A DNA stretch of 64,000 bases from Methanoculleus sp. UBA374 (GTDB lineage: Archaea > Halobacteriota > Methanomicrobia > Methanomicrobiales > Methanoculleaceae), in the NCBI GenBank assembly GCA_002508705.1, contig DAYL01000003.1, forward strand, positions 1 to 64,000. Reading direction: 5' to 3'. The notes under the pieces are model-generated. The model had not been told where the DNA came from and did not search any database. It saw only the letters and a program-made list of their open reading frames with translations. The translations under genes were made by a program, and so were the position numbers. This document shows positions 1 through 64,000 of the stretch, piece by piece. Each line of letters starts with the position of its first letter. Position 1 is the first letter of the stretch.

Positions 1-85
1 CTTATAATTATAGGATCACCTCGTTCATAGCGGAATGAAACATCAATCCATATTCGGCGGCGCGGGGACACCCTAACGGGGAGCA

Positions 86-367
86 TTATCGTTTGAACCA
101 CCCCTCTTTCACTGTGATCCCCGATGGGGCACTTATCTGCTTCCCCTCTAGGTTTTCAAGCATTTTAGACCGGAGTTCTTCAAGCGCCTGAAGGACAGCA
201 TAATATGCTTCGGGCGTGTTTGGGGGCTCGTGCGCGGCGATGTATAGCGCGCATGCATGGATAATCTCGCCGCTACGGTCTCGGTGATGTGCGTCTGCAA
301 GTCGATCAATTTGCTCAACCATGCCGGGATCCATCCTTACTCCAGTCTGTTTATTCCTTTTTGCCAT
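86..367 (-). CDS. small ribbon-helix-helix-like DNA-binding protein
   Basis: A 93-aa basic protein. Residues 8-45 (GVRMDPGMVEQIDRLAD, then DRSGEIIHACALYI) read as a short beta strand followed by two helices, the layout of an Arc/MetJ-type ribbon-helix-helix repressor; the C-terminal half is helical and may help oligomerise it. It is divergent from a second similar protein at 467 across a 99-bp region. The ATG lies about 25 bases from an AT-rich TATA-like box (391-397, minus sense), so the mRNA is probably leaderless. A role as repressor of the accessory block is inference from fold and position. Confidence 0.7.
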   Translation of the reverse strand: MAKRNKQTGVRMDPGMVEQIDRLADAHHRDRSGEIIHACALYIAAHEPPNTPEAYYAVLQALEELRSKMLENLEGKQISAPSGITVKEGWFKR

Positions 368-466
368 TTGCCATCACCAAAATTTACCATTATATATCGT
401 TGATAAACGTTGTAAAACCGGTAGGCATATATGGGTTTGTATATCATTGTTAATTTGTGGTAAACA
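368..466. promoter_or_regulatory. divergent promoter with operator-like inverted repeats
   Basis: This AT-rich gap separates two divergent small DNA-binding-type genes. A perfect 10-bp inverted repeat, ATTTACCATT at 382-391 and AATGGTAAAT at 466-475, brackets it. A further GGTAAA copy at 459-464 sits 10 bp before the one at 469-474. TATA-like boxes near 391-397 (minus gene) and 426-434 (CATATATGG, plus gene) each lie about 25-35 bases from a start codon. This fits autoregulated leaderless promoters; the operator function is inferred. Confidence 0.55.
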
Positions 467-733
467 ATGGTAAATAAAAACCAGAAAGCCGCCCTTCTGC
501 ACTCCATTTGGTTCAAAGTCCCTACGTGGATGCTCGACGCGATCGATGAGGTACAGGTCAGCCACAAGTTGGTCACCCGCACCGAGGCGGCGCGGCTCAT
601 CGTTGTTCGAGGGCTCGATGCTCTCGGTATCGACACTTCAGATGTCGCAGAAGAGGAGGTCTCTGAAACGAAAGGCTCCGTCGAGCGAATTTTCATCAAA
701 GGTGAGAATGCATGTCAAAAAACAAATGCCTGA
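467..733 (+). CDS. small ribbon-helix-helix-like protein
   Basis: An 88-aa protein. Residues 14-50 (WFKVPTWMLDAIDEVQ, then TRTEAARLIVVRGLDAL) match a strand-helix-helix pattern like plasmid and viral RHH regulators, followed by an acidic tail. The ATG is itself inside one arm of the operator-like repeat (AATGGTAAAT), so binding there would also cover the translation start. The 3' end overlaps the next gene by 22 bases, making it the first gene of a plus-strand operon. No specific family is recognised. Confidence 0.65.
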   Translation: MVNKNQKAALLHSIWFKVPTWMLDAIDEVQVSHKLVTRTEAARLIVVRGLDALGIDTSDVAEEEVSETKGSVERIFIKGENACQKTNA

Positions 734-1146
734 ACGGCAGCCCCGCGTGTTCCCACGCCTGCAAGCACCAGGAAAACCGGGCCGCCACATCTGTATCGGA
801 ATCTGAGAATATATTGGTTCGCCCGCGCGTCCCGGATACCTTTGCCTGCCGGGTCGCCAGGTGCCCTGACCTCATCGAGGGTACGAATCGGGCCGGCCGG
901 CCGCACCGCACCTGCAGAGCGGCCGGAAACAAGTGCCCCGGGAAACTCAAGCAGTGCCCGACGGGCTGGCTGGACCAGCATTTGTCTGAGACCCCAAATG
1001 CTGCGAAGACCACCGCCTGCCCCCGATGCGGTGCGGACAGCATCCGGACCGGGACCGTGCAGGATGGCATCGGGGCGACGTATGAACGCTACCGGTGCCT
1101 GCGGTGCGGGCATGTGATCGTGGTCCAAGACGAGGGGTGCGCCTGA
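712..1146 (+). CDS. cysteine-rich zinc-ribbon protein
   Basis: A 144-aa protein of unknown function. The C-terminal part has a clear zinc ribbon: CPRCG near residue 103 and CLRCG near residue 130, spaced about 27 residues apart. Further cysteines in the N-terminal half (CSHAC, CRVARC, CRAAGNKC) could bind a second metal. An AGGTGAG Shine-Dalgarno lies just before the ATG. The stop overlaps the next start by one base. Position in the chain points to a viral or mobile-element accessory protein; no function is assigned. Confidence 0.65.
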   Translation: MSKNKCLNGSPACSHACKHQENRAATSVSESENILVRPRVPDTFACRVARCPDLIEGTNRAGRPHRTCRAAGNKCPGKLKQCPTGWLDQHLSETPNAAKTTACPRCGADSIRTGTVQDGIGATYERYRCLRCGHVIVVQDEGCA

Positions 1147-1295
1147 TGCAGTACACTCTTTCCCGCGGCCCCTTCCCCGATGAAGCGCTTGCCGTAAGTC
1201 GGGCGTATCACATCGGGATCTCCGACGGCACACTTCGGCCCCGGCTGGATCTAGGCCGCTACTTTCGGCAGCGCCGGCTTCCGGGGGTGGAGTAA
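1146..1295 (+). CDS. 49-aa hypothetical protein
   Basis: A micro-gene starting MQYTLSRGPF and ending RQRRLPGVE. The ATG shares a base with the stop of the upstream zinc-ribbon gene, and its stop (TAA 1293-1295) is directly followed by the GTG start of the methyltransferase gene. It therefore fills the gap exactly, as expected in a translationally coupled operon. It has no cysteines, signal peptide or membrane segment. Function unknown. Confidence 0.5.
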   Translation: MQYTLSRGPFPDEALAVSRAYHIGISDGTLRPRLDLGRYFRQRRLPGVE

Positions 1296-1940
1296 GTGAA
1301 CTCCACTCTAATCCTCGGAGACTGTGACACCGGCATGGCGACGCTCCCCGATGACTCAGTTAACCTCATCTTCACCGATCCGCCCTACCTCGGGAAGACG
1401 TACGAGCAGGCGTACAGCACTCTCGCACGCCACGCCCCCAGGATCCTCAAATCCTCCGGGTTCCTCGTCATGTACTGCCCGCAGTTCTACCTCAACCGCA
1501 TCATGCACATCTTCGAGGACGCCCCCGGCCTGAGTTACTTCTGGACCGTGGCACAACTCAACAGCGGTGCAAAAACAGTAGTGTGGGCCCGAAAGGTAAT
1601 CTGCGGCTGGAAACCTATTCTCATCTACCAGAAACCCCCGATCACGCCGGTAGAAACCATCTTCTTAGATGTAGTCTCCGGGGCCCGGGCAAAGCAGTTC
1701 CATCAATGGGAACAGTCTATTCAAGAGCCGTTGCACTTACTCTCACGGCTCACACAACCCGGGGATCTCGTTCTCGACCCTTACGCCGGATCGGGAACGT
1801 CCCTCCTCGCGGCAAAGCTCCTCAACCTATCGTACCTCGGATACGAGATCGACCCGCTTGCATACGAGACAGCCCGGGCGCGGCTCCAGCAGGAACCACT
1901 CACCATCTCAACGCCTCGCGGGCAAGGGGTGGCAGAATGA
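1296..1940 (+). CDS. beta-class DNA methyltransferase (adenine-N6 or cytosine-N4)
   Basis: A 214-aa amino-methyltransferase. The catalytic motif IV DPPY is at residues 28-31 and the AdoMet-binding motif DPYAGSGTS near residues 161-169, so motif IV precedes motif I as in the beta class. Length and simplicity fit orphan phage or provirus enzymes, which protect element DNA from host restriction or modulate host sites. No restriction endonuclease gene is adjacent. The start is GTG directly after the previous stop; the stop overlaps the next ATG (ATGA). The methylated base and site cannot be read from sequence. Confidence 0.9.
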   Translation: MNSTLILGDCDTGMATLPDDSVNLIFTDPPYLGKTYEQAYSTLARHAPRILKSSGFLVMYCPQFYLNRIMHIFEDAPGLSYFWTVAQLNSGAKTVVWARKVICGWKPILIYQKPPITPVETIFLDVVSGARAKQFHQWEQSIQEPLHLLSRLTQPGDLVLDPYAGSGTSLLAAKLLNLSYLGYEIDPLAYETARARLQQEPLTISTPRGQGVAE

Positions 1941-2146
1941 TCACCGCCACCCGAACAACAAAGGCCCTCCTCACCCGCACCCGGGGGAAGACATGGGACG
2001 TCATCCCCGGCACCGAGGAAGGAGAGTTCATCCGTGTACAGGTAGTGGGCCGGCACGCATCGTATTACTGCCGCCGCTCGGACCTCGACGGACGCCGCCA
2101 GCAGCTCTACCTCTACGAGCTCACAGCGCCGCAGGAGGCGGTATAG
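1937..2146 (+). CDS. 69-aa hypothetical protein
   Basis: A small basic protein (MITATRTTKALLTRTR...) joined to the methyltransferase by an ATGA overlap and followed at once by the next start. It is rich in Arg and Tyr, with a RVQVVGRHASYYCRRSDL segment that suggests a small beta-rich domain. No known family. It belongs to the operon by position. Confidence 0.5.
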   Translation: MITATRTTKALLTRTRGKTWDVIPGTEEGEFIRVQVVGRHASYYCRRSDLDGRRQQLYLYELTAPQEAV

Positions 2147-2344
2147 GTGCTTCTCTTCAAGCCCTCCTATCACGTCGAAGCCGTGATCCTCGGAAGGAAG
2201 ACACAGACACGCAGGAATTGGAAGAAGCCGCGAGTGAAGATCGGCTCCCGCCACCTTGCAAAAACGGTGATGCTTTCGCCGGTCTGGTTCGCCCGGGTTG
2301 AGCTCCTCAACATCGTATTGAAGGGTGAGGGGGTGCCGGCATGA
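2147..2344 (+). CDS. ASCH-like (PUA-fold) domain protein, short
   Basis: A 65-aa protein starting with GTG directly after the previous stop. LLFKPSYHVEAVILGRKTQTRRNW resembles the first strand-helix and the GxKTQTRR signature of ASCH domains, which are RNA- or nucleotide-binding PUA-like folds common in viruses and plasmids. Typical ASCH domains run about 100-120 residues, so the C-terminal half seems missing; the stop is coupled to the next ATG. Either a minimal version or a truncated gene. Confidence 0.5.
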   Translation: MLLFKPSYHVEAVILGRKTQTRRNWKKPRVKIGSRHLAKTVMLSPVWFARVELLNIVLKGEGVPA

Positions 2345-2481
2345 CCCGCCAGGTCTCTCCCGCAGATATGGATCGGCTTCTCCTCGATCCTCGATGCACC
2401 CCCGCTCACCGGGCCGTCATCGATCTTAAGATCGAGTCGGGCGAGTGGGTCATTAAGGCCCCGGACCAGGCGCAAAACTGA
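2341..2481 (+). CDS. 46-aa hypothetical protein
   Basis: A micro-gene (MTRQVSPADMDRLLLD... DQAQN) whose ATG overlaps the stop of the ASCH-like gene (ATGA). A purine-rich stretch GGGTGAGGGGG precedes it. The stop at 2479-2481 lies just ahead of a strong ribosome site (GAGGGGAG) for the next gene. Function unknown; supported mainly by coupling and spacing. Confidence 0.4.
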   Translation: MTRQVSPADMDRLLLDPRCTPAHRAVIDLKIESGEWVIKAPDQAQN

Positions 2482-2491
2482 GGGGAGCGCA

Positions 2492-2902
2492 ATGGAAGAC
2501 TTCCCTCATGCGATAGCGGACGCCATCAATGACTTCGAGGCGTCCGCCGGCGTCCGCGTCTGGCAGGTCATCGGCCGTCCGGGATCCTGGCGTGCCGAAT
2601 ACTCCGACCTCCACCCACCCAGGCGACCCCAACCGAGGGAGCCGCAGGCCACCGGTCCGGAACGTCTCTCCTCGTTCGGTGTCTCCGGCCCCCTCGCACC
2701 GCTCATGGAGACTCTCCAGGGTATAGCAGCGAAGGCCGGGACTATAAACCTCCACATCGCCCGACCGGCCCGGGACGCCGCTCCGCTCCTGATCTGGTGG
2801 ACCGCCCGCGATCCACGAACTGCCCTGAGAACACCAGTTCTTCACCACGCACGGATTGAATGCGACTTTCGTACACGGAACAGCGGATCGCCCGCCTCAT
2901 AG
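2492..2902 (+). CDS. 136-aa hypothetical protein
   Basis: The ATG follows a good Shine-Dalgarno (GAGGGGAG, 2480-2487). The N-terminal part (MEDFPHAIADAINDFEASAGVRVWQVIGRPGSW) looks like a folded domain; the middle is Pro/Arg-rich and probably disordered. The 3' end overlaps the next gene by 43 bases, longer than the other overlaps here, so the C-terminus may be less certain. No family recognised. Confidence 0.45.
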   Translation: MEDFPHAIADAINDFEASAGVRVWQVIGRPGSWRAEYSDLHPPRRPQPREPQATGPERLSSFGVSGPLAPLMETLQGIAAKAGTINLHIARPARDAAPLLIWWTARDPRTALRTPVLHHARIECDFRTRNSGSPAS

Positions 2903-3702
2903 CGACGGGCGATCACACTCAGGCTCAGGTGGCGCGCTTACTCGGAGTTTCACGGAAGCACGTCAGCATCACTATACGGAAGTTACGCGAGCTCGGGCTA
3001 CTCTGGCCGAGCTCCGCCACCCCGGGAAAAACGGATCAGTGGTGGGTGGGAGCCACAGACCTACGGGCCCCGCGGCCCCCGCCGGAGCTCTCTTCCTGCC
3101 GGGTTCACAACATCCGGCTTAAGTATCAGATTACCCGGATGGATGGCCTTCTCTCCCTCGATCCGCTGCACACCGGGTATTACCGCTCATGGAAGATGCG
3201 TAACGGGGAGCGTCACAAGTTCCTTGCCGCACAGCAGGGGCCGAACATGCCAGCTATAACGCTCGATCTGCACCCCCGGAGTATCGTAGCATACCCGGAC
3301 GCCCAACAGCGGATTATAGCCCCTTCTATGGAGGTGGCGGAGGTGCGGGTCCTGCTCGCCATCCATGAAGCCGTGCAGAACTTCGTGCTTGCTCAGTACT
3401 ACACCGGCTGCACGATCGAGGTGCATCACCCCGACGAGATCGGGAAGATCATTACTCAGCCCCATTACGCCTTCCGGGTCTCGGAGACTCTGGCGGACGG
3501 GGGAACTGCTCTCCCGGGTTGGTGGGTGGACCACAGCGAAGGCCCCGCCGAGGTGGAGACGATGGACCGGGGGGGAGCGTCCGCCCTTGACCGGGGGATT
3601 CTCCGGCTCCTCACTCACGATCGGGCGCTGGAGAAGATCGACGCCCTCACCGAGCAGGTGAGCAGGCTTACGGCGCTTATGGAGGGGAAGAATGGGGAAT
3701 GA
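2860..3702 (+). CDS. winged helix-turn-helix protein
   Basis: A 280-aa protein. Residues 1-50 carry a clear HTH: YTEQRIARLIATGDH then AQVARLLGVSRKHVSITIRKLRELGLL, as in MarR-like or phage replication/regulatory proteins. Residues 90-230 form an unidentified mixed domain, and the last 25 residues (ALEKIDALTEQVSRLTALM) look like a short coiled coil for dimerisation. It ends the plus-strand chain of the accessory block. It could be a regulator or an initiator-like protein of the element; the sequence alone does not decide. Confidence 0.65.
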   Translation: MRLSYTEQRIARLIATGDHTQAQVARLLGVSRKHVSITIRKLRELGLLWPSSATPGKTDQWWVGATDLRAPRPPPELSSCRVHNIRLKYQITRMDGLLSLDPLHTGYYRSWKMRNGERHKFLAAQQGPNMPAITLDLHPRSIVAYPDAQQRIIAPSMEVAEVRVLLAIHEAVQNFVLAQYYTGCTIEVHHPDEIGKIITQPHYAFRVSETLADGGTALPGWWVDHSEGPAEVETMDRGGASALDRGILRLLTHDRALEKIDALTEQVSRLTALMEGKNGE

Positions 3703-3754
3703 CCTGTGTTCCCATTGCAGCGATCACTTGAGAAAGGCAGGTGTTTCGAGTTAA
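3692..3754 (+). CDS. possible 20-aa cysteine micro-protein
   Basis: A very short frame (MGNDLCSHCSDHLRKAGVSS) overlaps the end of the HTH gene by 11 bases and contains a CxxC pair plus a histidine. It follows GGAGGGG at a good distance (3681-3687). It may be a real micro-protein or only the remains of a longer zinc-finger gene cut at the junction with the AT-rich DNA that follows. Confidence 0.25.
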   Translation: MGNDLCSHCSDHLRKAGVSS

Positions 3755-4003
3755 ACCGCGAGAGGAGTGCGACAAAGGGCCTATACCGTGAAGAGGATGC
3801 ACTCACAGTATTGCTGAGCGCGCGCTCAAAAGTCAATGTTACACACTTAACAATTCATGTATTATACACTTTCACACCGCGCATATGAAAAAGTTAAATA
3901 TTCTAGGGTTCTTCATTGAGTATACATCCATACTCATAAATATCCAATGTGCAGATGAGTGTATTAATATCGGACCCAGAGAGCTGCGTGAGGGGTATGA
4001 CGA
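3755..4003 (+). promoter_or_regulatory. AT-rich junction with promoter of the 4004 gene
   Basis: Base composition drops here from clearly GC-rich to AT-rich, marking a boundary between blocks of different origin. An archaeal TATA-like box CATAAATATCC (3936-3946) and a Shine-Dalgarno GAGGGG (3989-3994) lead to the ATG at 4004. An open frame from 3885 exists but overlaps that start by 109 bases and has no family resemblance. Confidence 0.45.
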
Positions 4004-5050
4004 ATGGTCGGATCGAGAGAAATTAGTATTTACATTGCTTCACACAGTGAAGAACACCCCAAGATATCAGTTAATGCTCTTATCAGCAATTTTCAGGCGA
4101 TCCAGAATTTAATGTATGTCGTATGCGATCACCTAGAGGGTCATAAACCAAGAGCTGCAGGTGACTTCCCCAAGACTGTGAAGGACAATTGCGAGCTGGA
4201 AATATCTGAGCTTAAGCAGGGTAGTGTCGACGCTACTGTGAGGCTTTCGCACAGTCAGTATGGACTTCCAGGTGTTGGAGGCACATTCGGGGAGCGTGCG
4301 ATCTCCATTGCTGGCACCATAGTAGATATCGCTTCGAGTCAAGACGAGATCTACTCTAAGGTACTCGGTGTACTAAATAACGATGAAGATAGAGCGGTTA
4401 AATCCATCGAGGTCGTGGATAATCTCTGGCCGGAGCAAGATTCAATATATGATGTCAATATCGGGTTTGGATCTGCGGAGAAAGTAAAGTTAGACCCACA
4501 GAGAAAACCCATAATCAAGAATGCCATAATTAAGCCCCCAAAACCAATTAGAAAAACTGTCACGGGCCGTTTAGTAGAGTTAAGTGTAGATAAAAAGCGC
4601 CAGTTTATTATTGACACGCCTGAGGGTAAATATACCTGTAAGTATCCTCCAGAACTCGAAGGAATTGTGATAAAAAGAATTAAACAGCTTGTTAGTGTAA
4701 GTGGTTCAACTGAGGAGGGTCAACGAACTATTAATATTGCGAACGAAAAAGAATTCAAACCATTAAAAAATCTCCCTCTAACCCACATTCGATTCGATGA
4801 ATCGCATGTTCTGTCTCTTCGAGTTCCTATCAACCTTGAAGTTGAGTTTGAAAATGACGAATATATCCTTTATAATGATGATTTCAGTCTCCTAGTTACA
4901 TGCAATGACCTAAAAGATGGTGTAGATAGGATAAACGAAGAATTCAAGTTGCTATGGTTCGATTATGTTGAGGAGGATGTTAACAAATTGACTGAAGGAG
5001 GAGTTCAGTTCCGTGAAAAACTGCTATCACTACCGGCTGAGGGGATATAA
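4004..5050 (+). CDS. unknown 348-aa protein of a two-gene module
   Basis: An acidic soluble protein with no recognised catalytic motif. Residues 1-150 are mixed alpha/beta (ISIYIASHSEEHPKISVNALISNF; GVGGTFGERAISIAGTIVDI). Residues 175-250 look like a beta-barrel or OB/SH3-like domain (TGRLVELSVDKKRQFIIDTPEGK). The last 100 residues are strand then helix, ending KLTEGGVQFREKLLSL. I recall similar proteins scattered in archaea without assigned function. The ATG has a GAGGGG site 9 bases upstream. GC content is far lower than the neighbours, indicating transfer. The downstream HicA-like gene starts right after its stop, so the two are probably one functional unit. Confidence 0.75.
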   Translation: MVGSREISIYIASHSEEHPKISVNALISNFQAIQNLMYVVCDHLEGHKPRAAGDFPKTVKDNCELEISELKQGSVDATVRLSHSQYGLPGVGGTFGERAISIAGTIVDIASSQDEIYSKVLGVLNNDEDRAVKSIEVVDNLWPEQDSIYDVNIGFGSAEKVKLDPQRKPIIKNAIIKPPKPIRKTVTGRLVELSVDKKRQFIIDTPEGKYTCKYPPELEGIVIKRIKQLVSVSGSTEEGQRTINIANEKEFKPLKNLPLTHIRFDESHVLSLRVPINLEVEFENDEYILYNDDFSLLVTCNDLKDGVDRINEEFKLLWFDYVEEDVNKLTEGGVQFREKLLSLPAEGI

Positions 5051-5332
5051 TTGGGAACCCGGAAAAACCGCAACATCCAAAATGCGTTGATAAGAAAAGG
5101 TTTCCAACAACATAACTCAAAAGACATCAAATTAACTCTCTACCATAACGGTAAAAAGACGCGGATAGTCACTTGGGTGAGTCACGGAACCAAAGAGATC
5201 AGTGATAAACTAATTGGGATAATGGCAAGACAGTTAAAAATCGAGAAAAATGAGTTTGAGAACCTTGTTGACTGTACCTTATCAGAGCAAGGCCTGATCG
5301 ACCTATATAATAAACGAGAGATCCAGTTCTAA
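5051..5332 (+). CDS. HicA-like small protein, possible toxin
   Basis: A 93-aa basic protein with the layout of HicA-type dsRNA-binding-fold proteins: N-terminal helix with KGF, three strands (IKLTLYHNGKKTRIVTWVSHG), then a helical C-terminus (ISDKLIGIMARQLKI... VDCTLS). HicA toxins are mRNA interferases using a histidine in the second strand; here that place is occupied by a Lys/Leu-rich strand and the only nearby histidines are in YHN and SHG, so activity is uncertain. The start is TTG directly after the previous stop, with GAGGGG before it. No HicB-like antitoxin is adjacent. Confidence 0.65.
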   Translation: MGTRKNRNIQNALIRKGFQQHNSKDIKLTLYHNGKKTRIVTWVSHGTKEISDKLIGIMARQLKIEKNEFENLVDCTLSEQGLIDLYNKREIQF

Positions 5333-5397
5333 AACCCGATCCAAACTATTTCTATAGCCCTATGTAGGGTGCAACAATCCCTAACCCAAAAACCACG

Positions 5398-5544
5398 TCA
5401 GTCCCAGCTCATCCACTGGCACACAACGCAGGCCCAACCGATAGGTAGCCACTCCCTCTGCTCTCCCGATGACCGTACGTACACCCGGTTCATGATCGTT
5501 CCACAGTGGACGCACCGGGGGTGGGTCTCCTTCTTCTCCGTCAT
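5398..5544 (-). CDS. 48-aa zinc-ribbon micro-protein
   Basis: Reading the minus strand gives MTEKKETHPRCVHCG... and near the end WACVVCQWMSWD. Two CxxC pairs about 30 residues apart make a textbook zinc ribbon, and the hydrophobic/aromatic tail is typical of such small archaeal proteins. A strong TATA box (GATATAAATAT, minus sense, 5570-5580) lies about 26-36 bases upstream of the ATG, giving an almost leaderless mRNA. Alternative frames over this stretch lack any such pattern. Function unknown; nucleic-acid binding is the usual role of the fold. Confidence 0.7.
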   Translation of the reverse strand: MTEKKETHPRCVHCGTIMNRVYVRSSGEQREWLPIGWACVVCQWMSWD

Positions 5545-5655
5545 GGTATACCCTTTTCTCAACATCGAGATATTTATATCTTCTGCAGAACGAAAGCGCA
5601 GGAAAAGACATGAAACAGGTAAACAAATTACGGCTTTGAACCTCGGATGAAAAGG

Positions 5656-5727
5656 AGCCGCTGGGGGGACTTGAACCCCCGACCTGCTGATTACGAATCA
5701 GCCGCTATACCGCTAAGCCACAGCGGC
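5656..5727 (-). tRNA. tRNA-Thr (anticodon CGT)
   Basis: A 72-nt cloverleaf. The acceptor GCCGCTG pairs with CAGCGGC, the anticodon loop is TTCGTAA (CGT, reading ACG), the T arm has GGTTCAAGTCC, and the discriminator is U. No CCA is encoded. A TATA-like box (TTTTTAATTTC, about 5754-5765 in minus sense) lies upstream. Its 3' end faces the accessory block at 1-5.6 kb, the usual orientation for an integrase target; no att repeat can be confirmed because the far end is outside the window. Confidence 0.95.
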
Positions 5728-5800
5728 GACTGCCTTACAACATTGTACGTCCGAAATTAAAAAGGTATCACCTGCCCGGAGACCGCCGCCCCGATCCCGT

Positions 5801-6097
5801 TCAGGAGTAGCCCCGGATGGTGACGTTACTCTCCTGGTGTGGGGCGGTCTCAGGGGTGGTGATCTTGCCGAACTTCTGTTCGTAGTCGGCAACGCTCTTT
5901 GCCAGCACCTCGACCAGATTTTTCGCGTGCCGGGGGCTGATCGAGACGATCGCCTTCGCACGCGCCTGGTTCATGCCGGGGATCTCGTGCAGGAAGAGGA
6001 ACGTGAACTCGTCCTCCTTGTAGGCGATCTGGATCCGGTTCGAGTAGACCGGGTCGAGGTTGCCGGGGATGTTGACCGATATCTCTCGGTTTGCCAT
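5801..6097 (-). CDS. DUF3467-type protein
   Basis: A 98-aa protein (MANREISVNIPGNLDPVYSNRIQIAYKEDEF...). It matches small archaeal and bacterial DUF3467 proteins: YSN, an acidic DEFTFLFLHE strand, and ARAKAIVSISPRHAKNLVEVLAKSVADYE. Function is not known. The start is placed at the ATG directly before the conserved N-terminus; the open frame continues upstream but that part reads as out-of-family sequence. Divergent from the Cas4-like gene. Confidence 0.85.
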   Translation of the reverse strand: MANREISVNIPGNLDPVYSNRIQIAYKEDEFTFLFLHEIPGMNQARAKAIVSISPRHAKNLVEVLAKSVADYEQKFGKITTPETAPHQESNVTIRGYS

Positions 6098-6182
6098 ACT
6101 CTTCTTTTGTGACCTGCTTCGGCATAAGAGTTCGTCCCGGGTGCGGCCGGGGCCGGGACCCCGCACCGGTGCAGAGGACAAG

Positions 6183-6192
6183 CCCATATAAA
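6183..6192 (+). promoter_or_regulatory. TATA box of the Cas4-like gene
   Basis: CCCATATAAA lies about 45 bases before the ATG at 6233, placing transcription start near 6214 with a leader of about 20 bases. This also argues against the upstream TTG at 6227 being needed. Confidence 0.55.
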
Positions 6193-6232
6193 GAGGGAGG
6201 ACGTATGTCTCTCTCAACAGAACCGATTGCGC

Positions 6233-6895
6233 ATGAACGAGTATATCCCGGTATCCGGCGTCGTCGCCTGTCACATCTGCCCCCGGCGCTACTACTTCGA
6301 GCGGTCGGAAGAGCGGGAGGAACCACCCCGCTACACCGTCTGCAAACAGGTCTCCATGCACCTTGGAGAACCCCTTGAAGCGGAGCGGATCTGGCAGGAA
6401 GTTCTCTGTGTTCTCCCCGATGCTCCCCCGGAAGCCCGGGAATTCCTCGACGAGTGCGTCGCCGCCTGCCGGGAGACGGCCTGGCAGACGCCGGTCCAGA
6501 CCGACCTTGCCGTCGAGTCCGACCTCCTCGGCATCCGGGGGAGGATAGACAAGGTCTTTTCCGACGGCACGTTCGCCGTCACCCGGTCGAGCACCGCCCC
6601 GAAAGCCGGGGTCTATGGCACCGACCGCCTCCGGGTTGCCTGTTACGTCGCCTGTCTCCGGGAGACACTCGGGCGCGCCGTCACCGGCGGCTACGTCGAG
6701 TATGTCGCAAGCGGGACCTGCCGGTTCGTCGAGCCCCAGCCCCGCGACCGCAGGGAGATGATCAGGGCGATCCGGGCGGCAAAACGGGTCGTCGCGGGCG
6801 ATATCCCGCCGCGGCCCCTCAGAGCGCCATGCGACGGCTGCCCCCACTCCGAGCGGTGCACGACCGGTCCGCGACGGCTCTCGGACCTCTTCTGA
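6233..6895 (+). CDS. Cas4-like PD-(D/E)XK family protein, probably catalytically degenerate
   Basis: A 220-aa protein. It has the Cas4/Dna2-type iron-sulfur cysteine layout: CHICPRRYYF near residues 13-22 and CDGCPHSERC near 200-209. The RecB-like core GIRGRIDKV supplies the metal-binding Asp, and DRLRVACYVACLRE corresponds to the QxxxY helix region. The expected ExK motif reads FAVTRSS, with neither the Glu nor the Lys, so nuclease activity looks lost while the cluster is kept. There are no CRISPR or other cas genes in the window; it is a stand-alone archaeal Cas4 relative. It ends one base before the convergent nucleotidyltransferase gene. Confidence 0.75.
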   Translation: MNEYIPVSGVVACHICPRRYYFERSEEREEPPRYTVCKQVSMHLGEPLEAERIWQEVLCVLPDAPPEAREFLDECVAACRETAWQTPVQTDLAVESDLLGIRGRIDKVFSDGTFAVTRSSTAPKAGVYGTDRLRVACYVACLRETLGRAVTGGYVEYVASGTCRFVEPQPRDRREMIRAIRAAKRVVAGDIPPRPLRAPCDGCPHSERCTTGPRRLSDLF

Positions 6896-7825
6896 CTACC
6901 CCGCGTTCTCAAGCAGCGTCTTTGAGACGATGTACTCCCCCTTCGCCTCGCGAGTCGTGCCGACGATCAGCCACCGCTCGTCGCCGTGCTCCTCCACGAC
7001 ACCCCGGGCCTCGATGACCTCCCCTGCAAGCGCCTGCCCCGCGTAGGTATGAGTGAAGGAGAGCACCCGGGAGATCTCACCGTGGGCCACGGCGTAGACC
7101 GCCGGGCTGTCGAAGGAGAGGGAGGCATCGGTGACCGTGGCCTCGATCGTCGTCCGGCCGACCACCTTCCCCTTGCCGGCAGGGACCGCATCCAGGTTCC
7201 CGTAGGCCCGGGTGTAGAGGAGGTCGAAGTAGGTCCCCTCGAACTCCCCCCGGTTCCACTTCCGCTGCTCGTGCAGGACAAAGGTGTCAAACGATATCTC
7301 CGGGACCCTCTTCTCGTAGACCTTCCGCCACATCGCGGTGCTCATCCCCGGGATCACCCCCGCCCCCACAAGATGCCGGAGCTGACGCTGAGCGGCAAAC
7401 CAGGCGTCGCCATAGACCACCAGATCGATATCGGAAGCGGCGTTGTCCAGGCCGCAGAGGAGCGAGCCCGTGCACCCGAACGAACCCGGCGGGAGGTCGA
7501 AATGGGAGAGGAGCCTCCGCACCCGGGCGTTCCGGGCCGCCACCTTGCCGATCTCCTCTTCCGGTTTATACACCCGCACCACATCAGAGCGGGGCACCCG
7601 GTGGACCGAGTCCAGGTACTCCGGCTTATGCTCCCGGATCCAGGCAAAAGACTCGGCAAAGTCATATTTCCGATACCGTCGGCCGGAGAGGCTCGTTCGC
7701 TCCCCGCCATCATCGGGGACGTAGCGGAGGATACACCCGATCCGGTCGTCGTTGTCGTAATTCGAGACCGCATAAAGACAACCCTCGCGGTCCTCGATGA
7801 AATCACGAAGTCGTATCGGCCGCAT
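6896..7825 (-). CDS. predicted nucleotidyltransferase (COG2413-like)
   Basis: A 309-aa archaeal protein. The central signature GCTGSLLCGLDNAASDIDLVVYG (near residues 118-140) is the GS...DxD metal site of pol-beta-type nucleotidyltransferases. The C-terminal part (about 215-309) is a beta-rich domain of unknown role. It is the last gene of a minus-strand operon after an ACT-domain protein and sua5, four bases apart, which hints at a link to tRNA or nucleotide metabolism. The substrate is unknown. Confidence 0.75.
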   Translation of the reverse strand: MRPIRLRDFIEDREGCLYAVSNYDNDDRIGCILRYVPDDGGERTSLSGRRYRKYDFAESFAWIREHKPEYLDSVHRVPRSDVVRVYKPEEEIGKVAARNARVRRLLSHFDLPPGSFGCTGSLLCGLDNAASDIDLVVYGDAWFAAQRQLRHLVGAGVIPGMSTAMWRKVYEKRVPEISFDTFVLHEQRKWNRGEFEGTYFDLLYTRAYGNLDAVPAGKGKVVGRTTIEATVTDASLSFDSPAVYAVAHGEISRVLSFTHTYAGQALAGEVIEARGVVEEHGDERWLIVGTTREAKGEYIVSKTLLENAG

Positions 7826-7828
7826 GGT

Positions 7829-8404
7829 TCACCCTAACGTTTCCAGAAACGCCTTCACTGCTTCATATTCCGCGCCCTCCCGCAGGATGCGCCGGGCAGG
7901 GAGGTCAACCACCGTGCTCGGTGTTCCGGGAAGTTCTCCGCCGTCAACCAGATAGTCATGGGGCACGGAGACTTCTTCGGGCCGGGTTGGCGGGACATCC
8001 CCCGAGATGTTCGCGCTGGTGGCAGTGATGGGAGCGTCGAGCCGCGCGATGATCGCAAGAGCGAGCGCGTGATCGGGCCACCGGATGCCGACAAGGCCTG
8101 TGCCGCCGGTGAGGACAGCCGGCAGACAGGACTTCGCCGGCAGAATCACCGTCACCGGACCGGGCAGGAACCGCTCGATGAAGGCCCGCGCGGCCTCGTC
8201 CACCACTGCAACAGCCGAAAGCATCTCCATATCCGAGACTGCGACCGATACTGGTTTTCCCACCGGACGGTTCTTAGCCTCGTAGACCCGCATCACCGCA
8301 TCCTCCGAGAGGGCGTCCGCCCCGAGACCATAGACCGTCTCGGTGGGATAGACGACGAGCCCGTCCCGCGAGAGCACCCTGACTGCCATATCTATCGGAT
8401 CCAT
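7829..8404 (-). CDS. sua5: L-threonylcarbamoyladenylate synthase (Sua5/YrdC)
   Basis: A 191-aa protein. It makes threonylcarbamoyl-AMP from Thr, bicarbonate and ATP for t6A37 of ANN-decoding tRNAs, handing on to the KEOPS complex. The YrdC fold is clear: PTETVYGLGADA near residues 20-31, KNRPVGKP near 44-51, and TATSANISG near 128-136. Length matches the short, single-domain version without the Sua5 C-terminal domain. The start overlaps the upstream stop by one base. The KEOPS subunit Pcc1 is encoded at 17184. Confidence 0.93.
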   Translation of the reverse strand: MDPIDMAVRVLSRDGLVVYPTETVYGLGADALSEDAVMRVYEAKNRPVGKPVSVAVSDMEMLSAVAVVDEAARAFIERFLPGPVTVILPAKSCLPAVLTGGTGLVGIRWPDHALALAIIARLDAPITATSANISGDVPPTRPEEVSVPHDYLVDGGELPGTPSTVVDLPARRILREGAEYEAVKAFLETLG

Positions 8405-9084
8405 CAGAACTCACGCCCACGTACGCGGTTGATATCAAAGACTCCTTTGCCGCTGACGTGCATCACGGCAAAAACACCGGCCTGGATGGGATCGGTCACG
8501 ACCAGGTCGGCATGCTGCGGAACGCTCCCGGCCATCTTGAGAGCGATCACCGGGATGCCCGCCTGCCGGACCCGGTCCACGGCCCGCGAGACCTCGCCGC
8601 CCATCAGCGACCCGGCGAGCACCAGGATCGACGCCCGGGGGAGCCGGGCCACCGCATCCACGGCAAGCGTCAGGTTCTGCTCCCCGACGAGGGGGATCGT
8701 GTCCACCGATATCCGCTCGCCGCGGATGTTGTGGCGGTCCGCCTCGTTTACAGCACCGAGCGCCACCTGCGCCACCTGCGCACCCCCGCCGATGATGATC
8801 ACCCTTGTGCCGAATATCCGGGAGAACGGCGGGTAGATCGTGACGTCGACGACGGACGGAACCCGCGCAAGGTCGGCGACGAGTTCGCCGTGGTCTCCGC
8901 ACTCCTCGAACTCAAAGTAGAGGTAGGCCCTCCCGACGTTCGAACCGGTGGTGATGATCGACTGCTGGATCATCTGGATATTGGCCTGGTAATTCGCCAT
9001 CACCGTGGCCACATCGCGTAACACCCCTGCCCGGTTCTCGGTGATGATCGAGAGGGCATACAGATCGGCATCGCTGCTGGTCAT
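8404..9084 (-). CDS. ACT domain protein (DUF5612-like)
   Basis: A 226-aa protein. Residues 8-85 form an ACT domain (YALSIITENRAGVLRDVATVMANYQANIQMI), a fold that binds small ligands such as amino acids. Residues 95-226 form a Rossmann-like domain (TRVIIIGGGAQVAQVALGAVNE; ILVLAGSLMGGEVSRAVDRV) as in archaeal proteins of the DUF5612 group. It is the first gene of the operon with sua5 and the nucleotidyltransferase. Probably an amino-acid-sensing regulator or small enzyme; the ligand is unknown. Confidence 0.75.
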   Translation of the reverse strand: MTSSDADLYALSIITENRAGVLRDVATVMANYQANIQMIQQSIITTGSNVGRAYLYFEFEECGDHGELVADLARVPSVVDVTIYPPFSRIFGTRVIIIGGGAQVAQVALGAVNEADRHNIRGERISVDTIPLVGEQNLTLAVDAVARLPRASILVLAGSLMGGEVSRAVDRVRQAGIPVIALKMAGSVPQHADLVVTDPIQAGVFAVMHVSGKGVFDINRVRGREF

Positions 9085-9247
9085 GATCCTCCCCTGCCGG
9101 AGATCCGGGTGCTCTCCGATTGCCTGGTGGACAGGAAAAATTCGGTCATATAGCGCTAATTGTTAGATTTGGGTCTCATAAGGGTTATAGGTTTTCGGTA
9201 TGGCAACCGCACCCGGGCAGAACCGGGACCGATTTTTCGAGCGGACA

Positions 9248-10192
9248 TCATCTCCTGTGCCTGGCGGGATCGAGCAGCTCGCCCGCCCTGATGATCACGA
9301 AGGTCGCCACCGCGAGAACGCCCATCAGGCTGAGAATGACCCAGAATGCAAGAGAATGCTCTTTAAGCGGGAGGGATACTTCCATCCCCCAGAGAGCGCC
9401 GATGATGGCCGGGACGGAGAGCGCAATGGTGATCTCCGTCAGGGTCCGGACGAGGTTATTGAGGTTCAGCGAGACCAGAGACGTAAACCCACCGATGAGG
9501 TCGTTGTGGAGTTTTGCGGTGGTGTTGGCAACGGTGAGGCTCTCTCTGTTCCTATGGACAACGTCCTCCAGCAGGTCCCGATCCTCCGGCTCAAGGTACC
9601 TCGAACTCCGGAGCGCCTCAACCATCTCCTGATTGGACCCTAGAGCGGAGACGAAGTACGCGAGGCTCCGCTCGCCGTCCAGGAGATCGATCAGCCCCGT
9701 CCCGGTGAGAGCTCGCGTGAGCACCTCCTCATCGAGTACACCCCGCTCCCGGATCTCTCCCAGATGCACCTTGAATATCCGGGCGTTTTGCAGCAAAATC
9801 ATCAGACAAAACCTGTGTCTCTCGTAGGTGGGGACCGCATACGCATCTTCCAAAAGGAGGTCGAAGATTAATTCCGGATCGCGAGAGCAGATCGTGACGA
9901 TCATCTTCTCCCGGAGCACGATGCCGAGCGGTTGCGTCACAAACGGCACCGACTGCTCTGCACCGGAGCGGGAACAGAGCAAGACAATAGAGAGGGAACC
10001 ATCCAGTTTCCTCGCCCGGGCCAGCGCATCCGGATCGAGGGCCTCTTCGATACAGTCCCGGGGGATACCGTGCTCCTGGATAAGGTATTCTTTCTCCTCG
10101 TCGGACGGGGCCAGCACATGGACCCATCCGCCTTCTTCCGGGTGATCCCGCAGCGTCAGGGCGCCGTCGACCGTCCTGAACGGAAAGATCAT
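9248..10192 (-). CDS. CorA-family transporter-like protein with GME in place of GMN
   Basis: A 314-aa protein: cytosolic alpha/beta N-domain (residues 1-100), a long helical stalk, and two C-terminal membrane segments, as in CorA Mg2+ channels. The loop between the segments normally begins with the GMN signature used for ion selection; here it reads ALWGMEVSLPL, so Asn is replaced by Glu, and the following acidic loop is replaced by PLKEH. The frame stays open upstream, but that part is a low-complexity Arg/Pro/Cys run; the ATG at 10192 opens the recognised N-domain. Transport of Mg2+ or another ion is likely but the selectivity is open. Confidence 0.8.
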   Translation of the reverse strand: MIFPFRTVDGALTLRDHPEEGGWVHVLAPSDEEKEYLIQEHGIPRDCIEEALDPDALARARKLDGSLSIVLLCSRSGAEQSVPFVTQPLGIVLREKMIVTICSRDPELIFDLLLEDAYAVPTYERHRFCLMILLQNARIFKVHLGEIRERGVLDEEVLTRALTGTGLIDLLDGERSLAYFVSALGSNQEMVEALRSSRYLEPEDRDLLEDVVHRNRESLTVANTTAKLHNDLIGGFTSLVSLNLNNLVRTLTEITIALSVPAIIGALWGMEVSLPLKEHSLAFWVILSLMGVLAVATFVIIRAGELLDPARHRR

Positions 10193-10400
10193 GGCAGGGA
10201 GAGAGACACCGAGATTAAAAATGGTATCCTCCGGGGAGGCGGAGAAGAGTGATGCCTCGAGCCGCTGCTGCGGGGCAACACAGCAACACACAGGATAACA
10301 AGCGCAGGACGGCGACCGTGCGGGCGGCGGGGCGCAAAAAAAAGTACGGGTCTGGACCCCTTCATGGAAGGCGCCCGGGTGCGGGAGAGGAGCCCCGGCG
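10193..10400. other. intergenic region, no gene recognised
   Basis: About 200 bases between fprA (end) and the CorA-like gene (start). It holds a weak TATA-like CATTTTTAATC (minus sense, near 10211-10221) for the CorA-like gene and an A8 run at 10336-10343. I see no RNA gene or conserved reading frame. Confidence 0.4.
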
Positions 10401-11615
10401 TTACCGGGTCCGGATCTCCCGCGCCACCTTCCGCCCGAGCTCGTAACACCGGGCGAGTTCGCCGGCATCCGGGCGGTAGTTCACCTGGAACCCGCCTTCG
10501 ATCACCTCGATCCCGGCTGCCTTCAGTGCCTCTTCGGCCTGGGCGACCGCGCCGCCCATGCCGCCGTGCGATCCGAACGCACACCCGATCTTCTTTGCCG
10601 TAAGGCGCCCCGGCCGCAGTCCCCGGAGGTAGCTGAGGAACCCTGCCACCGTGGGGAGAACCTCGTCCTGGAGTGTCGGCGACCCGATGAGGACCGCCTT
10701 TGAGTCGAGCACATCCGTGACGACGTCGCTCCGGTGCGTCCCCTCGTAGCGGCCGTCCCGGAGGAGGCAGACCTTGACGTCAGCCCCTTCGGCCATGACG
10801 CCCTCGGCGATAGCCCGGGCCATCATCGTGGTTGAGTTGTGCATGGTGTCGTAGACGATTGTGACCTTATCCTTCGAGACGCCCCTGCTCCAGTCGGTGT
10901 AAGCCTTGAGAATGTCCCCGGCATGCGACCGCCAGATAACGCCGTGGCTCGGCGCGACCATCTTGATCTCGATGCCGAGTTTTCCGACCTCGTCGAGCTT
11001 CTTTAAGACCTTCGGTGCGAGCGGGATGATCAGGTTCGCGAAGAACTTCTGTGCGTGGGCCATCGCCACGTCCTTCCCGAGCTGGTCGTCGAACCGGGCG
11101 GCGCTTGCAACGTGCTGCCCGAAGGCGTCGTTCGGGAAGAGAATGGCATCCTCGGCAAGGTAGGTGAACATCGAGTCGGGCCAGTGGAGCATCGGCGCTT
11201 CAAGGAAGGTGAGCGTCTTGCCGCCGAGGTCGAGGGTGTCGCCGGTCTTGACAACCCGGATGTTCCAGCCTGTCGTATCGTAGTGGCGGGCAAGGCCGGC
11301 CTTCGCCCGCTCCGTGCAGTAGATCGGGATACCGGGCATCTGCCGCACGAACGCGGGCAGGGTGCCGGAGTGGTCCATCTCGATGTGATTCACAACAATG
11401 TAGTCGATCTTAACGGGGTCGGAGACAGACTCGATCCGGCCGAGGACCTCTTCCTCGAACCCATGGTAGGCGCCGTCTATGAGCGCCGTCTTCTCACCCT
11501 GAACGAGATAGGCGTTGTAGGTCGTTCCCGGGAGGGTGTAGCCGTGATACTCCCGAAGGTTCCAGTCGATTGCCCCGACCCAGTGGACGCCGGGGGCGAG
11601 TTTCGTAGCCATCAT
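10401..11615 (-). CDS. fprA: F420H2 oxidase / A-type flavoprotein (FprA)
   Basis: A 404-aa two-domain flavodiiron protein. The N-terminal metallo-beta-lactamase domain carries HIEMDH (near residues 77-82) and further His/Asp/Glu ligands for the di-iron site; the C-terminal flavodoxin domain (from about 258: TIVYDTMHNSTTMMARAIAEG) binds FMN. In methanogens this enzyme reduces O2 to water with F420H2 and protects the oxygen-sensitive pathway. The start has two adjacent ATGs (11615, 11612). It is divergent from an MsvR-type redox regulator, the known arrangement for its control. Confidence 0.95.
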   Translation of the reverse strand: MMATKLAPGVHWVGAIDWNLREYHGYTLPGTTYNAYLVQGEKTALIDGAYHGFEEEVLGRIESVSDPVKIDYIVVNHIEMDHSGTLPAFVRQMPGIPIYCTERAKAGLARHYDTTGWNIRVVKTGDTLDLGGKTLTFLEAPMLHWPDSMFTYLAEDAILFPNDAFGQHVASAARFDDQLGKDVAMAHAQKFFANLIIPLAPKVLKKLDEVGKLGIEIKMVAPSHGVIWRSHAGDILKAYTDWSRGVSKDKVTIVYDTMHNSTTMMARAIAEGVMAEGADVKVCLLRDGRYEGTHRSDVVTDVLDSKAVLIGSPTLQDEVLPTVAGFLSYLRGLRPGRLTAKKIGCAFGSHGGMGGAVAQAEEALKAAGIEVIEGGFQVNYRPDAGELARCYELGRKVAREIRTR

Positions 11616-11699
11616 TTTTTATCCCTCAAGTCGTTCTGCTTTCAACGAACATTCTACTATATCCGAACATTTGATATATCTTCCTTTCGATCCTGATCT
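11616..11699. promoter_or_regulatory. fprA/msvR divergent control region
   Basis: 84 bases between the two genes. GTTC-N10-GAAC forms a perfect inverted repeat at 11633-11650, and CGAACATT occurs twice in the same direction at 11646-11653 and 11664-11671. The second copy abuts a TATA-like TTGATATAT (11671-11679), about 25 bases before the ATG at 11700, so msvR is likely leaderless. MsvR proteins are known to bind short repeated TTCG/CGAA-type boxes in this kind of gap; binding here is inferred. Confidence 0.6.
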
Positions 11700-12548
11700 A
11701 TGGAGCAGGTAATGACCGGCAAAGGGAGAGCCGGCCGGCCGAAGCCGGACAGTGAAATAGACCTGTACTCGACGCCGGGCGGGATACGGGCGGTCGAGAA
11801 TCCGGTGCGGCGTGCGATCCTCTCGGCACTCAGGGAACGTGAGTGCACATTCGACGACCTCGTCGCCCTCGCCGGACGGGCGAAGTCGACAGTCTCGGTG
11901 CATCTCCAGGAACTCGCGGCGGCAGGCGTGGTCGGGTCACGGACCGATCCGGAGGATGCAAGACGGAAAGTCTTCTTCCTTTCCGGCAACCTCGTCGCGA
12001 GCGTCTCATCGGAGGAACGGGTGGCCGGCAACCTCGCCGCCTATGCGGGGGCGTACTACCGGACAGGGGCGGGCGACCCTTTCGTGTTCTACAAACTGAC
12101 CTTCCGGACGATCCGGGTCTCGCTTATGCAGGAGGGGATCCTCCTCGACCCGCTCCTCACCCAGGCCGGGGAGCGGGTCGGGGCGGAACTCTATCCAGCG
12201 CTCGCCGACCCGGAGACCGGACAATTTTGCACGAATATCGCCCGATTCTGGGACGAACACCACCTCGGTCGGGTCGAGGTCACAGGGACGCAACCGTTAA
12301 CGCTCCTCATCTACGACTGTTTCGAGTGCGCCGACCTCCCGGTCACCGGCAAACCCGCGTGCGCGTTCGACTCCGGCATCCTCCGGGCGCTCTTCTCCCG
12401 CCACTACGGGCGGCCGACGGCGGCGATCGAGACCCGATGCTACTCGATGGGATTTGACCACTGCCGGTTTGAGGTGGTGCCGGAGGAGAAGGGAGAGAGG
12501 ACACCCACGGATAATGAACCGGGTACGCTCCCCCGGCGCGCTACATGA
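11700..12548 (+). CDS. msvR: MsvR-type redox regulator (HTH + V4R domain)
   Basis: A 282-aa regulator. Residues 28-100 form an ArsR-like winged helix (VENPVRRAILSALRE; KSTVSVHLQELAAAGVV). Residues about 125-265 form a V4R ligand/redox domain with the cysteine set DCFEC, GKPAC, ETRC and HC. MsvR of methanogens is a thiol-switch repressor that controls the F420H2 oxidase gene and its own gene; the divergent fprA here matches that arrangement. The C-terminal 20 residues are an unstructured extension. Confidence 0.88.
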   Translation: MEQVMTGKGRAGRPKPDSEIDLYSTPGGIRAVENPVRRAILSALRERECTFDDLVALAGRAKSTVSVHLQELAAAGVVGSRTDPEDARRKVFFLSGNLVASVSSEERVAGNLAAYAGAYYRTGAGDPFVFYKLTFRTIRVSLMQEGILLDPLLTQAGERVGAELYPALADPETGQFCTNIARFWDEHHLGRVEVTGTQPLTLLIYDCFECADLPVTGKPACAFDSGILRALFSRHYGRPTAAIETRCYSMGFDHCRFEVVPEEKGERTPTDNEPGTLPRRAT

Positions 12549-12630
12549 AAAATGCCGGGGACCATTCAGGTACAGCAGCTACACGAGTTATCCCAAGAGA
12601 ATGAAAGAAGGAGTCGGATAATAATTCCGA

Positions 12631-12701
12631 TGCGATAGCCGGGAATCGAACCCGGGCTAGAGGCTTGGGAAGCCCCTGTCCTACCGCTAGACTACTATCG
12701 C
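12631..12701 (-). tRNA. tRNA-Gly (anticodon CCC)
   Basis: A 71-nt cloverleaf. The acceptor GCGATAG pairs with CTATCGC, the discriminator is A, the anticodon loop is TTCCCAA (CCC), and the T arm is CCGGGTTCGATTCCCGG. No CCA is encoded. A TATA-like TGTATATTGG (minus sense, about 12711-12720) lies upstream. Located between msvR and the sensor kinase gene. Confidence 0.95.
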
Positions 12702-12722
12702 ACAGGTACCAATATACATTGA

Positions 12723-15017
12723 CTAAGGAGATGATAAATATTCGGCTCGTTTGTCCCCTGCCTCCGAAAGGCGGCGGCGCAGGGTGAACGTAACGGCGGC
12801 ACCCTTTTCCGGCCGCCCGAAAATCCTGTCGCCTGCCCGGACGCTCCCCCCATACCGCTCCGTAAGCGTCCGGACGATGTAGAGGCCGAGGCCCTTCCCG
12901 CCTTTCTTCGTCTCTCCGCGCTGGTAGCGCCCAAAGAGACGCGGCTTCAGGTCATCGGGGATCCCGGGGCCGGTATCGGCCACCGTCACCGAGACCATAC
13001 CCCCATCCTCCTTAACGCTGACGGTAACCTCGACCTCCGGCCCCCCGAACTTGACGGCGTTGCCAATCAGATTCACAAAGATCTCGGGCAGGAGGTCGTC
13101 GGCGAGGACCGTCGCGTCCGCTCCCTCGCAGGTGATGCAGGTATCGGAGTAATAGTTGCGGATCTCCCGGAGTACAGGCCCAAGCTGCACCGGCCGTAGT
13201 TCGACGGAACCGGCCTTGATCTTGCGGATCGTGGAGACGTTCCGGATGATGTCGTTGCTCTGGTAGATGGCTGCAAGCGACTTTTTGGCGGCCAGGACAC
13301 CCGACTCGTCGGCGGCGGACTCAAGGAACATCTGCAGGTAGCCCATGGCTGCGGTGTTTGCGTTGTTGATATCGTGGGTGAGGATATCCACGTAGAGGTT
13401 GACCTCCCCCGTTGCTGCATTTGCTTCGTCGAGGTAGCGATTGGCGGACGCGAGCGCCCCCTCCAGGTCCTCCTGGAGCATCCCCATCACGACCGCGCTG
13501 CCGAGCTCTTCACCGATAGCAAGAAGGATCCGGCGCTCGCTCTCCGGGACGGTCTCCCGGGTCCTGCTCCCGACCGCAAACCACCCCACCGGGCCGTCAT
13601 CACCGGGGATGGGCACCGCGACAAGAACCTTGACCAAGGAACCGGGATGCCGCGCCCGGATATCCTCGATACAACGCACATCGCCGGCCAGAACAAGGTC
13701 CCGGTAGAAGGGATCGTCCCGCCGCACCACCGCCGGCAGAATCCGGCCCTCCCCCTCCAGGACACGGAGAACCGCCGTATCGCTTCCGGGACGCATCAGA
13801 TAGACCGCACCGTGATCGAACCCGAGCAAGGCGATAATTTTTGCCAGTGAGGCCTGCAGGAGATCATCCAGCCGGCGGGACGCGGTGGCAGCGGCGATGA
13901 CCTCATTAACGATGGAGAGACGTCGATTCTCTTCCCGCATCGCCTCCTCCGCCCAACGCCGCTCGGTGATGTTCCGGATGACCAGAATCTGACGTTCCGG
14001 GGCGTCCCCGTCTCTCGCGAGGTAGGTGGCCGAGACCTCTGCAGGCCACTCGCTCCCGTCGATCCTGCAGAGCATGCACTCTCCGGGTGCGGGCATCTCC
14101 CCGCGCAGGGCCCGTTCCAGGTAAACCCGGGCGGCCTCTCGATACCTCGCGGCGACCAGGTCCAGAGGGTTTCTCCCGATCAGGTCCTCCCGCCCGGCTC
14201 CGCCGAAGAGCCCAATTGCCGCCTTGTTCGCCTCGACGACCTGTCTGCCCGGGTCGGTGAGGACGATCCCGACGTCAACGGTGTCGAGGATAACCCGGTA
14301 CGTCGCCTCCGACCGGCGGAGCCGGTTCTCCATCCGTTTTTGCTCCGTCGTCCCGGTGACCACCGCGCAGCCAGCCTGCCGGCCGGGAAGGAGGTTCGCC
14401 GAGAGGATAACCGGGCAGGACGTCCCGTCCCGGCGGACGAGACTGCAATCAAGACCCTCGATCCCCGTCTGCTCAAGGGCTCCGGCGGAGCCGGGATACC
14501 CCGGCCAGACCTCGGACACCTCCAGGGGCGGAACGTCGCCGTCGGGATACCCGAGCATCCCGGCGCACCCCCGGTTCATCTCCTTAATCTTCCCGGTCAC
14601 AGGCGAGAAGATAAAGACCCCCGCACCGGACGTCTCGAAGATCCCGCGGTATCGGCGCTCCCGTGTCTGCAGGCGGCCGGAGAGGTGCGAGACGACGGCG
14701 GCGACGACGAGGAACACCCCGGCGCGGAGGAGAGCGGATGCAACCTCAAACCAGCTCCCCGTTGTGAAGAGGAGCACTTCCGCGAGATAGCCGGCGGCAA
14801 GCACGCCGGCAAACGCAACGCCCCGGTCAGGATAAAGATAGGCTGCAAGGACTATCGGGATATAAAAGAAATGGGAGACAACGATGGGTAGCCCTGCAAA
14901 GAGAGAGTACCCCGTCGTACCGAACGCGAAAAGAGCCGAGGTAGCGATGATCCAGGAGAGAAGGTGCTCCCGGGCGAACGTACTCCCGGGCAGGTGGTCC
15001 GGCCGGCCCGCATCCAT
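12723..15017 (-). CDS. membrane PAS/GAF sensor histidine kinase
   Basis: A 764-aa kinase. Four or so membrane helices span residues 18-115, followed by two PAS domains (about 118-225 and 235-355, the second ending in a PAC-like RQILVIRNITERR), a GAF domain (about 375-515), a helical dimerisation region with the candidate phospho-His in LTHDINNANT (near 540), and an HATPase domain with N box (FVNLIGNAVKF), G1 (DTGPGIP) and G2 (GGKGLGLYIV). The HDINN form is typical of methanogen kinases. No response regulator is adjacent, so its partner is elsewhere. It terminates close to the tRNA-Gly promoter. Confidence 0.92.
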   Translation of the reverse strand: MDAGRPDHLPGSTFAREHLLSWIIATSALFAFGTTGYSLFAGLPIVVSHFFYIPIVLAAYLYPDRGVAFAGVLAAGYLAEVLLFTTGSWFEVASALLRAGVFLVVAAVVSHLSGRLQTRERRYRGIFETSGAGVFIFSPVTGKIKEMNRGCAGMLGYPDGDVPPLEVSEVWPGYPGSAGALEQTGIEGLDCSLVRRDGTSCPVILSANLLPGRQAGCAVVTGTTEQKRMENRLRRSEATYRVILDTVDVGIVLTDPGRQVVEANKAAIGLFGGAGREDLIGRNPLDLVAARYREAARVYLERALRGEMPAPGECMLCRIDGSEWPAEVSATYLARDGDAPERQILVIRNITERRWAEEAMREENRRLSIVNEVIAAATASRRLDDLLQASLAKIIALLGFDHGAVYLMRPGSDTAVLRVLEGEGRILPAVVRRDDPFYRDLVLAGDVRCIEDIRARHPGSLVKVLVAVPIPGDDGPVGWFAVGSRTRETVPESERRILLAIGEELGSAVVMGMLQEDLEGALASANRYLDEANAATGEVNLYVDILTHDINNANTAAMGYLQMFLESAADESGVLAAKKSLAAIYQSNDIIRNVSTIRKIKAGSVELRPVQLGPVLREIRNYYSDTCITCEGADATVLADDLLPEIFVNLIGNAVKFGGPEVEVTVSVKEDGGMVSVTVADTGPGIPDDLKPRLFGRYQRGETKKGGKGLGLYIVRTLTERYGGSVRAGDRIFGRPEKGAAVTFTLRRRLSEAGDKRAEYLSSP

Positions 15018-15504
15018 ACATTAACAATCGCATTGAACCGCAATAAACCCCCATTGATCTGCTTTAGCCCGGAATCGTCCCAAAAACCCTTTGCCGGGGA
15101 GGGTGCCCGGTCGAAAGTCCGCGGGGTTTTCATGCTCCTTTCGGCCTCATCTGAGGGTGTGGAACGGATCAGGAACACCGTCAGTACAATCCCGAAAATG
15201 TTTTGAGTCCGCATTCCAGTTCAGTGACTTTCCCAAAAAAAACAGAGGTTCACGACGCGGCAACTCCAACCAGGGTGTATCAGGGGGCTCGCATGAGTTT
15301 TGGGACTCACGCACGGGAATCGGAGCCTTCACCCGATACCCTTAAGATACCGCCCGGAGAACATGATACAGCACCATATGTGCTGGCTATGGTAAGTCCG
15401 ACGTGCTCCCGGAAGCACTGCCCGCAAGGGCTCGGGATTACAGAAATTAGTCAGTTAACGGCTCTTTTCTGGACTTACATAGTATATCTAACGGAGGTGT
15501 ATAA
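15018..15504. other. 487-bp intergenic region before rps15
   Basis: This stretch lies between the divergent kinase and rps15 genes. It ends with a good Shine-Dalgarno (GGAGGTG, 15494-15500) for rps15 and contains a possible TATA element in TTACATAGTATATC (15475-15488). Several short open frames cross it, but none has a recognisable protein pattern and they overlap one another. A GC-rich CTCCCGGAAGCACTGCCCG segment (15405-15423) may fold but I cannot name an RNA. Confidence 0.4.
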
Positions 15505-15963
15505 ATGGCAAGAATGTACGCTCGGCGTCGTGGAACCAGTAGTTCCGTCCGACCCTATCGGAAGGAAGCACCCGAGTGGTCCAATACGGACGTAACGGAG
15601 ATCGAGAAGATCATTGTCGATCTCCGCAAAGACGGCATGTCAGCCAGCCAGATTGGCCTTGCATTGCGGGACCGGTACGCCGTCCCTGACGTCAAGCTCG
15701 CCACAGGCAAGCGTATAAACGAGATCCTCCACGAAAAGGGTCTTGAATCCGAGATCCCCGAAGACCTTCGGAACCTGATGCAGAAAGCGCTCAGGCTGAG
15801 GAAGCATCTCGCGGAGAACAGGAAGGACGTGCACAACACCCGGCAACTTCAGATCGCCGAATCCAAGGTACGCAGACTGGTCAAGTACTACGTCGGGTCC
15901 GGAAGGCTGCCGGAAGGCTGGACCTACAAACCGGAGACGGCAGAGATCCTGCTTTCCCGCTGA
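15505..15963 (+). CDS. rps15: 30S ribosomal protein S15
   Basis: A 152-aa protein with the archaeal/eukaryotic N-terminal extension (MARMYARRRGTSSSVRPYRKEAPEW) before the S15 core. It binds the central domain of 16S rRNA. LRLRKHLAENRKDVHNTRQLQIAESKVRRLVKYY is the conserved helix pair. It has a strong GGAGGTG site. First gene of the operon rps15-recJ-pcc1-rps3ae, a conserved archaeal order. Confidence 0.97.
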   Translation: MARMYARRRGTSSSVRPYRKEAPEWSNTDVTEIEKIIVDLRKDGMSASQIGLALRDRYAVPDVKLATGKRINEILHEKGLESEIPEDLRNLMQKALRLRKHLAENRKDVHNTRQLQIAESKVRRLVKYYVGSGRLPEGWTYKPETAEILLSR

Positions 15964-15969
15964 TAACCC

Positions 15970-17187
15970 ATGTCGCTTGAAGCTGCTGCTGCCGGCCTCG
16001 CCGACCACCTGCGCGAACAGGAGTTTGTGGAGGTGCTCGCACACCACGATGCGGATGGAATAGCCGCCGCATCCATCCTCTGCCACGCCATGTTCCGCGA
16101 GGGCGGGCGGTTCAGACTGAGGGTCCGCTCGGGCATCACCACGGCCGACATCCCGCGCGACAGCAGCGTGCTTCTCTGCGACTTAGGGTCAGCGCTCACG
16201 GACCTTCCCGGCGACGTGATGGTGGTGGACCACCACCTGCCCCACTTCGAGGGCGACTACCACGTCAACCCGCGTCTCGAAGGGATCGACGGCGACCGGA
16301 ACCTCTCGGCGGCCGGCACGGCCTACATCGTCGCACAGCGCATGGGCGACAACCGCGACCTCGCGGGACTTGCGCTCCTCGGGATCATCGGCGACGGCCA
16401 GGAGATCGAGGGACCGAACCGGGATATCACAAGCGAAGGAATTGCAAACGGGTTCATAGCACCCCGCCGCGGCCTCCGCCTCCCGGGAAGGGGCCTCGTC
16501 GAGCAACTCGCGCTCGCCGTCAACCCGTACCTCGCCGGATTCTCGGGCGTTCCCGAAACGGCCAGGGCGCTGGTCGCACAGGTCACCGACGAGGACGACG
16601 TCGACTATGAGTCTCTCCTCTCCCGGGTTGTCCTTGCGGCCGCCCCGAACGCGTCGCTTCAAGCGCTCTGCGGGATCTGGGGCACCACCTACAGCCTCGG
16701 GCGGGAGGTGATCGACGAGGCCGTGAACCTCACCGCCGTCGTCGACGCCTGCGGCAAGTCAGGCCACGGGGATATCGGTGCATCGCTCTGTCTCCGCTCG
16801 ACCCACGCGCTGGGGGAAGCCTGGGAGATCGCCGCCCGTCACCGGCAGGCGGTCATCGTCGGCATTCAGGGGGCGCGCCGTCTCGACGAGCACCGCGCCC
16901 TCTTCGAGGTGGACGATGGAACGGTGACGGGCGATGTCGCGGATGCGCTCGCAAACGACCTTGTCCAGACCGGCCCGGTCTTCGTCATCGGCAAGAACGC
17001 TGATCACTGCGTCGTATCGGCGCGCTGCCCTCCGGGCATCGACCTCGATCTCGAGCCGCTGATGGGGAGGATCGCGGAGGCCTGCGGCGGCCAGGGCGGC
17101 GGGCACCACCGACGAGCCGGCGCCCGGATCGGCGCCGACCAGGTGGACCGGTTCCGGCAGGAACTCCAGAAGGAGGTGCCGGCATGA
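15970..17187 (+). CDS. RecJ-like DHH single-strand nuclease
   Basis: A 405-aa DHH/DHHA1 protein. The N-terminal DHH domain has HHDADGIAAASI (near 26-37), LCDLGS (near 66-71) and DHHLPH (near 83-88), which bind the metal ions; the C-terminal DHHA1 domain ends with GGQGGGHHRRAGA. Archaeal RecJ relatives are 5'-3' or 3'-5' nucleases, some attached to the replicative CMG helicase; which activity applies here cannot be read. The stop overlaps the pcc1 start (ATGA). Its place among ribosomal and KEOPS genes is typical. Confidence 0.9.
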   Translation: MSLEAAAAGLADHLREQEFVEVLAHHDADGIAAASILCHAMFREGGRFRLRVRSGITTADIPRDSSVLLCDLGSALTDLPGDVMVVDHHLPHFEGDYHVNPRLEGIDGDRNLSAAGTAYIVAQRMGDNRDLAGLALLGIIGDGQEIEGPNRDITSEGIANGFIAPRRGLRLPGRGLVEQLALAVNPYLAGFSGVPETARALVAQVTDEDDVDYESLLSRVVLAAAPNASLQALCGIWGTTYSLGREVIDEAVNLTAVVDACGKSGHGDIGASLCLRSTHALGEAWEIAARHRQAVIVGIQGARRLDEHRALFEVDDGTVTGDVADALANDLVQTGPVFVIGKNADHCVVSARCPPGIDLDLEPLMGRIAEACGGQGGGHHRRAGARIGADQVDRFRQELQKEVPA

Positions 17188-17429
17188 CCGGGATCGAGGG
17201 CGTCATCAAGACGCCGCACAGCCACCCCGAATGCGTGGCGGCAGCGCTCGAACCCGATAACCTCACCCTGATCCGGGCGTATCCGGTAAAGGGGGGGGTG
17301 CGGGCCGAGATCGACGGGACCAGACTCCGGTCGATCATCGCCTCGGTGGACGACTACCTCATGAATCTGGCGATAGCGGAGGACGTATGCACCTCCGCTT
17401 CCCGGAAGCAACGGAAAGGTTCGGAGTGA
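17184..17429 (+). CDS. pcc1: KEOPS complex subunit Pcc1
   Basis: An 81-aa protein with the Pcc1 pattern: two strands, LTLIRAYPVKGGVRAEIDG, then RLRSIIASVDDYLMNLAIAEDV, the long helix that dimerises and docks Kae1. KEOPS transfers threonylcarbamoyl to A37 of tRNA, using the product of Sua5 (7829-8404 here). Coupled to recJ by ATGA overlap and followed by rps3ae 38 bases on. Confidence 0.88.
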   Translation: MTGIEGVIKTPHSHPECVAAALEPDNLTLIRAYPVKGGVRAEIDGTRLRSIIASVDDYLMNLAIAEDVCTSASRKQRKGSE

Positions 17430-17467
17430 ATTCTGGCTAAACAGAGAGAATAAAGAGAAGTGATACC

Positions 17468-18061
17468 ATGGCAAAGAAGAAACAGGTTGGAAGAAGGCTG
17501 GAAGGCTGGAAGGCCAAGAAGTGGTACCGTGTCTACGTACCCGATGCCTTCGGCAAAGTTGAGATTGGCGACACCATCTCGGCCGACCCCGAAAACATGG
17601 TCGGCCGGATCATGACCGCAACGCTCGGCGAAGTCGTGCAGGACTACTCCAAGTCCCATATCAAGATGAGGTTTAAGATCAACAACGTGGCCGGCGACGC
17701 CGCATACACCGAGTTCGTCGGGCACGAGGTGACCCGGGACTACCTCCGGTCGATGGTCAAACGGCGGGCATCCCGCATCGACACCATCCACCCGATCATC
17801 AGCAAGGACGGCAAGCTCCTGCGGGTGACGGTCGTCTGCCTCACCCTCTCGAGGGCCGAGCAGAGCCAGGTCCACGCCGTGCGGCAGGCGATCTCACAGG
17901 CCCTCTCCGCCCGGGCGGCGGAGAGCGACTTTGAGACCCTGGTTAAGGATATCGTCTCCGGCGACATGGCCCGGGACGTCTTCAAGGTCGTCAAGACCAT
18001 CTACCCGATCCGCCGGGTCGAGATCACCAAATCCAAACTGGAGCAGGTCGCGGCCGTATAA
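17468..18061 (+). CDS. rps3ae: 30S ribosomal protein S3Ae
   Basis: A 197-aa archaeal/eukaryotic ribosomal protein (eS1 family). The lysine-rich start MAKKKQVGRRLEGWKAKKWYRVYVP and the later HIKMRFKIN and RDYLRSMVKRRASRID segments are characteristic. It sits on the small-subunit platform near the mRNA exit. It ends the four-gene operon and is followed by a T-rich stretch and a perfect 12-bp hairpin. Confidence 0.97.
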   Translation: MAKKKQVGRRLEGWKAKKWYRVYVPDAFGKVEIGDTISADPENMVGRIMTATLGEVVQDYSKSHIKMRFKINNVAGDAAYTEFVGHEVTRDYLRSMVKRRASRIDTIHPIISKDGKLLRVTVVCLTLSRAEQSQVHAVRQAISQALSARAAESDFETLVKDIVSGDMARDVFKVVKTIYPIRRVEITKSKLEQVAAV

Positions 18062-18073
18062 GGCCGACCGCTC

Positions 18074-18128
18074 CCCAATTTTTATCATTTTCCACTCTTT
18101 CCTTCGTGCCGGAGATCCGGCACGAAGG
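18074..18128 (+). terminator. T-rich stretch and perfect 12-bp hairpin after rps3ae
   Basis: CCAATTTTTATCATTTTCC (18076-18094) directly follows the gene; archaeal termination often uses such U-tracts. It is followed by CCTTCGTGCCGG (18101-18112), loop AGAT, and CCGGCACGAAGG (18117-18128), a perfect 12-bp stem. The hairpin comes after, not before, the T-tract, so it may instead protect the mRNA 3' end or be a mobile palindrome. Confidence 0.5.
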
Positions 18129-18176
18129 GTATATGCTCTATGACCGGCTATACACCGGGCGTAGAGGGGAGAGGTG

Positions 18177-18641
18177 ATGTCGGCAAAAGAGCCGGACACG
18201 GGTGCACAGCGAGTAAAATCGGCCGTACTCGATCCGGGGCCCCCGGAAGACCGGCAGGCGATGACCCGGGGGATCATCAGGAGGCTGCTCGTCCAGTTTC
18301 ACCGGGAGTGGACGGACCTCGAAGAAAAAGAGAATAACGCGACCTGGGTCCCCGCTGCAAACGCCCTGCTCGACCGGTATTCGCACCAGCTCTACGACAT
18401 CATATGCGATGTCGGGGCAATCGTTGATGAAGACTTTGCCGTGGAGATCCGGTGCCTTTCGGCAGATATGATCAAAACGACCAACATTCTCATCATGGTC
18501 GGGCGCGGGGAGGAGTGCCGCAGGCGGGGCGACGCCATCGCGAAGGAGGTGCTCCACCACGCCGACCGATGCCCGGCACCTGTGCAGAAAGAAAAGAGGG
18601 CTCCGGAAACCCGGACCCTCCCTGCCCGCCGGGAAGAGTAA
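18177..18641 (+). CDS. 154-aa helical protein of unknown function
   Basis: The start is set at the ATG behind GAGGGGAG; a GTG lies one codon upstream. The protein is mostly helical (MTRGIIRRLLVQFHREWTDLEEK; NALLDRYSHQLYDIICDVGAIVDE; MIKTTNILIMVGRGEECRRRGDAIAKEVL), with charged disordered ends. It has no membrane segment or metal motif. It may be a small four-helix protein; no family is recognised. It stands alone between two non-coding stretches. Confidence 0.6.
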   Translation: MSAKEPDTGAQRVKSAVLDPGPPEDRQAMTRGIIRRLLVQFHREWTDLEEKENNATWVPAANALLDRYSHQLYDIICDVGAIVDEDFAVEIRCLSADMIKTTNILIMVGRGEECRRRGDAIAKEVLHHADRCPAPVQKEKRAPETRTLPARREE

Positions 18642-19062
18642 TCAGACTCGCAATCTCACCTCTTCTTGATGATTGCTCGCAAGGCGTTATTTCTGGTACC
18701 GGACGGAGGGGATCTCCGACCGTCCCTGTGAAGCGCTGAACGGACTGACCCCCCGGCGCCGCAAAGACCCCGGTCCCCGACCGGATCGCCGCGGAGGGGG
18801 GTGCGGGATCATGGACTCCGTTGCTTCGGGGATACACCCGGGTTCCGATGCCTCCCACCTTGCCCTGCTCAGTCGAAAGATCACAGCGCCAACCAGGTGG
18901 CCGGTCGTCATCAGGGGCCCCGGAGTCAGGACGGACCGGTTCGACGAAGTTTCGTGCGTGGAGGGTGATCCACAGCGTATCCGCGGCGGCGATCTCATGC
19001 CGATCGTCCCGGATCTAATTAATAAGAGTCATAAGTATGGCGCATGAAGATATACCGTATAA
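18642..19062. other. 421-bp intergenic region, nothing recognised
   Basis: Overlapping open frames on both strands have Arg/Pro/Gly-rich composition typical of GC-rich shadows. Near its right end TAATTAATAAGAG (19016-19028) and CCGTATAAATGG (19050-19061) are TATA-like and probably serve the bactofilin-like gene. A TTGATGA and two CTGA boxes occur at 18666-18740, but they do not form a convincing C/D guide RNA. Confidence 0.35.
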
Positions 19063-19914
19063 ATGGAACCGACAGGAGACCACGACTGGATAAAGGCCTG
19101 CACCCTCCCGGACCATACCGAGCTCCAGGAGAGGACACTCATGACCGGAGAGGACATCGTCATCGGCGACCGGTGCCGGATCGATTACGGCCTCTCGGGT
19201 AAAGACGTCGTGGTCAGTGAATTCAGCAAGATCAATGGAAACATCGTTGCAGCCGGCGATGCCCGGATAGACAACTGGTGTGAGATCGGCGGCGATGTTG
19301 TCGTGGAGGAGGACGCCTACCTCGGCGAGGGGGTGAAGATCCAGGGCAAACTGGTCGTCAAAGGCGACCTCGACATCGGTGACAACGTCCAGATCGAGCG
19401 CGGATTCGAGGCAAAGGGCTGGATCTCCATCCGTAACCCGATGCCGGTCATCATCTACATCATGATGTACCTGGTGGCCGTCCTCGGGATCGAGAAGGAA
19501 GAGGAACTGGACTCCGTCCTCCAGAAACTCTTCGGCGATGAGAAGGGAGCTCCCACCGAGACGCCGCTGATGATCCCGACCGGCGCCGTCCTCAATATGC
19601 AGACCTTTGCGGTCCCGGAGAAGATGGCCATCGGGTCTGGGTGCCGGCTGCACGGGAACATCCGTGCCGGGTCGATCACGGTCCGGGAGGAGACGACGAT
19701 CTTCGGGAGCCTTCATGTGAAGGAAGGTGCAAGCATCGCGAGAGGGTCGGTCATCCACGGCGACGTGCAGGGTGGCGGCGACGTGACGATCGAGCAGGAT
19801 GTACACATCCTCGGGAACGTCTCCTGCCAGCGCCTCACCCTGCACGAGGACGCCCGCGTGGACGGGGTCATCCGGGCACCGGGGGGCTTAAAAATCGAGA
19901 GGCGATCTGCATGA
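19063..19914 (+). CDS. bactofilin-like / beta-helix polymer-forming protein
   Basis: A 283-aa protein built from short repeated strands (VVIGD, INGNIV, IGGDVVVEEDAYLGEGVKIQGKL, GNIRAGSITV, VIHGDVQGGGDVTI), the pattern of a right-handed beta-helix bactofilin, in two blocks. Between them (about 127-150) is the hydrophobic segment MPVIIYIMMYLVAVLGI, possibly a membrane anchor. Bactofilins form non-polar filaments in bacteria and some archaea. The start at 19063 keeps the conserved-looking TELQERTL part; an ATG at 19141 has a better ribosome site (GGAGAGG) and could be used too. The stop overlaps the next start (ATGA). Confidence 0.7.
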   Translation: MEPTGDHDWIKACTLPDHTELQERTLMTGEDIVIGDRCRIDYGLSGKDVVVSEFSKINGNIVAAGDARIDNWCEIGGDVVVEEDAYLGEGVKIQGKLVVKGDLDIGDNVQIERGFEAKGWISIRNPMPVIIYIMMYLVAVLGIEKEEELDSVLQKLFGDEKGAPTETPLMIPTGAVLNMQTFAVPEKMAIGSGCRLHGNIRAGSITVREETTIFGSLHVKEGASIARGSVIHGDVQGGGDVTIEQDVHILGNVSCQRLTLHEDARVDGVIRAPGGLKIERRSA

Positions 19915-20747
19915 AGGTCGCAGATATCCTTGAGGTCGACGGGTGCCGGCTGGTTGAACCGTCGTTTGCAGAATTGACGATTGACTCCCATACGGCGCTG
20001 CTCTTCGAGACCGGGGCGGACGAAGCCCGCCTTCTGGTCGACGAGGAGGAGAAACCGCTTGCGCTTGCCCTCCACGACGACGAGGGCTGGCTGGCCGCCT
20101 CGTTCCTCTTTCGGGACCCGACGCTCGCCGCCATCGAATGTTTCGAGATGGTCGGCGGCGAGATCTACCAGGAAAGCCGGGAAGCGTGGCTCTCGGCGCT
20201 CCGCGAATATTACAGCAGGGAACTCTCGGCAACCGTCGCTCCCGCCCTCGAAGACCTGCGCCCCGACCGGGAAGGAAAGATCCGGGAACTCGTGACCGGG
20301 GTCTGGGGCGACCGTGCGGGGACCCTCTGTCTCGACTGCTGCTGTGGGTCGGGCGTCGGCACCGCAGCCCTCCGGGCGGGCGGAGTGCGGGCGCTTGCCT
20401 ACGACAACGACCCGGAGCTTCTTGCGCTCGGTCTCGCGAAGGGCCGCCTTGTGCCGGAAGACACTATGTGCATCGACGCGCGGGAGGCGCCCCGTTACAT
20501 CGCGCCGGCACCCCTCGGCGTCCTGTTCATGGCCGGGGAGATCTACTCCTACAACGCGGGCCTCTGGGAGGAAATAATCACCGGGCTCCTTACCCTCACC
20601 GATGAAACCCTGATCACCGTCGGCACACGGGCCGAGGCGGCGCGGGTAGAAGAGTGGTGCGCAGGAGAGGGCCGGGACGTCGAGGTCTTCGAAAACGCGC
20701 GCGACCCGCTCTACGACCGATGGTGCTGCGTCGCGCGGCGGACGTGA
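19911..20747 (+). CDS. class I SAM-dependent methyltransferase-like protein
   Basis: A 278-aa protein starting MKVADILEVDGCRL. The N-terminal 120 residues are a separate domain. Residues 140-210 are Rossmann-like: LCLDCCCGSGVGTAALRAGG (AdoMet loop, with three Cys replacing the usual DxGxG lead), then ALAYDNDPELLALGL (acidic ribose contact). The substrate is unknown; catalysis is not proven. It is translationally coupled to the bactofilin-like gene, which is unusual company for a methyltransferase. Confidence 0.65.
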   Translation: MKVADILEVDGCRLVEPSFAELTIDSHTALLFETGADEARLLVDEEEKPLALALHDDEGWLAASFLFRDPTLAAIECFEMVGGEIYQESREAWLSALREYYSRELSATVAPALEDLRPDREGKIRELVTGVWGDRAGTLCLDCCCGSGVGTAALRAGGVRALAYDNDPELLALGLAKGRLVPEDTMCIDAREAPRYIAPAPLGVLFMAGEIYSYNAGLWEEIITGLLTLTDETLITVGTRAEAARVEEWCAGEGRDVEVFENARDPLYDRWCCVARRT

Positions 20748-20879
20748 TCCCAACCGACGACCGAGTTAACTATAGATAATATAGATAAGATATACTACCA
20801 ACCGTTTCTCCCGCAACTGCGTAACGCCTGCCATAGACCAATCGTGCGGCCATGGACTCCCAACCCGGTGTAATCCCGA

Positions 20880-22073
20880 ATGAATACCGCCAGACGAGTA
20901 TATAACGTCTTATTCATCTCCGTCTTTGCCACCATGCTCGGGCTCGGTGTCGTCAGCCCGCTCCTCCCCATCTACGCGGAGAACCTCGGAGCGACCGGCA
21001 TCTGGCTCGGCATCATCTTCTCGGCTTTCGCGCTCTCCCGGTCGGTCTTCATGCCCATCTTCGGGCGGCTATCGGACCGGCGGGGGAGGAAGCGGATCAT
21101 CCTCATCGGCATGTTTGCCTATGCCGTCCTCTCGCTCACCTACCTCGTCGCGGGCAGCGCCTACTCCCTCACGGCCGTTCGCTTCGCCCACGGAATTGCA
21201 TCGGCGATGGTCGTCCCGATTGCCATGGCCTACATCGCGGATTTCTCAGAAGCAGGCAGGGAAGGAAGCCAGATGGGGAACTTCTCCATCTCGATGTTCC
21301 TCGGCCTGGGGGCGGGACCGCTGCTTGGGGGATTCCTGAACGACGCGTTCGGTATGAACTCGGTCTTCTACGTCATGGCCGGTCTCTCGGCGTTCGCCAC
21401 GCTCCTCGTCGCCATCTCCCTCCCGGAGGCCAGAACATCTCCGGCCGCACTCCCGAGCGTGGAACCCGCCCCGATGCGGGAGCTTCTCAGGCTGCCGGTC
21501 ATGCGAGGAGTCCTGGTCTTCACCCTCATCAGCGCCCTCGGCCGTGGGGGTATCATGGTCTTCATCCCGGTCTTCGCCCCGTTCATCGCAATCAGCCCGT
21601 TCGAAGTGGGGATCGTCCTCTCCGTAAACACCTTCCTGATGGCGTTCCTCCAGGTGCCGGTAGGGAGGCTCACCGATACCGGGAACAAGGTCGCTCTGAT
21701 CGTCGCGGGGTCGACCATAGCGTCGGTAGCACTCGCCGCAATCCCCTTCTGCAGGTCGCTTGGACCCCTGCTCGTGGTCACCGCCATCATGGGCGTCGGG
21801 GGTGCCGTCCAGCAGCCTTCCATCATGGCCCTGACGGTCGATGCAGGCCGGACCATCGGGATGGGGACCTCGATGGGCGCCTACAACACGGTCTTCGGGA
21901 TCGGCATGATCGTCGCACCGCTGATAGGAGGCGTTTTCATGGACTACATCGGGATCGACGCCGTCTTTTACGTGGCCGGGGCGATAAGCCTCCTCGCAAC
22001 GGCGGTTTTTGCCGTGATGATGCAGGGGTACGCCCGCAAAGGCGCCAGGGGAGAGGCACCCGGATCACGATAG
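20880..22073 (+). CDS. MFS transporter, drug/metabolite exporter type
   Basis: A 397-aa protein with about 12 membrane helices. The loop between helices 2 and 3 carries GRLSDRRGRKRI, the classical MFS motif A, repeated weakly as VGRLTDTGNKVAL in the second half. The N-terminal VVSPLLPIYAENLGATG is typical of the multidrug-efflux-like group. The upstream gap (20748-20879) is AT-rich with TATA-like TATAGATAATATAG. Substrate unknown. Confidence 0.9.
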   Translation: MNTARRVYNVLFISVFATMLGLGVVSPLLPIYAENLGATGIWLGIIFSAFALSRSVFMPIFGRLSDRRGRKRIILIGMFAYAVLSLTYLVAGSAYSLTAVRFAHGIASAMVVPIAMAYIADFSEAGREGSQMGNFSISMFLGLGAGPLLGGFLNDAFGMNSVFYVMAGLSAFATLLVAISLPEARTSPAALPSVEPAPMRELLRLPVMRGVLVFTLISALGRGGIMVFIPVFAPFIAISPFEVGIVLSVNTFLMAFLQVPVGRLTDTGNKVALIVAGSTIASVALAAIPFCRSLGPLLVVTAIMGVGGAVQQPSIMALTVDAGRTIGMGTSMGAYNTVFGIGMIVAPLIGGVFMDYIGIDAVFYVAGAISLLATAVFAVMMQGYARKGARGEAPGSR

Positions 22074-22117
22074 GCCGCCGCACCCCGTCAACTTGAGAAA
22101 AAGACTTTTTTGCACCG

Positions 22118-24127
22118 TTACGGCGCTTCTTCCCCGGCACACTCGAGTTCCGCGATGACCTCGGCCGCGTCGTCCATCCGCCGGACCAGGTCCTTGATCT
22201 CGATCAGGCGTTCGGCGCCGATGAAGTGCTCGGCCATCACCCGGGCCATATCGGAGAGTTCGATGCGGCCGGCCCGCCGTCGGACCAGGCCGTAGTCGAG
22301 AAGGGTGGGGAGTGCGGGCTCCAGGGTCCCGACCATCGAACGGTTCATGCGGATGACCTGCTGTTCGTCGCCGCCCGAGACCACGGCGTTCGCGACGAAC
22401 TCCTCCGTGCTCTGCTCCATGTCGTACTCGGGAGCGACCTCCTCCATATCGCCCCGCAGGAGGCCGACGGCAACCTCTTCTTCGGTCTTCCCGGACGTCC
22501 GGGAATACGACCCGCCGGGTTCCGCGAGGATGACCACCCGGCCGAGGTCGTGGAAGTCCGGCCGGCCGGCCCGGCCCATCATCTGGTAAAACTCCTGGAC
22601 GGTAAGCCACTTGATGCCCATGGCAAGAGCGTCGAAGATCACCTGGGATGCCGGGAAATCGACGCCGGCGGCAAGCGCCGCCGTAGTCACGACGGCGGCG
22701 ATCTCGCCGTTCGCGAATCGGCGCTCCACGTCCCGGCGCTCCTGGGCGGTCAGCCCCGCATGGTATGGGGCAGCCTTCTTCCCGAGAGCATCGGCAATGA
22801 CGTGACAGCGGGCCCGGGAGTTGGTGAAGATGATCGTCTGACCCCGATAGCCCTTCGACGACCGCACCTTGTACTCCTCGGCGACCATCTGTTTGATGAA
22901 CCCGATCTTCTTTGACCGCTCCAAGAAGTAGAGATACCGCTCGAGCGGGACGGGGCGGGCCGCGTAGCGAACCAGGTTCGCCTGGAGTTTCTCCGCAAGC
23001 AGCCCGGGGAACCCGATTGTGGCCGAGAGGTAGAGGAACTGCGCCTCGGGGGCGACGTGTTTGAGCCGGGCGATCAGCCCGTCGAGACGGTGGCCCCGCT
23101 CGGGGTCCTCAAGCATCTGGACCTCGTCGATGACGACGGTCCCGATGTCCTTCAACGACCTTCCTGTCCGGAGAGCGTGATCGATCCCCTCGTAGGTTCC
23201 CACCACGACGGGAGCGTTGACGTCCCGGTCCCCTGCCGGGCGGGTCTCGGGGAGGTTGAGGCGGCTCACCCCAACCTGGAGAGTGACTCGGACAAGGTGA
23301 CCGTAACGGTCGCGGAACCGCTGGTATTTCTGGTTCGCAAGCGCGACCAGCGGGACCAGAAAGAGCATTCGCCCCCGCCCTTCGAGGAAGTTCTTCATCC
23401 CGGCCATCTCCCCGATGAAGGTCTTGCCGCTCGCGGTGGCGGATACGACGAGGAGGTGCTGCCCTTCGAGGAGCCCGTTCTGGACGGCGAGCTGCTGGAC
23501 GGGCATGAGGTAGTCGACACCGGCGGCCTGCGTGAACGCAGGAGGGAGCGCCAGATCGGTGATATGAGCCGTCTTCTGGACCTCGTGCGCTTCGAGCCGG
23601 TCAAAGAGGGCCCGCGACCGGTCGGGACGGTCGGGTCCCACCGACGCGAGAACCCGGTCGAGGTCGCGGACCTGGACGAGGAGTTTTTCAAGGTGCATGA
23701 GCACCGAGCCGCCGAACCTGCCGATATAGCCGAGTTCCCGGCGCATCTCACGCTTTGCGCAGTCCATGCAGATCCACTCCCCGCCGTATCGGACGCCGGT
23801 CGCCGGATCGACGGGTACAAAACGGTCTTCGAGCTGGCAGAACCGGCAGATGTTGATCCGCGACGAGGGGATCTGAAGGTCGGCAAGGAAGGATTCGAAT
23901 TCCGGGCTCTTCGCCGCGAGGTGCACCGAAGACCGGCGCAGCAACGTGATCAGGTCCCGGGTCGGGATGGGCTTGAGTTGTTTGCCCCGCCTGCGCATCT
24001 TGAAGTTCTTGGGCCGACGGCCTTTCGGGGTTTCGGTCAGGTCGACGAACCCGGAACTATCGACGCGGCCGCCTTCGACAAACAGCAGTTTGTACGTGCC
24101 TTTCTGGGGCTGGACGATAACCTTCAT
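22118..24127 (-). CDS. DEAD/DEAH-box helicase (DUF5814-type)
   Basis: A 669-aa superfamily 2 helicase. The N-terminal region (1-190) includes a zinc finger, CRFCQ and CMDCA around residues 94-121. Motif I is SATASGKT (near 230), motif II is DEVQ, motif III is SAT (LYLSATIGF), and QMMGRAGRP is motif VI. The overall plan resembles archaeal Hel308-like or DUF5814 helicases, acting on RNA or DNA forks. It follows two transcription factors in an operon, coupled by ATGA overlap. Confidence 0.9.
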   Translation of the reverse strand: MKVIVQPQKGTYKLLFVEGGRVDSSGFVDLTETPKGRRPKNFKMRRRGKQLKPIPTRDLITLLRRSSVHLAAKSPEFESFLADLQIPSSRINICRFCQLEDRFVPVDPATGVRYGGEWICMDCAKREMRRELGYIGRFGGSVLMHLEKLLVQVRDLDRVLASVGPDRPDRSRALFDRLEAHEVQKTAHITDLALPPAFTQAAGVDYLMPVQQLAVQNGLLEGQHLLVVSATASGKTFIGEMAGMKNFLEGRGRMLFLVPLVALANQKYQRFRDRYGHLVRVTLQVGVSRLNLPETRPAGDRDVNAPVVVGTYEGIDHALRTGRSLKDIGTVVIDEVQMLEDPERGHRLDGLIARLKHVAPEAQFLYLSATIGFPGLLAEKLQANLVRYAARPVPLERYLYFLERSKKIGFIKQMVAEEYKVRSSKGYRGQTIIFTNSRARCHVIADALGKKAAPYHAGLTAQERRDVERRFANGEIAAVVTTAALAAGVDFPASQVIFDALAMGIKWLTVQEFYQMMGRAGRPDFHDLGRVVILAEPGGSYSRTSGKTEEEVAVGLLRGDMEEVAPEYDMEQSTEEFVANAVVSGGDEQQVIRMNRSMVGTLEPALPTLLDYGLVRRRAGRIELSDMARVMAEHFIGAERLIEIKDLVRRMDDAAEVIAELECAGEEAP

Positions 24128-24936
24128 GGTGCGATCAGGTCATGGATCGTGTAGGCGAGCCCCACGGTCTCCAGTCGCTTGAGAAAATCGGTAAATTCCT
24201 CATCGACGATGAGGATGGCGCATTCCTGCCCGTGGAACGCCGCCTCGATGACGCCCTCCCGGGAGCCGAAGAACATATCCGGCTCGATACCGGCTTTTTT
24301 GAGGGCGACGTAGGACTCGAGCCCGACGGCGGCCACCATTTCTACGCCCTGGACCACGTCTCTGAGCAGGTCCGTCCGGACCTGCCGGGACCCGCCGCGC
24401 TCTACCCGCGGCACCTTACAGACATGAATGAGCCCTTCCTCGTGCTCGATGATGCCGTTTAACTGGGCGACGCCGAGGTCCTCGCCGGGCTCTGCGTCCA
24501 TGGTCGCCCTGCCGGTAGCGCTCTGCTCCACATCTTTCGTCGCGTAAAGCCACCCGTCCTGCATGAAGACGCCGACCGTATCCCCCTTCCGGATCTCTTC
24601 CCGGGCGACAGCCGTCCAGACCGCGACCTGCTGGATGACGTCCCGATTGACGTGGCGGGCATAGGCCTCAAGCGCCTCGGCGTGCCGCAGGGTCCACTCG
24701 ATCCCGCTCTTCGTCACCTCATACCGGCCCCGGCCGTGAGCGGCGACCAGCCCTTCGTCCACCAGCTCCCGGATGTACTCGGAGACGGCCTGCGGGGTCA
24801 CGCCGAGTTTCTCGGCGATCTCCTGCTGGCGGACAGCCGGCTGATGTTCGGCGATCTCCACCAGGATCTGGAACCGGGTGGCCTCCCGCTTGCTGCGCAG
24901 GATGATGTACAGGGGATCGTCAGTGTAGTCGGTCAA
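24124..24936 (-). CDS. winged-helix transcription regulator with ligand domain
   Basis: A 270-aa archaeal regulator. Residues 15-75 form a MarR-like winged helix (RFQILVEIAEHQPAVRQQEIAEKLGVTPQAVSEYIRELVDEGLV). The C-terminal 180 residues are a conserved archaeal sensor domain; MVAAVGLESYVALKKAGIEPDMFFGSREGVIEAAFHGQEC looks like a small-molecule-binding alpha/beta fold. It overlaps the ArsR-like gene by 17 bases and the helicase by 4. The ligand and targets are unknown. Confidence 0.8.
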   Translation of the reverse strand: MTDYTDDPLYIILRSKREATRFQILVEIAEHQPAVRQQEIAEKLGVTPQAVSEYIRELVDEGLVAAHGRGRYEVTKSGIEWTLRHAEALEAYARHVNRDVIQQVAVWTAVAREEIRKGDTVGVFMQDGWLYATKDVEQSATGRATMDAEPGEDLGVAQLNGIIEHEEGLIHVCKVPRVERGGSRQVRTDLLRDVVQGVEMVAAVGLESYVALKKAGIEPDMFFGSREGVIEAAFHGQECAILIVDEEFTDFLKRLETVGLAYTIHDLIAP

Positions 24937-25432
24937 GCAGCACCATTCCCTGTCCTTTCACATCGAGACCGGGAATCCTCTTCGCCAACCCCTTGATGAA
25001 GGTCGGACTGACCCCGTATTTCCGGGAGATATCGCCGATCGAAGTGGTTCCGGCCGCAATCTCCTGCTCGACCGAATCCACAATTGCCCTGAGGCCCTCG
25101 TCGTTTGAGACGGCTATATGCAACAGGTCTCCGATATCGCCCATGGAACACTGAAAACTTGCCCTGAATTTGCTGTATGTCGCCCGGTATTCCTTCGTCG
25201 GCTTCTCCCCGGGCTTGGGCATCCGCCACTGCTCTTCGACCAAGTTGCCCTTGCGGAGGATGGAAAGACACTCGGTCACCATCGAGGGATCCGAATACGC
25301 CCTAAGCTCCTCCTCCGTCAGCCAGGCCTTATTTAAGAGCTCGTAGATCCGTTTATAATCGGCATTATTGAACGTTATAAGAAGAGGAACCAGTTCCACT
25401 GGATCGTTAAGAATTTTAATATGTCCCGTCAC
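24920..25432 (-). CDS. ArsR-like archaeal transcription regulator
   Basis: A 170-aa protein with an N-terminal winged helix (LLITFNNADYKRIYELLNKAWLTEEELRAYSDPSMVTECLSILRKGNLVEE) and a C-terminal second HTH (ISRKYGVSPTFIKGLAKRIPG). Two HTHs in one chain are seen in this archaeal family. It opens the operon with the second regulator and helicase and is divergent from hypF across 56 bases, so it might also control hypF. Confidence 0.8.
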   Translation of the reverse strand: MTGHIKILNDPVELVPLLITFNNADYKRIYELLNKAWLTEEELRAYSDPSMVTECLSILRKGNLVEEQWRMPKPGEKPTKEYRATYSKFRASFQCSMGDIGDLLHIAVSNDEGLRAIVDSVEQEIAAGTTSIGDISRKYGVSPTFIKGLAKRIPGLDVKGQGMVLLDRLH

Positions 25433-25488
25433 TGCGATACCCTATTATTATATTGTTGTGTAACTCCATAAATTTTTGCTGAATATTA

Positions 25489-27702
25489 ATGCGTACACAG
25501 GGAACCATCATCATCCGGGGCATCGTTCAGGGGGTCGGGTTTCGTCCCTTTGTCTATGCAACGGCCAGGAAATTCGGGATTACCGGATCGGTTAAAAACC
25601 TCGGGAGCGAGGTCGAAATCCATGCATTCGGAAACCGTTTCGAAGAATTTCTCGAGGTTGTTTCCCGAGGAACGCCGTTATCTCAGATAGATTCTATAGA
25701 TGTCCAGGATATGCGCGGCAGTCCGCCCGAAACGTTTACCATCCTTGAGAGCGGTTCGGGATGCCTCTCCGGCTTCATCCCCCCCGACATCGCCACCTGT
25801 GACGACTGCATCGCCGATATCTTCACACCCGGCGGGCGATACGAAGGCTACTGGGCCACGTCCTGCGTCAACTGCGGCCCCCGATACAGCATCATCAACG
25901 CCCTCCCCTACGACCGGGAGCGTACGACCATGCAGCCGTTTCCCATGTGTACCGCCTGTGAGCGTGAATACACCCACCCGGCGTGCCGGCGCCACCACGC
26001 CCAGACGATCGCCTGTGCAGCCTGCGGGCCGCACCTCACGCTTCTTCGGGCCGACGGAACGCCGCTTCGAGCGGCGGACCCCATCAGGGAAACTGCATCC
26101 CTCCTCGATGCGGGCTCGATCGTCGCCATCCGGGGGATAGGCGGATTTCATATCGCCTGCACCGAGGAGGCGGCAGGCGCCCTGAAACGTCGTCTGGGCC
26201 GGACGGAGCAGCCTCTTGCGGTGATGGCGACCCCGGAGGAGGTGGAGCGGATCGCGGTTGTATCGGACGAAGAACGGGGAATTCTCCGTTCCCGGGAGCG
26301 GCCGATAGTGGTGCTCGCAAAGCGGGACCCCGCGTCGCACCCGGGGATCTCCAACCTCCATACCGTCGGGTGCATGCTCCCCTATACCGGGCTGCACCAC
26401 CTCCTCTTTGCAAACCTCGCCCACCCGCTCCTCATCATGACGAGTGCGAACCTGCCGGGCTACCCGATGATCACCGATCTCGCGACCGCTCTCGAACGGC
26501 TTTCGGAACAGGTGGACTACATCCTCACGCACGACCGCCGGATCGTCAACCGGTGCGACGACTCCGTTGTTCGGGACGGCTGCATCATCCGTCTCTCGCG
26601 GGGCCTCGCCCCGAAGCGGACGGCAATCGATCTCGGCAATGAGTGCATCCTCGGTGTCGGCCCGGAACTGAACGCAAACATCTCCATCTACCAGAACGGG
26701 TTCTGCATCACGTCCCCGCACGTCGGAAACGTCAGGAACCCGCAGACCCTCGCCTACCTGCAGGAGACGATCGAAAGGATAGGGGGGCTCATCGGCGCCC
26801 GATACGACCGGATCGTCCACGACCTTCACCCGCAGTTCCTCTCGACTCGCTACGCGAGGAAGATCGCCGGAGAGACCGGGGCGGAACTCCTCGCCGTCCA
26901 GCACCACCGGGCGCACATCGCCGCAGCGACCCGGGAGGAATGCGTCGGAATCGCCATCGACGGCGTGGGATACGGCGACGACGGAACGGTCTGGGGCGGT
27001 GAGGTCTTTGCCGGGAAGGTCCCCCGCCTCGACCGGGTCGCCCACCTCGAGGTCGTCCCGATGCCGGGCGGCGACCTTGCCACCCGGTTCCCGGAGCGGA
27101 TGCTCTACGGCATCCTGCCGACGTCGGGGGTCCGGGACCTTCTCGCATCGCGGGGCTGGAGCGAGATCGAACTATCGGCCCTTACCCGGCAGGTGGAGCG
27201 GGGGCTGAACGTCGCCGCGACCTCAAGCACGGGCCGGGTCCTCGATGCCGTTGCGGCCCTCCTCGGGATCTGCCGGGAACGGACCTACGACGGGGAACCG
27301 GCGATGAAACTCGAGGCGGCGGCGTCCGCCGGAAAGCCGTCGGCCTGGGACCTCGACTTCCTGCACGGCAGCGACGGCTGCGAGGTCCTCTCGACCCGTT
27401 CGCTCATAGCGGAGGCATACCGGCGGTACGCCGCCGGGGAACGGACCGAAAGCATCGCCGCGTCCTTCCAGTACAACCTCGCCCGGGGCGTCGCCGCGAT
27501 GGCTGTCCGGGCGGCGGAGGAGCGGGGGACCCCCCGGGTGGCGCTCTCGGGCGGCGTGGCCTACAACCGGGCGATCCGGGAGACGATCCGGGACGAGGTC
27601 CGGGCTGCCGGGCTGGAGTTCATCATCAACCGTGACTATCCCCTCGGAGACGGGTGCATCAGCTTCGGGCAGGCGGTCTACGGGGGGAGTGAGGAGGAGT
27701 GA
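25489..27702 (+). CDS. hypF: hydrogenase maturation carbamoyltransferase HypF
   Basis: A 737-aa protein of full family length. The order is: acylphosphatase domain (1-90, GIVQGVGFRPFVYATARKF), two zinc fingers with four CxxC pairs (about 105-185, CDDC, CVNC, CTAC, CAAC), a YrdC-like domain (about 195-375), and a Kae1-like domain (about 395-737) with HHRAHIAA. It uses carbamoyl phosphate and ATP to make the carbamoyl group that HypE turns into the cyanide ligand of [NiFe]-hydrogenases. The partner hyp genes are not in the window. Confidence 0.97.
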   Translation: MRTQGTIIIRGIVQGVGFRPFVYATARKFGITGSVKNLGSEVEIHAFGNRFEEFLEVVSRGTPLSQIDSIDVQDMRGSPPETFTILESGSGCLSGFIPPDIATCDDCIADIFTPGGRYEGYWATSCVNCGPRYSIINALPYDRERTTMQPFPMCTACEREYTHPACRRHHAQTIACAACGPHLTLLRADGTPLRAADPIRETASLLDAGSIVAIRGIGGFHIACTEEAAGALKRRLGRTEQPLAVMATPEEVERIAVVSDEERGILRSRERPIVVLAKRDPASHPGISNLHTVGCMLPYTGLHHLLFANLAHPLLIMTSANLPGYPMITDLATALERLSEQVDYILTHDRRIVNRCDDSVVRDGCIIRLSRGLAPKRTAIDLGNECILGVGPELNANISIYQNGFCITSPHVGNVRNPQTLAYLQETIERIGGLIGARYDRIVHDLHPQFLSTRYARKIAGETGAELLAVQHHRAHIAAATREECVGIAIDGVGYGDDGTVWGGEVFAGKVPRLDRVAHLEVVPMPGGDLATRFPERMLYGILPTSGVRDLLASRGWSEIELSALTRQVERGLNVAATSSTGRVLDAVAALLGICRERTYDGEPAMKLEAAASAGKPSAWDLDFLHGSDGCEVLSTRSLIAEAYRRYAAGERTESIAASFQYNLARGVAAMAVRAAEERGTPRVALSGGVAYNRAIRETIRDEVRAAGLEFIINRDYPLGDGCISFGQAVYGGSEEE

Positions 27703-27791
27703 AGGGGCAAATCAACAAAATCCGGTTAACATAATGGAGAAATTTAGCAAATAATATACCTCCCCGCGCCCCATAGCAAAGCGCAGACGCC

Positions 27792-28484
27792 ATGAAGTTG
27801 ATTACCGTTGCAGGCCCTCCGTCTTCAGGGAAGACCTCCGTGATTCTCAAAACCATTGCAGCTCTCGGACTACCCGGGGGGAGCGTGGGCGTCGTGAAGT
27901 TCGACTCGCTCACCTCCTTCGATCACCAGCGCTACGACGAACAGGGGATACCCAACCAGACCGCGTTCGCCGGCAAGATCTGTCCCGACCACTTCTTCGT
28001 CAGCAATGTTGAAGGGGCGGTCGAGTGGGGCATGAAGAAGGGGCTGTCGGTTCTCGTCACGGAGAGCGCAGGGCTCTGCAACCGGTGCTCGCCGTACGTG
28101 AACGGCATTCTGTCGGTCTGCGTGATCGACAACCTTTCCGGCGTCAATACCCCGAGGAAGATCGGGCCGATGCTGAAATACGCCGATATCGTCGTCGTCA
28201 CCAAAGGGGATATCGTCTCTCAGGCGGAGCGTGAAGTCTTTGCCTTCAACGTCCACGAGGTCAATGCGGCGGCAATCGTTCTCTTCGTCAACGGCATTAC
28301 CGGCCAGGGAGCGTTCATGCTCGCCCGCTACTGGCAGGACGCACTCGATATCCAGACGCTTCGCGACCGCAAACTCAGGTTCACCATGCCCGCCGCCATC
28401 TGCTCGTACTGCACCGGCGAGACCCTTATCGGGGAGCCGTATCAGATGGGGATGGTCAAAAGAGTGGGGTTTGACGACGCATGA
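27792..28484 (+). CDS. HypB/CobW/UreG-like GTPase
   Basis: A 230-aa P-loop protein. Walker A is GPPSSGKTS at residues 8-16, a switch-like DHQRYDEQG follows, and TKGD (near 138-141) serves as the NKxD base-specificity motif. Cysteines cluster in CNRCSPYV (near 97) and CSYCTGE (near 201), possible metal ligands. Relatives insert nickel, cobalt or zinc into enzymes by GTP hydrolysis. It is distinct from HypB, lacking the His-rich N-terminus. It is coupled by ATGA to an ABC ATPase, then a DUF364 gene, forming a cassette just after hypF. Confidence 0.85.
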   Translation: MKLITVAGPPSSGKTSVILKTIAALGLPGGSVGVVKFDSLTSFDHQRYDEQGIPNQTAFAGKICPDHFFVSNVEGAVEWGMKKGLSVLVTESAGLCNRCSPYVNGILSVCVIDNLSGVNTPRKIGPMLKYADIVVVTKGDIVSQAEREVFAFNVHEVNAAAIVLFVNGITGQGAFMLARYWQDALDIQTLRDRKLRFTMPAAICSYCTGETLIGEPYQMGMVKRVGFDDA

Positions 28485-29515
28485 ATGCCCTCGGTTACGT
28501 TGCCGAGGTTTCGACCGTCCCAATCGGCGAGATCCTCCGCCGCTATCCTCTTGCAGTCGATTACCTTGCCAATATGCGACTCGCCGGGGTCGATGAGACC
28601 AAAACACTCCCCGAAATTCTGGAGGATGTCGATGAGGATATGCTTGAGGAGTTCGGGCTCGACCGTGAGGAGGTCATCTACCACTTCTGTGCATTCCTTG
28701 AGGCGTTTTCCCGGGCGAAGGGGTCGGATGAGGCGATCTCCTCCGTTACGATCCTCGGCGGACGGGACAAGACAGGAAGGCCGGAGATGGTCGAATTGAC
28801 AATAACGCCCGGTGAGGTCGTCAGCATCGTCGGTCCCACCGGCTCGGGGAAGAGCAGACTGCTTGAAGATATAGAATGCCTCGCCCAGCGCGATACGCCG
28901 ACCGCAAGGCAGATCCTCATCAACGGCTCGGTTCCCGATGCCGACAAAAGATTCGCCACCGGGGGCAAACTGGTGGCCCAGCTCTCGCAGAATATGAACT
29001 TCGTCATGGACTTAACCGTGCAGGAATTCCTGAAAATGCACGCAAAAAGCCGGATGATCCCCGATCCCGCCGCAGTTGTGGAGAAGTGTTTTGCGGTTGC
29101 CAACTCTCTTGCGGGCGAGAAATTTACGCTCGATACGAAAGTCACCCAGCTCTCCGGCGGGCAGTCGCGGTCGCTGATGATCGCCGATACCGCACTTCTG
29201 AGTTCATCCCCGATCATCCTTATCGACGAACTGGAAAATGCAGGAATCGACCGGCGGGAGGCGGTCAAGCTCCTTGTCGGCAACGAGAAGATCGTCCTCA
29301 TGTCGACGCACGATCCGCTCCTCGCCCTCCGCGCAGACAAACGGATCGTCATCAGAAACGGCGGCATTGCAAAAGTGATTGAAACGACGGCGGAAGAAGA
29401 AGAGACGCTGCATAAAATCGAGGCGATCGACTCCGTCCTCCTCGATATCCGTAATCAACTCCGGGGAGGAGGGATCGTTGCAAAAGAGAGTATCCCGGAA
29501 TTTCAGGAGAAATGA
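28481..29515 (+). CDS. soluble ABC-type ATPase with N-terminal DUF1858-like helical domain
   Basis: A 344-aa protein without membrane segments. Residues 12-85 (IGEILRRYPLAVDYLANMRLAGV... EVIYHFCAFLEAF) resemble DUF1858/ScdA-N-type helical domains found on metal-cluster proteins. The ABC core has Walker A GPTGSGKS (near 113-120), signature LSGGQSRSLM, Walker B IILIDELENAG, with Glu replaced by the DEL form, and the H-loop MSTHDPL. No permease is nearby, so it probably drives a conformational change on a cytosolic partner, like the A2 protein in methyl-CoM reductase activation. The partner is probably one of the two flanking products. Confidence 0.8.
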   Translation: MNALGYVAEVSTVPIGEILRRYPLAVDYLANMRLAGVDETKTLPEILEDVDEDMLEEFGLDREEVIYHFCAFLEAFSRAKGSDEAISSVTILGGRDKTGRPEMVELTITPGEVVSIVGPTGSGKSRLLEDIECLAQRDTPTARQILINGSVPDADKRFATGGKLVAQLSQNMNFVMDLTVQEFLKMHAKSRMIPDPAAVVEKCFAVANSLAGEKFTLDTKVTQLSGGQSRSLMIADTALLSSSPIILIDELENAGIDRREAVKLLVGNEKIVLMSTHDPLLALRADKRIVIRNGGIAKVIETTAEEEETLHKIEAIDSVLLDIRNQLRGGGIVAKESIPEFQEK

Positions 29516-29518
29516 CCT

Positions 29519-30277
29519 ATGTGGGAGTTATACGACGCATTGATCGAAGAGATCCCGGACGATATCATCGTCGATGACATCGTCGTCGGCGGAGAGATGA
29601 CGTATGTTGAGGCAAACGGCGGCATCGGTCTTGCGGCATACCGCGATTATGTCCAGCGCGCGCCGATGATGACCAAAAATCGGATTGGAATGCCGTTAAA
29701 AGAGGTCGCCGGGTGTGTGAAGTCCTGGAATCTGCGGGAAGCGTCCATCGGCCAGTCGGCGATCGATGCGTGGTACAACCACCCGGATGTCGCTCGGCGC
29801 GCAGGGATCGAGGTTCCGGAAAAGAAGCGGGTTGAGGAGCGGCTGAAAGACCCGTTCATCCGGTCCCAGAACCTCGTGAAAGGAAAGAAGGTCTGTGTCG
29901 TCGGTCATTTTCCGTTCCTTGAGAAGCTGATCGCCCCGGTCTCCGACCTGAGCATCGTTGAGTGGGACCCCGCGGAGGGGGATTACCCGTATTCCGCCTG
30001 TGAGTATCTGCTGCCGGAATGCGATTATGCGTTCCTGACCTGTGCCGCCGTCGGGGACAAGAGCATGCCGCGGCTTCTTGAACTCTCGGAGAATGCAGAA
30101 GCGGTGACGATCGTAGGTCCGGGAACTCCTCTGTCCTCGGTATTCTTCGATTACGGCGTCTCCGATCTCTCGGGTTTTGTCGTGACCGACGCTCCGCTCG
30201 CCAAAAGGATTATTGCAGGAGCGGAGAGCCAGAGGATCTTCGGGGCGGGAATGAAGGTGCAGTACCTCCGCCCCTGA
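29519..30277 (+). CDS. DUF364 (DUF4213-DUF364) putative metal-chelating protein
   Basis: A 252-aa protein. The N-terminal DUF4213 part (about 1-95) has an enolase-N-like layout; the C-terminal DUF364 part (about 118-250) is Rossmann-like: KVCVVGHFPFLEKL, SIVEWDPAEGDYP, ITIVGPGTPLSSVFFDYGV (spelled VTIVGPGTPL here). The family has been suggested to bind heavy metals on structural grounds. It is the third gene of the cassette, four bases after the ATPase. What it binds is unknown. Confidence 0.85.
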   Translation: MWELYDALIEEIPDDIIVDDIVVGGEMTYVEANGGIGLAAYRDYVQRAPMMTKNRIGMPLKEVAGCVKSWNLREASIGQSAIDAWYNHPDVARRAGIEVPEKKRVEERLKDPFIRSQNLVKGKKVCVVGHFPFLEKLIAPVSDLSIVEWDPAEGDYPYSACEYLLPECDYAFLTCAAVGDKSMPRLLELSENAEAVTIVGPGTPLSSVFFDYGVSDLSGFVVTDAPLAKRIIAGAESQRIFGAGMKVQYLRP

Positions 30278-30379
30278 GGAGATTGCGGCGCATCGTTGCC
30301 GCTCATGGACGTGCCGCCCGTACTTACCGGCAGAGGTCTATAGCGGCTGACGGGGGCGGAGACCCTCTCTTTTCGTCCG

Positions 30380-32215
30380 TCACATCTCGATCCGGGTCGA
30401 AACGCCGTGCATGTGGTCCGCCGGCAAACGGTAGAACTGGACGAATGTCGGCGCAAGCCGTTTGATCGTGGCGAACACCTGCCAGACCAGATGGTTGGTC
30501 ACGATCTCCTCGAGCCCATAGAAGATCACTTTCTCCCGAATGTCATGTTCCCTCAGGATCGGGGTGATGTCCACGAACTCGAGGTATCCGTGCCGGATCT
30601 CAAATGTCCGGAGTCCCTCGGCCAGGTCACGCTTGAAGCCGTGCACGACCCCGAACGGCGTGTCGTCGACCACAATCGAGACCAGAATGTTATCCTGATA
30701 CAGGATGTTGTTCACGAACATGGTCCGGGCGATGTACGGCGGTATCCGTTTCACGTCCCGGGCGAAAAAGAGGGCGGTACCGCTGATAGGCTCCATGGTG
30801 TCCCGGATCTTACGGTACTGACGGAGAAAATCCTTGAGCTGAACCGGCCGGAACGCACGATGGAGCCGGCGCTGGCCCGCAAGGTAGATCAGGATCACAC
30901 CCATCGGCACGGCTGCGAACACAAGCGACCAGTACCCGCCGGTCACGAGCTTGCTCTGGCTCGCACCGAGGAAGAGGAAGTCGATAAGGGTGATGCCCCA
31001 CGCAAGGGCTGCATGGCCGTACCGGTGCCGGTATAGGAAGATGCCGGTGATCAGGATACCGGAGATAACCATCGTTCCCGTGACGGCGAGCCCGTATGCG
31101 GACGCAAGGTGCCGGGACTCCCGGAAGAAGAGCATCACAAAGAGCACGGCGAAAAGCAGCATCCAGTTGACGCTGTTGATGTAGATCTGCGACCGTAGCG
31201 CGGTCGATGTGTATTCGACCTTCAGTGTCGGCAGGAGCCGGGTCATGATCCCCTGATAGACGATCGAGAAGATCCCGCTGATCATCGCCTGCGACGCGAT
31301 CACGGTCGCGGCGATCGAGAGGAGGACGAAGGGGATGTACAGACCAGCCGAGAGGGAGAGGATCATCTCAAAGAGGATGCTCGATGCATCGGGCTGTATC
31401 AGCGCAAAAGCCCCCTGTCCCAGGTAATTGATCACGAGCGCCGGGAAGACGAAGCACCAGGCCCGACGGATCGGTTCGCGGCCGAGGTGTCCCATGTCGG
31501 CGTACAGGGCTTCGCCGCCCGTCGCACAGAGGATCACCGACGCGAGGACCAGGAAGGACTCAAGCCCGTTCGAGAAGAGGAAGTTCACCCCGATGAGTGG
31601 ATTGATCGCCCAGAGGACGGTGGGCGCCTGTACGATCATGATGATGCCCGACAGAGTCAGCGCGGCAAACCAGACGACCATGAGCGGCCCGAAGGTGACC
31701 GCGACCCGATCGGTGCCCCGCCGCTGAATGGAGAAGAGTATAATGGCGATGCCGGCTGCGAGCAGGATAAGCATGTCCGGCCCCACCCCCTTGAGGCCCG
31801 GGATCAGCGGCACACCTTCGACGGCCGAGAGTATGCTGATTGCCGGGGTAATCACGCCGTCGCCGATCAGGAGCGAGACCCCGATCACGGTCAGGATCAG
31901 GAGGGCGTAGCGCGACCTGGAGTGCTTCAGGAGCGGGTTCAGGAGCTCCCGCAGCACGATCGTCCCGCCCTCCCCCCTCTTTCCCAGGCTCATGGCGAGC
32001 CAGGCGTACTGGACCGAGACGATCAGAAGCAGGGTCCAGATGATCAGGGAGAGGACGCCGAGGATCGCGGCTTCGGTCCGGGGAATGAGGGCGAGAATCA
32101 CCGTCAGGGTATAGATGGGGCTTGTCCCGATATCGCCGAAGACAAGGCCCGCTGCCTTGACCGCCCCCAGAGTTCCGGTCTCCTTCCCGCCTCCAGCGGC
32201 GCCAGTTCCCCCCAT
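30380..32215 (-). CDS. kup: KUP/HAK/KT-type potassium uptake protein
   Basis: A 611-aa protein with about 12 membrane helices (roughly residues 20-450) and a soluble C-terminal domain. GLVFGDIGTSPIYTLTVI near the start is the signature of the KUP family of K+/H+ symporters. The ATG at 32215 (MGGTGAAGG) is preferred; the frame also opens with a TTG 13 codons upstream. It stands alone; no regulator is adjacent. Confidence 0.93.
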   Translation of the reverse strand: MGGTGAAGGGKETGTLGAVKAAGLVFGDIGTSPIYTLTVILALIPRTEAAILGVLSLIIWTLLLIVSVQYAWLAMSLGKRGEGGTIVLRELLNPLLKHSRSRYALLILTVIGVSLLIGDGVITPAISILSAVEGVPLIPGLKGVGPDMLILLAAGIAIILFSIQRRGTDRVAVTFGPLMVVWFAALTLSGIIMIVQAPTVLWAINPLIGVNFLFSNGLESFLVLASVILCATGGEALYADMGHLGREPIRRAWCFVFPALVINYLGQGAFALIQPDASSILFEMILSLSAGLYIPFVLLSIAATVIASQAMISGIFSIVYQGIMTRLLPTLKVEYTSTALRSQIYINSVNWMLLFAVLFVMLFFRESRHLASAYGLAVTGTMVISGILITGIFLYRHRYGHAALAWGITLIDFLFLGASQSKLVTGGYWSLVFAAVPMGVILIYLAGQRRLHRAFRPVQLKDFLRQYRKIRDTMEPISGTALFFARDVKRIPPYIARTMFVNNILYQDNILVSIVVDDTPFGVVHGFKRDLAEGLRTFEIRHGYLEFVDITPILREHDIREKVIFYGLEEIVTNHLVWQVFATIKRLAPTFVQFYRLPADHMHGVSTRIEM

Positions 32216-32373
32216 ACAGGAAGATGGCCGCCTGCTGCCAATAAATCTATTCAATCGCTCATCTCTTCACGCAGGCAGCCGTAACCCCGTGGTATGTCTC
32301 TCGGACAATGCCCGGAACACCGACAGATTCCAGCGGATCATAACACCGGCAACCGCCGGCAAAAGAAAAAAGT

Positions 32374-32700
32374 TTAGCCGAAGAGGGCGCCGAGACCGGC
32401 CATACCGCTCTCTTCTTCCTCTTCCTTCTTTGCCTCTTCCTTGGCCTCGTCCGCGGCTGCTGCGGCGGGTGCTGCGGCGGCAGGGGCAGCAGCGGCTGCC
32501 GCGGGTGCGGCGGCGGCCGGAGCAACGGCGGCCTTGCTGATGGCCTCGTCGATGTTCACATCTTCGAGTGCGGCGACAAGGGCCTTCACACGGGCATCCT
32601 CGACGGCGACACCGGCCGCCTTCAGGACAGCAGTCACATTCTCTTCAGTTACATCCTTGCCTGCGTTGTGCAGGAGCAGTGCAGCGTAGATATACTCCAT
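32374..32700 (-). CDS. rpl12: ribosomal stalk protein P1 (archaeal L12)
   Basis: A 108-aa acidic stalk protein: an N-terminal helical dimerisation domain ([22 protein letters not shown]), an Ala/Pro hinge of about 35 residues, a Glu/Lys run, and the C-terminal [12 protein letters not shown] peptide that recruits translation GTPases. The same tail occurs on L10 just upstream. Last gene of the rpl1-rpl10-rpl12 operon. Confidence 0.97.
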
Positions 32701-32730
32701 AGTTCATTCACCTTTGGTTTTGAAATACTG

Positions 32731-33759
32731 TTAGCCGAAGAGGGCGCCGAGACCGGCCATGCCGCTCTCTTCTTCCTCTTCCTTCTTCTCCTCTTCCGTC
32801 TCTTCTTTTTCGGGCTTTGCCTCGGCCGTCTTCTCCGTTGCCGCGGGTGCCGCCGCAACGGTTGCCGCCGAGGCGGCCTTCAGGGTCGCCTCATCGAGCT
32901 CGAACCCATGGGCCTCTGCCGCAAGCGCGACACCCAGCATCTCCCGCTGTGCCCGCCCGATGATCAGGTCGATGATGTCCTTCTCGTAGATGCTCGCTTC
33001 GACACCTACAGTCCGGGCTTCCCGAACCGCCTTGCCGATGATGGCGCCGATGGTGAGCGGTGTCGGGATGACGGCATTGACCGAGAGGTTAAACGCCTGC
33101 TGGGCCGCAAGCACGATATTGCGGTAGTAAGCCTCTTCATCGATAACGAGGAGGTCGGGCGTAAAGACGGTGTTCTTGTAGTAAGCAGCCTGGAGGACGA
33201 GACCGACGTCCATCGGCTTGATGTCGAGCTTCACGAGAGCATCGGCAATCTTCTTGCTGATGACCTCACCCTTCTTCACGACCGTCTTCGTCTCACGAAT
33301 CTTGACCTTTCCACCCTCAATGGCTGCCGGAATGCCCACCTGCTGGAGTTCGCCCACAATGGGGCCGGGCTTGAAGCTGGTCGGGCCCTTCGGGACGACG
33401 ATATCCTCCGGTGCAATCTCGCCGGGCTTCGCCGCCATCTTCGTCTTGGTCTGCTCAAGCAGCTTGAAGAGTTTGAAAGGGTTCTCGTTCGTGAAGATCA
33501 TGGCGCTCTGGCCTTCGGCATGTTCCCTCAGAGCCACAACGCTGCCGCCGACCTCATTTAAGGCGTGCTCGATCAGCGTGTTCCGGGCCATCTTCACCCT
33601 CGCCGTACCGCGGAGGTTCCTCCGGATATGCTGGACCTGCGAGGCGGGAATGCCGTACATGTCCACAACGCCGACGAGCGAATGCTCCCCGATACCGCGC
33701 TTGATCTCGTCCACCTCGTCCTTCTTCCACTTGGGCAGGTGGTGTGTGTAGAGTGCCAT
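32731..33759 (-). CDS. rpl10: 50S ribosomal protein L10 (P0)
   Basis: A 342-aa protein. The N-terminal RNA-binding domain (about 1-110) is followed by the archaeal/eukaryotic insertion domain (about 110-200), helices that hold P1 dimers (about 215-300), and a Glu-rich hinge ending in [12 protein letters not shown]. It anchors the stalk on the 23S GTPase centre with L11. Its start overlaps the rpl1 stop by one base (TAATG). Confidence 0.97.
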   Translation of the reverse strand: MALYTHHLPKWKKDEVDEIKRGIGEHSLVGVVDMYGIPASQVQHIRRNLRGTARVKMARNTLIEHALNEVGGSVVALREHAEGQSAMIFTNENPFKLFKLLEQTKTKMAAKPGEIAPEDIVVPKGPTSFKPGPIVGELQQVGIPAAIEGGKVKIRETKTVVKKGEVISKKIADALVKLDIKPMDVGLVLQAAYYKNTVFTPDLLVIDEEAYYRNIVLAAQQAFNLSVNAVIPTPLTIGAIIGKAVREARTVGVEASIYEKDIIDLIIGRAQREMLGVALAAEAHGFELDEATLKAASAATVAAAPAATEKTAEAKPEKEETEEEKKEEEEESGMAGLGALFG

Positions 33760-34400
33760 TAGATTACCCTCACTGCCGGCCCCATGGTTGTCTTCACGTA
33801 GACCGAGTGAATGTTCAGTGCCCCGCTCTCCAGGACGGACTCAACCCGCCGAAGAACCGCTTCGATGTTCTCGGCGATCTGCTCCGGTTCCATTCCGGCC
33901 GACCCAACCTTCGTGTGGAAGACTTTCTTGTCCTTCGTCCGGATCTTCACGGAACCCCTCAGACGCTGAACAATGGGCCGGATATCCATTCCCTGCGGAA
34001 CCGGCATGGGCATCCTGCCCCGCGGACCGAGCCTGACACCGAGATAACGACCGACGAGAGGCATCACTGCCGTCTCTGCAAGGAAGAACTGATACTCTTC
34101 CGCCATTTTACGCGCTTCCCGGGGTTCTCCCCCGAGCCGCTCGATCTCCTCAGGTCCGATAATAAGGTCCACATTCGCCTCTTTGGCCTGTGTGGTGATG
34201 TCGCCCTTCCCGAGAACGGCGATCTTGACGTTGTCAAAACCGTTCGGGAGGAGAATCGTCTCATCGATACGATTCTTGGGCTGGGACATATCGAGATTCC
34301 TGAGGTTGACGGTGATATCCACGCTCTCCACGAACTTCCTTTCCGGAGCCTGCGAGAGGGCCGTCGTCACGGCTTTTTGTATACTGGTTTTATCGACCAT
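33759..34400 (-). CDS. rpl1: 50S ribosomal protein L1
   Basis: A 213-aa protein of normal archaeal length. FVESVDITVNLRNLDMSQPKNRIDETILLPNG and GRYLGVRLGPRGRMPMPVPQG are conserved L1 segments. L1 forms the mobile stalk at the E site, and in some methanogens represses its own operon by binding the mRNA near the start. A GGAGG site precedes the ATG. Confidence 0.97.
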   Translation of the reverse strand: MVDKTSIQKAVTTALSQAPERKFVESVDITVNLRNLDMSQPKNRIDETILLPNGFDNVKIAVLGKGDITTQAKEANVDLIIGPEEIERLGGEPREARKMAEEYQFFLAETAVMPLVGRYLGVRLGPRGRMPMPVPQGMDIRPIVQRLRGSVKIRTKDKKVFHTKVGSAGMEPEQIAENIEAVLRRVESVLESGALNIHSVYVKTTMGPAVRVI

Positions 34401-34409
34401 CCTTTTCCT

Positions 34410-34440
34410 CCATAGTACGCGACCTCACGATCTTCTATGG
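34410..34440 (-). promoter_or_regulatory. short hairpin in the rpl1 leader, possible L1 binding site
   Basis: In mRNA sense CCATAG (34440-34435) can pair with CTATGG (34415-34410) around an internal loop containing GTGAGG, ending just before the Shine-Dalgarno. Autogenous L1 sites in methanogens are short stem-loops at this position. The resemblance is only positional and weak in sequence. Confidence 0.3.
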
Positions 34441-34451
34441 TTGTCTGACAT

Positions 34452-34928
34452 CTATGCGACGAGTACGCTGTCGTATGCTCCGTCGTTGATGGCCTGGATC
34501 ATCTCGCGGGGGCTCTTGCCCTCGACGGTGACACCGACGCTCACGCACGTTCCAACGACCTCTTTGACCGCAGATTTCAGGTCGTACGAGAGCATGCCAT
34601 CAAGTTTCATACGGGCGATACGGACAGCGGCCTCCAGCGGCAGGTTTCCCGCCACCTGAGCGCCCGGCTCTGCAGACCCCTTTTCGATACCGGCTTCTTT
34701 CATAACAAGCGCCGTCGTGGGCGGAATGCCCACTTCAATCGTGTAGTTGCGCTTATCGTCGACCGCGACCGTCACCGGCACCTGCATGCCGTTGAAATCA
34801 GCCGTCTTCTTGTTGATCTCATCGACGACAGCCTTCACGTTGATACCGAGAGGTCCGAGCGCAGGCCCGAGAGGCGGGCCTGCTGTTGCCTTGCCGCCGG
34901 GTACCAATACCTCGACCGTTTCTGTCAT
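34452..34928 (-). CDS. rpl11: 50S ribosomal protein L11
   Basis: A 158-aa protein: N-terminal domain with [22 protein letters not shown] (proline-rich GTPase-centre loop) and C-terminal rRNA-binding domain ([33 protein letters not shown] region). It binds 23S helix 43/44. It has its own promoter upstream and lies 51 bases before rpl1. Confidence 0.97.
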
Positions 34929-34984
34929 ACAAATTCTCCAGCTTATTCCTCAGGGGAATAGTTGCCTGGGTTATCTAAGGTCAT

Positions 34985-35006
34985 CGTAAAGAGATTTAAA
35001 TATAAT
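34985..35006 (-). promoter_or_regulatory. TATA box of the rpl11 transcript
   Basis: In minus sense ATTATATTTAAATC lies about 60-75 bases before the rpl11 start, a strong archaeal TATA element. It suggests that the L11-L1-L10-P1 genes are transcribed separately from spt5, leaving a leader of some 45 bases. Confidence 0.55.
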
Positions 35007-35133
35007 GCCGGACCGTGCCGCGCAAATACCGGGCCCGTCGCGCAGGCGGGCACGTCAGAATGAGGGAAACAGCATCAACACCGATGCAGCGACTCCCCGT
35101 TGCCCGGGTTAAAAAAGGGAGAAGAGAATGCGC

Positions 35134-35616
35134 CTAACCGCCACTCTCCGACCGCTCCACGACGCGAACGGAATCGCCGCGAACCGTGATCGGGATGGGG
35201 ACCATGCTCTCGTAGAGCTCGACCGTGATCTCTTCTTTTCCGGAATCAATACGTTTGACGACCGCCTTCTCACCCTTGAACGGTCCGGCGATGATCTCGA
35301 CGATGGTGCCCTCGGTGATGCCGCTGACCACCGGTTTCGGCACCAGGAAATGCTCCACCTCCGAGAGCGCAGTCGAGCCCTGCACCACCGCGCGCGCATG
35401 AGGGATCAGCTCCACCAGTTGTTCGATTCGGGCGATTGAGTCGGGACTCTCCACAAGGACGTAGCCTTTCAGTTCCTCAGGGACCATGACGGCCGTCACA
35501 TGAATGTCCTTCTGCTCCCTCGTCACCTTCTCGATGTTGTCGGCAACCGTTCGTTCCTGTTTCGCGGTCGTCTTTATTGCATATACCCTGTTTCCGCTCT
35601 CAGCCATATTCATCAT
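35134..35616 (-). CDS. spt5: transcription elongation factor Spt5
   Basis: A 160-aa archaeal Spt5 (NusG homologue): an NGN domain (about 8-95, VYAIKTTAKQERTVADNIE) that contacts the RNA polymerase clamp with Spt4, and one KOW domain (about 100-155, GTIVEIIAGPFKGEKAVVKRID). The start overlaps the secE stop (ATGA); a later ATG at 35607 is also possible. Its place with secE and the ribosomal stalk genes is conserved from bacteria to archaea. Confidence 0.96.
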   Translation of the reverse strand: MMNMAESGNRVYAIKTTAKQERTVADNIEKVTREQKDIHVTAVMVPEELKGYVLVESPDSIARIEQLVELIPHARAVVQGSTALSEVEHFLVPKPVVSGITEGTIVEIIAGPFKGEKAVVKRIDSGKEEITVELYESMVPIPITVRGDSVRVVERSESGG

Positions 35617-35822
35617 TTAGGCAATACCAGCATGATCTCGTATATGACAAACCCGACAAGACCGATGAGCATGATCCCGACCGCCGCCACGATGGCGATC
35701 TTCGAGAACTCGTCGCGGGTCGGCGCCCGTGCCAGTTTCAGCACGCGCCAGTACTTCTTGAAGAGCTCCTCTTCGATCTTGAACGATTTTGCGCCTTCAA
35801 ATTTTTCTTTATAATCCATCAT
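35613..35822 (-). CDS. secE: protein translocase subunit SecE
   Basis: A 69-aa tail-anchored-type protein: an amphipathic cytosolic helix (FKKYWRVLKLARAPTRDEFSKIA) and one membrane helix (VAAVGIMLIGLVGFVIYEIML). It clamps SecY in the translocon. It lies between ftsZ (6 bases upstream) and spt5 (4-base overlap). Confidence 0.95.
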   Translation of the reverse strand: MMDYKEKFEGAKSFKIEEELFKKYWRVLKLARAPTRDEFSKIAIVAAVGIMLIGLVGFVIYEIMLVLPK

Positions 35823-35828
35823 CTCGAC

Positions 35829-36926
35829 TCACTTCAGGAAGTCAATCTCAAACTCTTTCATCATCCGTGGCATACTCTTTTCGTTTCTCCCATATATTTG
35901 TGGTGACCGGACACCGGTGACCACGAGGAGCGTCCGCATCTTGCCCTGCATCTCGGGGTCGACCTGGGCGCCCCAGATGATGCGGGCGTCGGGGTCGATG
36001 CGGTCGTAAACCTCCTGGATGACGGCCTCTGCCTCGAACATGGTCATATCGGGCCCGCCGACGACATTGACAAGTGCGGCGCTCGCCCCGCCGATGTCCA
36101 CGTCGAGCAGCGGGGAGCGCAGCGCCTTCTTGACCGAGTCGGCGGCTTTGTCCTCACTGTCGCTCTCGCCCATCCCGATCATCGCCACGCCTCCCCGCTC
36201 CATGACGGTCCGGACATCAGCGAAGTCGAGGTTCACGAGCCCGGGCATCGTGATCAGTTCGGTGATGCCCTTCACCGCACGCATCAGCACCTCGTCCGAG
36301 ACCTTGAAGGCGGCGTGGAGCGGGAGTCGGGGCACGACCTCGAGCAGGCGGTCGTTCGGCACGACGATAACGGTATCCGCCACCTCGCGGAGCCGCTCAA
36401 GACCGGCCTCGGCGTTCTGACCCCGGATCGCGCCTTCGGCCGTGAACGGCAGGGTAACTACCGCGATGGTAAGGGCGCCCTCCTCCCGGGCGGACTTCGC
36501 GACCACGGGTGCGGAGCCGGTACCGGTGCCGCCCCCGAGGCCGGTGGTGATGAAAACCATATCGCACCCTTCGACGGCCCGCTTGATGTCGTCCTCGTTC
36601 TCGAGGGCCGCCTCCTCGCCGACCTGGGGGATCGAACCCGCGCCAAGGCCGCGGGTCCTCTGTCTCCCGATCAGGATCCGGGTGTCCGCCCGGGTCCGGA
36701 TAAGGTGCTGGGCGTCGGTGTTGAGGGCGATCAGCCGCGCTCCGTTGATACCCTCCTCCGACATCCGGGTGATCGTGTTCGAACCGCCGCCACCGCACCC
36801 GACGACCGCGATCTCAGTCCGGAGTTCCATGAGGACCTCCTCAAGCTCCTTGTCGACCTCTATGGGCTCAGAAAAGCGCTGATCCTCTCGTGCCCGTGAA
36901 AGTGCCTCTTCTACAATGGATTTCAT
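35829..36926 (-). CDS. ftsZ: cell division GTPase FtsZ
   Basis: A 365-aa tubulin-like protein. The G-box [12 protein letters not shown] is near residues 130-141, GCGGGGSN near 43-50, and the T7 loop [11 protein letters not shown] near 233-243. It polymerises into the division ring. The start ATG at 36926 follows GGAGAG and overlaps the dtdA stop by four bases; the open frame continues upstream but is out of family. The short C-terminal tail ([17 protein letters not shown]) fits the FtsZ1 type that binds membrane tethers. Confidence 0.97.
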
Positions 36927-38236
36927 GTATATCTCTCCAATCCCGGGATATGTATCCGCTTCACGCTGGTTGTCTGTACTGCATCGGCGGTAATCCTTCG
37001 TCCTTCGACCGTAACCGCGTTCCCACCGGCAAGCGTGGCAAAGAGCGGCCCCTTCGGAACCCCGAGCATGCGCGCTTTCCCGGGGTCGAACCGCACCTTG
37101 CAAAGGACAAGGTGATCACCGTCGATAACAGCATTTTCACAGATAAGTAAGAGTTTTACGCACAGGGTAGTTATATCTCTTGCGAGTTGGGAGGATGCAT
37201 CCTCAAAGCCGATAAACGTCGGCAGTACTTCCGCCGACCCTTTTGAGAGATGGACAATCGGCAATTCATCGATGGATTCAAGAAATCTGTCTTTACTGGA
37301 TTTTACGATCTCTTCAACAAGGTCCGGGGCAACGGTTACCGGGACCGGAGTTCCCTCTCCCGCGAGGCCGTGGATGTGGATGCGGGAGCCGGGAGCGATC
37401 TCTCCGGCGAGAGCTCTGACCCTGCAGTAAGTGGCCCAATCGAGACGCGAGACCTCCGGGATTTCAGACTCGGTGAGGTGAATGATCCCGGCATCGTCAA
37501 GCATCCGCTCGATCCGTTCGAATTCACCGGTCGAGAGTGCTTTTCGGTCGATGTAAGTGGCAACGGCACGGCTCGCCTCCTGCATCCGCAGGATGAGGGG
37601 CGGGGTTATGTCGCCGACCTGACGGGTCGGCACGATGTGGCCGAAAGCGCCCCGGGAAGAGAGAGCGATAGCGGTCTGCCGCATGGCGTAGTGGGTCCCA
37701 CCAAAGCCGATGAGGTTGATCGTCTTCAGTGGCCGGGCGGTGAGGATGCTCTCCGCTACCGCCCTTCCTGCGACCGGGTCGGCCCATTCAGCGGCGGTGG
37801 ACCCGATTTCGACGAAGAATGACGGCGTGGATAGCGCCGTCGGACCGTGGTGCGTCACTTCGTAGGAGACCCGGTAGCCCTCCGGGGCCCGGGCGGCGAG
37901 GCTACCAAGGACGGCGTGCATCCATGCCGGAGATGCCGGCGCAAGAGTCTGTGGCTCTCCGCCGAGTTCGGCGGCACCGTAGTTTCCGGTCGCGTGCACG
38001 GTCAGGGCGGGCGTCGGGTGCACGCTCGAGTGCCGGGAGAGGAAGATAATGAGATCGGCATCGACCTCTTCATCGATCCGGTCCTGATAGATCAATCTTC
38101 CCGCGATTTCGTGGAACGCCAGCGTATGCCGGTTCGCAAGCGGCCACGACCCGCCCTCCGCAAGCAGTTCCCGGAGGCGATCGCGGATGTTCACCCCCGC
38201 ACAATCCTCTCTTGAGTTGATCAGCGCGATCCGCAT
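36923..38236 (-). CDS. dtdA: archaeal D-aminoacyl-tRNA deacylase
   Basis: A 437-aa DTD2/GEK1-type enzyme that frees tRNA from D-amino acids. Conserved parts are [11 protein letters not shown] (near 61), HATGNYG (near 79), SYEVTHHGP (near 119), [10 protein letters not shown] (near 139), and [11 protein letters not shown] (near 180), rich in metal-binding His. The last 150 residues are an archaeal extension. The start at 38236 ([11 protein letters not shown]) gives the family N-terminus. First gene of dtdA-ftsZ-secE-spt5; divergent from the moeA operon. Confidence 0.92.
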
Positions 38237-38329
38237 CGGTACATACATGGGCGGGCAGGACGCTAAATGATAGTGCTTGTTGACCCGACAGTAAATCCTA
38301 TCTGCCGGCAGGCAAACCATGTTGGTACT

Positions 38330-38512
38330 ATGGACAAAGAGAAGATACGCAAAGCGTTCGAGGCGTACGGCATAGAAAACGAGATCACCTGCCCGCAGGC
38401 GTTCGAGATCTCCGGGAAGTACGACATCTCGAAGGCGGACATTGCCCGATACTGCAATCAGCGCGAACCGAGGATCAAGATCCGGGCCTGCCAGTTGGGC
38501 TGCTTCAGATGA
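38330..38512 (+). CDS. 60-aa conserved small protein upstream of moeA
   Basis: Starts MDKEKIRKAFEAYGIENEITC and ends RACQLGCFR. It is HTH-like: EITCPQAFEISGKYDISKADIARYCNQREPRIKI, with three cysteines (ITC, RYC, ACQLGC). The stop overlaps the moeA start (ATGA). I recall such a small protein next to molybdenum-cofactor genes in methanogens but no function is known; a Mo/W-linked DNA-binding or Fe-S role is a guess. Confidence 0.65.
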   Translation: MDKEKIRKAFEAYGIENEITCPQAFEISGKYDISKADIARYCNQREPRIKIRACQLGCFR

Positions 38513-39711
38513 GCCTCTTCCTTGAGGTCGTGTCCGTCAGCGAGGCCGTGGAGGCGGTGCGGAGGATCGCCCCGCTGCCCGGGTGCGAGGAGGTCCCGCT
38601 CGAAGACGCCCTCCATCGGGTTCTCGCGCGGGATGTCCGTGCCGATATCGATATCCCGGGGTTCGACCGCTCGACGGTCGACGGCTACGCACTCGCCGCT
38701 GCCGAGACCACCGGGGCCTCCGAGGCCATCCCGGCTATGCTCCAGTGCCGGGGCCGGGTCGGGATGGGAAGCGCGGATGTGGGTGAGATCTCTTCAGGGG
38801 CGTGCCGATACGTTCCCACCGGAGGGGCTCTCCCGGAGGGGGCGGACGCGGCGGTGATGATCGAGCACGCAGAGCAGATCGGGGACGACGTTCTGATACA
38901 CCGCCCGGTGGCGCCCGGCGAGAACGTGGTCTTCCGGGGCGAAGACTTCGGCGCCGGGAAGGTCGCCCTGGAGCGGGGCCGTGTGCTCTCGCCCCGGGAG
39001 ATCGGCGTAGCCGCGGCGGTCGGCGCCGACCGGGTATCTGTGGTGACGAGACCGAAGATCGGGATCATATCCACGGGGAACGAACTCGTCCCCGTCGTCG
39101 AGACCCCGGGGCCGGGGGAGGTGCGGGACGCAAACTCCTACCTCGCCGGCGCTTTCGTGACGGAGCGGGGGTGCCACCCGGTCTACTTCGGGATCGTCAG
39201 GGACGAGCAGGCGATGCTGAAGAGGGCAGTCTCTTCGGCGCTTGACCGGTGCGATGCGGTCCTGGTCTCGGGGGGGTCCTCGAAAGATGAGCGGGACAAC
39301 ACCGCCGCGGTCATCGCGGAACTCGGCGAGGTGCTGGTGCACGGGATCGCCATCGCGCCGGGAAAACCCACCATCATCGGAACGGCGGGGGGAAAACCGG
39401 TTATCGGACTCCCGGGGCACCCGGCATCGACCTATGTCGTGCTCGTCGCCGTCGTCGACCACCTGCTCGCGGCGATGCAGATGACCACCGTCTCACGGCG
39501 GACCATCCGCGCACAGCTGACAGAGAACGTTCCTTCCACCCGCGGGAGGGAGGACTACGTCCGGGTCAGCGTCAGGAACGGGAAGGCGACGCCGGTCTTC
39601 GGGAAGTCGGGGCTCCTCAACACCCTGGTGCAGAGCGGGGGGCTGGTGCAGATCCCGGCGTCGAGCGAGGGGCTCGAGGTCGGCGAAGAGGTTGAGGTGA
39701 TTCTGTGGTGA
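38509..39711 (+). CDS. moeA: molybdopterin molybdenumtransferase MoeA
   Basis: A 400-aa protein inserting Mo or W into molybdopterin, needed for formylmethanofuran and formate dehydrogenases in methanogens. FDRSTVDGYAL (near 52) is the signature, the MogA-like domain has STGNELV (near 186) and SGGSSKDERDN (near 255), and LPGHPAST (near 301) is the conserved MPT-binding loop. It is followed by a second, fused moeA in a GTGA overlap. Confidence 0.95.
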   Translation: MSLFLEVVSVSEAVEAVRRIAPLPGCEEVPLEDALHRVLARDVRADIDIPGFDRSTVDGYALAAAETTGASEAIPAMLQCRGRVGMGSADVGEISSGACRYVPTGGALPEGADAAVMIEHAEQIGDDVLIHRPVAPGENVVFRGEDFGAGKVALERGRVLSPREIGVAAAVGADRVSVVTRPKIGIISTGNELVPVVETPGPGEVRDANSYLAGAFVTERGCHPVYFGIVRDEQAMLKRAVSSALDRCDAVLVSGGSSKDERDNTAAVIAELGEVLVHGIAIAPGKPTIIGTAGGKPVIGLPGHPASTYVVLVAVVDHLLAAMQMTTVSRRTIRAQLTENVPSTRGREDYVRVSVRNGKATPVFGKSGLLNTLVQSGGLVQIPASSEGLEVGEEVEVILW

Positions 39712-41567
39712 AACGCTACCTCTCGGTCATCTCTCTCGCCGAAGCGCGGGAGCTCGTGGAGCGCTCCTTCCCGGCGATCCCCGGGGTCGTCCGGGTCCCG
39801 GTGACCACCGGAGCGGTCGGCAGGATCACCGCCGGGCCCATATTCGCCAGGTTCTCGGTCCCCGCCATCCACCTCTCGGCGATGGACGGGATCGCGGTAA
39901 GAAGCGCCGATACCCGCGGGGCAAGCGAGCAGCACCCGGTGACCCTCCCGGTTGCGGTGCGGGTCAACACGGGAAACATCGTCCCGCCCGGCTACGATGC
40001 GGTGGTGATGATCGAGGATGTCTGGGTTGAGGGCGAGACCTACACCATCAGAAAGCCGGTCAGCCCCTGGCAGCACATCCGCCCGGTCGGCGAGGATATC
40101 GGGGAGTCGGAGATGATCCTCCCGCAGGGCCACCGGATACGGCCGCAGGACGTGGGGGCGCTCGCAAACTACGGGGTCACCGAGGTCGCGGTCAAAAATG
40201 TCCGGGCGGGGCTGATCCCCACCGGGAGCGAACTGGTGCCGGCGGGCGAGATGCCGCCGCCCGGGAAGGTGGTGGAGAGCAACACCCTGATGGCCGCGGC
40301 GGTACTCGAGGAGGCGGGCGTGGAGGCGCACCGCTACGCAATCGTCCCGGACGACTACGACCGGATCCGGGACGCCGTCCGGCGCGGCGTCGCCGAGAAC
40401 GATATCCTGTTCGTCTCGGCCGGCTCGTCCGCCGGGACCCGCGACTACACCGCCGATATCGTCCGGGACCTCGGCGAAGTGCTGGCGCACGGGGTCGCCA
40501 TCAAACCCGGAAAACCGGTGATCATCGGCCGGATTGAGGGAAAACCGGTGATCGGCCTTCCCGGCTATCCCCTTGCGGCGGCAACCGTGCTCCGCGAGAT
40601 CGTGCTGCCGTTCATAGCCCGCTACGGCCTTTCCGTCCCCCGGCCGGAATGCGTCGACGCCCGGCTTACCACGAGCCTGCACTCGGATATCGGGACGGAC
40701 GAGTTCGTCCTCCTCTCGGTGGGGAGGATCGGCGACCGCTGGGTGGCGGTGCCCCAGTCCCGGGGCGCCGGAGTTCAGATGAGCGCGGTGCGGGCGAACG
40801 CATACCTGCAGATCCCGGCGCAGAAAGAGGGGGTCGAGGCCGGGGAGACGATGAGCGTCCGGCTCACCGTCCCCCGCGCGGAGGCGGAGGAAGCGGTGCT
40901 CATCACCGGCAGCCACGACCCGGCCCTCGACTACCTGGCCGACCTCATCCGACCGCGCGATGTCGATATCCACTCCACCCACGTCGGGAGCATGGGCGGC
41001 GTGATTGCCCTGAAGAAGCAGGAGTGCCACGCGGCCCCGATGCACCTTCTCTCCCCCGACGGCACCTACAATATCCATTACCTGGAGCGCTACCTGCCCG
41101 GCGCGGACCTCGTCCTCCTCTGCGTGGCGGAACGCCAGCAGGGGGTCATGTCCCGCGACGGGCTGACGATTGACGATCTACCCGGCCGGACGTTCATCAA
41201 CCGGCAGAAGGGGTCGGGGACGCGGGTGCTCTTCGACCACGTTCTCACAAAACGCGGGATCGCACCGGCCGCCATCCCGGGCTACGACCGCGAGGCGACG
41301 ACGCACCTTGCGGTGGCCCTGGCCGTCCGGACCGGGGAGGCCGATGCAGGAATGGGCGTTTACAGCGCCGCAAAGGCGCTCGGTCTCGCGTTCGTCCCGG
41401 TGGCGACGGAGCGCTACGAACTCGCGATTCACCGGGCGATGCTCGACGACCCCCGGATCGCGGCCCTCGTCGAGACTGTCTCGTCGGAGGCGTTCAAGCG
41501 GGTCCTCCGGGACCTCGGGGGCTACGAGACGGGCGAGACCGGCGTCCTGCGCGGACTGCGAGGCTGA
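39708..41567 (+). CDS. MoeA fused to a periplasmic-binding-protein-like domain
   Basis: A 619-aa protein. Residues 1-400 are MoeA-like (SAMDGIAVRS, STGSELVP as PTGSELVP, SAGSSAGTRDY, LPGYPLAAAT). Residues 405-610 resemble a PBP/LysR-substrate type II domain (GSHDPALDYLADL, STHVGSMGGVIALKKQECHAAPMHLL, GTRVLFDHVL, GEADAGMGVYSAAKALGL). Such fusions sense or hold molybdate/tungstate or its complex. A GTG at 39708 has the better ribosome spacing; the GTG at 39705 is also possible. The 3' end overlaps the convergent LOG-like gene by 74 bases. Confidence 0.9.
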   Translation: MKRYLSVISLAEARELVERSFPAIPGVVRVPVTTGAVGRITAGPIFARFSVPAIHLSAMDGIAVRSADTRGASEQHPVTLPVAVRVNTGNIVPPGYDAVVMIEDVWVEGETYTIRKPVSPWQHIRPVGEDIGESEMILPQGHRIRPQDVGALANYGVTEVAVKNVRAGLIPTGSELVPAGEMPPPGKVVESNTLMAAAVLEEAGVEAHRYAIVPDDYDRIRDAVRRGVAENDILFVSAGSSAGTRDYTADIVRDLGEVLAHGVAIKPGKPVIIGRIEGKPVIGLPGYPLAAATVLREIVLPFIARYGLSVPRPECVDARLTTSLHSDIGTDEFVLLSVGRIGDRWVAVPQSRGAGVQMSAVRANAYLQIPAQKEGVEAGETMSVRLTVPRAEAEEAVLITGSHDPALDYLADLIRPRDVDIHSTHVGSMGGVIALKKQECHAAPMHLLSPDGTYNIHYLERYLPGADLVLLCVAERQQGVMSRDGLTIDDLPGRTFINRQKGSGTRVLFDHVLTKRGIAPAAIPGYDREATTHLAVALAVRTGEADAGMGVYSAAKALGLAFVPVATERYELAIHRAMLDDPRIAALVETVSSEAFKRVLRDLGGYETGETGVLRGLRG

Positions 41568-41976
41568 CCGCCTCCCCGGGCGTGGCGCACTCCCTCACCC
41601 CCTCTATCTTCCAGGTCAAAAGACCGTAGACCGGTTTTCCTGTCTTGAGCGCGATCGCGATCTCCGAGAGGGTGCCGTAGCCGCCCCCGACGGCGATCAC
41701 CGCATCCGCCGAGTTCACGAGAACGACGTTCCTCGCGTGCCCCATGCCGGTGCGGACCACCACGTCGAGATAGGGGTTTCCGTCCCCGACATCCGGGAGG
41801 ATGCCGACGGTCGCCCCCCCGCCCTCTTTTGCGCCCCTGCAGGCGGCCTCCATCACCCCGCCGAGGCCGCCGCAACAGACGGTCCCGTGGTTCCCGGCGA
41901 TGAGGCGGCCGACGGCTTCTGCAAGCCCGTAGTCTTCTCCGGAGCAGTCCCCCCTCCCGATGACGGCTATCTGCAT
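41494..41976 (-). CDS. LOG-family / TIGR00725-like nucleotide-binding protein
   Basis: A 160-aa Rossmann protein starting MQIAVIGRGDCSG. CGGLGGVMEAACRGAKEGGG (near 37-56) corresponds to the GGGxxGxMGA-type loop of the lysine-decarboxylase-like (LOG) family, and GGGYGTLSEIAIAL is the PGGxGTxxE motif. LOG enzymes cleave nucleotide monophosphates; the archaeal branch is uncharacterised. The start leaves out an upstream Cys/Pro/Arg-rich frame that overlaps a repeat. It is convergent with the fused moeA, whose end it overlaps. Confidence 0.8.
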   Translation of the reverse strand: MQIAVIGRGDCSGEDYGLAEAVGRLIAGNHGTVCCGGLGGVMEAACRGAKEGGGATVGILPDVGDGNPYLDVVVRTGMGHARNVVLVNSADAVIAVGGGYGTLSEIAIALKTGKPVYGLLTWKIEGVRECATPGEAVSLAVRAGRRSRPSRSPRGPGGPA

Positions 41977-42002
41977 GGGGAGAGGTCGGGGGGTGAGGAG
42001 AT

Positions 42003-42100
42003 AATGGGTTGGACGGGGGGGCGCTCCTGCCCTGCGGCCAGTCGAGAGTCGCACCTTGCGGTGCTCCTGCCCCGCCTGCCCTGCGGGGCACGCGGGGCAC
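42003..42100. repeat. GC-rich palindromic repeat stretch before ileS
   Basis: CTCCTGCCCTGCGG occurs at 42024-42037 and, slightly changed, at 42064-42086; TCGCACCTTGCGGTGCTC (42049-42066) is a near-perfect palindrome that recurs, less one T, at 51065-51081 and inverted at 50871-50887. TGCCC/GGGCA arms follow. It looks like a small dispersed palindromic element rather than a gene. Confidence 0.5.
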
Positions 42101-42163
42101 ACACAAACACTTTGTCTCACAACAACAAATGGTACACCAGAGTGTGACTATGAGGGATATGAG

Positions 42164-45100
42164 GTGAAAGAAGTCACCAGCAGTTATAACCCGCGCGAGA
42201 TCGAGACGCGAGTCCAGGATTACTGGAAGAGCGAAAATATCTATGCACGTGTCCAGGAGAGGAGGAAGGATGGGGAAGCGTTCTTTTTCGTCGACGGGCC
42301 GCCGTACACCACCGGCAACATTCACCTCGGCACCGCCTGGAACAAGATCATAAAAGACGCTATCCTCCGGTATCAGCGGATGCTGGGCAAAAACGTCATC
42401 GAGCGCGCCGGTTACGACATGCACGGCCTCCCCATCGAGGTGCAGGTTGAGCACCAGCTCGGGTTCACCTCGAAGAAAGATATCGAAGAGTACGGTATCG
42501 CCGCATTCATCGAACAATGCCGGACGTTTGCCCTGACGCACATGGAGATCATGAGCGACCAGTTCCGGCGGCTCGGCATCTGGCTCGACTTCGACAACCC
42601 CTACCAGACCATCAAGGAGGAGTACATCGAGTCCGCGTGGTGGGCGCTCCAGCAGGCCGACAGGCACGGGCTCCTCGAACGCGGCCACCGGGTCGTGAAC
42701 TGGTGCCCCCGGTGCGAGACGGCGATCGCCGACTCCGAAGTGGACTACTGGGATGAGACCGACCCCTCCATCTTCGTCAAGTTCCCCGTCGTCGGGCGCG
42801 AAAACGAGTACCTCGTGATCTGGACGACGACGCCCTGGACCCTTCCCGCGAACGTGGCGGTGGCGGTCAACGCCGCGTTCACCTACGCGCGGGTGCGGGC
42901 GAAGAAAGACAACGGCGAGGAGGTTCTCTGGCTCGCCGAAGAACTCGTCGAACCCGTCCTGAAGATGGGCAGGTATCAGGACTACACGGTCCTCGATAAG
43001 GTCCCGGGGAGCAGCCTCGTCGGCATGGAGTACACCTCCCCGCTCGCCGGTCACGTGCCGCACCAGGCGGAGATCCGGCACCGGGTCGTGGCGGCCGACT
43101 ACGTCGCGCTCGAGAACACCGGCCTCGTCCACATCGCCCCCGGCCACGGGTGGGACGACTACCTGGTCGGTATCCGGGAGGGGCTTGAGGTCTTCTGCCC
43201 GGTCGACGCCGGAGGGTGCTTCACCCCGGAGGCCGGGGCGTTTGCCGACATGTACGTCCGGGACGCAAACGATGTCGTCATCGACGCACTCGGCGGCTAC
43301 CTCCTCGCCCGGAAGACGATCACCCACCGCTACGGCCACTGCTGGCGGTGCAAGGCCCCCATCATCTACCGTGCGACGGCACAGTGGTTCCTGAAGGCCA
43401 CCACCGTCCGCGACCGGATGCTCGACGAGATCACGAAGGTGAAGTGGTATCCGGAATGGGCAGGAAGCGCCCGGTTCCATGACTTCGTCAAGGAGTCACG
43501 CGACTGGTGCATCTCCCGGCAGCGCTACTGGGGCATCCCCATCCCCATCTGGCACTGCCCGCAGTGCGGAGAGAAGATCGTCATCGGCACCATCGCCGAA
43601 CTCGAAGAGCGGTCGGGAACGGCGATCCCCGATCCCCACCGCCCCTACGTGGATGCGGTCACCATCCCGTGCTCCTGCGGCGGAAAGATGCACCGGGTCG
43701 CCGATATCTTCGACGTCTGGTTCGACTCGGCGGTCGCGTCCTGGGCAACCCTCGGGTTCCCCCGGCGGCGCGAGGCCTTCGACCGCTACTGGCCGGCGGA
43801 CTTCATCACCGAAGGACAGGACCAGACCCGGGGCTGGTTCTATTCCCAGCTCGGGGCAAGCACCATGGCGTTCTCCCGCGCTCCCTACAAAAGCGTCCTG
43901 ATGCACGGGTTTGCTCTCGACGCCGATGGGCGCAAGATGAGCAAGAGCCTCGGAAACGTCGTGACGCCCGAAGAGGTGATGAACCAGTTCGGCGTCGACG
44001 TCCTCCGGTTCTACGTCCTCTGGGCAAACGCCCCCTGGGACGACCTGAAGTTCAACTGGGACGGCGTGAAGACCATTCACCGGGCGCTCAACATCCTCTG
44101 GAACGTCTACCGGTTCCCGCTCCCGTATATGGCCCTCGACTCGTTCCAGCCGGCGTCCGACGACGGCGGTCGGTGGAACGACGCGTTCGTCCGGGACAAC
44201 ATCGAAAAAATGCCGGAGGAAGACCGCTGGATCATCTCCCGGGTCAACTCGCTCGCCCGGTCGATAGCCGGGGATATGCAGGAGTACCTGCTCCACAGGA
44301 TAACGCGGACGCTTTCCGCCTTTATCCTCGAGGACCTCTCCCGCTGGTACGTGCAGATCGTTCGGCCGCGGATGTGGCTTGAAGAGGATTCTCCGGAGAA
44401 GCGGTATGCCTACGAGGCCTCCTACTACGTCATGCGCCGCCTGATAGTGCTTCTTTCTCCGTTTACTCCTCATATCACCGAGGAGATGTACCGGAACCTC
44501 CGTCTTGCGGGAGACCCGGAGAGCGTCCATATGCTCGACTGGCCGAAGGTGGACGACCTCCTGATCGATTCGCACCTTGAGGCCGACATGGAGGTCATCC
44601 GGTCGTTCGACGACGCGGTCGCCAACGCCCGGCAGGCCGGAAAGCGGAAACTCCGCTGGCCGGTAGAAGAGGTCGTGGTAGTCACCGAAAGCGAAGACGT
44701 GAAGGCAGCCTTCCACGACCTGAACGCTCTTGCCCGGAACCGGGCGAACGCCCGGACGGTTCGGGTCGTCTACGGGACGTGGGACCGGCTCCTCTGGCAG
44801 GCAGAACCGGTGATGCGTAGTGTCGGCCCGGAGTTCGGCAGGGAGGGGCCGAAGGTCAAGGCGCTGATCGAGCGGGCGGACGGCACCGCCCTGAAGGCCA
44901 CCATCGAGCGGGACGGAAAAGCCGAACTCGACGGCTACGAAGTGTCTGCACGTCACGTCGCCTTCGCGGAGGCCCTCCCCGAGGGTGTCTTCTCCGCCCC
45001 CATGAAGGACGCGACGGTCTACGTGGACGTCACCCTCACGCCGGCGCTCGAAGCCGAGGGCTATTCTCGCGAGGTCATCCGGCGAATCCAGGAGATGCGG

Positions 45101-45343
45101 CGCCAGCTGGACCTGAACGTCGACGACTTCATCGCCGCAGCCGTGGATATTGCCGATGGAAGGGTGGCCTCGCTCATCGGGGAAGAGGTGTGGCAGAACG
45201 AGATCGCCGGAGAGGTGCGGGCGGCAACCCTCACCGTCCGCCACGCAGACGGAAAGAAGCCGGCAGAGACCTTTGAACTCGAGAAAGACTGGGACGTGGA
45301 AGGCGTGCGGATGCAGATCGGCATCTCACGCGCCGGTGAGTGA
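42164..45343 (+). CDS. ileS: isoleucyl-tRNA synthetase
   Basis: A 1059-aa class I synthetase of full length. GPPYTTGNIHLG (near 38-49) is the HIGH-type motif and KMSKS (DADGRKMSKSLGN, near 588) closes the site. CP1 editing domain, anticodon-binding domain and the zinc-binding cysteines CPQCGEK (near 465) and CSCGG are visible. The GTG start at 42164 follows GAGGGA. The 3' end overlaps the convergent Thg1-like gene by 18 bases. Confidence 0.97.
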   Translation: MKEVTSSYNPREIETRVQDYWKSENIYARVQERRKDGEAFFFVDGPPYTTGNIHLGTAWNKIIKDAILRYQRMLGKNVIERAGYDMHGLPIEVQVEHQLGFTSKKDIEEYGIAAFIEQCRTFALTHMEIMSDQFRRLGIWLDFDNPYQTIKEEYIESAWWALQQADRHGLLERGHRVVNWCPRCETAIADSEVDYWDETDPSIFVKFPVVGRENEYLVIWTTTPWTLPANVAVAVNAAFTYARVRAKKDNGEEVLWLAEELVEPVLKMGRYQDYTVLDKVPGSSLVGMEYTSPLAGHVPHQAEIRHRVVAADYVALENTGLVHIAPGHGWDDYLVGIREGLEVFCPVDAGGCFTPEAGAFADMYVRDANDVVIDALGGYLLARKTITHRYGHCWRCKAPIIYRATAQWFLKATTVRDRMLDEITKVKWYPEWAGSARFHDFVKESRDWCISRQRYWGIPIPIWHCPQCGEKIVIGTIAELEERSGTAIPDPHRPYVDAVTIPCSCGGKMHRVADIFDVWFDSAVASWATLGFPRRREAFDRYWPADFITEGQDQTRGWFYSQLGASTMAFSRAPYKSVLMHGFALDADGRKMSKSLGNVVTPEEVMNQFGVDVLRFYVLWANAPWDDLKFNWDGVKTIHRALNILWNVYRFPLPYMALDSFQPASDDGGRWNDAFVRDNIEKMPEEDRWIISRVNSLARSIAGDMQEYLLHRITRTLSAFILEDLSRWYVQIVRPRMWLEEDSPEKRYAYEASYYVMRRLIVLLSPFTPHITEEMYRNLRLAGDPESVHMLDWPKVDDLLIDSHLEADMEVIRSFDDAVANARQAGKRKLRWPVEEVVVVTESEDVKAAFHDLNALARNRANARTVRVVYGTWDRLLWQAEPVMRSVGPEFGREGPKVKALIERADGTALKATIERDGKAELDGYEVSARHVAFAEALPEGVFSAPMKDATVYVDVTLTPALEAEGYSREVIRRIQEMRRQLDLNVDDFIAAAVDIADGRVASLIGEEVWQNEIAGEVRAATLTVRHADGKKPAETFELEKDWDVEGVRMQIGISRAGE

Positions 45344-46060
45344 ACGGATCAGGGCGGCCCCCTCGTCCGTTGAGAAGAGAGGGGTCACCTCCGGTTCCCG
45401 GATGCAGGTCCGCTGGGCCTGCACGATCTCGCCCGTTATGGGGTTATACCCCTCTTTTATGCACTCTTCCCGGTAGAGGAGCATACCCCGCCGCTGCCAG
45501 GCAGGCGTTGCCGCCAGGTTGATGCCTCGCTCAAACATCATCTCGTGCATCGCATCGGACCGCATCCCCCGGAGTGCGGCGGCGGCCTCCCGGGGGCTCA
45601 TCCCTTCGTCGACCAGCGCACTCTGGCAGTAGGCGTTGATATGGTTCCGCCACGCCTCGTTCTGCCGGGAGATGAGGTACTCGACAGCAAACTCCCCCGT
45701 TGCGGGGATTGTCCGGGCATCGAACGCAAGAGGTTCGGCGCACCTGAGTTCGATCGTGAGCCTGCTCGCCGCAATCGCGGCGGTCACGGAGTCGATCTTC
45801 TCCACCCGCCCGGAGAACGGCAGCGTCTTAAAATAGAGGCTGATCTCGTCGGAGAAGGTATAGGCGAACGCAGGAGCAAGACCGCTTTCGGTGAGGAGGT
45901 AGCGGCAGACAGCCCGCATGCTCGCGCAGAAGGCGGGGTCGAACGGTTTTTTGAAATTGAGCGTCCGGGTCAGGCGGTGAAAAGCCCGGCCGTCGAGCCT
46001 GACAAAAACAGGGGGGAAGATGGTGAGACCCGCGAAGATCTCCCGGTCTTGAATATCCAT
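45326..46060 (-). CDS. tRNA(His) guanylyltransferase / Thg1-like protein
   Basis: A 244-aa protein. FVRLDGRAFHRLT (near 19-31) holds the first metal-binding Asp and SDEISLYF (near 70) the second catalytic acidic pair; WRNHINAYCQSAL follows, replacing the HINNLYN signature of eukaryotic Thg1. Archaeal Thg1-like proteins add nucleotides in the 3'-5' direction, templated by pairing, to repair tRNA 5' ends. Whether this one also adds G-1 to tRNA-His is open. Confidence 0.88.
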   Translation of the reverse strand: MDIQDREIFAGLTIFPPVFVRLDGRAFHRLTRTLNFKKPFDPAFCASMRAVCRYLLTESGLAPAFAYTFSDEISLYFKTLPFSGRVEKIDSVTAAIAASRLTIELRCAEPLAFDARTIPATGEFAVEYLISRQNEAWRNHINAYCQSALVDEGMSPREAAAALRGMRSDAMHEMMFERGINLAATPAWQRRGMLLYREECIKEGYNPITGEIVQAQRTCIREPEVTPLFSTDEGAALIRSLTGA

Positions 46061-46105
46061 ATGCTATCAGATGTATGAGGAGCCCCGGACCGGTCGGATT
46101 CGCGT

Positions 46106-46375
46106 TTATTCTTCTTTTTCCGGCGACCTGAAGATACCGGGGATATGGCGGACGATGACGATATCCCCGATGCTCTTTACGACCCGGAAGGGGATCTGCA
46201 GTCCCGAGTAGCCTTTTACCTCTCCGATCTCGGGGTTGAGCTCGCCGACCGCAAGGGAGTCGATCTTCTTCTGGTCGACGTCGAGCACGACATCATCGAC
46301 GTTCCCGATATATACAGCCCTATCGGTATAGACACTCAGTCCGAACAGCTCTGTAATCTGTGTTCTCATCGGCAT
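46106..46375 (-). CDS. PRC-barrel domain protein
   Basis: An 89-aa protein made of one beta-barrel: ITELFGLSVYTDRAVYIGNVDDVVLDVDQKKIDSLAVGEL, then IPFRVVKSIGDIVIVRH. Archaea have several such small PRC proteins, some binding RNA-processing factors (RimM-like) or FtsZ/SepF-type division machinery (the CdpB group). It is divergent from the site-2 protease gene across about 50 bases containing TATA boxes for both. Confidence 0.85.
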   Translation of the reverse strand: MPMRTQITELFGLSVYTDRAVYIGNVDDVVLDVDQKKIDSLAVGELNPEIGEVKGYSGLQIPFRVVKSIGDIVIVRHIPGIFRSPEKEE

Positions 46376-46422
46376 CCTCTGAAGGTATATTACTATAAAT
46401 GATAAAAAGATACTCTTTTCTC

Positions 46423-47559
46423 ATGGATGCGTCGTTGCAGATCGGAAACCTGGCCGGGATTCCGGTCAAATTGCACTGGAGTTTTCTTCTAGTGATCCCT
46501 CTCTTTGCCTGGATCATCGGGAGCCAGATCCTGCTCACGACCGAGGTGATTGCAGTCCTCTTCGATGTTCCAATCGACGTGACGCTGATCACGGCTGGGT
46601 TCAATCCCTACATCCTCGGGACCGTCGTTGCGCTCGGCCTCTTTGTCGGGGTCTTCATCCACGAGTTGGCCCACTCGCTCATCGCGAAAGCGAAGGGGAT
46701 CAAGATCCACAGCATCACGCTCCTCATCCTCGGGGGGGTCTCCCAGATGGAGGAGACGATGCCGGACCCGAAGGTGGAACTCCCCATGGCGCTCGCGGGT
46801 CCGCTCATGAGCCTTGCCGTCGGGGTGATCTGCAGTGCTCTGGTCTACGTCTTCGACGCTCTCGTCCCGGACCCGGGGCTGGCCGGCGTCCTCGTCTTCA
46901 CCTTCGGCTATCTCGGTCTCTTAAACGTCCTGCTCTTTGCGTTCAACCTTATCCCGGCGTTTCCCATGGACGGGGGGCGCGTGCTTCGAGCATGGCTTGC
47001 GCGAAGATTGCCGCTCTCCCAGGCAACCCGGATCGCCGCCGATGTCGGGAAGGCGTTTGCCGTCATCTTCGGGATCATCGGACTCCTGCTCCTCAACCCC
47101 ATCCTGATCCTCATCGCCTTCTTCATCTACATCGGGGCAAACCAGGAGGCCACTTACCTCCGCTACAACATCCTGCTGCAGGACGTCACGGTGGCGGACG
47201 CAATGAGCAGCCCGGTCGTCACCGTAGAACCGACGATGCCGCTCCCGCAGCTGATGGATATGATGTACGAGACGAAACACCTCGGGTTTCCCGTGGTGGA
47301 ACGGGGGTCGCTTGTCGGGATCGTCGCTCTCGCCGACGTCCACAAGAGTTCGCCGGTCGACCGGGAGGCGATGCAGGTGCGGGACGTCATGACCCGGACC
47401 CCGACCACCCTCTCGCCGTCGGCGCCGCTCATCGATGCGCTGAAGGTCATCTCGGGCATGAATATCGGGAGAATCCCGGTGGTCGAAGACGGCAATCTTG
47501 TCGGGATCGTCACCCGGACGGACGTGCTCCGGGTGATGGAACTGAGAGAGGAGAAGTAG
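46423..47559 (+). CDS. site-2 (M50) membrane protease with CBS domains
   Basis: A 378-aa protein: about six membrane helices with the zinc motif HELAHSLIA (near 80) and the second site NLIPAFPMDGGRVLRA (near 180), followed by two CBS domains (about 255-375) that bind adenosyl ligands. Intramembrane proteolysis is expected. The start is set at the ATG 27 bases after the TATA box CTATAAAT (46393-46400); an ATG at 46399 would lie inside that box. Confidence 0.93.
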   Translation: MDASLQIGNLAGIPVKLHWSFLLVIPLFAWIIGSQILLTTEVIAVLFDVPIDVTLITAGFNPYILGTVVALGLFVGVFIHELAHSLIAKAKGIKIHSITLLILGGVSQMEETMPDPKVELPMALAGPLMSLAVGVICSALVYVFDALVPDPGLAGVLVFTFGYLGLLNVLLFAFNLIPAFPMDGGRVLRAWLARRLPLSQATRIAADVGKAFAVIFGIIGLLLLNPILILIAFFIYIGANQEATYLRYNILLQDVTVADAMSSPVVTVEPTMPLPQLMDMMYETKHLGFPVVERGSLVGIVALADVHKSSPVDREAMQVRDVMTRTPTTLSPSAPLIDALKVISGMNIGRIPVVEDGNLVGIVTRTDVLRVMELREEK

Positions 47560-47579
47560 GGGGTGGATAGTTCCTCTTC

Positions 47580-47601
47580 ACTCAGTTTTGATGAGTTTTT
47601 T
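47580..47601 (+). terminator. possible terminator after the S2P gene
   Basis: ACTCA (47580-47584) and TGAGT (47592-47596) can pair, followed directly by a run of six T (47596-47601). The stem is short, so the T-run is the main evidence. Confidence 0.4.
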
Positions 47602-47672
47602 CCCGCTAACAACTGGATGATGCGACACGCAAATCCGTCCTTAGTTAATGTTTGTCGATGGTTGGTTGGTGT

Positions 47673-47846
47673 TTAAGACGTTGCGACGATGGAAACTGTT
47701 TCACCAGTTTCTAATTCGTCCAGAAATGCAAGGGTGGCGGCATCGAGGATGTTGCCGATAAGCTCTCCAATAGATTTTCCCTGGGTACAAACACAGTGAT
47801 GGGAGTGTTGTCCGATGTACACTTTTAGACCGCCGAAAGTGCACAA
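47673..47846 (-). pseudogene. 57-aa orphan fragment, unknown
   Basis: From a TTG the frame reads LCTFGGLKVYIGQHSHHC... ELIGNILDAATLAFLDELETGETVSIVATS, with normal-looking amino-acid use, but no ATG. The frame runs open further upstream (LPDVVNGGVT) into the transposase remnant in another frame. It may be the 3' part of a gene whose front was lost, or a real small protein starting with TTG. Confidence 0.3.
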
Positions 47847-47848
47847 AG

Positions 47849-48010
47849 TTACGCCGCCGTTGACAACGTCTGGCAGTGTTTACAGAAATACTGCTGATTC
47901 CCAGCACAATTCCTCCCATTCATAATGAGATCTTTCCCTTCCTCAAGCTGGAAGAACCGGCATCCAGAATTCTGGCAGGTCATCGTGCCGGAACTGCGGG
48001 CACGGGACAT
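47849..48010 (-). pseudogene. IS1-like transposase N-terminal remnant
   Basis: A 53-codon frame from ATG 48010 reads MTCQNSGCRFFQLEEGKDLI..., GNQQYFCKHCQT, then stops. The paired CxxxxC...CxxC zinc finger followed by NQQYxCKHC matches the N-terminus of InsA/IS1-type transposases common in methanogens. The rest of the transposase (DDE catalytic part) is absent, so this is a decayed insertion-sequence end. Confidence 0.55.
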
Positions 48011-48086
48011 GGGCAATACTATTCTTGAGAATAAATAAAAATATGTGAATAATATGTAGAGACACTAGAAATGTGATACCAGTGAT

Positions 48087-48614
48087 TTAATGGAGCACTA
48101 CCCCGGTGTGAGAGAGAAAAACCGGGGACAGATAGTGATCTCGCGTTTCCGCTACCTTAACGTGAATTGTCCTGCTCTGCGCTTTCAGGAGAATGTCTCC
48201 GTACTGCCGTCTCTCCCACAACGTGTAAATAGCGAGCATAATGAGCATGGTCAGGAGCCCTACCATCGAACTCAGTTGCCCGTGACCGCCCCACTGCATG
48301 AGAAACAGCGCCAGTGTGACGGGGAACCAGAGCAAAACGCCAAAGAAGAGAATTTTAAGTTCAGCTGCGCCACGAGCGGCTTCGGTACCTCCTACTTTCC
48401 GCTGGTACATCAGGTAGTTCCCGGCGCAGACAAGGAACACCATGGGACCGATATAAAGCCAGTTGATGACGGGATTTTGAATGCCGCCGCCCTGATGAGG
48501 GAAGAAGATACGTTCAACGAGCAATAGAATAAGAACGATCCATGTGATTGCCAATAGTAGCCCGAGTACTGCTCCCCCTGCCCTGCTCGGTCTCTCGTTT
48601 GAATCTGTCTTCAT
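48087..48614 (-). CDS. membrane protein of unknown function, about 4 helices
   Basis: A 175-aa protein. Hydrophobic segments at about 15-35 (GLLLAITWIVLILLLVERIFF), 53-70, 90-112 and 118-140; the last 30 residues (ILLKAQSRTIHVKVAETRDHYL) are soluble. No family recognised. It is third in a row of three small minus-strand membrane-protein genes that look like one unit. Confidence 0.65.
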   Translation of the reverse strand: MKTDSNERPSRAGGAVLGLLLAITWIVLILLLVERIFFPHQGGGIQNPVINWLYIGPMVFLVCAGNYLMYQRKVGGTEAARGAAELKILFFGVLLWFPVTLALFLMQWGGHGQLSSMVGLLTMLIMLAIYTLWERRQYGDILLKAQSRTIHVKVAETRDHYLSPVFLSHTGVVLH

Positions 48615-48649
48615 TTGAACCGTTTTCCATTCGGTGTAATGAAATAGTT

Positions 48650-48853
48650 CTACGGATCGTCGAGAAGGCGTGTGTCAACAATATATGCTAAGTAGGCGTA
48701 TGCTACGCCCAGCACCACTCCAAGTATGAACGTGACCTGGGAAAAACCGTGTTTCGCGCCTTCTTCCCAGATACCTATGAGCCTATAGAAAACAAACTGC
48801 AATATAATAAAACCTAAGATCGTGAATCCAATAATTATTTTTTTTCGTTTCAT
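48650..48853 (-). CDS. 67-aa two-helix membrane protein
   Basis: Starts MKRKKIIIGFTILGFIILQFVFYRLIGIWEEG and continues with a second hydrophobic helix TFILGVVLGVAYAYLAYIV. The positively charged N-terminus suggests an inside start. No known family. Middle gene of the small membrane-protein cluster. Confidence 0.6.
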   Translation of the reverse strand: MKRKKIIIGFTILGFIILQFVFYRLIGIWEEGAKHGFSQVTFILGVVLGVAYAYLAYIVDTRLLDDP

Positions 48854-48886
48854 GGAATTCAACCCCAAAAAATGGGCTCGTATTGG

Positions 48887-49537
48887 TTATATAAGCACCG
48901 GCACATCGTGCGATCCCAGTCTCACGACAATCGGTTGCGGTCCCGGCATCGCCAGGTACACAGGAATGAGTGCAAGAGTCAGAGTACTGAAATACATGTC
49001 CAGACTTCCATCTAGATTCCTGTAGTACCAGGCGTTGAAGATTAACGCTCCTGCAATCGCCACGGCCAAGGCTAGTGCGGGGAGAGCAGCTAGTCCCAAT
49101 ATTACGGCCAGTGCCGCTCCTAGACTTTCGACTACTAAAAAACCCCCTGGTGCGATCAAATTATCCATATCGTAAGTTCCAAAGTGTATGTGAAGACCGG
49201 TTGAGTCGTTCCAGTAGTACGAGTCTCTGAGGATCGGGGTGTTAGCAACAGCCCCTCTGGAATCGACCTCAAATACATTAATCCTCCAGACCTCTCTTCC
49301 ATCCACCTCATCCTTCCATTCCTTAACAAAGAATTTTTGGTCGGAGTCGCCTTTGTGCGGAACGGTTACATAGCTCTCCCTGGCACTCGCGGTTTCTCTG
49401 ACGATCTCGACGCTTCCCAGAGCATCCTCATACACTTTCGCCTCGCTATACGCAGCCACCGCCGGCACCATCGTCACGCTCACCAGCAGTATAGCAAAGA
49501 GCGCGGAGAGTGCCCGCATTCCAATCTTTCCATTCAT
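48887..49537 (-). CDS. exported, membrane-anchored protein of unknown function
   Basis: A 216-aa protein with a signal peptide (residues 1-29, ALSALFAILLVSVTMVPAVAAYSEA), an exposed domain of about 110 residues (VYEDALGSVEIVRETAS... YYWNDSTGLHIHFGTYDMD) and two hydrophobic segments (about 137-165 and 185-200). A GGAGGAAG ribosome site and an upstream TATA-like CATGTATATTAAGG (minus sense, near 49582-49595) mark it as the first gene of its cluster. Function unknown. Confidence 0.7.
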   Translation of the reverse strand: MNGKIGMRALSALFAILLVSVTMVPAVAAYSEAKVYEDALGSVEIVRETASARESYVTVPHKGDSDQKFFVKEWKDEVDGREVWRINVFEVDSRGAVANTPILRDSYYWNDSTGLHIHFGTYDMDNLIAPGGFLVVESLGAALAVILGLAALPALALAVAIAGALIFNAWYYRNLDGSLDMYFSTLTLALIPVYLAMPGPQPIVVRLGSHDVPVLI

Positions 49538-49830
49538 TTGACTTCCTCCTGTTACATCCCCGGAGGCAAAAGATGCACAACCTTAATATACATGGAATGC
49601 GAACCACTTTTTTGCCTTCGGGCCGTGGGGGGTTCACCCTATCCGTGCAAGGCCAGGTGAACCTCCACCATGATGCGAACGCTTTTTTGAGCATCCGCAA
49701 GGGGACGTCAACGTTTTGATATTTATATTTTACGGCCACAGCGACGTACGTATCGATCGACCATCTGCAAAAGCGGGGTAGGCCATCCTATCCTGGTGAA
49801 GTTCGGTCCCGGGCATATGGTGTCTGCCGA
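49538..49830. other. intergenic region in the decayed island
   Basis: It contains the promoter of the minus-strand membrane cluster (TATA near 49582-49595). Short frames on both strands lack any family resemblance. TTTTTGCCTTCGGGCCGTGGGGGG (49611 on) is a short GC-rich run of no clear role. Confidence 0.35.
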
Positions 49831-50426
49831 TCAACAGGCGATCGACCGCGCCACCCGGATCAGCTCATCGCGTTCGAGCGGCCCACGTACCTGATACGTG
49901 GCATCTCCGGCTGCCCAGACGATCAGCCGTTCCTGTTCGGTCTCGTAGATCTGCCCTGCATATTCGTTGATCTCAACGACTTTCGGTTCTGTGGTAACGG
50001 TCTGATCGTCTGCATAGGGGTTGTACCCATACTTGCTCCAGGAGACTTCGAGGAGAACCGTCTCGGGGGTCCACGTCCACCCATTCTGCAGTGTACCGTC
50101 ACGCACGTAGCGCAGGGTCTCGCCGATCGTTGTGCGGCGATCGTAAGGCTCCGTCTCGTTCCAGACGGTAACTATCTGGAGGCCGTAGAGGGTATACTCC
50201 CGGGAAGATACGTAGGCGGGGGGAAACTCGTGTATTCGGCGGGTTCCTCCCATCCCTCGAACCTGAAGAAGAAGGATTCCCGGAGTGACGGTACGTTATC
50301 GGAGGGGAGTTCGGTCAGGGTGTCTACAGTGGGCGGCGGTGTAACCGTTACGAGATCAACGGTCCCCGGTTAAACACACCCTGCGGTAAGGAGGATGAGC
50401 AGAAGGACGATATGACAGGGCTTCAT
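49831..50426 (-). pseudogene. lipoprotein gene broken by a nonsense codon and a frameshift
   Basis: In minus sense the gene starts at ATG 50426: MKPCHIVLLLILLTAGC, a lipoprotein signal with lipobox LTAGC. One codon after the Cys is TAA, then the frame continues sensibly (PGTVDLVTVTPPPTVDTL... EGWEEPAEYTSF). At a run of six C (about 50217-50222) the frame breaks; the following sense sequence (PPAYVSSREYTLYGLQIVTVW to RVARSIAC) is in the next frame. One extra C and a CAA codon would restore one 197-198-codon gene. It resembles exported archaeal proteins of unknown role. Confidence 0.7.
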
Positions 50427-51434
50427 ATGATGTTCCCTTCGCAAATTTGAGTACGATGGGCTCGCATAAGAACCATACCGTTGATTGGGGTACGAGAATA
50501 CATCTGCAGGTCTGTACCAGGTACTTGAGGTTGTCCCAAAACGATCTTCAAACCTTGAGGTCATCCCAAAGCGCTACGTTTGAGGGGAGGGAATACTCCC
50601 ACCCCCGCGTGTACATGCTTCAACCAGGGTTACCGAAGGCGAGCTTGAAGAAGCATCAACAAAAAGAAAAATCGGAAATCCCAATTTTTCTAAAAAACCC
50701 ACGAATTACTATAATTTCGACGTAATGCGGAGATTGTCCCAGAATACTGCGACCGGGAGGGGGACATCGTCGCCCTGGTCAGGCGTGGGTCCGGCTAGGG
50801 TCCCACGCCTGACCCATTCATTACAAGGGGTGGGGTTTTAGGGAACGCCGGGCCGTCAGGGCCGGCGTTGGAGCACCGCAGGTGCGACCCGGGTCTCCCG
50901 CCCCTGACCCTGTCACGACACGGGTTGCCTACACTCAGACGGCGACGCTCGGATGCACAGAGATCGTGTGTGCCGACATCTCAGGGGAAGAGGGTTGCAC
51001 CCTCTCCCCCCGGCCCCCTCTCCCAACATTGCGATAGGTCTCGGTGGGGATGGACCAGCATCCTTCGCACCTGCGGTGCTCTGACTCCGGACGTTTGAAA
51101 ACGCTTCGCGTTTTCTCGAGCTCCGTTCCTTACGGAACATCGCTTTCCGTCCGTCGTCCTCACCGAGCCCGGAGGCGTCGTCATCAACGTCTGTTATCCG
51201 TCTGTCTATTGGGACCCGGGGACTGCAAGGGTTCACCAGGCTCAACGGGGGGAACGGGTGGGGAATATTAGACCGTCGGTTACAATTGTCCAGGGGGAAG
51301 CGTTCCATGCGTATTAGCGAAGTACTGAGTCGGAGGTCGTCTTAATGCTCTGATGTGTGGGCACCATTGGTTCGGAGATCGTTGTGGGACAACCTCGTTT
51401 GATAATCGACCACCTCACTCCCCCGCGCGCCTCC
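50427..51434. repeat. 1-kb non-coding stretch rich in repeats and hairpins
   Basis: Left part: near-identical direct repeats at 50524-50543 and 50554-50573 (CTTGAGG then TCCCAAA, 17 of 20 matching, 30-bp period), a partial third copy at 50731-50741, and GAAAAAT/ATTTTTC arms at 50666-50690. Right part: a 17-bp exact inverted repeat between 50871-50887 and 51065-51081 (TCGCACCTGCGGTGCTC), the hairpin GAAAACGC-TTC-GCGTTTTC (51097-51115), and GTTCC/GGAAC arms (51125-51138). Open frames crossing it are Arg/Pro/Ser-rich and unconvincing. Probably decayed mobile DNA. Confidence 0.5.
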
Positions 51435-53078
51435 CTAAAACCTCATCACACCCTCGATTCCCGTCTCCCCTGCGACCTTCCGGAACTCCGCAAGGTCCCG
51501 GAACGGCCGGCGGGCGGCGATTGTTGCGGCCCGCTTCCGGCCGACGCCCGGAAGCCACCGGAGCGCCGTTATCGGGAGGGTGTTGACCTCCACCGGGCAG
51601 GGGAGGGCCGTCACCGACCGCATCCCCCAGTCCACCACCACGGCGTCGAGCACGGTCCTCGCCGGGAGTTCAAGAGGGATTCCGACGAGAATAGGGTATG
51701 AACCCATCTGCCGCCCGAACGACGGCTTTCCGGGGATCTCGACGACGACGTCGGAAAGGACGGTACCGACGGGGAAGACCCGGCGGAGCATCGGCTCGTC
51801 GAATTCTCGCCGGGTCCACTCCTTGAAGGCCCGGAACCGGGCATCGTGCTCCCCGAGGGTATTCTTCGTGTAGGCCGCCGTCCCCTCAAACGGCATCAGT
51901 TGCCGGATATTGACCCGCCGGACCAGAAGCCCGGCGTCGAGCGCCCGCCGGAGGAACGCCTCGTTTGCGTCGAACGTCGCCGGCGTCTCTCCCGCGAGGC
52001 CGACGATGAAGTTCAAACCCGGCAGGAGTTCAGGGACGCCGCGGGTCCGCCTCCCCCCGACGTCGTTCACCACCTCGATCGCCCGGAAGACATCGTCCGG
52101 CATGGCTTTGAGGTTGTTCGCCGCCACCACCGCCGGATCGGCGGTCTCCATGCCGAAGGCGGCGGTGTCGCCGGGGGTGTGGCCGGCCACGATGGCCGCA
52201 AGCGCCGCCCGCGCCGCGTCCTCATGCCGGGCGATGGTGCCCGGGTTGATGTTGTCGATGTGCAGGGTTGCAAGGTCGGGAGCACCTGCCCGGACGGCTG
52301 AGAAGAGGTCTTCAAGCACCTCCGGGCGCGGGACCGGGAACTCCCCGCCGGGACTCCGGTAGGCAAGAAGGTCCGGCTGCCGGCCGAGCCTGAAGTGGCG
52401 GGCGCCTGCCGCGTGGAGCGCCGCCACCTCATCCGCGATCCCCTCGATGCTGCGGTAACACGGGAGGCCGTAGAAGGGTTCGGTGCAGAAGGAGCATCCC
52501 CCGACCGTCGCACGGGAGCACCCGGTCGCGGTCTCGAGCTCGCACATCACGTAGGGGAACGCCGGGTGCCGGGCAACAATCCCGGCGCCTGCTACGGACC
52601 AGGGGTCCGTCCGGGAGTAGTCGGTGCGGCCGACGGGCTCCCCGCCCGAGAGCCAGGCATCGAGCGCGACCGCGGGAGACCCCGAGAGCGTGACGTCGAA
52701 CCCGGCGATTGCCTGCCGAACCGCCTTCCTTCCGCCTTCCGGAGCATAGCCGAAGGTTATCGGCCCGCCGACGGCGGTGGTCGGTCCCCGAAGGAGGGTC
52801 CCGAGTTGCTGGACCTCCGTCAGGGTCGCCGGCTTCCCCCCGATATAGGCGCCGGGCACGGTCATCCCCGCGATCATCACCACAAGGTCGCCGCGACCGG
52901 GGCCGGCGATGAGAGCCGGGTCGGCCCGGACCTGGTCGATGGTGACGTAACGGGCGGCGTAGCCGTGCTCGGAGAGGACGCCCGCGACCTCCCGGACGTA
53001 GGGCGAGATGTAAGGGGAGACGCCGAGACACGCGGGTTCGTCGACGTAGCCGTCGACGATGAGAGCGTTAGAGGTCAT
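51435..53078 (-). CDS. radical SAM protein with C-terminal helix-hairpin-helix
   Basis: A 547-aa protein. N-terminal B12-binding-like/Rossmann region (1-175), then the radical SAM core with ETATGCSRATVGGCSFC (near 184-200): the three cysteines are spaced CX7CX2C rather than CX3CX2C. TLHIDNINPG and FGMETADP are later core strands. The C-terminal 60 residues form an HhH unit (LPGVGRKRAATIAARRPFRDLAEFRKV) that could bind nucleic acid. I recall archaeal proteins of this kind without known reaction. The start overlaps the mptE stop by 11 bases. Confidence 0.85.
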   Translation of the reverse strand: MTSNALIVDGYVDEPACLGVSPYISPYVREVAGVLSEHGYAARYVTIDQVRADPALIAGPGRGDLVVMIAGMTVPGAYIGGKPATLTEVQQLGTLLRGPTTAVGGPITFGYAPEGGRKAVRQAIAGFDVTLSGSPAVALDAWLSGGEPVGRTDYSRTDPWSVAGAGIVARHPAFPYVMCELETATGCSRATVGGCSFCTEPFYGLPCYRSIEGIADEVAALHAAGARHFRLGRQPDLLAYRSPGGEFPVPRPEVLEDLFSAVRAGAPDLATLHIDNINPGTIARHEDAARAALAAIVAGHTPGDTAAFGMETADPAVVAANNLKAMPDDVFRAIEVVNDVGGRRTRGVPELLPGLNFIVGLAGETPATFDANEAFLRRALDAGLLVRRVNIRQLMPFEGTAAYTKNTLGEHDARFRAFKEWTRREFDEPMLRRVFPVGTVLSDVVVEIPGKPSFGRQMGSYPILVGIPLELPARTVLDAVVVDWGMRSVTALPCPVEVNTLPITALRWLPGVGRKRAATIAARRPFRDLAEFRKVAGETGIEGVMRF

Positions 53079-53691
53079 ACCCGATCAGGTGGAGAAGCTC
53101 TCGCGCCCAGAAGAGTTTGCCCCGCTTGACGGGGTCGACGTCCCGGTCGGAGAGGTCGAACCCGACGATCCGGACCCGCGCCGCACCGAGTTCATCGGCG
53201 GCAAAGACCGCCCGGTCGCCGTCGGTGAACCCGCCGAAGTTGTGGACGTGCGAAAGGGGGGCCGCCTGGGTGGTGGCAACGAGCGGGCCCGGGAGGAGAG
53301 GCACCCAGTGGCGGAGGAGCGGGATGTTGTCGCCGTGGGCGTGCACGACCATCACCGTCCCCTGCCGGGAGAGGTCGACGAAGACATCGGTCGCTCCGTC
53401 AAGGTCGGTGAAGACCGCGTCGGGCCGGACCCCGTGGTCCACAAGCACTTCGGCGGCGGCGTCGGCGGCGAGCACCGTTCCCTCCACCCGGTCGAGTTCC
53501 TCCGGAAGGGAGGGGGCGTTCCCGCAGACCGTGACCGTTTTATCGCGGATGAGGGCTTCAAGCAGCCCGACATCGTCCCGGCCGAAGGCAAGATCCGCAA
53601 GCAACCGGGCGGCCGCCTCGTCCGCCTCGCGCTCAAACCCGAAATACTCAAGAATTGCAGTGTAGTGAGGTTCCCAGTCCGCAAACCTCAT
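53068..53691 (-). CDS. mptE: 6-hydroxymethyl-7,8-dihydropterin pyrophosphokinase MptE
   Basis: A 207-aa DUF115-family enzyme that activates hydroxymethyl-dihydropterin for tetrahydromethanopterin synthesis. VTVCGNAPSLPEEL (near 53-66), LAADAAAEVLVDHGVRPDAVFTDLDG (near 73-98) and VVHAHGDNIPLL are the family motifs. It is coupled to the phosphoesterase gene upstream by ATGA overlap. Supports a methanogen host. Confidence 0.92.
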   Translation of the reverse strand: MRFADWEPHYTAILEYFGFEREADEAAARLLADLAFGRDDVGLLEALIRDKTVTVCGNAPSLPEELDRVEGTVLAADAAAEVLVDHGVRPDAVFTDLDGATDVFVDLSRQGTVMVVHAHGDNIPLLRHWVPLLPGPLVATTQAAPLSHVHNFGGFTDGDRAVFAADELGAARVRIVGFDLSDRDVDPVKRGKLFWARELLHLIGYDL

Positions 53692-55190
53692 TGTTCGTCC
53701 TCATTATCCAGGCCGACGATACTTGAGAACCGTTTGAGAATAGGATCGATGATCAGGGCGAGCAGGCCCTCTTTCTCCTTCACCATCGAGAAGTAATTGA
53801 GCGGTATCAGGGCGGCGGCCATCGTAGCGTGCCCGCCCGCTTCGCCGATAGGGCCAAAAGCCTCGGCCATCACGTTGCCGAGATGAAGCCTGATATCCTT
53901 GTTCCGGGCGGAGATGACGATGTTCTGATCGCTGATGCCGTAGACCAGTGCGGTATTTACGCCTTCAAGGTGGATCAGCATGTCGGCCGCCTGCGGGAGG
54001 GCGTCGCGGTTCCGGATGTAGCCGACGCCGGAGAAGAGGTACCCGCTCTTGATCCGCCGGTTCCGAATGGCGTTCCCGATGATCTCCACGGTCTCCTGCG
54101 ATAAAGATGGGGAGGTTATCTTGTCGAGGAGCTCCGAGTCGGTCAGGGGAAGGAGAAACGCCGCGTAGTTAAGGTCCTGAGGAGTGACGTTTCTCTTGAA
54201 GTCCCTTGTATCGGCCCTGATGCCGTAGAGGAGCGCGGTGGCGACCGGTTTGCTCACCGGGATATCAAGTTCCATCAGGTACTGGGTCAGGATGCTCGCG
54301 GTGGCGCCGACCCCCGGCCGGATGTCGATGAAGTCGGCAACCGTGGAAGACTGGTCGCCGTTCTTGTGGTGGTCGATGATGATGTTGACCCGGGTGGATT
54401 TGGGGAGTTCGTTGTTCACGCCGGGTGCGGATGAGTCGACCAGAGCGATGTAGTTGCACTCTTCGAGCATCTGGGGAGTGAGCCGTTCCATCTTGATGTC
54501 CAGGAGGTTGATGAACGCCCGGTTCTCCTGGTGCCCGATATCGCCTTCGTAAACGATACGGCACAGAAGTTTGTTGTGGCTTGCGTGCCGCGCGATCATC
54601 GAGAGCGCCATGGCGCTCGATATCGAGTCGGGGTCGGGGTTTAAGTGAGTGACGATGCAGAGCGTCCCCTCCCAGCCGGCAAGCATGTCGTAGAGCCGCA
54701 GGGCGAGCCTTGAGGAGTGAAGTTTCCGGATATGATGAATGGCCGTCCGGGCCACCACTTCCTGCGGATAGAGAACGATATCGGCGCCCTCCTGCTGGAG
54801 GAGATCGACGCTGACCGGGTCGGCGGCGCGTGCGATGACATAGGTCGCCGGATACCGGTTCTTGACAGTCTTGAGCGCCGCCAGGTTTGCCTCCCGGTCG
54901 TTGGTGAGGATAAACGCGATCTCCGGTACGGGCAACCCGTCCATCAGGTTCGGGTCCTGGAGATCGCGCACAATCGCTTCGTATTTCTGATCCCGAAGAT
55001 CCTCCACCCGCTTTTCGTCCTTATCGACGATGATGAGATCCTCATTCTCCTGCGCGAGTTCCTCGGCAACATTATAGCCGGTGCTCCCGCAGCCAAGAAT
55101 AATGTATTTAATACGTTCTTTTGAAACGCTCTGGACTGCCTCAGGCATGCGTACAATGGTGTAACTTCTCATCTTATTAAGGGATTCCAT
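53688..55190 (-). CDS. RCK-N/DHH-DHHA1 phosphoesterase fusion
   Basis: A 500-aa protein. Residues 26-140 form a TrkA/RCK N-domain (YIILGCGSTGYNVAEELAQENEDLIIVDKD), which binds NAD or nucleotides. Residues 160-500 are a DHH-DHHA1 phosphoesterase: THLNPDPDSISSAMAL (DxD site), IDHHKNG (DHH) and EAGGHATMAAAL (DHHA1 GGH). Related DHH enzymes degrade c-di-AMP or nano-RNA. An RCK sensor joined to this suggests control by, or of, nucleotide or K+ signalling; that is inference. First gene of the operon with mptE and the radical SAM gene. Confidence 0.88.
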   Translation of the reverse strand: MESLNKMRSYTIVRMPEAVQSVSKERIKYIILGCGSTGYNVAEELAQENEDLIIVDKDEKRVEDLRDQKYEAIVRDLQDPNLMDGLPVPEIAFILTNDREANLAALKTVKNRYPATYVIARAADPVSVDLLQQEGADIVLYPQEVVARTAIHHIRKLHSSRLALRLYDMLAGWEGTLCIVTHLNPDPDSISSAMALSMIARHASHNKLLCRIVYEGDIGHQENRAFINLLDIKMERLTPQMLEECNYIALVDSSAPGVNNELPKSTRVNIIIDHHKNGDQSSTVADFIDIRPGVGATASILTQYLMELDIPVSKPVATALLYGIRADTRDFKRNVTPQDLNYAAFLLPLTDSELLDKITSPSLSQETVEIIGNAIRNRRIKSGYLFSGVGYIRNRDALPQAADMLIHLEGVNTALVYGISDQNIVISARNKDIRLHLGNVMAEAFGPIGEAGGHATMAAALIPLNYFSMVKEKEGLLALIIDPILKRFSSIVGLDNEDEQ

Positions 55191-55261
55191 TTCGGCGATT
55201 TTCGGGAGAGTTCCACAAGATTTATACCTTTTCCCGTGCCATACTATTAGGTCAGATGCGT

Positions 55262-55335
55262 GGGCCTGTAGCTTAGTTCGGCAGAGCGACGGACTCTTAA
55301 TCCGTAGGCCAAGGGTTCAAATCCCTTCAGGCCCG
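55262..55335 (+). tRNA. tRNA-Lys (anticodon CTT)
   Basis: A 74-nt cloverleaf. Acceptor GGGCCTG pairs with CAGGCCC, discriminator G, anticodon loop CTCTTAA (CTT), T arm AAGGGTTCAAATCCCTT. No CCA is encoded. TATA box GATTTATACC at 55219-55228 lies 34 bases upstream. Confidence 0.95.
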
Positions 55336-55684
55336 TCGAATATTCAATTCTTCAGCATCATTTTCCTCCTACGCAGGTGATGATCTTCCCTGCGATTACC
55401 GGGACCGCCTTGAGGTCACGGCGGGGCGCCCGGTCGCCCCGCCGGGCCTCACCTGCACCATGATATCTCACAGGATGCCGGTTGCTATAATGATAACGGG
55501 ACGCAAGGAGGCACATGTATGCCGCTGTTATATATATCCTGCTCCGACGGCAAATTCGGGAGAGACCTTGTGCAGGGGAGAGAGGCCGGGACCCTGGAGC
55601 CCCGTCCCGTAACAGGGGGTGCGGGGGGGACGGCGGGATCGGAAAAAGAGAATTTTTGAGGATATGCCGCGTTCCGCCGGAGAG
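55336..55684. ncRNA. non-coding region with a strong nested stem, possible structured RNA
   Basis: GCAGGTGA (55373-55380) pairs perfectly with TCACCTGC (55449-55456). Inside is a perfect 10-bp stem CGGCGGGGCG (55419-55428) / CGCCCCGCCG (55435-55444) with loop CCCGGT, extended outwards by GAGGTC/GGCCTC with one G-T pair. There is no convincing reading frame. GTGATGA (55377-55383) looks like a C box, but no CTGA D box follows. It lies between tRNA-Lys and cheW, so it could be co-transcribed with the tRNA or be a 3' structure of the convergent cheW transcript. Confidence 0.35.
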
Positions 55685-56176
55685 TTATACCTGACCACTC
55701 TTGACGAGATCGTCGAGGATCTTCTTGATATCGATCCAGAGAATGAGCCCGGTCCCCTGTCGACCCCTCTCATCGGCCTGCTTCCGGTCATCCTCATCTT
55801 TTGTAAATTTGATGATCCCCTTAACGAAGGTGTGGACCCCGGAGGAGAGCCCTTCATCCACCATCTCTATATCGCTCTCGGCCACCTGGATGACGCTGTA
55901 CACATCGTCCACGATGATGCCGAGGTTCGACCCCCCGGTAGCCTCGGCAACAAGGACGATGATCTTCGGGTTGTTTCCCGATGTTCCCGGGATCCGGATC
56001 AACTGTTTCAGGTCGATGACGGTGGTGATCTCTCCCCGGAGATTCATGATGCCGGCGATATAGTCCGGCGCCCGGGGGATGCGAGCGATGGGCATCATCT
56101 CCACGATCTCCCGGGCAAACCGGATATCCATCGCATACAGTTCCTGCCCCAGCTCGAACTCGACGACGTCGGTCAT
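55685..56176 (-). CDS. cheW: chemotaxis coupling protein CheW
   Basis: A 163-aa CheW. VVEFELGQELYAMDIRFAREIVEM, RIPRAPDYIAGIMNLRGEITTVIDLKQLI and LGIIVDDVYSVIQV are the family segments of the two-barrel fold that links receptors to CheA. An insertion near residues 118-140 (HTFVKGIIKFTKDEDDRKQADERG) is lightly charged. It follows the MCP gene by 10 bases, so the two work together; cheA is not in the window. Confidence 0.95.
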   Translation of the reverse strand: MTDVVEFELGQELYAMDIRFAREIVEMMPIARIPRAPDYIAGIMNLRGEITTVIDLKQLIRIPGTSGNNPKIIVLVAEATGGSNLGIIVDDVYSVIQVAESDIEMVDEGLSSGVHTFVKGIIKFTKDEDDRKQADERGRQGTGLILWIDIKKILDDLVKSGQV

Positions 56177-56186
56177 GCTCCCGGCC

Positions 56187-58025
56187 TCACTGGAACCTGA
56201 ACGCCGCGACTCTCCCGCGGAGGTGCTGGGCCATCTGCCGGATCTCGTTTGAGGCGCTGGCAACCTCCTCGGTCGAGGCGGACGACTCTTCGGCAAGCGC
56301 CGCGAGGTTCTCCATGCCTTTCTCGCTCTCGCGGATCAGGGTGAAGACCTCGTCGACGCTCTTCGTGACGGCGTTCGTCGCATCGGCCTGGTTCTCCGTT
56401 GCCCGGGAGATATCCGAGATGCCGCTGACTGCACCGTTGACATCGGTGACCATTTGATTCAGGGCGTCGATGGTCCTCTGCACGCTCTGAATCCCGCCGA
56501 GGATCTCCGTGTGAGCCTCCCGCATCGCCTCGGCGGTCTTTCCGCTGCTTGTGGTGACGCCGCTGATCACCTCCTCGATCTGACGGGTCGCGTTCTTCGA
56601 CTCCCCGGCAAGGTTCCGGACCTCGCCTGCAACGACCGCAAACCCGCGGCCGTGCTCTCCGGCCCGGGCGGCCTCGATTGCGGCGTTGAGCGCGAGAAGA
56701 TTGGTCTGATTGGCGATATCGGTGATGAGCTTGACGATGTGGCTGATATCCTGCATCTTCGCATTCAAGTTCGTGATCTCCCCGACGGCTCGCTCGGAGA
56801 TCTGCTGCACCGCCTGCATCTTCATACTCGCCTCGTTGCCGAGTCCGACGGCGGATTCTCCGTCTTTTGCGACATTCATGGAAAGGTCCCGGGCCTCCTG
56901 GGCGGTACTGGCAATCTCCTCGATGGCGGCGGAGAGATCGCCGACCTCCCGCGTGACCTGTTCGAGCTGCAGAAGTTGCTCTTTTGAGCCGTCGGAGGTT
57001 GATTGCGCGGTGTTCGCCACCTGCTGGGATGCGCGGGCGATCTCGTCGGCTCCCTTCCCGACATCCTCGATGGCGTGTTCGAGGGCGTCCGTCTGTTCGA
57101 GGGTGTGCTGGAGGAAGTCTCTCAGACTATTGAGCGCCTCGTTCAGGTCTTTCTTGACCTCATCCAGCGGATCATTCGCATGGGTTGGCGCCGGTCGGGT
57201 CAGATCGCCGGCGGCGATCGCGCTGAGGCTCTCCGCGAGCTCCCCGATACTCTCATGGAGCTGCTCTTCAAGGGTTCGTTTTTCCGTGACGTCGTTGTAG
57301 ACGGTGAGCACGTTCACGATATCTCCCTTCTTATCGAAAAGGGGAATATTATAGCGCTCGACGATGCGGATACCCGCCGGGAACTCGAGGGTGGCCTCGC
57401 CCCTGCTGTCCTTGCGGCTCCTCACCGTGTCCGCGACGCCCTCCCCGGACTGGTTGATGTAGTTGAAGTCCCGGACGGTGAGGTGAGCGCCCTGCTCTTC
57501 GGAGAAACCGCTCATCTCCTGGAAAGCCCTGTTGACCACCCGTATGGTCAGGTCCGGGTTCCAGAGGAGGATCGGCATCGGGTTCTCCTGAACGATCGCG
57601 TCCGACTGCTGTTGAAGCACCTGGAGTCGCTCCATCTCCAGTTTTTGATCGGTGATGTTCTGGTAGACGGTCATCACGCTCTCAACGCCGCCGGCCCCGT
57701 CGGGGAGCGGGATGCTATAGCAGATGAACGTGAAAATGCCATTCGGAAGGGTGACCGTCACCTCCCGGGACGACGACCGGCTCGTCCTGAAGGCGTCCAC
57801 CACCTCCTCGCCCGACCGGCTGAAGTCCCTGAGCGCCATGGACCCGCCTTTCGTTCCGCTGTAGCCGGTAACCTGCAGAAATGCTTTGTTCACCGCCGTT
57901 ACGTGCAGATCCCGGTCCCAGAGGACGGTGGGCATCGGGTACTCCTGAAAGATGATCTCTGCCTGCTGTCGACTTCCCTCCAACGGGTCAAGGGAGGGAG
58001 GTGCCGCTTGTTCGTCTGTTATCAT
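56187..58025 (-). CDS. soluble PAS-PAS methyl-accepting chemotaxis protein
   Basis: A 612-aa receptor without membrane helices: two PAS domains (about 15-130 and 140-255), a short HAMP-like link ([15 protein letters not shown]), and a long helical signalling domain with the conserved hairpin [38 protein letters not shown]. It probably senses redox or a small cytosolic ligand and signals through CheW. The start ATG at 58025 follows GAGGT; an upstream ATG (58049) adds eight residues. Confidence 0.93.
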
Positions 58026-58367
58026 GGTCAACCTCGTGTGCGAATGCATGCACCTCCTGTGAACTCCACCGGGGGCCCAGCAGGTGCCGAACAGATCCAG
58101 CCCGCCGTGGGTCACGTGAACTAACCGGGGTTAACGGGAGTCGCGGCTGAGCATTCCGGTTACGGTATGTGGCGATCATTCCATCCCACCCCAGGATGGT
58201 TCAGATCCCGCACGAAGACGGGTAGGAGCGCTGTGTTTACCTCGCTAATACAGGTGGGTCCTCATGTTGCCCTTAAAACAGATCTTATGCCGTGCATATT
58301 CGCCCGGCGTTATAAAATGTTCATGAATGGGTACGATAAATTATCAGTGCGCCAGGATCGTTGCTAC
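58026..58367. promoter_or_regulatory. divergent promoter region of the MCP and HTH-PAS genes
   Basis: 342 bases. The plus-strand side has a clear TATA box CGTTATAAAATG (58310-58321), giving a start near 58336 and a short leader to the ATG at 58368. The minus side has no strong TATA that I can name. Open frames in this gap (including an upstream extension of the HTH-PAS frame) do not resemble a protein. Confidence 0.45.
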
Positions 58368-61300
58368 ATGGTCAACACCCGCACGGACCACAGCATCTCA
58401 AAGGTGCTCGACACCTTAAAGGAACACCCGGAAGGGTTGAGCATCACCGATCTTGCGGTTTTGCTCTCGATGAACAGAAACTCCGCCTCAAAATATCTCG
58501 ATATACTGCAGAGGCAGGGGTCCATCGACATGCGCCAGATCGGCGTAGCCAAAATCTACTACCCGACCCGGCGCCTCCCGGTCGCTGCCGTCCGCCGCTT
58601 TTGCTCACAAAATCTCATCGTCGTTGACCACAACCTGGAAATCCTGGAGGTGTCCGACACGCTCGCGGGACTCATCGGAATGTTGCCGGAAGTTCTCACC
58701 GGTAAACCGGTCCAGGACCTGTTTTTCAGCCTGAACCCCTCCGACGATATCATTCTTTCGCTCAGGAGGGCACTCCGGGGGGAAGAAGAAACCTTCATCT
58801 GGCACCTGCCGGGTACCGGAGGATCGAACCGCCGCATCTTCCTGATCCCCACCGTGCTCGAGTCCGGACGACCTGCGGTCTCACTTGTAATAGAAGAACT
58901 CCGGGAGACAGGCGGCACGGAGGAGGCACGCCACCTCAAGACGCTTCGCGAAAAGGCACTCCAGGAAGACCAGATCGAAGGCATCGTCCGTGTCTCCCCC
59001 GACGGATGCGTCAGATGGACCAACGATGCCTACTGCCGGGTGACAGGAAAGAGCCGGGAAGAGATCATCGGGCGGGTATTCCGACCGCTCCTTATCGCGG
59101 GCGGCGGGGCGGCGTGGAGGGAGTTTGTTCGAAGCCTCACGCCGGGCAACCCGACCGCGACGATCGACTGCGAGATGATCGTGCCGGACGGAAGCGTTCA
59201 GTGGTACCGGTGGAGGGGGCGGGCCCTCTGCGACGCTGACGGCAGAGTGATCGAGTACCAGTACCTCTGCTTTTCGATCCACGAATGCAGGATGCTCGAG
59301 GACTCTCTGCGCTGGCGCCAGCAGAGCCTTGAAGAGCAGATGAGCACCCGAACGGCCGCACTCAGGGAGAGAGAGGAGTGGTTTCGGGCAATCTTTGAGG
59401 AATCTCCGGTCGGAATAGCGTTCTGCAATAGAGACAGCACCGTACTTCACGTCAATCAAGCGTTTGCTACGATCTTCGGCGTCAAAAACCGCGAGGAGAT
59501 GGTAGGGCGAAACGTCGCCTCCATCCTGAACACGCCCCGGGAGATGCTGCAGCGCCTGAAAGGTGGGGCAGCGGTCAGGTTCACCGTACCCTATTCCGGG
59601 AAGGAAGACCCGCACCTGGGCATGAGGAAAACAGAGAGTCCGGAGACGATCTGCCTGGACGGAGTGGCGTCGCCGATATCCGGGGAAGACGGCGTGTCAT
59701 CCGGGTTTGTGCTGCAACTTTGTAACGTGACGGAGAGAAAGAAAGCAGAAGACGCCGTGAAGAAGGCCGAATCACGGTATCGAAACCTCCTTGAGGCACT
59801 GGCCGAAGGCGTCGTCTATCTCGGGGCGGACGGCAGGATAATCGACGCCAATCCTGTCACCGAACGGATACTCGGGTATTCGCTCTCGGAGATGCGGGGC
59901 AGAACCTGCGGTGAACTCCGGTGGCGGGTTCTCTGCGAGGACGACTCTGAATGCACAAAAGATCTGCTCCCGCATACGACGGCCCTGGCAACCGGCATAC
60001 CGGAGAGAAAGACGCTCGGCATCTTCAACCCCCGGGAGAGGAGATATCATTGGCTCGATACTCTCGCTATTCCTCGATTCAGACCAGGAGACGCGAAACC
60101 GTTTCAGATAGTCGTTGTATTCAGCGACATCACCGGGCAAAGGGAGGTCGAGGAGATGCACAGGGAGACCGAGAACCGATACAGGACGCTTGTGGAGTCG
60201 TTGCCGGACGTCGTCTTCCTGCTCGACCCGGAGGGACATGTACTCCATGTCAACGCGCCCGGAGTACGCATGTTGCATCGCCTTTCGGAGGAAGTCATCG
60301 GAAAGGAACTCCCGGATCTCTTTCCGGACGACCCGGGCGAGGAGTATCGCCGGAGCATTGCATCGGCGGTCGCCACCGGCACGATCAAAACCAGCGTAAA
60401 CCGGCTGCAATTGCCCGACGGCGAAACCTGGTACGATACGCGGTTCATCCCGGTCAGGGCACAGGACGGGACGTGCCGACAGGTCATGGGCGTCGCACGC
60501 GACATTACCGCACAGATGCGGGCCGAAGAGACCTCGCGTAAGAACGCCGGGTGGTTCCGGAGCATCTACGAGGACTCCCCCATCGGGATTGCGGTCTGCG
60601 ACCCCGAGGGGTTGCTGCTTCACGCCAACCGGGCCTGTCTCGAACTATTCGGGATTTCCCGCGAGGATGAGATCCGGGGAACCGGTCTCCGGGAGGTCTG
60701 CAGGAAGATCGGGAACGATGACGTACAGGTATCCGGAAACACAGCGACCCCGTTTGAGTGCCTCCTCGACTTCGATCAGGTCGCGAATCAGGGTCTCCTC
60801 CCGACGGCCCGAACCGGGTCCATTCACATCGGAGGTGTCATCCGCCCGCTCAGGTCGCAGGAAGGCGGGCTCCCGGAGGGATACCTTGTCCAGGTACGCG
60901 ACGTCACCACCCGTGTTCTGGCCGAGGGGGCGCTCCGGGAGTCACACGATCATCTGGCACGCATCGCCCGGCACCTGCCCGACGCTATGTTTGCAATCGA
61001 TCAGAAGGAAGTCGTCACCGTCTGGAACCTCGCAATGGAGGACCTGACCGGGATTCCCGCAGAAGAGATGCTCGGCAAAGGGAACTATGAATATGCACTC
61101 CCGTTCTACGGACAGCGGGTCCCCATGCTTATAAATAAAGTGTTAAAGCCGGACCAGGTGATCTGGAACCGATACCGCTCCATCACCTATGCCGAGGGCA
61201 ACGGCATCACCGCAGAGACCATGCTGTCGCCCAATCATGGTGATACGCCGCGATTATGGTGGCTTAAGGCCGTCCCGCTCTACGACGGCCAGGGAGAGGT

Positions 61301-61463
61301 TGTCGGGGCCATCGAGTCGATCCGGGACGTAACGGAACAGAGGCTGGGCGAAGAGGTTTTGAGAAAGGAGAAAACCTTCGCGAGCACGGCTCATGAAATA
61401 CTCCGGCGGATTCCCGCCCTCAACGTCCAGGAACACAGAACGTGGCAGAACAGCCGGTGCTGA
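58368..61463 (+). CDS. HTH protein with seven PAS domains
   Basis: A 1031-aa protein starting MVNTRTDHSISKVL. Residues 8-65 form a winged helix (ISKVLDTLKEHPEGLSITDLAVLLSMNRNSASKYLDIL). Seven PAS domains follow, recognisable by FEESPVGIAFCNRDS, LLEALAEGVVYLGADG, LVESLPDVVFLLDPEG, YEDSPIGIAVCDPEG and similar starts, with PAC ends such as VTERKKAEDAV. There is no kinase or receiver domain, so the sensing probably acts on DNA binding directly. The C-terminus stops shortly after the seventh PAC, in a LRKEKTFASTA segment that usually begins another PAS domain, so the gene may be truncated. Confidence 0.85.
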   Translation: MVNTRTDHSISKVLDTLKEHPEGLSITDLAVLLSMNRNSASKYLDILQRQGSIDMRQIGVAKIYYPTRRLPVAAVRRFCSQNLIVVDHNLEILEVSDTLAGLIGMLPEVLTGKPVQDLFFSLNPSDDIILSLRRALRGEEETFIWHLPGTGGSNRRIFLIPTVLESGRPAVSLVIEELRETGGTEEARHLKTLREKALQEDQIEGIVRVSPDGCVRWTNDAYCRVTGKSREEIIGRVFRPLLIAGGGAAWREFVRSLTPGNPTATIDCEMIVPDGSVQWYRWRGRALCDADGRVIEYQYLCFSIHECRMLEDSLRWRQQSLEEQMSTRTAALREREEWFRAIFEESPVGIAFCNRDSTVLHVNQAFATIFGVKNREEMVGRNVASILNTPREMLQRLKGGAAVRFTVPYSGKEDPHLGMRKTESPETICLDGVASPISGEDGVSSGFVLQLCNVTERKKAEDAVKKAESRYRNLLEALAEGVVYLGADGRIIDANPVTERILGYSLSEMRGRTCGELRWRVLCEDDSECTKDLLPHTTALATGIPERKTLGIFNPRERRYHWLDTLAIPRFRPGDAKPFQIVVVFSDITGQREVEEMHRETENRYRTLVESLPDVVFLLDPEGHVLHVNAPGVRMLHRLSEEVIGKELPDLFPDDPGEEYRRSIASAVATGTIKTSVNRLQLPDGETWYDTRFIPVRAQDGTCRQVMGVARDITAQMRAEETSRKNAGWFRSIYEDSPIGIAVCDPEGLLLHANRACLELFGISREDEIRGTGLREVCRKIGNDDVQVSGNTATPFECLLDFDQVANQGLLPTARTGSIHIGGVIRPLRSQEGGLPEGYLVQVRDVTTRVLAEGALRESHDHLARIARHLPDAMFAIDQKEVVTVWNLAMEDLTGIPAEEMLGKGNYEYALPFYGQRVPMLINKVLKPDQVIWNRYRSITYAEGNGITAETMLSPNHGDTPRLWWLKAVPLYDGQGEVVGAIESIRDVTEQRLGEEVLRKEKTFASTAHEILRRIPALNVQEHRTWQNSRC

Positions 61464-61495
61464 TACTGGAAAGGGGCAGGGCCATACACTCTCCC

Positions 61496-62230
61496 CTACG
61501 GGATGTGGTCCCGATAAACAGTCAGTATCTCTACAACGCTCCCCTCTTCATCCATGATAGGAGCGCTGAAGCGAAGCATGGTACGGGCCCCCGCAGGGAA
61601 GTCCAAATGGACTTCTTCAACGACCGTCTGCCTCGACCGGATCACATCCGCAATCTTCCAGGCGGTCGGATCGAATGACTCAAAGTCACGGGCACGCATC
61701 GACTCCACGGTTCTCCGCTCGAAGCCCGTCGCCTGCAGGAACGCTTTGTTTACGGTCCGGATACGCAGTCCCGGACTCCAGAGAACGACATACAGGGAAT
61801 TCTTCCGGATCATCGGAGACGATGACCGGGCTATGGGAGGCGGACGATTCGCTCTGCGGGGGTCCCTTACCAGGACCAGGGTCACACCGGGAACCTCGGC
61901 ACGAACGGCCTCCACGGTGACTTCCGCACAAAAAGACGTGCCGTCGGCCCGTCTGCACTGCCAGGTAAACTGCCGGGGCCCCCCCTGCATCGAATCCAGG
62001 ATGCGGGCATCGATCGTCTCTCCCCCACCCGGCTGTACCGGCGGCAGGAACCGGGAAAGGTTCTGCCCGGAGACCGCGTCCCGCCCGCCGACGCCGAAGA
62101 ACTCCGCGGCAGCGGCATTCGCATCGATACACCTGCCGTCTTTAACCAGCAGCGCCGCATCGGGCAGGGTGTGCAGTACTGTCCGGTACCAGGGTTTATC
62201 ATCTTCCAGCGTAGATCGCTCACGACGCAT
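61496..62230 (-). CDS. orphan double-PAS protein
   Basis: A 244-aa protein: PAS 1 (about 12-118, YRTVLHTLPDAALLVKDGRCIDANAAAAEFFGV) and PAS 2 (about 135-240, WSPGLRIRTVNKAFLQATGFERRTVESMRARDFESF). PAS 2 is close to the sensor PAS domains of the nearby MCP ([14 protein letters not shown], then [17 protein letters not shown]...), suggesting duplication of that receptor with loss of the signalling part. It has no output domain. The ATG at 62230 is chosen; the frame opens further upstream with charged, unlikely sequence. Confidence 0.75.
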   Translation of the reverse strand: MRRERSTLEDDKPWYRTVLHTLPDAALLVKDGRCIDANAAAAEFFGVGGRDAVSGQNLSRFLPPVQPGGGETIDARILDSMQGGPRQFTWQCRRADGTSFCAEVTVEAVRAEVPGVTLVLVRDPRRANRPPPIARSSSPMIRKNSLYVVLWSPGLRIRTVNKAFLQATGFERRTVESMRARDFESFDPTAWKIADVIRSRQTVVEEVHLDFPAGARTMLRFSAPIMDEEGSVVEILTVYRDHIP

Positions 62231-62630
62231 GTTACGTACCCGACCTCCGTTCTCTCCGGCATCAGGCGAACACCGGAGGTCCGGCTTCCGCCGTGATGTA
62301 CTCCTGTCCGACCCGTCCCTCTCCCGACTCTTCTCGAACAACTAACCAGTCGTCCTGATAGATTCCCGGGAAAGTGCTTTAAATGTCAGATTTGCCAGGC
62401 AAAGGTGCTGAACACTACGCCAAGGCAGGTCGCAGAATAAAAAAAACGGTATTAGATCGGAACCGGGCACGCCGGAACATCTCCGCAAATAACCCGGCAA
62501 TCGCGGGTGCCGGAGGACCGGCCGAGAGGCAGCAGATCGACGCGACAACAGCACCTCACCGGCAGAGACCGTGTTCTGCCGTTAGTTCATCATCGTCGGA
62601 TGCGTCTCCGGTCGGGTTGAAACGCCAGGG
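62231..62630. other. 400-bp intergenic region, nothing recognised
   Basis: It lies between the starts/ends of two minus-strand genes. A plus-strand frame at 62383 has Ser/Arg/Ala-rich composition and no family pattern. GTGCTTTAAATGTC (62371-62384) is weakly TATA-like for the minus gene. I see no RNA gene. Confidence 0.35.
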
Positions 62631-63518
62631 TCACCGCCCGATCTTTAAGAGCATCTCTTCAAGTGTCGGGTAGTGGGACTCGATCCGCTCGACCGTCGCG
62701 CCGTCTGCCGCGAGCGTCGCGGTCGTCCGGTTCAACTCCTCGATGGAGCATGCTTCGGCGAAGTACCGGCCCTCGGAAGCGGTGTAATCGGCCGATGCCG
62801 TGAAAGCCGCCGGATCGGGTATCCGGAAGAAGACCCGGTAGGTGATCGAGCCGAAGGTCTCCCGGAGTTCGGGCATGGTCCCTCCGGCCACCACCCTCCC
62901 CCGGCGCAGGATCAGCACGAGGTCGCAGGCCTCCTCCACCTGGAAGAGGTTATGGGCCGAGAAGACCACCGTCTTTCCCCGGTCGCGGAGGGCTTTGATG
63001 TAGTCGAGCACCGACCGGGAGGTCATGGGGTCGAGACCGGAGGTCGGCTCGTCGTAGATGAGCAGCCCGGGGTCATGCATCAGCGACCTCGCAAGGGCAA
63101 CCTTCCGCTTCATCCCCTTTGAGAGTTCCCCGATCTTCTTTCCGTCCGGTTCAAGCGCGAGCGAAGCGAGGAGGTCGTCTCTCCGGGTCCTGATGGCCGC
63201 CTTCGGAAGGCCGTAGATCTCGCCGAAGAACGTTAAGTAGGCATCCGTGGTCATCGTCTCGTAGAGCCGGGACTCCTCGGGAAGGTAACCCAGGTTCTGC
63301 TTCAGGTCGAACGGTCTTCTCGCGACATCGATCCCGTCGATGACGAGGCTTCCTGCCGTCGGTGCGACGAGGCCGGCCATGATCTTCAAGAGCGTCGTCT
63401 TGCCGGCCCCGTTATGCCCGATCACCCCGAGGATCTGCGCGTCGTCGAGGTCGAAGGTAACGCCGTCGAGGGCCGGGAAGTCGCCGTAGTGTTTGACAAG
63501 AGAGCGGGCGGCAATCAT
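62631..63518 (-). CDS. ABC transporter ATP-binding protein
   Basis: A 295-aa nucleotide-binding subunit of exporter (NosF/CcmA/DRA) type. Walker A GHNGAGKTT (near 34-42), Q-loop LPEES, signature LSKGMKRKV, Walker B LLIYDEPTSGLD, and H-loop SAHNLFQ. The C-terminal 80 residues (YRVFFRIPDPAAFTASADY...) are the typical extra domain. The divergent permease gene at 63600 is the natural partner. Confidence 0.93.
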   Translation of the reverse strand: MIAARSLVKHYGDFPALDGVTFDLDDAQILGVIGHNGAGKTTLLKIMAGLVAPTAGSLVIDGIDVARRPFDLKQNLGYLPEESRLYETMTTDAYLTFFGEIYGLPKAAIRTRRDDLLASLALEPDGKKIGELSKGMKRKVALARSLMHDPGLLIYDEPTSGLDPMTSRSVLDYIKALRDRGKTVVFSAHNLFQVEEACDLVLILRRGRVVAGGTMPELRETFGSITYRVFFRIPDPAAFTASADYTASEGRYFAEACSIEELNRTTATLAADGATVERIESHYPTLEEMLLKIGR

Positions 63519-63599
63519 CGAAGTTCCATATAGTTCCGATGACTACTAATAGGTTGCTGCACAGAGGTAGAACTCTCTCCGACGCCCTCAAGGATTACC
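63519..63599. promoter_or_regulatory. divergent promoter of the ABC transporter genes
   Basis: 81 bases between the ATP-binding protein and permease starts. CCATATAGTT (63527-63536) may act as a TATA box towards the minus or plus strand; AAGGAT (63590-63595) precedes the permease ATG as a weak ribosome site. Shared control of both subunits is likely. Confidence 0.4.
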
Positions 63600-64000
63600 A
63601 TGAGTTTCGCTTCCTCCATCCGGACGATCGCCACCTGGGAGATAAGCCAGTCGATGACCACCATGGGAAGACATGTCCTGCCGCTTGCGGCCGGGCTGCT
63701 CGTCCTCCTCGTCCTGGCGACCGCGTTTGCCGCCCAGAGCGGCGTCCATATGCAGGACGGCATCTATCGCATCGGCATCGACGACCCCGACGTCGCCCGG
63801 ATCGTCGCCCAGGACAACCGCTTTACCGCTTATCTCGACGCCGGCCCCGCCCTCCGGGAGAACCGGTTCGCGTACGACCTGATCGTCCTGGACGGGGAAA
63901 TCTATGCCGCCGACACGGAGAAGGGACGGGCGGCTCTGACGGCGCTCGAACGCGACTACGAGGCTTACGTCTCTTACGTGGCTGCAAAAGAGCCAGACCT
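63600..64000 (+). CDS. ABC transporter permease, 5' part (runs off the window)
   Basis: The first 133 codons of a membrane protein: cytosolic N-terminus (SFASSIRTIATWEISQSMTTMGRHV), a membrane helix (LPLAAGLLVLLVLATAFAAQSG, about 27-46), then an outside region (GIYRIGIDDPDVARIVAQDNRFTAYLDAG). This fits the ABC-2-type permeases paired with such ATP-binding proteins in methanogens. The 3' end is beyond 64000. Confidence 0.75.
   Translation, partial: MSFASSIRTIATWEISQSMTTMGRHVLPLAAGLLVLLVLATAFAAQSGVHMQDGIYRIGIDDPDVARIVAQDNRFTAYLDAGPALRENRFAYDLIVLDGEIYAADTEKGRAALTALERDYEAYVSYVAAKEPD

What the first reader, a model, noticed from the sequence alone, without database searches (positions are those of the whole stretch)
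27792..30277. Three-gene cassette: metallochaperone-like GTPase, soluble ABC ATPase with DUF1858-like domain, and DUF364 protein
The three genes are coupled (4-base overlap, then a 3-base gap) and combine two different nucleotide motors with a putative metal-binding protein but no membrane subunit. The GTPase carries two CxxC sites, and the ATPase has an N-terminal helical domain seen on metal-cluster proteins. The cassette follows hypF. A dedicated machine for building, inserting or repairing a metal centre or metallo-cofactor would explain all three parts. No such pathway under this gene set is known to me.
Basis: partly seen in the sequence, partly recalled or inferred. Interest (0 to 1): 0.72.

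Follow-up and report, generated by a model that had tools for sequence, protein, structure and literature searches.

The report
Two-motor molybdenum/tungsten handling cassette
Three coupled genes in a methane-making archaeon encode an uncharacterised cell-internal machine, made of a nickel-chaperone-like GTPase, a membrane-free ABC ATPase and a helper protein, that genome context in other microbes links mainly to handling molybdenum or tungsten.

Summary
The cassette is real. GTPase and ABC ATPase form a conserved unit: 156 of 161 GTPase hits in fetched loci have a same-strand ABC neighbour, and four of the five exceptions are cut by contig ends. In clostridia and others they are one polypeptide (92 of 120 listed hits). 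The GTPase family has the HypB/UreG fold but scores far below the hypB and ureG cut-offs; CPDH, CxRC and CxxC motifs are invariant in 21 members. DUF364 is one of several exchangeable third partners. For the DUF364 type, context points to molybdenum/tungsten: 22 of 32 loci carry a FecCD-type permease (0 of 20 controls), and a profile of eight of these is nearest, among solved structures, to the H. influenzae molybdate transporter. One species has Mo/W riboswitches upstream; single loci have modAB, moaA/moaC or nitrogenase genes. Against exclusivity: Mo genes proper flank only 4 of 32, some solute-binding-type cassettes sit near hybrid-cluster protein, and four carriers lack both MoaC and nitrogenase-family hits over cut-off. 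Best reading: an energised Mo/W delivery step after import. I found no biochemistry.

The parts
27792..28484 (+). metallo-GTPase (HypB/UreG-like), GPPSSGKT P-loop, CPDH (64-67), CNRC (96-99), CSYC (204-207)
   Evidence: fold from a fused relative
28481..29515 (+). ABC ATPase with intact Walker A (GPTGSGKS), Q-loop, LSGGQ signature, Walker B and H-loop, plus an N-terminal extension of about 90 residues; no transmembrane partner in the operon
29519..30277 (+). DUF4213/DUF364 protein, full-length relative of crystal structure 3L5O (Dhaf4260)
27703..27791 (+). AT-rich stretch between hypF and the cassette, where the cassette's own promoter would lie (inference from sequence)
   Evidence: hypF adjacency not conserved

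Best explanation
The GTPase and the soluble ABC ATPase form one cytosolic two-motor machine (shown by adjacency and by fusions; physical contact between the separate proteins is inferred). In the type found in the window, with DUF364 as third partner, the machine most likely handles molybdate/tungstate after import: DUF364 (or, in the sister type, a solute-binding protein that appears to stay in the cytosol) presents the Mo/W species, the ABC dimer drives its release or conversion, and the Cys/His-bearing GTPase gates hand-over to the cofactor pathway (molybdopterin insertase MoeA or, in diazotrophs without NifQ, the FeMo-cofactor scaffold). The Mo/W link is inferred from gene context; the order of steps and the target proteins are conjecture.
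Against: The riboswitch case is two MAGs of one species (2 of 21 riboswitch-bearing carrier genomes). Mo genes proper flank only 4 of 32 DUF364-type cassettes, p=0.15; two of the four are that one species and one has only a PBP/HTH regulator. The binding-protein profile also scores a chain labelled 'iron complex' (4hn9) slightly above MolA. The BLAST references for Mo, FecCD and nif genes were themselves taken from cassette loci, which favours finding them there. Fusobacterium vincentii and G048 and G202 and G419 carry the GTPase without MoaC and without a nitrogenase-family hit over the thresholds used. In 279 Bacillota genomes the 15 close carriers are not clearly enriched in MoaC (13 of 15 vs 190 of 279) or PF00148 (6 of 15 vs 66 of 279). 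Seven Bacillota solute-binding-type loci lie near hybrid-cluster protein. In Paenibacillaceae 17 of 18 genomes with PF00148 hits lack the GTPase. The Fe-S type shows no Mo neighbours in 4 loci. GTPases of this fold are known for nickel, not oxyanions (recalled). In the window no Mo gene is adjacent; two moeA genes lie 8-11 kb away.
Confidence: 0.55

Rival explanations
1. General metal-centre maturation or repair module: the GTPase-ABC pair is one engine, and each third partner (DUF364, solute-binding protein, Fe-S protein) adapts it to a different metalloprotein or metal, Mo/W being only one case.
For: Several partner types share the same GTPase-ABC core; hybrid-cluster protein within 5 kb of the GTPase in L112-L118 and within 10 kb in L018, L035 and L076 (8 of 44 solute-binding and 2 of 32 DUF364 cassettes vs 0 of 20 controls), named by NF003658 and PF03063; PF04060 Fe-S protein in the ABC-GTPase type, with NifU and a DUF364 gene nearby in L126; Fusobacterium cassette next to TroA-like genes (by eye); carriers lacking MoaC and nitrogenase-family hits.
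Against: The DUF364 type and part of the solute-binding type recur next to Mo-type importers and Mo genes rather than to a spread of metals.
Confidence: 0.3
2. Iron handling: Fec-type importers bring ferric chelates and the cassette releases or traffics iron for nitrogenase, hybrid-cluster protein and Fe-S proteins.
For: Fec-family importers, TonB-receptor-like genes in Chlorobi and Bacteroidales loci (by eye), binding-protein families that include iron binders, 4hn9 labelled 'iron complex' as third-best match; iron-rich enzymes nearby in some loci.
Against: Permease profile closest to MolB by about 100 bits; Moco/W riboswitch control in one species; modAB and moa neighbours.
Confidence: 0.12
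3. Nickel insertion paralogue of HypB/UreG serving hydrogenase or another Ni enzyme, as hypF upstream suggests.
For: Fold and metal-site cysteine shared with HypB/UreG; hypF directly upstream in the window.
Against: No hypF hit in the 179 fetched loci; the GTPase scores 40.5 bits against the hypB cut-off of 121.2.
Confidence: 0.08
4. The ABC ATPase is simply the motor of a membrane transporter encoded elsewhere, and the operon is a transport operon.
For: A FecCD permease is near in 22 of 32 DUF364-type cassettes; the ABC domain aligns to transporter ATPases.
Against: In mapped operons those permeases have their own FecE-type ATPase; the ATPase is fused to a GTPase in 92 listed proteins; ten of 32 DUF364-type cassettes show no such permease.
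Confidence: 0.05

Closest known systems
HypB / UreG nickel GTPases
   Different: Far below hypB/ureG cut-offs, extra CxRC and C-terminal CxxC motifs, coupled or fused to an ABC ATPase
MolBC-A (HI1470-1472) molybdate importer
   Same: Permease beside DUF364-type cassettes is nearest to HI1471, and the binding protein's best match of known function is HI_1472; called a molybdate transporter in PMC4031551 (outline with abstract seen)
   Different: It resembles the neighbour, not the cassette; its ATPase is separate
Dhaf4260 (3L5O), DUF364
   Same: Full-length homologue, 325 bits; Miller et al. PMC2954201 (section 3.2 and passages read) suggested heavy-metal chelation and noted iron, tungstate, vanadium and molybdate transport context
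   Different: 'GTP' occurs 0 times in that main text; ligand unknown
NifQ / HesA molybdenum donors for FeMo-cofactor
   Same: Step that the cassette could fill in some diazotrophs; HesA of Paenibacillus linked to Mo and S supply (PMC6361004, passages incl. abstract read)
   Different: Unrelated families (recalled); NifQ in 2 of 50 carrier genomes
SufC-type soluble ABC ATPases of cofactor assembly
   Different: No SufB/SufD-like gene in the operon; GTPase partner instead

Membership tests
HypB / UreG | score over the NCBIfam equivalog cut-off | tested here: not met
   40.5 of 121.2 bits (hypB), 20.4 of 204.2 (ureG)
HypB / UreG | metallo-GTPase fold | tested here: met
HypB / UreG | metal-binding Cys/His site | tested here: inconclusive
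   C64 aligns with a HypB Cys and CPDH is invariant; no metal binding measured
CobW/HypB/UreG Pfam superfamily PF02492 | over gathering score | tested here: met
   38.6 bits vs 20.7
ABC ATPase | Walker A/B, signature, H-loop | tested here: met
ABC importer | dedicated transmembrane subunit in the operon | tested here: not met
   none in the window operon; neighbouring permeases elsewhere have their own ATPase
DUF364 (PF04016) with DUF4213 | both domains over cut-off | tested here: met
   111.7 and 59.2 bits
DUF364 as heavy-metal chelator | binds or makes a metal chelator | not testable with these tools
   suggestion of PMC2954201; no invariant Cys among 10 members
DUF1858 on the ATPase | over Pfam cut-off | tested here: not met
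   13.5 vs 32.2 bits; 1 of 21 members at E<=0.01
MolBC-A-type importer as neighbour | permease nearest to MolB among solved class II importers | tested here: met
   335 bits HI1471 vs 232 FhuB, by sequence only; substrate not measured

The most novel reading that the evidence does not exclude
A previously undescribed class of two-motor (GTPase plus ABC ATPase, often one polypeptide) cytosolic trafficking machines with interchangeable substrate carriers, one branch of which is the missing Mo/W donor between import and cofactor assembly in anaerobes, including FeMo-cofactor synthesis where NifQ is absent.
Probability: 0.35. Interest if true: 0.9.

Novelty: new variant of a known kind. Interest (0 to 1): 0.74.

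Why it matters
How molybdate or tungstate travels from importer to insertion enzymes is, to my knowledge, poorly understood outside NifQ-bearing bacteria. A machine found in methanogens, acetogens, sulfate reducers, clostridia and green sulfur bacteria that couples two nucleotide motors would be an unexpected step in metal allocation, with direct tests at hand (single-chain versions listed for Clostridium beijerinckii and C. saccharoperbutylacetonicum).

Tried and rejected
Genome co-occurrence as proof of Mo use: in 279 Bacillota genomes the 15 carriers with close GTPases (E<1e-80) are 13 MoaC+ and 6 PF00148+ at E<=1e-20, against 190 and 66 of 279 overall; not decisive. Nitrogenase as the single target: of 148 Paenibacillaceae, 18 have PF00148 hits and 1 (the query's own genome) the GTPase. 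CODH/ACS as target of the ABC-GTPase-FeS type: CdhC in 76 and GTPase-family hits in 97 of 149 Methanomicrobia, with genomes having either without the other (read by eye, no test run). hypF link: not conserved. DUF1858 on the ATPase: below cut-off. TrmO-like neighbours recur in six cassette loci but also in one of 20 controls, so not used. PDB search with one solute-binding partner found nothing at E<=0.01. Plasmid collection: two records.

Limits of the counts: include related and partly overlapping loci, so they are not independent events. One search used only loci of 12 kb or more among L001-L079 and L110-L129 (84 cassettes; L016 is too short to count); its FecCD count includes four Methanoculleus loci (L005, L006, L039, L056) at 35-39% identity; its 44 'B' cassettes include the divergent L122-L124 type; six of its 11 Mo-flanked 'B' loci are Chlorobiaceae/Chlorobaculum; four (?) cassettes fit no type. 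The reference proteins were drawn from cassette loci. Loci L001-L078 were found with patterns from the window protein and favour close relatives. Riboswitch search over 40 genomes used stricter filters.

Literature: DUF364 gives 7 papers; DUF1858 plus molybd 3; searches (the last with 0 papers) and the listings showed no paper describing the cassette. Only listings were seen except PMC2954201 (section 3.2 and passages), PMC2408646 (passages, which do not name these families), PMC6361004 (passages) and PMC4031551 (outline). 'Undescribed' rests on these searches of open-access PMC papers.

Full report
WHAT IS THERE. The window comes from a Methanoculleus-like archaeon (close relatives of the ATPase, up to 93% identical, are named Methanoculleus). 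The three ORFs, the 4-base overlap and the 3-base gap are as described. Pfam places the first protein in the CobW/HypB/UreG family (38.6 bits, cut-off 20.7), but it is far below NCBIfam's hypB and ureG cut-offs; the second is an ABC ATPase (64.3 bits); the third has DUF4213 and DUF364 and is a full-length relative of crystal structure 3L5O.

A CONSERVED TWO-MOTOR UNIT. A scan of genome contigs gave 78 loci, and genome searches gave more. In these, 156 of 161 GTPase hits have a same-strand ABC ATPase within 500 bp; the exceptions are L004, L014, L031 and L100, cut by contig ends, and one true exception, L067. Loci overlap in part, so these are not 161 independent events. In Clostridium sp. LS (L049) and a Clostridium MAG (L050) the two are one ORF, and 92 of the 120 listed relatives of that fusion carry both domains, GTPase first. 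GTPase and ABC distances correlate (r=0.86, 91 pairs, 0 of 999 permutations), to which shared species history contributes. The AlphaFold model of the fusion has pLDDT 84.7 and pTM 0.79, which suggests but does not prove a defined domain arrangement.

ANATOMY. In 21 GTPases of all types, C64-P-D-H67, C96-x-R-C99 and C204-x-x-C207 are invariant. A profile search aligns C64 with the cysteine of HypB's GKEC motif, and for the fused relative's first domain UreG with nickel and HypB rank first. That those HypB/UreG residues bind metal is recalled knowledge. The ABC ATPase keeps Walker A, LSGGQ, Walker B and the H-loop. The proposed DUF1858 domain is not met by the window ATPase (13.5 vs 32.2 bits; 1 of 21 members); it is over cut-off on partner solute-binding proteins of L048 and L113 (40.4 and 35.9 bits). 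DUF364 shows invariant G-H-F and G-D-x-P motifs and no invariant cysteine among ten members.

EXCHANGEABLE THIRD PARTNER. Four arrangements recur: GTPase-ABC-DUF364 (the window's type; 58 of 156 paired hits); a PF13343 solute-binding protein without an obvious signal sequence (by eye), then GTPase-ABC; a divergent GTPase-ABC followed by another solute-binding protein; and ABC-GTPase followed by a PF04060 Fe-S protein. In 13 of 156 no third partner was recognised, often for lack of flank. Acetobacterium paludosum L013 has two types side by side.

SURROUNDINGS. In loci of 12 kb or more, a FecCD-type permease lies within 10 kb of 22 of 32 DUF364-type and 12 of 44 solute-binding-type cassettes, against 0 of 20 control stretches taken half a contig away in the same genomes. 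The reference proteins came from cassette loci, a bias in favour. A profile of eight such permeases scores 335 bits against HI1471, the MolB permease, and 232 against the next, FhuB. The binding protein's profile matches 4pag and 4ovk (unnamed binding proteins), 4hn9 (labelled iron complex, 132 bits) and then HI_1472, MolA (126.6 bits), before the siderophore, haem and B12 binders. MolBC-A is described as a molybdate transporter (PMC4031551, outline seen). In two MAGs of Desulfoscipio geothermicus a Moco/W riboswitch lies directly upstream of the GTPase; in one of them a second lies upstream of the FecBCD operon; next to the cassette are a MOT1 molybdate transporter and a WtpA-like protein (223 of 355 bits). 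Other single cases: modA-modB after the cassette in L029; moaC and moaA near archaeal L016, whose third gene is cut off; modA, modB and nifH around the fusion in L049 and moaA, moaC near that in L050; a PBP/HTH protein in L034, L049 and L050; a ModE-domain-like protein in L052 (80.8 of 98.5 bits); PF00148 and homocitrate-synthase-like genes in L036. Mo genes proper flank 4 of 32 DUF364-type (p=0.15) and 11 of 44 solute-binding-type cassettes (p=0.013).

GENOME LEVEL. Of 51 carriers (50 genomes and one record), 43 have MoaC and 46 a nitrogenase-family protein over cut-off; 49 have one or the other. Six without MoaC have PF00148 at E<1e-100. The exceptions are G048 (a Spirochaeta MAG) and Fusobacterium vincentii. 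PF00148 also includes nitrogenase-like proteins. NifQ is in 2 of 50. Random sampling is less telling: in 279 Bacillota, 13 of 15 close carriers have MoaC (190 of 279 overall) and 6 of 15 a PF00148 hit (66 of 279); G202 and G419 have neither. In Paenibacillaceae 1 of 148 has the GTPase and 18 PF00148 hits. Riboswitch RF01055 occurs in 21 of 50 carriers and abuts the GTPase in two.

WHAT DOES NOT FIT. Seven Bacillota solute-binding-type loci (L112-L118) have hybrid-cluster protein within 5 kb, and L018, L035 and L076 within 10 kb (family named); a CRP/FNR-like gene is beside it or the cassette in four of the seven (partly by eye). The Fe-S type shows no Mo neighbours in four loci. So Mo/W may be the job of the DUF364 type and its near sisters only, and the core may be more general.

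HOW IT MOST LIKELY WORKS. Shown: adjacency, fusion, conserved motifs, Mo-type importer context. Inferred: physical complex, Mo/W as the cargo, hand-over to MoeA or to the nitrogenase scaffold. Conjecture: DUF364 or the solute-binding protein holds the anion, the ABC dimer changes its state on ATP, and the GTPase times release. Two moeA genes at 38509-41567 show that the target exists in the window's organism, but they are 8 kb away and prove nothing.

VERDICT. The hypF and DUF1858 arguments fall; a dedicated two-motor machine stands, with Mo/W as the best-supported cargo for this type.

Noticed in passing
window 38509-39711 and 39705-41567: Two tandem moeA genes, the second with a C-terminal PBP_like domain that also occurs, with a helix-turn-helix, in proteins beside some cassettes.
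   Followed up: partly
L112-L118: Solute-binding-type cassettes in Bacillota lie within 5 kb of hybrid-cluster protein, in four of seven with a CRP/FNR-like gene, suggesting a link to that odd Fe-S-O enzyme.
   Followed up: partly
L126:5458-10381 and L157: ABC-GTPase type with a PF04060 Fe-S protein; GTPase relatives of about 35-41% identity make up most of the hits in the 97 of 149 Methanomicrobia genomes with a match. L126 also has NifU, an Mrp-like ATPase (by eye) and a DUF364 gene in the same run.
   Followed up: partly
L020:4240-5061 (-): WtpA-like tungstate-binding protein (below cut-off) that starts without an obvious signal sequence, next to a MOT1 transporter; another possible cytosolic Mo/W carrier.
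   Followed up: no
L072, L065, L052: Chlorobi and Bacteroidales clusters add a uroporphyrinogen methyltransferase-like gene (L052: 119.5 of 185 bits) and TonB-receptor-like genes (by eye) to the importer and cassette.
   Followed up: no
L079: Fusobacterium vincentii cassette next to what look like TroA/Znu-type metal transporter genes (by eye), in a record with no MoaC hit and no nitrogenase-family hit over cut-off.
   Followed up: partly
window 15370-15441: S15-Methanomicrobia ribosomal protein leader RNA, ordinary.
   Followed up: no
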